Shown here piece after piece: positions 1-14,960 of a DNA stretch of 14,960 nt. Numbering within the stretch: position 1 is the first letter of the stretch; every line of letters begins with the position of its first letter. The notes under the pieces are model-generated. The model made no database searches and had not been told where the DNA came from. It was given only the letters and a program-made list of their open reading frames with translations. The position numbers and the translations under genes were made by a program. The stretch spans positions 1 to 14,960 of the forward strand of contig WJIO01000432.1 of the NCBI GenBank assembly GCA_014730235.1, in the 5' to 3' direction. Source of the DNA: Candidatus Poribacteria bacterium. GTDB taxonomy: Bacteria > Poribacteria > DTPJ01 > WJIO01.

Positions 1-63
1 CCACGAAGCAATCTCCATTGTGCTAATTTACGATATTCAACTCTGTAAAAATAGAATTCTTAA

Positions 64-816
64 CTATCCGGAAAATTCAACAAATTCCAATTTAAAAACT
101 TCCAGGGATTCTCGGATAACTACAGGATCACCTATTTTACCTGTTTCCAATACTGTTTTTAGCGGATCAGACATACCCAACACAGGGCAGAAACCATATT
201 TGGATATATACATCTGGAAATCACCTCCGGTTTTACGACTTACACCACCAGTAGGCATTATGATTTTGTCGGCATGTCTGTCTCTCTGGTATGGGGCCAG
301 TAAACCACCGAGATTTTTTGGGCCATAGACGCTGGAATTGAAAACTTTCACTGCATCCGGTTCAAAACCATCATCCCGCTCGATCCAGTAGCTAAATTCT
401 GAGGGGCTGAAACCAGCCGGAGCGCAGAAAACTTTAGCTTTTCGGGCTATTTTAACAAAATCAATCTTTTCCCTGTATCCACCCATACCTGAATCCGGTG
501 ATACAACCATATCAAAGCCCATCTCGATGGCTGCGTCAAGTTCCTTTGGGTTGATGACGCTGCCTACACCTAAAAGCATGGGATCAGCAGGATCAGATTG
601 TGCCCTTATAGCTGTCAATTCACTCATGGCCTCTTTTAACATATCTGCATCAATTCTGAATGTTACTTCAGCTACATATCCGGCTTCGTGTATTGCTGTT
701 ACTGTGTTTACCAGGTCTTCGGCTTTTTTGGCATGACCTCTTCCCATTACTACGACGATGCCTTTTTCCCTAAGGGCTTTATCAACTCGTTTTGGATCTC
801 TCATATATTCTGGCAT
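64..816 (-). CDS. KDPG/KHG aldolase-like protein (2-keto-3-deoxy-6-phosphogluconate aldolase family)
   Basis: A 250-residue class I aldolase-like TIM barrel. KDPG/KHG aldolases cleave 2-keto-3-deoxy-6-phosphogluconate, or 4-hydroxy-2-oxoglutarate, to pyruvate plus an aldehyde in the cytoplasm. Seen: the VAEVTFR strand with the expected catalytic Glu50 and Arg54; LLGVGSVINP (81-90), matching the family GAGTVLNP motif; a VKVF segment whose Lys157 is the expected Schiff-base lysine; and the phosphate-loop motif PTGG (188-191). Oddities: the usual K-x-F-P-A after the lysine is K-V-F-N-S-S, a longer loop follows (160-185), and the protein is about 35-40 residues longer than typical family members. 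The substrate may therefore differ. The start is supported by AAGGAG 9-10 bases upstream. It is the last gene of a three-gene minus-strand unit, 83 bases after the isomerase. The fold is confident; KDPG as substrate is inferred from the neighbouring dehydratases and kinase. Confidence 0.85.
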   Translation of the reverse strand: MPEYMRDPKRVDKALREKGIVVVMGRGHAKKAEDLVNTVTAIHEAGYVAEVTFRIDADMLKEAMSELTAIRAQSDPADPMLLGVGSVINPKELDAAIEMGFDMVVSPDSGMGGYREKIDFVKIARKAKVFCAPAGFSPSEFSYWIERDDGFEPDAVKVFNSSVYGPKNLGGLLAPYQRDRHADKIIMPTGGVSRKTGGDFQMYISKYGFCPVLGMSDPLKTVLETGKIGDPVVIRESLEVFKLEFVEFSG

Positions 817-851
817 TTTCCTACACTCCTTGTCATTAATGGTATAAAAGA

Positions 852-885
852 GTAGATTGGATTGAGACTGCGAAACCCAACCTAC
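852..885 (-). repeat. Degenerate GTAGGTTGGGTTTCG-type palindromic repeat, RNA hairpin inside operon A
   Basis: Read on the minus strand, a 12-base arm beginning GTAGGTTGGG (885-874) faces a second arm ending CCAATCTAC (863-852) across a 10-base loop. The arms pair along all 12 positions in RNA if two G-U wobbles are allowed. As DNA they have two mismatches, which suggests an ageing copy. From memory, palindromes with this GTAGGTTGGGTTTCG core occur dispersed between genes in several bacterial groups. It lies between the isomerase and aldolase genes, so it will be in their shared mRNA and could act as a processing or stability element. Confidence 0.6.
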
Positions 886-899
886 AAAACTTTAAATGA

Positions 900-1712
900 T
901 TAAAGTTTATTTAGTATATCTTTAACAAATATAAGGGTTGACTTTATATTTTTATCTATTTCGTCAATCTCTTTACCGCCTACACATTCCACATATAGGG
1001 GGCCATCGAACCCTCCTTCAACCATTATGGATAACACCAATGGGAAATCAACCAATCCCTCACCAGGGGTTACCATAACATTTGGTTTTCCGTCCTCAAC
1101 CACGCAGTCTTTTATGATACCTGTAGTGATCATAGGGTTTACTTTATCCAGATCGGTTTCGGGCATCATCTCGCCCTTGGTGTAATAAATTATATTTCCC
1201 GGATCGTAACATATACCAAAGGCCGGGTTATTCACTGTGTTATAGGCTTTCATAAGGCCTTCCACTGTAAGGGTTATGCCGCCATGAGGCTTAAGGGTGA
1301 TATTTACCCCTACATCCTCTGCATGAACGGCAGCCTGACTCATAAGCTCATAATACTTATCATAAAGCTGTTCGTTGCCTGTTCCGCAGTCCAGAAGCCA
1401 TTTTGTCCCCAGGGCAGCGGCGTTGTCAATCAGTTTTTTGTAATCATCTACGGCAGCGTCAAGTTCCAGATTCAACTTCGTTCCGCCGATAAGCATCGAA
1501 GGCTTTAATCCAGCATCAGCCGCCGCTTTTCGGGTTGCGGCTACTTCTTCCGGTGTGCTGTCTGAATTTACCGGCACACCTCTTTTTTCATCGTCAATCT
1601 TGTTGGCAAAAACCGCGACGTCATTATATCCAGCTTCCGCTATGTGTTCACATGCTTCTGCAAATGTTAATGAACTTAAAGGTCTGGTAGTGCAGCCAAT
1701 TACTAATTCCAT
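900..1712 (-). CDS. Sugar phosphate isomerase/epimerase (xylose isomerase-like TIM barrel)
   Basis: A 270-residue protein of the AP-endonuclease-2/xylose-isomerase-like TIM-barrel superfamily, which includes ketose 3-epimerases, IolE/IolI and hydroxypyruvate isomerases. Seen: TRPLSSLTFAEACEHIAEAGYNDV at the N-terminus (strand 1 and helix 1, written here only as a landmark at 9-32), LKPHGG (140-145), CYDPGN (168-173), IIKD (199-202), PGEG (216-219) and YVECVGG ending strand 8 with Glu242. Such conserved His, Asp and Glu residues normally hold a divalent metal. The His that often precedes KD in this family is absent here. The start has AAAGGA 8 bases upstream. It lies 17 bases after the Smr gene and upstream of the aldolase, pointing to sugar isomerisation or epimerisation. 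The exact reaction cannot be assigned. Confidence 0.82.
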   Translation of the reverse strand: MELVIGCTTRPLSSLTFAEACEHIAEAGYNDVAVFANKIDDEKRGVPVNSDSTPEEVAATRKAAADAGLKPSMLIGGTKLNLELDAAVDDYKKLIDNAAALGTKWLLDCGTGNEQLYDKYYELMSQAAVHAEDVGVNITLKPHGGITLTVEGLMKAYNTVNNPAFGICYDPGNIIYYTKGEMMPETDLDKVNPMITTGIIKDCVVEDGKPNVMVTPGEGLVDFPLVLSIMVEGGFDGPLYVECVGGKEIDEIDKNIKSTLIFVKDILNKL

Positions 1713-1729
1713 AACTTTTTCCTTTCATT

Positions 1730-2026
1730 TTAAACTTCAGGTTTCCTGAGAACTGCTACAGTATCACCCCAGGAACGCCCGTATTCGTAGGAGATCACAT
1801 CGGAATGTTTATCAAGAATAGAATGAACAATCTCACGTAATACCCCTATACCTTTTCCATGAATTATCCTTACCTCTGTGATTCCGAATTTTTTACATTC
1901 CTCCAGGTATTCAGGAACCAGGTCTTTCACATCCTTTGGACTAAAAGTATGAAGATCAAGAGTTCCATTTATAGGTATCTGGATTATTTCATCTTGTTCC
2001 ATTTTATTATTTTCATGGTCTGACAT
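1730..2026 (-). CDS. Stand-alone Smr-domain protein
   Basis: Small protein of 98 residues from the chosen start. It consists almost entirely of an Smr (small MutS-related) domain, the nucleic-acid-binding or nuclease module found at the C-terminus of MutS2. In the numbering from the chosen start, the landmarks are LDLHTF (about 23-28), replacing the family DLHG, and IIHGKGIGVLRE (about 54-65), the family HGxG motif. An upstream ATG at 2038 would add four residues, but a GGAG six bases before the ATG at 2026 favours the shorter form and itself overlaps the upstream ATG. It is the first gene of operon A. No functional link to sugar metabolism is known. The Smr call is secure; its cellular role here is not. 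Confidence 0.85.
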   Translation of the reverse strand: MSDHENNKMEQDEIIQIPINGTLDLHTFSPKDVKDLVPEYLEECKKFGITEVRIIHGKGIGVLREIVHSILDKHSDVISYEYGRSWGDTVAVLRKPEV

Positions 2027-2058
2027 GCCAAACTCCATTATACATCGAATCTGCTAAG

Positions 2059-2078
2059 TTATGACAAGTATATCATAA
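2059..2078. promoter_or_regulatory. Inverted repeat overlapping the operon A -10 box (candidate operator)
   Basis: TTATGA and TCATAA form a 6-base inverted repeat with an 8-base spacer in the gap between the divergent units A and B. It covers the proposed -10 box of operon A (2072-2067), a common place for a repressor site. In AT-rich DNA a 6-base repeat can occur by chance, so this is a weak call. Confidence 0.25.
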
Positions 2079-2094
2079 TTTACTTGATCTTCAA
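2067..2094 (-). promoter_or_regulatory. Candidate sigma-70-type promoter of operon A
   Basis: On the minus strand TTGAAG (2094-2089) and TATACT (2072-2067) are separated by 16 bases. Transcription would start near 2060, leaving a leader of about 34 bases before the Smr start at 2026. It is the only gap upstream of operon A, so a promoter is expected here. Confidence 0.5.
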
Positions 2095-2112
2095 GCTGAA
2101 ATTTGTTAATTT
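2084..2112 (+). promoter_or_regulatory. Weak candidate promoter of operon B
   Basis: TTGATC (2084-2089), a 17-base spacer and TAATTT (2107-2112) precede the M42 peptidase gene. The -10 box is poor, and the placement depends mainly on the need for a plus-strand promoter in this short divergent gap. Confidence 0.3.
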
Positions 2113-2151
2113 TCATGACTAACTAAAGACAAATAACAATGGAGGCTAAAT

Positions 2152-3225
2152 ATGCCAGATAAAACATTGGAAATGCTTAAAGAAATAACCGAAGCTCCTG
2201 GCGTTTCAGGATATGAAAGGGAAGTTCGGGAAGTTATAAGGAAATACATGGAAGATGTAACGGAAATAGATCAGGACAATCTTGGAAGCATTATATGCAA
2301 AAAAGCAGGTATAAGCCAGAGTCCAAAGATAATGATGGCCGGTCACATGGACGAAATCGGTTTTATGGTGAAGTTTATCACCGATGAAGGATTCATAAAA
2401 TTCAGTCCGTTGGGCGGCTGGTGGGCTCAGGTTATATTGTCCCAGAGGGTTATTATTAAGACATCCAAAGGCGATATACTGGGCGTTGTAGGGTCAAAAC
2501 CTCCCCATATACTCAGCAACGAAGAACGGGGTAAAATGGTTAAACGGCAGGATATGTTTATAGACGTAGGTGCAGCCAATGCCGATGAAGCCAAGGAATT
2601 CGGCATCAGACCCGGCGATCCCATAATTCCTGTAAGTCCTTTTGAAGTTCTGAAAAATGAAAAGATGTACCTGGCCAAAGCCTGGGATGACAGAATAGGA
2701 TGTGCGTTGTTTATGGATAGTATAAGACAACTGGTGAATGAAGAACATCCCAATACAGTCTACGGCGTAGGAACGGTCCAGGAAGAGGTAGGTCTTAGAG
2801 GAGCCAGAACCAGCGCATGGGCTGTCCAGCCGGATGTGGGAATTGCCCTGGAAGTAAGCATAGCCGGGGATGTTCCCGGAGTTAAAAAGGAAGAATCCCA
2901 GGATACCCTTGGTAAAGGGCCATCAATACTGGTTTATGATTCCAGCATGATACCAAATCTGAAACTGCGGGATATGTTTATTGATACGGCCAAAGAGGAG
3001 AATATTTCCATACAGATGTCTGTAATGGAAAGAGGGGGAACTGACGCGGGCGCTATACATGTAAATATGAAAGGTGTGCCCAGCATCGTAATAGGCGTTC
3101 CATGCCGTTATATTCACAGCCATGTGGGTATTATCAACAGGGATGATTATGACAATACTGTTAAGCTCCTGGTAGCTGTTATTAAAAGGCTGGACGCCGA
3201 AACTGTAGCTGATCTTAAAGTATAA
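2152..3225 (+). CDS. M42 family metallopeptidase (FrvX/YsdC-type aminopeptidase)
   Basis: A 357-residue cytoplasmic di-metal aminopeptidase of family M42, the usual family length. These enzymes form large tetrahedral TET complexes and trim peptides; some members are annotated as endoglucanases or deblocking aminopeptidases. Seen: AGHMDEIGF with metal ligand His65 and Asp67; AWDDR with Asp179/Asp180; VQEEVGLRG with the catalytic and metal-binding Glu211/Glu212; ALEVSIAGD with Glu234 at the fourth ligand position, where many homologues have Asp; and YIHSHVG with the last His ligand (His322 or His324). The start is well supported by GGAGG six bases upstream. It is followed 18 bases later by the UxuA-family gene, so the two are probably co-transcribed. 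M42 genes do appear in sugar operons, but no specific link to mannonate breakdown is known. Confidence 0.9.
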   Translation: MPDKTLEMLKEITEAPGVSGYEREVREVIRKYMEDVTEIDQDNLGSIICKKAGISQSPKIMMAGHMDEIGFMVKFITDEGFIKFSPLGGWWAQVILSQRVIIKTSKGDILGVVGSKPPHILSNEERGKMVKRQDMFIDVGAANADEAKEFGIRPGDPIIPVSPFEVLKNEKMYLAKAWDDRIGCALFMDSIRQLVNEEHPNTVYGVGTVQEEVGLRGARTSAWAVQPDVGIALEVSIAGDVPGVKKEESQDTLGKGPSILVYDSSMIPNLKLRDMFIDTAKEENISIQMSVMERGGTDAGAIHVNMKGVPSIVIGVPCRYIHSHVGIINRDDYDNTVKLLVAVIKRLDAETVADLKV

Positions 3226-3243
3226 GAATTGGCGAGGTAAAAA

Positions 3244-4224
3244 ATGATAAAAATAGCTGAAGTATTTTCACCACACCAGGGCAGTCTTGCGAAAATGGTT
3301 AAGCAGTGTGGCATTGATCATGTGGTAGCTGGTATTGGTCTTCATCCTATTAAAAATGCCAGTCCTGACGACCAGCCATATAGCTGTAAATCCCTGGAAC
3401 GATCAAAATCTTCTTATGAGGACATGGGTTTTAGTATGGAGGTAATAGAAAGCCGCCCTCCTCTTCTTAAGGCAAAGCTGGGGTTGCCCGGTCGGGATGA
3501 AGAAATTGATATAGCATGTGAATTGATCCGCAACATGGGAACAGTAGGAATTCCCGTATGGTGTTATGAATGGATGGCTGTTTTTAACTGGATGCGCACA
3601 TCAAAGGACATACCATCCCGGGGTGGAGCTTTGGTAACGGGCTACGACCATAGTATAAGTCAGAAGGAATCATTAACAGAATACGGAACAATAACGGAAG
3701 AACAATTATGGGATAGCTTGGAATATTTCCTGAAACGTGTGGTTCCTGTGGCAGAAAAGGCAAATGTAAAGCTGGCCATGCATCCGGATGATCCCCCTAT
3801 ATCACCATTGCGGGGCATAGGTCGCATTATGCGCAGTATAGAAAACTACCAGAGACTTCTTGATCTTTTTCCCAGTCCGGTAAACGGTATTGCTTTATGC
3901 CAGGGCAATTTTACCCTTATGACCGATGATCTTCCTTCTGCTATTCGTAATTTTGGTAAACAGGAGAAGATATTTTTCGTCCACTTCCGGGATGTCAGGG
4001 GAACACCTGAAAAATTCCAGGAGACGTTTCATGATGATGGAAAAACCGATATGCTGGAGTGTATGCGGGCCTACAGGGACGTAGGTTTTTCCGGTGTCTG
4101 TCGTCCCGATCATGTGCCAACTATGGAAGGTGATGATAATAATAATCCCGGATATTCATCCATAGGCAGATTATTTGCCATTGGATACCTGAAAGGCCTG
4201 CGAGAAGCAGTTTACAGGGAATAA
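3244..4224 (+). CDS. uxuA: Mannonate dehydratase family protein (UxuA)
   Basis: UxuA dehydrates D-mannonate to 2-keto-3-deoxy-D-gluconate in hexuronate catabolism, using a Mn2+ (or Fe2+) centre in a TIM barrel. The 326 residues carry the family motifs in order: MHPDDPP with His180; ALCQGN with Cys219; FVHFRDV with His247; ETFHDDG (260-266); and CRPDHVP with Asp289. The His/Cys/His/Asp set matches the metal ligands known for bacterial UxuA. It is slightly shorter than the 350-390 residues usual for the family, so the substrate could be a related aldonate. A GAGG lies just upstream of the ATG. The gene is second in operon B. Its product would feed the PfkB kinase and the KDPG-aldolase-like enzyme encoded in neighbouring units. 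Confidence 0.88.
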   Translation: MIKIAEVFSPHQGSLAKMVKQCGIDHVVAGIGLHPIKNASPDDQPYSCKSLERSKSSYEDMGFSMEVIESRPPLLKAKLGLPGRDEEIDIACELIRNMGTVGIPVWCYEWMAVFNWMRTSKDIPSRGGALVTGYDHSISQKESLTEYGTITEEQLWDSLEYFLKRVVPVAEKANVKLAMHPDDPPISPLRGIGRIMRSIENYQRLLDLFPSPVNGIALCQGNFTLMTDDLPSAIRNFGKQEKIFFVHFRDVRGTPEKFQETFHDDGKTDMLECMRAYRDVGFSGVCRPDHVPTMEGDDNNNPGYSSIGRLFAIGYLKGLREAVYRE

Positions 4225-4252
4225 GTGTTTTTTCCGGGTTAAGTGTGGAAAT

Positions 4253-4359
4253 GTAATCGTTAAAAAATAAATATAAAAATATTGTCATTCCTGCGGAAGC
4301 AGGAATCCAGAAAAAATACTGTTTTAGAAGACTGGATTCCTGCTTCCGCAGGAATGACA
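4253..4359 (-). terminator. Probable intrinsic terminator of operon C (possibly bidirectional)
   Basis: The 28-base hairpin lies just past the kinase stop. Read on the minus strand it is followed directly by a U-rich tract (complement of 4258-4282, with runs of five and six T). This is the arrangement of an intrinsic terminator. In the plus direction the hairpin is followed about 11 bases later by a short T run (4371-4375), so it may also stop operon B. Confidence 0.55.
4283..4359. repeat. Pair of inverted 28-base palindromic repeats (REP-like, TTCCTGCGGAAGCAGGAA core)
   Basis: Positions 4283-4310 and 4332-4359 are perfect 28-base inverted copies with a 21-base loop. Each copy is itself a hairpin: ATTCCTGC pairs with GCAGGAAT around GGAA (4287-4306 in the left copy). 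This is the widespread GTCATTCC(T/C)GC-type intergenic repeat, often read in translation as SFLRKQESS or WIPASAGMT. It sits between converging genes, a typical location. Confidence 0.9.
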
Positions 4360-4374
4360 TGCTTAGAAAGTTTT

Positions 4375-5337
4375 TCAAATTATTTCCACACTTAACCCTG
4401 AAGAACCAAATTTTATACCGCGTTTGCCTAAAAAATCCATAACCTCATCAAAATTTGGTATACCCGAACGCCCACCTAATTTGGTACATTTCAGGGCAGA
4501 TACAGCGGAAGAAAACAAAGCTAATTGCCGCAGGTTCCAGCCATGTAAAAGCCCTACAATATATGCCCCATGAAAAACATCACCTGCGCCTGTGGTATCA
4601 ATCACATTTACATCAAAAGCCGGTGTGTGAAAATCATCATCAGCAGTTACTGTGTAGCAACCGTCCTCACCCAGAGTTTCTACAAACACACCGGGGCCCA
4701 TTTTGAGGGCTTCTTTGCCTGCTTCTTTCAAATCGGATAATCCAGTTAATCCCTTAGCAAAGCCTTTTCCGGTGATCAACACATCAACATATTCTATAAG
4801 CCTGCGGGTATTTTCCCCGACGCTTCCACTGGTTTTACTTCCATCGTAGGTAACAGTTTTCCCCGCTTCTTTCATCCACTTAGCAGCCTGAAGGGCTGCA
4901 TCGTAATGAAAACCCTCAAGATGAAGATAATCGGCAGAAATTATATAATCTTTATCCAATTCATCTACATGTAGTGGCTTTCTGCTGATATTACCGACAC
5001 CACAGAATGTGCGCTCTCCCGTTTCCGCATGGACATGGACGACTATCACCTGATCATCAGGTCCATCACGTTTAACTAAATGTGACAAATCTACCCCTGC
5101 GTCAACCATAGATTCCAGTTTAATTTCAGCCGATTTATCCATTCCAGCCGTTCCGATAAATCCTACATTTGTGCCTAATTTTGCGGCTGCAACCATGGCT
5201 GTTCCTACAGGCCCTCCACCGTCAAATCTAAATTCATCAATCCGCGTTCCACAATCCCAAGTGGGCATGTCTTTCAGACGCAATAAAACATCCAATGTGG
5301 CCATACCCAGACCTACAATTTGCAGATCATCCGCCAT
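4375..5337 (-). CDS. PfkB/ribokinase-family carbohydrate kinase
   Basis: A 320-residue ATP-dependent sugar kinase of the PfkB family (ribokinase, fructokinase, 2-keto-3-deoxygluconate kinase and relatives). Seen: the N-terminal strand IVGLGMATLDV; the sugar-binding GGGPVGTA (40-47); the nucleotide-site ETLGEDG (220-226); and the C-terminal signature DTTGAGDVFHGAY (247-259), with catalytic base Asp253 and the anion hole. Length is normal. AGGAG nine bases upstream supports the start. The gene begins 13 bases after the isomerase gene and ends operon C. Dehydratases that make 2-keto-3-deoxy sugar acids and a KDPG-type aldolase nearby make 2-keto-3-deoxygluconate a plausible substrate. A ketose from the adjacent isomerase is equally possible. 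Its last codons lie within the right arm of the nested inverted repeat. Confidence 0.9.
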   Translation of the reverse strand: MADDLQIVGLGMATLDVLLRLKDMPTWDCGTRIDEFRFDGGGPVGTAMVAAAKLGTNVGFIGTAGMDKSAEIKLESMVDAGVDLSHLVKRDGPDDQVIVVHVHAETGERTFCGVGNISRKPLHVDELDKDYIISADYLHLEGFHYDAALQAAKWMKEAGKTVTYDGSKTSGSVGENTRRLIEYVDVLITGKGFAKGLTGLSDLKEAGKEALKMGPGVFVETLGEDGCYTVTADDDFHTPAFDVNVIDTTGAGDVFHGAYIVGLLHGWNLRQLALFSSAVSALKCTKLGGRSGIPNFDEVMDFLGKRGIKFGSSGLSVEII

Positions 5338-5350
5338 CTTTTAATACTCC

Positions 5351-6802
5351 TCAGTCCACAATAATTGGTTTAATATCCAAAAATTTACATGCCTCAAGCA
5401 AAGCTTTGGTCTGGTTACCATGTATCATGCTGGCATGATGAATAAATCCCTCTTCCACCAGAACGCGATACAGCTTATCATGGTCTTTTACCTCTACCCA
5501 TGACCATGTTCCGGCGAGGGTTTCATCCGATGGTATTATTTCTCCGGTAGTGATAAGCATCTTCCATTCGTTGTCGTATTCTGCAAGCCTGCATAACGTC
5601 ACGATTCCCGGTTTTATCTGGAATTGAGCCAAGCCAGCCATAGCGTCCCGATCATCCACAGGCAATTCACCTTTCATATCCCGTCTGGAGCGCAGAGATG
5701 TTTTTTGTGGATCTTTTGCCAGACAGACCGGTGCGTTTCCACAATGCCATGCCAAAAGCTGATTCGGTTTATCCCGGTGTTGGATAGTCCAGTCAATGAA
5801 ATGGGGAACAGTTTTACCCATTGCAGCCTGATAGTTGATCATCATGGTCAGAGCCCCAAGTATATCAGTTTCGCAGGCTGTAACCATGCCTTTTTCACTT
5901 AGTCGCCCATACAATGCACATACTGAAATACCCATAATTCGCTGTATAGATGGCCAGCATTGAACACCCATAGCGGAAAGCCTGTTGCTGTTCCAGAATT
6001 CCATCAACGCGAGTTCCAGTTTAGCCGAATTAATTATATATTTATCGCTGACAGTGATCTCAGCATAGCTGTTTTTAATATCTTCAACTGTTTCCTGTAC
6101 TGCCGGATCATCGTCAAGATATTTTTTTGCGTTATCTACTATATCACTCAGGTTGGCGTAGATTACGTTTTGACCGAAGGATTTTATTAGCGCAGCTTCG
6201 TCGTAACCCACAGTTTCAAATGTTGTGGGACGTACCCCAACCTGTCCTAAACGAGCACCTTTCATTCCCTTCACCACTGCTACAGCCCGGACAAAATTTT
6301 CTACCTCATCTTTAAATTCAGGTTCATCCGGGAAAAACAGCCCGGCATAATGGAAAGCTATCTTTCGGCGATAAAGCCCGGAAGCCATAGAGAGATTACC
6401 GCAGTAAGAATCCGAAACACGGCTTAAACCCGGATCATCAACTCCCGGCGGTTCTTTGGTAGCATACAGCAAAACAGGCACTTTAAGCTTTTCTGCCACC
6501 TTGCAGGCTGAACGTTCATCCCCAAAGTCCAGGGGACAAAGGATCAATCCATCAATTTTTTCCCGCATGAAATATTCAGCCACAGCTTCACCTTCATCCA
6601 GAGTATTGACTGTGCCGTTTGGTGTATAACCATTTTCGGGATCAAGACTTTTCCCATCTAGTGAAGGTTCTGGAACAACTACTTCCATACCGGGGATTTC
6701 ACCAAAGGCTTCCAGACTATCATTCCGCATTTTTTCACACCAGGATGTATATCGAAAACGGAAAGACGGTACAAAACCAATTTTAACTTTTACATCACTC
6801 AT
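5351..6802 (-). CDS. L-fucose/L-arabinose isomerase family protein
   Basis: A 483-residue cytoplasmic aldose-ketose isomerase-like protein. It is shorter than E. coli FucI (about 590) and nearer AraA length. Seen: a Rossmann-like N-terminal half with IDGLILCPLDFGDE (83-96); RLGQVGVRPTTFET (184-197); QCWPSIQ (281-287); CETDILGALTMM (310-321), matching the family segment with a metal-binding acidic residue (Glu311/Asp313); AWHCGNAP (351-358); and FIHHASMIHGN near the C-terminus (453-463), with His455/His456 as the likely metal or catalytic His. The start follows GGAG by six bases. It lies 12 bases after the unknown gene and 13 before the PfkB kinase, so an isomerase-then-kinase step is likely. 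The sugar is unknown; members of this family act on fucose, arabinose and other pentoses or hexoses. Confidence 0.82.
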   Translation of the reverse strand: MSDVKVKIGFVPSFRFRYTSWCEKMRNDSLEAFGEIPGMEVVVPEPSLDGKSLDPENGYTPNGTVNTLDEGEAVAEYFMREKIDGLILCPLDFGDERSACKVAEKLKVPVLLYATKEPPGVDDPGLSRVSDSYCGNLSMASGLYRRKIAFHYAGLFFPDEPEFKDEVENFVRAVAVVKGMKGARLGQVGVRPTTFETVGYDEAALIKSFGQNVIYANLSDIVDNAKKYLDDDPAVQETVEDIKNSYAEITVSDKYIINSAKLELALMEFWNSNRLSAMGVQCWPSIQRIMGISVCALYGRLSEKGMVTACETDILGALTMMINYQAAMGKTVPHFIDWTIQHRDKPNQLLAWHCGNAPVCLAKDPQKTSLRSRRDMKGELPVDDRDAMAGLAQFQIKPGIVTLCRLAEYDNEWKMLITTGEIIPSDETLAGTWSWVEVKDHDKLYRVLVEEGFIHHASMIHGNQTKALLEACKFLDIKPIIVD

Positions 6803-6814
6803 TTCATTCTCCTG

Positions 6815-7738
6815 TTATTCCTTGCTTTCGGGATAAGAATTAAAATCTACAATATAATTCCACCAGTTATTAAGCTTGTCATTTGTCCTGCCGGGTGCTT
6901 TAGGAAGATGCTTAAGCCACCATTTATGATGCTCCCGAATGCCACCATTTCCCCATTCAGCGCAGTTGACAAGACGTTTTTTGCCTGTAAGGTTTGGATA
7001 GTTAAGCCAGTCGTCGCAGGTACTCCATACCTGGGCTTTACTTCCCCATTCGTAGTCTTTTACGCTGTTAGGTGCAAAATGCACGTTTCCGCAGGAGGCT
7101 TTACCCGGTGCAATCTTATCATATAGTGTAAACCTGTTCCATGCGTGGGTTTCCTCTGGCTCCCAGCTTCCGTATACATGCCGCATAATAGATTCAGTAC
7201 GATGACCGAAATCCTCCAGCATTTCACCCACACCTCTTTCATAATTAAAACCTATAATTATGAAAATTTTTGAGCAGTCAATATCAGGAACAGGTGAAGA
7301 ATTACAGAAATATGAACCCTTGCCGGCCATAATTGATTCCCAGTAACCCATATACGGCGCGCCAAAAAGCCATACTTCATCAATTTCATCTTTTTCAACA
7401 AGCTCATCCAGTTTGTAATCGGCAATTATGGCTTTGTAATCAACGCCATCGGGTTCATGCCAACCGTTCCAATCTTTATAGCATTTCATGTAGCCTTCGT
7501 CGGTATACTGAAACCCGTCAATCTTCACAGGAAAAACATCAGCATCAATCCAATGGGTAATTTGATGTTTGACATATCCGCCGCTGCATTCTTCCAGGTC
7601 ATCGATGTATATTTGTGCCAGCTTATTCGGATCGTTCCACCCACAGACCTCATGCAACCTTCTGTTTTCTTCAGATTCTATGATCGGGTCGTAGTTAATT
7701 ACCATCACCCTGACATTCAGATTTTCTTCAGATTCCAT
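6815..7738 (-). CDS. Trp- and Cys-rich protein of unknown function, probably exported
   Basis: I do not recognise the family. From the ATG at 7738 (AGAGGA five bases upstream) the protein has 307 residues, about 16 of them Trp and eight Cys (32, 51, 86, 145, 155, 216, 241, 259). Likely conserved landmarks are DEVWLFGAPYMGYWES (120-135), GFNYERGVGEMLEDFGHRTES (163-183, given as a landmark), NVHFAPNS (218-225) and the C-terminal EHHKWWLKHLP (269-279). The many Cys suit an exported, disulfide-bonded protein, yet this start gives no signal peptide. Directly upstream, in another frame and after a strong GGAGGA site, is a hydrophobic segment that would supply a lipoprotein signal if one base were gained in a T7 run (next entry). 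The true start may therefore be 7809 with a frameshift. It heads operon C, ahead of the isomerase and kinase, so a role in binding or processing a saccharide outside the membrane is a guess. Confidence 0.7.
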   Translation of the reverse strand: MESEENLNVRVMVINYDPIIESEENRRLHEVCGWNDPNKLAQIYIDDLEECSGGYVKHQITHWIDADVFPVKIDGFQYTDEGYMKCYKDWNGWHEPDGVDYKAIIADYKLDELVEKDEIDEVWLFGAPYMGYWESIMAGKGSYFCNSSPVPDIDCSKIFIIIGFNYERGVGEMLEDFGHRTESIMRHVYGSWEPEETHAWNRFTLYDKIAPGKASCGNVHFAPNSVKDYEWGSKAQVWSTCDDWLNYPNLTGKKRLVNCAEWGNGGIREHHKWWLKHLPKAPGRTNDKLNNWWNYIVDFNSYPESKE

Positions 7739-7749
7739 GCTATTCCTCT

Positions 7750-7809
7750 CTACCAAAACACTACTGCAACCAAAAAAATTATTAGAACTATTATAAATAT
7801 TATTCGCAT
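7750..7809 (-). CDS. 19-codon hydrophobic reading frame: frame-shifted lipoprotein signal peptide or micropeptide
   Basis: The frame encodes MRIIFIIVLIIFLVAVVFW and then TAG. It has the best ribosome site of operon C, GGAGGA five bases before the ATG. Its stop codon runs into the AGAGGA site of the next gene, which starts 11 bases later. Codons 11-13 cross a run of seven T (7778-7772 on the minus strand). Gaining one base there, or a -1 ribosomal slip, changes the reading to MRIIFIIVLIIFFGC-SS (or FLGC) and joins it in frame to the 307-residue protein. That gives Met-Arg, a hydrophobic core and Gly14-Cys15 as a lipobox. I favour a broken or slippage-controlled signal peptide over an independent micropeptide, but the sequence alone cannot decide. 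A base-calling error in the T run is also possible. Confidence 0.5.
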   Translation of the reverse strand: MRIIFIIVLIIFLVAVVFW

Positions 7810-7856
7810 TGGCTTCCTCCAACCTAATATTAACATATTTGCCGTATTATTAAAAC

Positions 7857-7885
7857 AATATTTCCGCATAGTTTAACATTGTCAA
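7857..7885 (-). promoter_or_regulatory. Candidate promoter of operon C
   Basis: On the minus strand a perfect TTGACA (7885-7880), a 17-base spacer and AATATT (7862-7857) precede the hydrophobic frame. The start of transcription would be near 7850, about 40 bases before the ATG at 7809, so the GGAGGA site would be in the transcript. Confidence 0.55.
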
Positions 7886-7911
7886 TATATTGAAAAAATG
7901 ATAAACTATGC
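7866..7911. promoter_or_regulatory. Stacked palindromes in the divergent C/D control region (candidate operators)
   Basis: GCATAGTTTA (7866-7875) and its perfect complement TAAACTATGC (7902-7911) flank a second perfect palindrome, TCAATATATTGA (7882-7893). The two 10-base arms are 36 bases centre to centre. Each falls between the -35 and -10 boxes of one of the two divergent promoters, and the inner palindrome covers parts of both -35 boxes. A dimeric regulator bound here could control both operons. No regulator gene is in the window. Confidence 0.55.
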
Positions 7912-7918
7912 TTAATTC
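7890..7918 (+). promoter_or_regulatory. Candidate promoter of operon D
   Basis: TTGAAA (7890-7895), a 17-base spacer and TAATTC (7913-7918) precede the dehydratase gene. The -10 box is weak. A TATAAA at 7925-7930 is an alternative -10 without a good -35. The leader also contains a 6-base stem (AACTCT/AGAGTT, 7957-7974) just upstream of the start codon at 7982, whose ribosome site is weak. Confidence 0.35.
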
Positions 7919-7981
7919 ATAGACTATAAAGACAGATTAAGATCAATGTAAACCTGAACTCTGGAAAGAGAGTTAGAAGAT

Positions 7982-9112
7982 ATGAAAATAGTTGATTATA
8001 AAATTTTCTTAGCTGGTAATCCCTGGAAGAACTGGATTTACCTCAAACTTTACACCGATGAAGGCATAACCGGAGTTTCAGAGGCTACCGGCGGTTTGTA
8101 TACTATGCCTGTGGTTGAGCAGATAAATGAACTCAGCCGCGTGTTTGTAGGTCAGGATCCCAGAAATCCGGAGAAAATATACGATGCCATGTATAAGGCA
8201 CTATTTCTGGATACCAATATAGCCATGAGCGCGGTGGAAATAGCATGCTGGGATATTATTGGTAAGATGCTGGATGCCCCTGTATGGCAGTTGCTGGGTG
8301 GCAAAACCCACGACAAACTCAGAGCTTATGCAAACGGTTGGTATCAAGGTCCGAGAGACCCTGTTTTCTTTGCTGAAAGGGCCAACCAGGTGGTGGAAAT
8401 GGGTTATACAGCCCTTAAATTCGACCCATTCGGCGGGGCATATCGTTTCATTAGCAGGGATTCCGAAAAGCTTGCCATCAACATTGTTAAAGCCGTTAGG
8501 GATGCTGTAGGTGAAGATGTGGATATTCTTGTTGAAGGACACGACAGGTTCAGTGTAAGCACAGCTATCAGGATTGGTAACGCCCTGGAAGAATTCAACC
8601 CCATGTGGTTTGAAACGCCGGTTCAATCCAAAGACATGAAAGCCCTGACGGCTGTAGCAAAGGGTATAAACGTACCTGTAGCTTCCGGGGAGATGCTGGA
8701 GCGCAGGGGTGATTTTGTGGACATGCTGGAAGAAAGGGTTATTGATATTGTGCAACCAGAGACGCTGCATGTAGGAGGTATATCCGGATGCAAAAAAGTT
8801 TCTGCTATCGCTGAAGCTTATGAGGCATTTATAGCATGTCACCAGGCCCAAAGTCCTTTAAATACAGCTATAAACGCCCATATACATGTTACACTGCCCA
8901 ACTTCCTGATACAAGAGTGTTTCGACGATTTCCTCGAGCCCTGGAGTCGTGAAATAATGACCGGTGTTCCGCAGGTTAAAGATGGATATCTGGAAGTTTC
9001 AGACAAACCGGGCCTGGGGGTGGAAATTCATGAAGAAGAACTGGCAAAGCACCCCTATGGACAGACCCATTTTTTGCGATTGTTTGAAGAAGGCTGGGAA
9101 AGGAGAGACTAA
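7982..9112 (+). CDS. Galactonate dehydratase-like enzyme (enolase superfamily, mandelate racemase subgroup)
   Basis: A 376-residue sugar-acid dehydratase. Enzymes of this group remove water from an aldonate to give a 2-keto-3-deoxy acid by Mg2+-assisted proton abstraction. Seen: the N-terminal capping domain (to about 110) with DEGITGVSEAT; the barrel strand LKFDPFG (145-151); metal ligands Glu185 (VEGHDRF), Glu211 (FETPV) and Glu237 (SGEML); His187; the Asp256-containing DIVQPE; and His287 in ACHQAQSP, a His-Asp dyad. These positions track E. coli DgoD residues as I recall them (183, 209, 235, 185, 285) with an offset of two, although the first ligand is Glu rather than Asp. Galactonate is therefore plausible but not proven. 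It begins operon D, and the kinase gene starts two bases after its stop codon. Confidence 0.85.
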   Translation: MKIVDYKIFLAGNPWKNWIYLKLYTDEGITGVSEATGGLYTMPVVEQINELSRVFVGQDPRNPEKIYDAMYKALFLDTNIAMSAVEIACWDIIGKMLDAPVWQLLGGKTHDKLRAYANGWYQGPRDPVFFAERANQVVEMGYTALKFDPFGGAYRFISRDSEKLAINIVKAVRDAVGEDVDILVEGHDRFSVSTAIRIGNALEEFNPMWFETPVQSKDMKALTAVAKGINVPVASGEMLERRGDFVDMLEERVIDIVQPETLHVGGISGCKKVSAIAEAYEAFIACHQAQSPLNTAINAHIHVTLPNFLIQECFDDFLEPWSREIMTGVPQVKDGYLEVSDKPGLGVEIHEEELAKHPYGQTHFLRLFEEGWERRD

Positions 9113-9114
9113 AT

Positions 9115-10212
9115 ATGGCTGATTATATAATGGCGGCAGACCTGGGCGGCAGCAGAATCCGTTTGATCCTGTCAAATCATGAAGCTGTAAATCTGGCTGA
9201 TGAGATTGTGCCATTGGTAGATGGCATGACTGTGGATGATGTAAACGCTGAAACTGTAAAAGCTGCAAAAACGCTTATGGATTCAAAAGGATTGTCAGCT
9301 TCTGATGTAATGGGAGCTACAATAGGTTCAGCAGGAGTTCCGGATCAGGAGGAAAAAATACTCACGGAATCACCCAATGTGCCTAAATCCACCGACGGTA
9401 TAATAGCTGTTATTCCCGCTCTGATAAAAGCTTTTGGATGGAAATATGCTTATGTAAACAACGATTGTTCTACAGCAGCCGAATGTGCCAAACGCTTTGG
9501 ACACAAACGCCAGGAAATTAAGCCGGGCGATCCCTACGCCAGCAAACCCTACGCATACAGATTTGCCAATAGACCTGGAGATGATACGGAAGAAGACTAT
9601 TTCGTTGTTATGTACTGGACTATAAGCTCAGGAACTAATATTGGCATAAAGATAGGGGATTTGCTTTATAAAGGTGAATTTGGCACTATACCTGAATTTG
9701 GTCACCAATTTCATGTGGAAAAGGATCCCTTTGAAAATGATATGGTATGCGGTGATGGTGCAGTGGGTCATCTTGAGCCGGTTATTTCCGGTGGTGGTAT
9801 CGCCAAAATAATGCGCAACGCCGTTAAATCCGGTGGTATTTCCTCCGGATCTTTATATGATAAAATTGTTAATGAGAAAAAGGATCAGAAACTTCCGGTA
9901 GTATTATTTGACACCCTTGAAGATGAAAATGCCAAAAAGATAGTGGACTTCTTATCCCTTAACCTTGCCCGGGTATTGGGCGCCATCATTGTCTGTTACG
10001 GCCCTGGAAAGATAGAGATCGGCGGAGGCGTAATGAAAAGCTTTGAGCATGTATTGGTTCCTGCTGTAAAAATGCTGGATGAAAATGTTAATAACACATT
10101 TTATTTACAGCGAGGTAAAACAAGTCTGCCGGATATTTGTGTTGCCAAAGACTACGGTAACGATTATGTCTGGAGAGGGGCTATAGCGGGATTTCTAGCG
10201 GAATTGACATGA
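9115..10212 (+). CDS. ROK-like sugar kinase with a degenerate zinc motif
   Basis: A 365-residue member of the sugar kinase/Hsp70/actin superfamily, closest to ROK kinases, which phosphorylate glucose, fructose, allose or N-acetylmannosamine with ATP. Seen: the phosphate-1 loop AADLGGSRIRL (7-17); NNDCSTAAEC (115-124) with the catalytic Asp117; the phosphate-2 loop SSGTNIGI (171-178); GTIPEFGHQF (190-199), in place of the ROK GE-x-GH; and the adenosine motif IEIGGGV (300-306). The ROK zinc motif (CxCGxxGCxE) is reduced to CGDGAVGHLE (212-221), with His219 where a Cys is expected. Residues about 130-162 form an insertion relative to typical 300-320-residue ROK proteins. AGGAGA precedes the ATG. 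The gene overlaps the YibE/F gene by four bases (ATGA), so translation is probably coupled. The substrate is unknown. Confidence 0.8.
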   Translation: MADYIMAADLGGSRIRLILSNHEAVNLADEIVPLVDGMTVDDVNAETVKAAKTLMDSKGLSASDVMGATIGSAGVPDQEEKILTESPNVPKSTDGIIAVIPALIKAFGWKYAYVNNDCSTAAECAKRFGHKRQEIKPGDPYASKPYAYRFANRPGDDTEEDYFVVMYWTISSGTNIGIKIGDLLYKGEFGTIPEFGHQFHVEKDPFENDMVCGDGAVGHLEPVISGGGIAKIMRNAVKSGGISSGSLYDKIVNEKKDQKLPVVLFDTLEDENAKKIVDFLSLNLARVLGAIIVCYGPGKIEIGGGVMKSFEHVLVPAVKMLDENVNNTFYLQRGKTSLPDICVAKDYGNDYVWRGAIAGFLAELT

Positions 10213-12626
10213 AAGAATGGAAAGTTCAAATTCCTGCGCTTGTAATAGTTATTCTGGCCTGTATTATTGTGGATATAAATCTGAAAGGTTATTCACGTGA
10301 AGTAAAAGGTCAGGCTGGTAATACCTATGTGTCATGTATAGGTGAAATTACACAGATAGATGCAGGAAGGGCCACCGGCCAACCTACAGCGTGGACATGG
10401 AGCGTTGGCGGTCAGGAAGGCGGCCAGATTTTAACAATTGAAATACTCAGCGGCAGATTCAAAGGGCAAAATGTATTTGCCGCTAATACCTTTATAGGTG
10501 AATACAGCGACAGGGTTTTCAGAGTTGGCGATAAAATATATATAACTCTGGAAGCAAAAGATGATAGTATCGTTAGAACAAGCCCAGTAGGTCTGGGGGA
10601 ATATGTAAGAACTTCTTTTCTGCTCTATCTTGCCGCGGCATTCCTTATCCTGATAATCATAATCGGCGGCTCCAAAGGCATAAAGGCGGGTCTGTCTCTT
10701 ATTGCTTCGGGAGTTTTTATTGCTGGTTTGCTAATCCCAATGTTCCTCAGGGGATACAATCCTGTCTTGGTGTCTATCCTGATTGCCACCGTCAATTCTG
10801 TTTTGACTTTTATGCTGGTGGGCGGAATGACCAGAAAATCCGTTGCCGGGATTTTAGGTACGGTGGGTGGTCTCGCAACGGCTGCAATCCTGGCGGCTTT
10901 TTCCAGCTATTTACTTAAATTTTCAGGTCTTGACATCAGCTTTGGTTTTCTTAACCTGGGTAAGCGTCTTTGGCTGGCTGGGGAAAGTTCAAACTGGGAT
11001 TTCAGGGGAATTCTGGTGGCCGGGATGATAATAGGAGCTTCCGGGGCTATAATGGATTCCAGCATGGCTGTGGCTTCGGCTATTGATGAGGTAAAAAAAG
11101 CCAATCCTCAGATTGGAATTCGGGGATGTATAAAGGCAGGATTAAATGTAGGCAAAGATGAAATGGGAACTATGGCTAACACCCTGATATTTGCCTACAT
11201 CGGTGCTGATATTACCCTGATACTTATGCCTATGATCCAGTTTGGCGAAGCGGGACAGGCCTTTCCTTTTACCCGGGTAGTAAACCAGGAAGCCGCATCG
11301 GCTGAAATCGTACAGGCTATGGCCGGAACTATTGGTCTGATTATGGCCATACCCATAACTGCCTTATTTGCGGGAATTCTGATAGGTAAATCCCATGGTG
11401 AGATTGACGAAGCTGATAGTAAATTTACCGGTAAACCAATATTTAGATGGATTGTGCCAATTATTATGCTTGTTACGGCTATTGGAATACAGGTGGGTTA
11501 TTCTGTAACTCGACGAAGCGCAGCAACACAGACTGATAGAGCCGAAGAAAGAATTGTTTCGGAATATGTTAGAGCAAAAGTCATTGACCGCACATCTTCT
11601 ATAGATGTACCCAGTGACAGCGGCTATGCCAAGGGCCCTGCAAAAAGTGAAATACTCAGGGTAAAAATTAAAGGTGGCAATTATAGGAACGATCAGACCC
11701 TTGTGCAGAATATAATAGATCCCAACCGAATCCCACTTAATAACGTGGAAGTAAATAACGGTGATGAAGTTTTATTAAAGGTTGACGGTACAAAACAAAG
11801 CCTGTATGAGGCCATAATGCATAACTACAGCAGGGATGGTATTCTTTTATACATTATCGGATTGTTTATTATACTTATGATATTGGTAGGGCGTTTCCAG
11901 GGTATAAGAACAATAATAGCATTAACTATATCCCTTACAATAATTCTTGAAATACTTCTGCCTTTAATTATGAAAGGTTATGATCCCGTTTTATCTGTAA
12001 TAGTTATTTCAGGTTTTGTTGCGTTTACTTCTCTGATAATAATAACAGGATTTAACAGAAAAACCGGTTCCGCCACGATAGGTATAATGGGTGGTGTAAT
12101 TACAGCAGGTCTATTGGTTTTATTTGCGGATCAGAGACTTCATTTTACAGGAATTTCCAGCAGTCGAGCCGCTTTGGCGGTTCAATTTACCACTTCCCAA
12201 AATCTGGATTTCAGAAAAATACTGATGGCTGGCATAATAATGGGATTACTGGGTACAGCTATGGATGCGGCTATTGCCGTAGCATCCTCTGTCCGGGAAG
12301 TAAGAAATGCTAATCCCGATCTTCCTGCAGCTAAACTAGTGAGGGCAGGAATGAACGTAGGTACAGATGTATTGGGCACAATGGCCAATACCCTGATTTT
12401 CGCATATGTCGGACTGCGGTTAATGCTTATTATGACCCTGGCCGGAACGAACATCCTTGCCGGTGGTAAGCTGGAGATATTAAGCACAGAGACGGTTGCC
12501 GCTGAAATACTCCGACTGCTGGCTGGCAGCATAGGCTTAGTGTTGACAATTCCCATAACGGCCTTTGCAGCCGCATGGTGGGATGAAATAATGTCTGTTC
12601 TGGGCTTCGGAGGGAAAACTACATGA
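10209..12626 (+). CDS. YibE/F-family membrane protein, tandem duplication of the whole unit
   Basis: An 805-residue polytopic membrane protein made of two homologous YibE/F units, where relatives usually have one (about 350-400 residues). Unit 1: membrane segment 8-23, an extracytoplasmic beta-rich domain about 28-134, then a multi-span core about 136-393. Unit 2: membrane segment about 413-431, soluble domain about 433-543, core about 545-790. Signature repeats sit at a constant offset of 403 residues: MGTMANTLIFAY at 319-330 and LGTMANTLIFAY at 722-733, and KKANP at 296-300 against RNANP at 699-703. Further matches are DFRGILVAGMIIG (264-276) with DFRKILMAGIIMG (667-679), and RGYNPVL with KGYDPVL. 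The biochemical role of YibE/F is unknown; transport is often guessed. Four-base ATGA overlaps tie it to the kinase before it and the TPR gene after it, so the three products are made together. Confidence 0.88.
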   Translation: MKEWKVQIPALVIVILACIIVDINLKGYSREVKGQAGNTYVSCIGEITQIDAGRATGQPTAWTWSVGGQEGGQILTIEILSGRFKGQNVFAANTFIGEYSDRVFRVGDKIYITLEAKDDSIVRTSPVGLGEYVRTSFLLYLAAAFLILIIIIGGSKGIKAGLSLIASGVFIAGLLIPMFLRGYNPVLVSILIATVNSVLTFMLVGGMTRKSVAGILGTVGGLATAAILAAFSSYLLKFSGLDISFGFLNLGKRLWLAGESSNWDFRGILVAGMIIGASGAIMDSSMAVASAIDEVKKANPQIGIRGCIKAGLNVGKDEMGTMANTLIFAYIGADITLILMPMIQFGEAGQAFPFTRVVNQEAASAEIVQAMAGTIGLIMAIPITALFAGILIGKSHGEIDEADSKFTGKPIFRWIVPIIMLVTAIGIQVGYSVTRRSAATQTDRAEERIVSEYVRAKVIDRTSSIDVPSDSGYAKGPAKSEILRVKIKGGNYRNDQTLVQNIIDPNRIPLNNVEVNNGDEVLLKVDGTKQSLYEAIMHNYSRDGILLYIIGLFIILMILVGRFQGIRTIIALTISLTIILEILLPLIMKGYDPVLSVIVISGFVAFTSLIIITGFNRKTGSATIGIMGGVITAGLLVLFADQRLHFTGISSSRAALAVQFTTSQNLDFRKILMAGIIMGLLGTAMDAAIAVASSVREVRNANPDLPAAKLVRAGMNVGTDVLGTMANTLIFAYVGLRLMLIMTLAGTNILAGGKLEILSTETVAAEILRLLAGSIGLVLTIPITAFAAAWWDEIMSVLGFGGKTT

Positions 12627-13594
12627 AAATCCGCTCTATAACAGAATTAGTCATTCTTGCCGCTTTTCTGATAAGCGCTCTGGTAGTTGCAACAGGCTTT
12701 AATACCGGTGATTCTATCGAATCAGAACTAAGCAAGAGCGTAAGGGGATATGTGCAGGAGGGCAATAGACTATTTAATGCCGGAAGGGTGAATTATAATA
12801 AAGCATCCATACAATACTGGAAAGCTATAAAACTAGATCCGGATAACGCAGAAGCTCATTATAAGCTTGCGTCAATTTATTATGCATATGTATGGAACCA
12901 CGAAGCACTGGAGGCCCTTTCGGAAGTTAAAAGGGTTGAGCCTTCGTATAAAGGATTATACCTGCTTCTGGGAAAAGTACATGACAAAATGGCCAATGCC
13001 GAAGAAGCTTTTGCCGCATTTCAAAAGGCAGTGGAACAGCAACCCCAAAATTCCGAAGCTCATTATTACCTGGGTACTATGTATCAACAGCAAAGCATGA
13101 GTTATTTAAACAAGGATGAAGATGAAAAAGCAGTTGATGTTCTGAATATGTCTATTAACGAATATGTTAAAGCGATAGAAGCCAATTCAGATGATACTGC
13201 CGTAGTTAAATCTCATCTGCAACTGGGGAGAATTTACAGGAATAATCAACCTGACATAGCCGCACAGAAACTGAGAAAAGCCCTGGATATAAACCCTCAG
13301 GCTATGGAGGTAATATCTGAATTAAGAAACATATACAGGATTCAGGCTGAAAATTATGAAAGTCAAAGGGAATTTCTCAAAGCTGCTGAAAAATACCGGG
13401 AGATGATAAATATTAATCCGGGAGATGAACGAAACGCAGATATATATGTTAAAATTGGAAATATATACAGAAGTAATGAGCTTTATGACCGGGCTGCTAA
13501 AGTTTTTGAAAAAGCAGCAGAGCTTGATCCCATGAACTTTGAGGCTTTTACGGCTTTAAAAGAACTGGAATTGCTCAAGGATACGGAAGAATAA
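12623..13594 (+). CDS. Membrane-anchored TPR repeat protein
   Basis: A 323-residue protein with a basic N-terminus, a membrane segment or uncleaved signal at 8-24 and no clear signal-peptidase site, then a tandem array of tetratricopeptide repeats. Repeats can be placed at about 43-75 (ending KAIKLDPDN), 77-108, 111-142 (KAVEQQPQN), 145-188 (interrupted by a charged loop KDEDEK), 196-225 (KALDINPQ), 231-267 (EMININPGD) and 273-304 (KAAELDPMN). Such proteins are scaffolds for protein complexes, here most likely on the outer face of the cytoplasmic membrane. The start overlaps the YibE/F stop by four bases, suggesting that it is a partner of that protein. It ends operon D; no hairpin terminator is apparent after it. 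Confidence 0.85.
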   Translation: MKIRSITELVILAAFLISALVVATGFNTGDSIESELSKSVRGYVQEGNRLFNAGRVNYNKASIQYWKAIKLDPDNAEAHYKLASIYYAYVWNHEALEALSEVKRVEPSYKGLYLLLGKVHDKMANAEEAFAAFQKAVEQQPQNSEAHYYLGTMYQQQSMSYLNKDEDEKAVDVLNMSINEYVKAIEANSDDTAVVKSHLQLGRIYRNNQPDIAAQKLRKALDINPQAMEVISELRNIYRIQAENYESQREFLKAAEKYREMININPGDERNADIYVKIGNIYRSNELYDRAAKVFEKAAELDPMNFEAFTALKELELLKDTEE

Positions 13595-13616
13595 GTAAAA
13601 ATACTATTTCATCACC

Positions 13617-13645
13617 TTGCCATCTTATGAAAGTTATGATATTAT
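13617..13645 (+). promoter_or_regulatory. Promoter of the substrate-binding protein gene
   Basis: TTGCCA (13617-13622), a 17-base spacer and TATTAT (13640-13645) match the sigma-70 consensus at five of six positions in each box. Transcription would begin near 13652, giving a leader of about 46 bases to the ATG at 13698. This separates the transporter gene from operon D. Confidence 0.6.
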
Positions 13646-13697
13646 TAAACCCGAATTTTAAGATTATTAGTTTCTTCATCAAGAAAAGGAGGACTGA

Positions 13698-14960
13698 ATG
13701 TCTGAGTATAAAAAACTGGTAGTGCTTACAATAACAATTATATTTTTAATTGGAGCAGTATCAGCAAGTTTTGGTGCGGATAAACTGGTATTGGTTTCAC
13801 CGCATCAGGAAAGTATAATCAAAGAGTTTACGACGGGTTTTGAAGAGTGGTATAAGGATAATTATAATAAAGAAATAGAATTGGAATGGCTTGATCAAGG
13901 TGGTACCTCCAATATAATCAGGTTTATAAGATCAGAATTCCAGAAAAATCCCGATGGAATTAACGTTGATGTTTTCTTTGGCGGCGGTACTGATCCCTAT
14001 ATAAGGTTAAAAGAAGAAAATCTCCTGGAAACCTGCAAGTTATCTGATGAAATACTTAACAGAATACCCCAGGAATATGCCGGAAATCTCATGTATGATA
14101 CCGACTATAAGTGGTACGGCGCATGTTTATCCGGCTTTGGTATACTTTACAACAAACAGATAATTAATCTCATGGGACTTTCACAACCCAAAACATGGTC
14201 AGATCTGGCCAAACCAGAAATGGCCGAATGGGTAAGTTCCGCAGATCCACGCCAGAGCGGAAGCGTCCACAAGATGTATGAGATCATACTCCAGAGCTAT
14301 GGATGGGAAAAAGGCTTTGATGTTATAACTCGCATGAACGCTAATGTAAAAAACTTCAGTCGTGGAGCCAGCGACATACCAAGAGAAGTAGATTTGGGTG
14401 AAACGGCTTATGGATTAGCTATTGATATTTACGCCCTGGCAAAGATCGCTGAAGCTGGTGAGGATAAGCTTGGGTATGTTATGCCGGAAGGTGAAACTGT
14501 CATAAATCCTGATTCCATTGGTGTTCTTAAAGGTGCTCACAATATGGAAGCTGCTAAGGCCTTTGTGGAATTTGTCATTGGAGAACCAGGACAGGTTCTC
14601 TGGATGGCAAAGAAAGGTGTGCCAGGAGGCCCGAAGGAATTTGCTCTCCGCAGGATGAGCGTTATGCCTCATGTCTATGAAATGCTTGAGGATAAAGTCG
14701 CTGTACCCACAAATCCATTTGGCTGGAAGTCTGTGCTTAAATATGACCACGAAAAGGGTTCTATACGATGGGGTATTATGGCGGATTTAATCGGCGCAAT
14801 GACAATCGACATGCACGAAGAACTGGTAGATGCATGGAAAGATGTAAGAAAAGGCGGCATGAAAGAAGCTGCTTTAAAAAAACTTACCGCTGTGCCGATA
14901 ACTGAGGAAGAAGCTATACAATTAGCTAAAGAGAAATGGGATAACCAGACGTTCAGAAAC
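13698..14960 (+). CDS. ABC transporter substrate-binding protein, iron/AfuA-type (partial, runs off the right edge)
   Basis: An open frame of 421 codons without a stop reaches the window end. The start is certain: AGGAGG lies five bases upstream. Residues 1-27 are a signal peptide (basic MSEYKK, hydrophobic VVLTITIIFLIGAVSA, likely cleavage near SFGA-DK), so the mature protein is exported. The body looks like the periplasmic-binding-protein type II group that includes the Fe3+ (AfuA/FbpA) and phosphoglycerate or 2-aminoethylphosphonate binders: VDVFFGGGTDPYIRL (residues about 93-107), WYGACLSGFGILYN, GYVMPEGETVINPDSIGVLKG (given as a landmark) and GVPGGPKEFALRR. Family members are often only 330-360 residues, so this one is long. 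Permease and ATPase genes would be expected to the right. Specificity cannot be read; in this context an organic acid or phosphorylated sugar is as likely as iron. Confidence 0.85.
   Translation, partial: MSEYKKLVVLTITIIFLIGAVSASFGADKLVLVSPHQESIIKEFTTGFEEWYKDNYNKEIELEWLDQGGTSNIIRFIRSEFQKNPDGINVDVFFGGGTDPYIRLKEENLLETCKLSDEILNRIPQEYAGNLMYDTDYKWYGACLSGFGILYNKQIINLMGLSQPKTWSDLAKPEMAEWVSSADPRQSGSVHKMYEIILQSYGWEKGFDVITRMNANVKNFSRGASDIPREVDLGETAYGLAIDIYALAKIAEAGEDKLGYVMPEGETVINPDSIGVLKGAHNMEAAKAFVEFVIGEPGQVLWMAKKGVPGGPKEFALRRMSVMPHVYEMLEDKVAVPTNPFGWKSVLKYDHEKGSIRWGIMADLIGAMTIDMHEELVDAWKDVRKGGMKEAALKKLTAVPITEEEAIQLAKEKWDNQTFRN

Follow-up and report, generated by a model that had tools for sequence, protein, structure and literature searches.

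A lipoprotein signal and the protein it most likely once exported lie in separate reading frames in a Candidatus Poribacteria genome

Introduction

When a short hydrophobic reading frame with a strong ribosome site stops just before a gene, is it a peptide in its own right, or the export signal of the downstream protein, parted from it by a single base? The question is raised by a locus of a Candidatus Poribacteria bacterium (assembly GCA_014730235.1), within a stretch of 14,960 nucleotides (contig WJIO01000432.1) that we call the window. An earlier note, made from the letters of this DNA alone, had offered programmed frameshifting, on/off switching by slippage of a T run, a recent mutation, a sequencing error and a translated micropeptide as possible answers. 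We find that the layout is a real feature and a displaced lipoprotein signal; most likely it reflects a lost connection between signal and protein and not a means of recoding.

Leader and body in the window

All features of the locus lie on the minus strand. The leader ORF (7750..7809) opens at ATG 7809-7807, runs for 19 codons (MRIIFIIVLIIFLVAVVFW) and closes at TAG 7752-7750, combining a signal-type charged residue with a hydrophobic core. Its SD, GGAGGA (7815..7820; read from the sequence, the 5-nt SD core by script), stands 5 nt before the ATG, and the minus-strand sequence in this way bears out the description of a GGAGGA-driven 19-codon hydrophobic frame ending at a TAG before the next gene. 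That gene (6815..7738) encodes the 307-residue protein referred to here as the body; it begins at ATG 7738-7736, 11 nt beyond the leader TAG, and its reading frame is intact and differs from that of the leader. The body start has an SD of its own, AGAGGA (7744..7749), placed just after the leader stop and 5 nt ahead of the body ATG, a detail absent from the earlier note.

Inside the leader is a run of seven T (T7, 7772..7778), reading U_UUU_UUG, where a one-base difference parts the signal core from a lipobox. Right after the run the body frame reads GGT TGC AGT AGT (G-C-S-S) and continues through VLVERNS to the body Met; this lipobox remnant and linker (GCSSVLVERNS, 7739..7771), directly upstream of the body start, aligns with the FGC...M region of the sister sequence described below. 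The window shares with bacterial lipoproteins (Sec signal, lipobox, signal peptidase II), the kind to which the body's own relatives belong, the positive residue, the hydrophobic core and the G-C-S-S after the core, but differs from them in that core and Cys are in separate frames. No single open frame contains both, as the core ORF stops at 7750, and the body frame that holds the Cys (7768-7766) has only a hydrophilic extension upstream, so that no one-frame substrate of signal peptidase II is encoded here. What had been described as a complete lipobox after the T run is present as far as G-C-S-S in the body frame is concerned, but with F or L at -2, F at -3 and G at -1 the motif is permissive rather than ideal.

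Such an arrangement is hard to obtain from base composition. Shuffling the leader bases gave a hydrophobicity of at least 4.0 without a stop in 6 of 100,000 shuffles; in 0.7% of shuffles the body frame was open and had a lipobox no more than about 10 residues away. The same genome was sampled as stretches totalling about 561 kb, 544 kb of it readable, and among the 6,873 ATG ORFs of 12-40 codons in these 544 kb the leader (KD 4.04) is the most hydrophobic; it is also one of six short ORFs there that combine a KD of at least 2.8 with an SD match of at least 5 nt. The shuffles and this genome-wide comparison of short ORFs both uphold the earlier view that a split match of this kind is unlikely by chance.

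Signals in homologues of the body

Going by the titles of the matching records, the body family is spread over Poribacteria, Armatimonadetes, KSB1, Phycisphaerae and Chloroflexi. Outside the Chloroflexota the majority of close homologues carry an in-frame signal peptide, several with a lipobox, signal peptides being assigned by hydrophobicity and by eye rather than by a trained predictor. In the same phylum, at 72% identity, the homologue from genome G057 (L003/L010) begins MSGQFIGAVALLLAVAGCATTSRIQDNDTRMSK and reads on in one frame, a lipoprotein by its sequence, with the in-frame signal LLLAVAGCATTS and the lipobox VAGC. The KSB1 homologue L059 likewise starts in frame (MKHILILILVCTLLFCFGCSK), with LLFCFGCSK and the lipobox CFGC, and further in-frame lipobox-type signals are found in L057 (LVSC), L031 (TAAC) and L054 (LTGC). 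No hidden out-of-frame leader was found in the signal-less homologues L044 and L046. Homologues from the Chloroflexota (L074, L076-L103 and L165) are mostly without a signal peptide.

A tree of 71 sequences, which leaves aside additional homologues from the Chloroflexota and two other phyla, places the window and its closest relative, L002, as sisters (support 100/95), with L003 next (90/93). It contains 32 sequences with a signal, 37 without and the 2 that are split, and the alignment of homologues that the earlier note had suggested as a check thus returns in-frame signals in 32 of 71, among them the lipoprotein at 72% identity. The family has exported and apparently cytoplasmic branches. 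On this tree the signal state changes five to six times, at least four of the changes being forced by well-supported branches; the location of the protein is therefore evolvable and its change recurrent.

A different break in the sister sequence

The closest relative, in genome G001 (L002 in the tree), belongs to the same taxonomic order as the window and is 74% identical. Its leader, MKNMMLLTLMTAITMFGCIP followed by a stop, includes the lipobox and is out of frame with the G001 body; the leader ATG overlaps the stop of an upstream HIT-family gene (ATGA; the HIT-like name comes from that gene's sequence), and 19 nt lie between leader stop and body ATG. The ATGs of leader and body are 82 nt apart in G001 and 71 nt apart in the window, which amounts to opposite shifts, and the frame breaks before the lipobox in the window and after it in G001. 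The Cys lies 27 nt (9 codons) ahead of the body Met in the window, against 28 nt (9 codons and one base) in G001. A search with a joined G001 N-terminus, built solely for that one search, gave a match that reaches position 7780 of the window and takes in the lipobox, read in the body frame. SD sites precede the body starts of both sequences, and the T7 run is absent from G001. The split is known from these two genomes, one assembly each, and their two leaders are alike in charge, hydrophobicity and FGC (in different frames), not otherwise in sequence. In our reading the pair would descend from one ancestral lipoprotein whose linker was nine residues long, the split having followed through two different indels.

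A signal uncoupled from its protein

The explanation that we regard as moderately probable, judging from sequence comparison, is that a lipoprotein signal has been uncoupled from its body, which would now be started at 7738 and be mainly cytoplasmic. The body would descend from an exported lipoprotein, and export would have been abandoned or made optional, a loss as we infer it, either in the ancestor of the pair or separately in each lineage. In the window signal and body would have been parted by one base before the lipobox, at the present-day T7 run, and in G001 by a break that lies after the lipobox and shifts the frame the opposite way; some nine codons beyond the Cys, the body would by then have possessed a Met from which translation could start. 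Translated from ATG 7738 via its own SD, the body would probably now be made mainly inside the cell, and ribosomes finishing the leader at TAG 7750 may restart 11 nt on, such coupled re-initiation possibly forming part of body translation. Traces of lipoprotein might conceivably arise by slippage on the T run, a step that remains unsupported.

The earlier identification of the leader as a displaced lipoprotein or export signal is strengthened by the in-frame signals of close homologues and by the separate, different break in the sister. Of the options it had named, a mutation after which a cytoplasmic form is made from 7738 fits best, but the word 'recent' is unsupported, since the split is present in both sisters. 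At the same time the leader is undecayed, with a strong SD, the top hydrophobicity and no stop, which would be odd if it were the mere relic of an old split. With both leaders still intact, the two breaks should be fairly recent, or else the leader has been retained as a coupler or micropeptide. Counting against a cytoplasmic body is its retention of all eight cysteines common in exported relatives. Cysteine content proved indecisive as a sign of export, as the signal-less homologue L012, encoded directly after what we take to be the C-terminus of an aldehyde ferredoxin oxidoreductase, has eight too.

Alternative explanations

It is conceivable, if rather unlikely, that selection maintains the two-ORF layout, with the leader acting as a membrane micropeptide or translation coupler that became fixed before the two lineages diverged and that in G001 takes the form of a short lipopeptide. 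In both sisters the hydrophobic leader is indeed undecayed and well started (by the SD in the window, by the ATGA overlap in G001), the body starts separately, and the pair forms one clade; however, the limited likeness of the two peptides speaks against this, and two sequences are too few for a selection test. We would also call it improbable that in this order the signal ORF has been kept since the pair's ancestor as a working leader, be it membrane micropeptide or coupler, for a body moved into the cytoplasm, or that a small fixed share of the body is made fused to it, which would place the protein in two compartments. The window resembles translationally coupled leader ORFs in that a short SD-led ORF ends 11 nt before an SD-led start, but differs in that its leader looks derived from a signal peptide and its coupling is putative. 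A search of the literature on dual localisation or split lipoprotein signals found no close case.

Contingency switching, in which the T run would gain or lose a base within the population and so toggle between a lipoprotein and a cytoplasmic form, is decidedly unlikely. A homopolymer of seven bases does lie exactly between signal core and lipobox, and the downstream start would supply product in the off state. However, seven bases is short for a contingency tract, and both this T7 and a downstream start that yields protein when the tract is off set the window apart from homopolymer phase variation as it is known. The sister G001 moreover has no T run and is broken elsewhere, and elsewhere in the sampled genome seven-base runs keep a stable frame. 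Known examples of homopolymer phase variation are the poly-C of fliP and the poly-G of pldA in H. pylori (PMC11768039), where, as in the window, homopolymer length sets the frame.

Programmed -1 frameshifting or transcriptional slippage on U_UUU_UUG, yielding a set share of lipoprotein, is very improbable. The codons ATT TTT TTG do hold the heptamer in the 0 frame, in the X_XXZ_ZZN layout common to dnaX and IS-type -1 sites, and a -1 slip would give ...IIFLGCSS, a usable lipobox. The likeness to dnaX seen in the earlier note holds for this letter layout and for nothing beyond it. The site belongs to a weak bacterial codon class: a final U or C marks the efficient U motifs of E. coli, and the motif U_UU.U_UU.G is listed as efficient for a eukaryotic system only (PMC4066793). 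Downstream of T7 no stimulatory hairpin better than those of shuffled sequences was found (z 0.33 and -0.06), and no SD-like sequence was found 10-14 nt upstream of the slip site. Nor is the site conserved, as G001 needs the opposite shift and G057 is in frame. A further point against slippage here is that bacterial selection against A/T runs is evident mostly at nine (PMC1088944). Among the options first listed for this locus, programmed frameshifting is thus an unsupported one.

The least likely explanation, hardly credible in our view, is an assembly or sequencing error that conceals an ordinary lipoprotein gene with a different true run length, which would suit a single draft assembly in short contigs (a few to tens of kb, suggesting short reads) and the existence of in-frame relatives, but runs against the intact neighbouring genes of the window, the split in a sister genome, and the A7/T7 runs across the 544-kb assembly sample, which are in frame in 62 of the 63 cases scoreable by clear coding on both sides, the one exception resembling a gene junction.

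If the uncoupling of signal and body is correct, a protein has apparently been caught moving from outside to inside the cell, with its signal persisting as an ORF of its own, and two sister lineages display different breaks of signal from body. The locus would then offer a test case of how proteins change compartment and of whether a signal sequence that has lost its protein comes to serve as a leader peptide. Automated gene calling would probably miss the leader here and yield an ordinary cytoplasmic protein.

Other broken genes

Further broken frames were noted. In L018 an out-of-frame hydrophobic N-terminal stretch (MGARKALFAAAAIAAIAVLIAVTG...) lies upstream of 5001, before the body; this sequence was left out of the count of split genes, as its contig is of low coverage and there is an in-frame TAG inside the body. 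L017:5001-5895 is a homologue whose body is itself spread over two frames (query residues 10-110 and 112-306). A second split signal from the same genome as the window (L126, G000:C383; minus strand, about 14109 onward in reverse-complement numbering) was rejected as a parallel case, being a TonB-receptor pseudogene: an SD-led signal peptide ORF is followed by a truncated plug-like domain in a different frame and then by more broken frames of a decayed TonB-dependent receptor gene.

The body protein and its neighbours

The body has no sequence match in Pfam, NCBIfam or the PDB, and together with its homologues it makes up a large family that has neither a name nor a Pfam or NCBIfam model. Its AlphaFold2 model is confident (pLDDT 96), and nearly all of the structural matches listed for it are metzincin metallopeptidases, all of them weak (Foldseek E about 1e-3 and TM about 0.3; VIA Z 7.2, rmsd 4.4 over 167 residues). 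The HExxH zinc motif is absent from the 307 residues, and the residues invariant in the family are H179, E182, H220 and E121. A metzincin-like fold, as the model suggests, is to be taken as a lead only. The gene neighbours in G001 and G057 differ from those in the window, where the body is followed after 12 nt, on the same minus strand, by a gene for a protein with an L-fucose isomerase C-terminal domain (5351..6802) and further downstream by a PfkB-family sugar kinase gene (4375..5337), both likely in the same operon.
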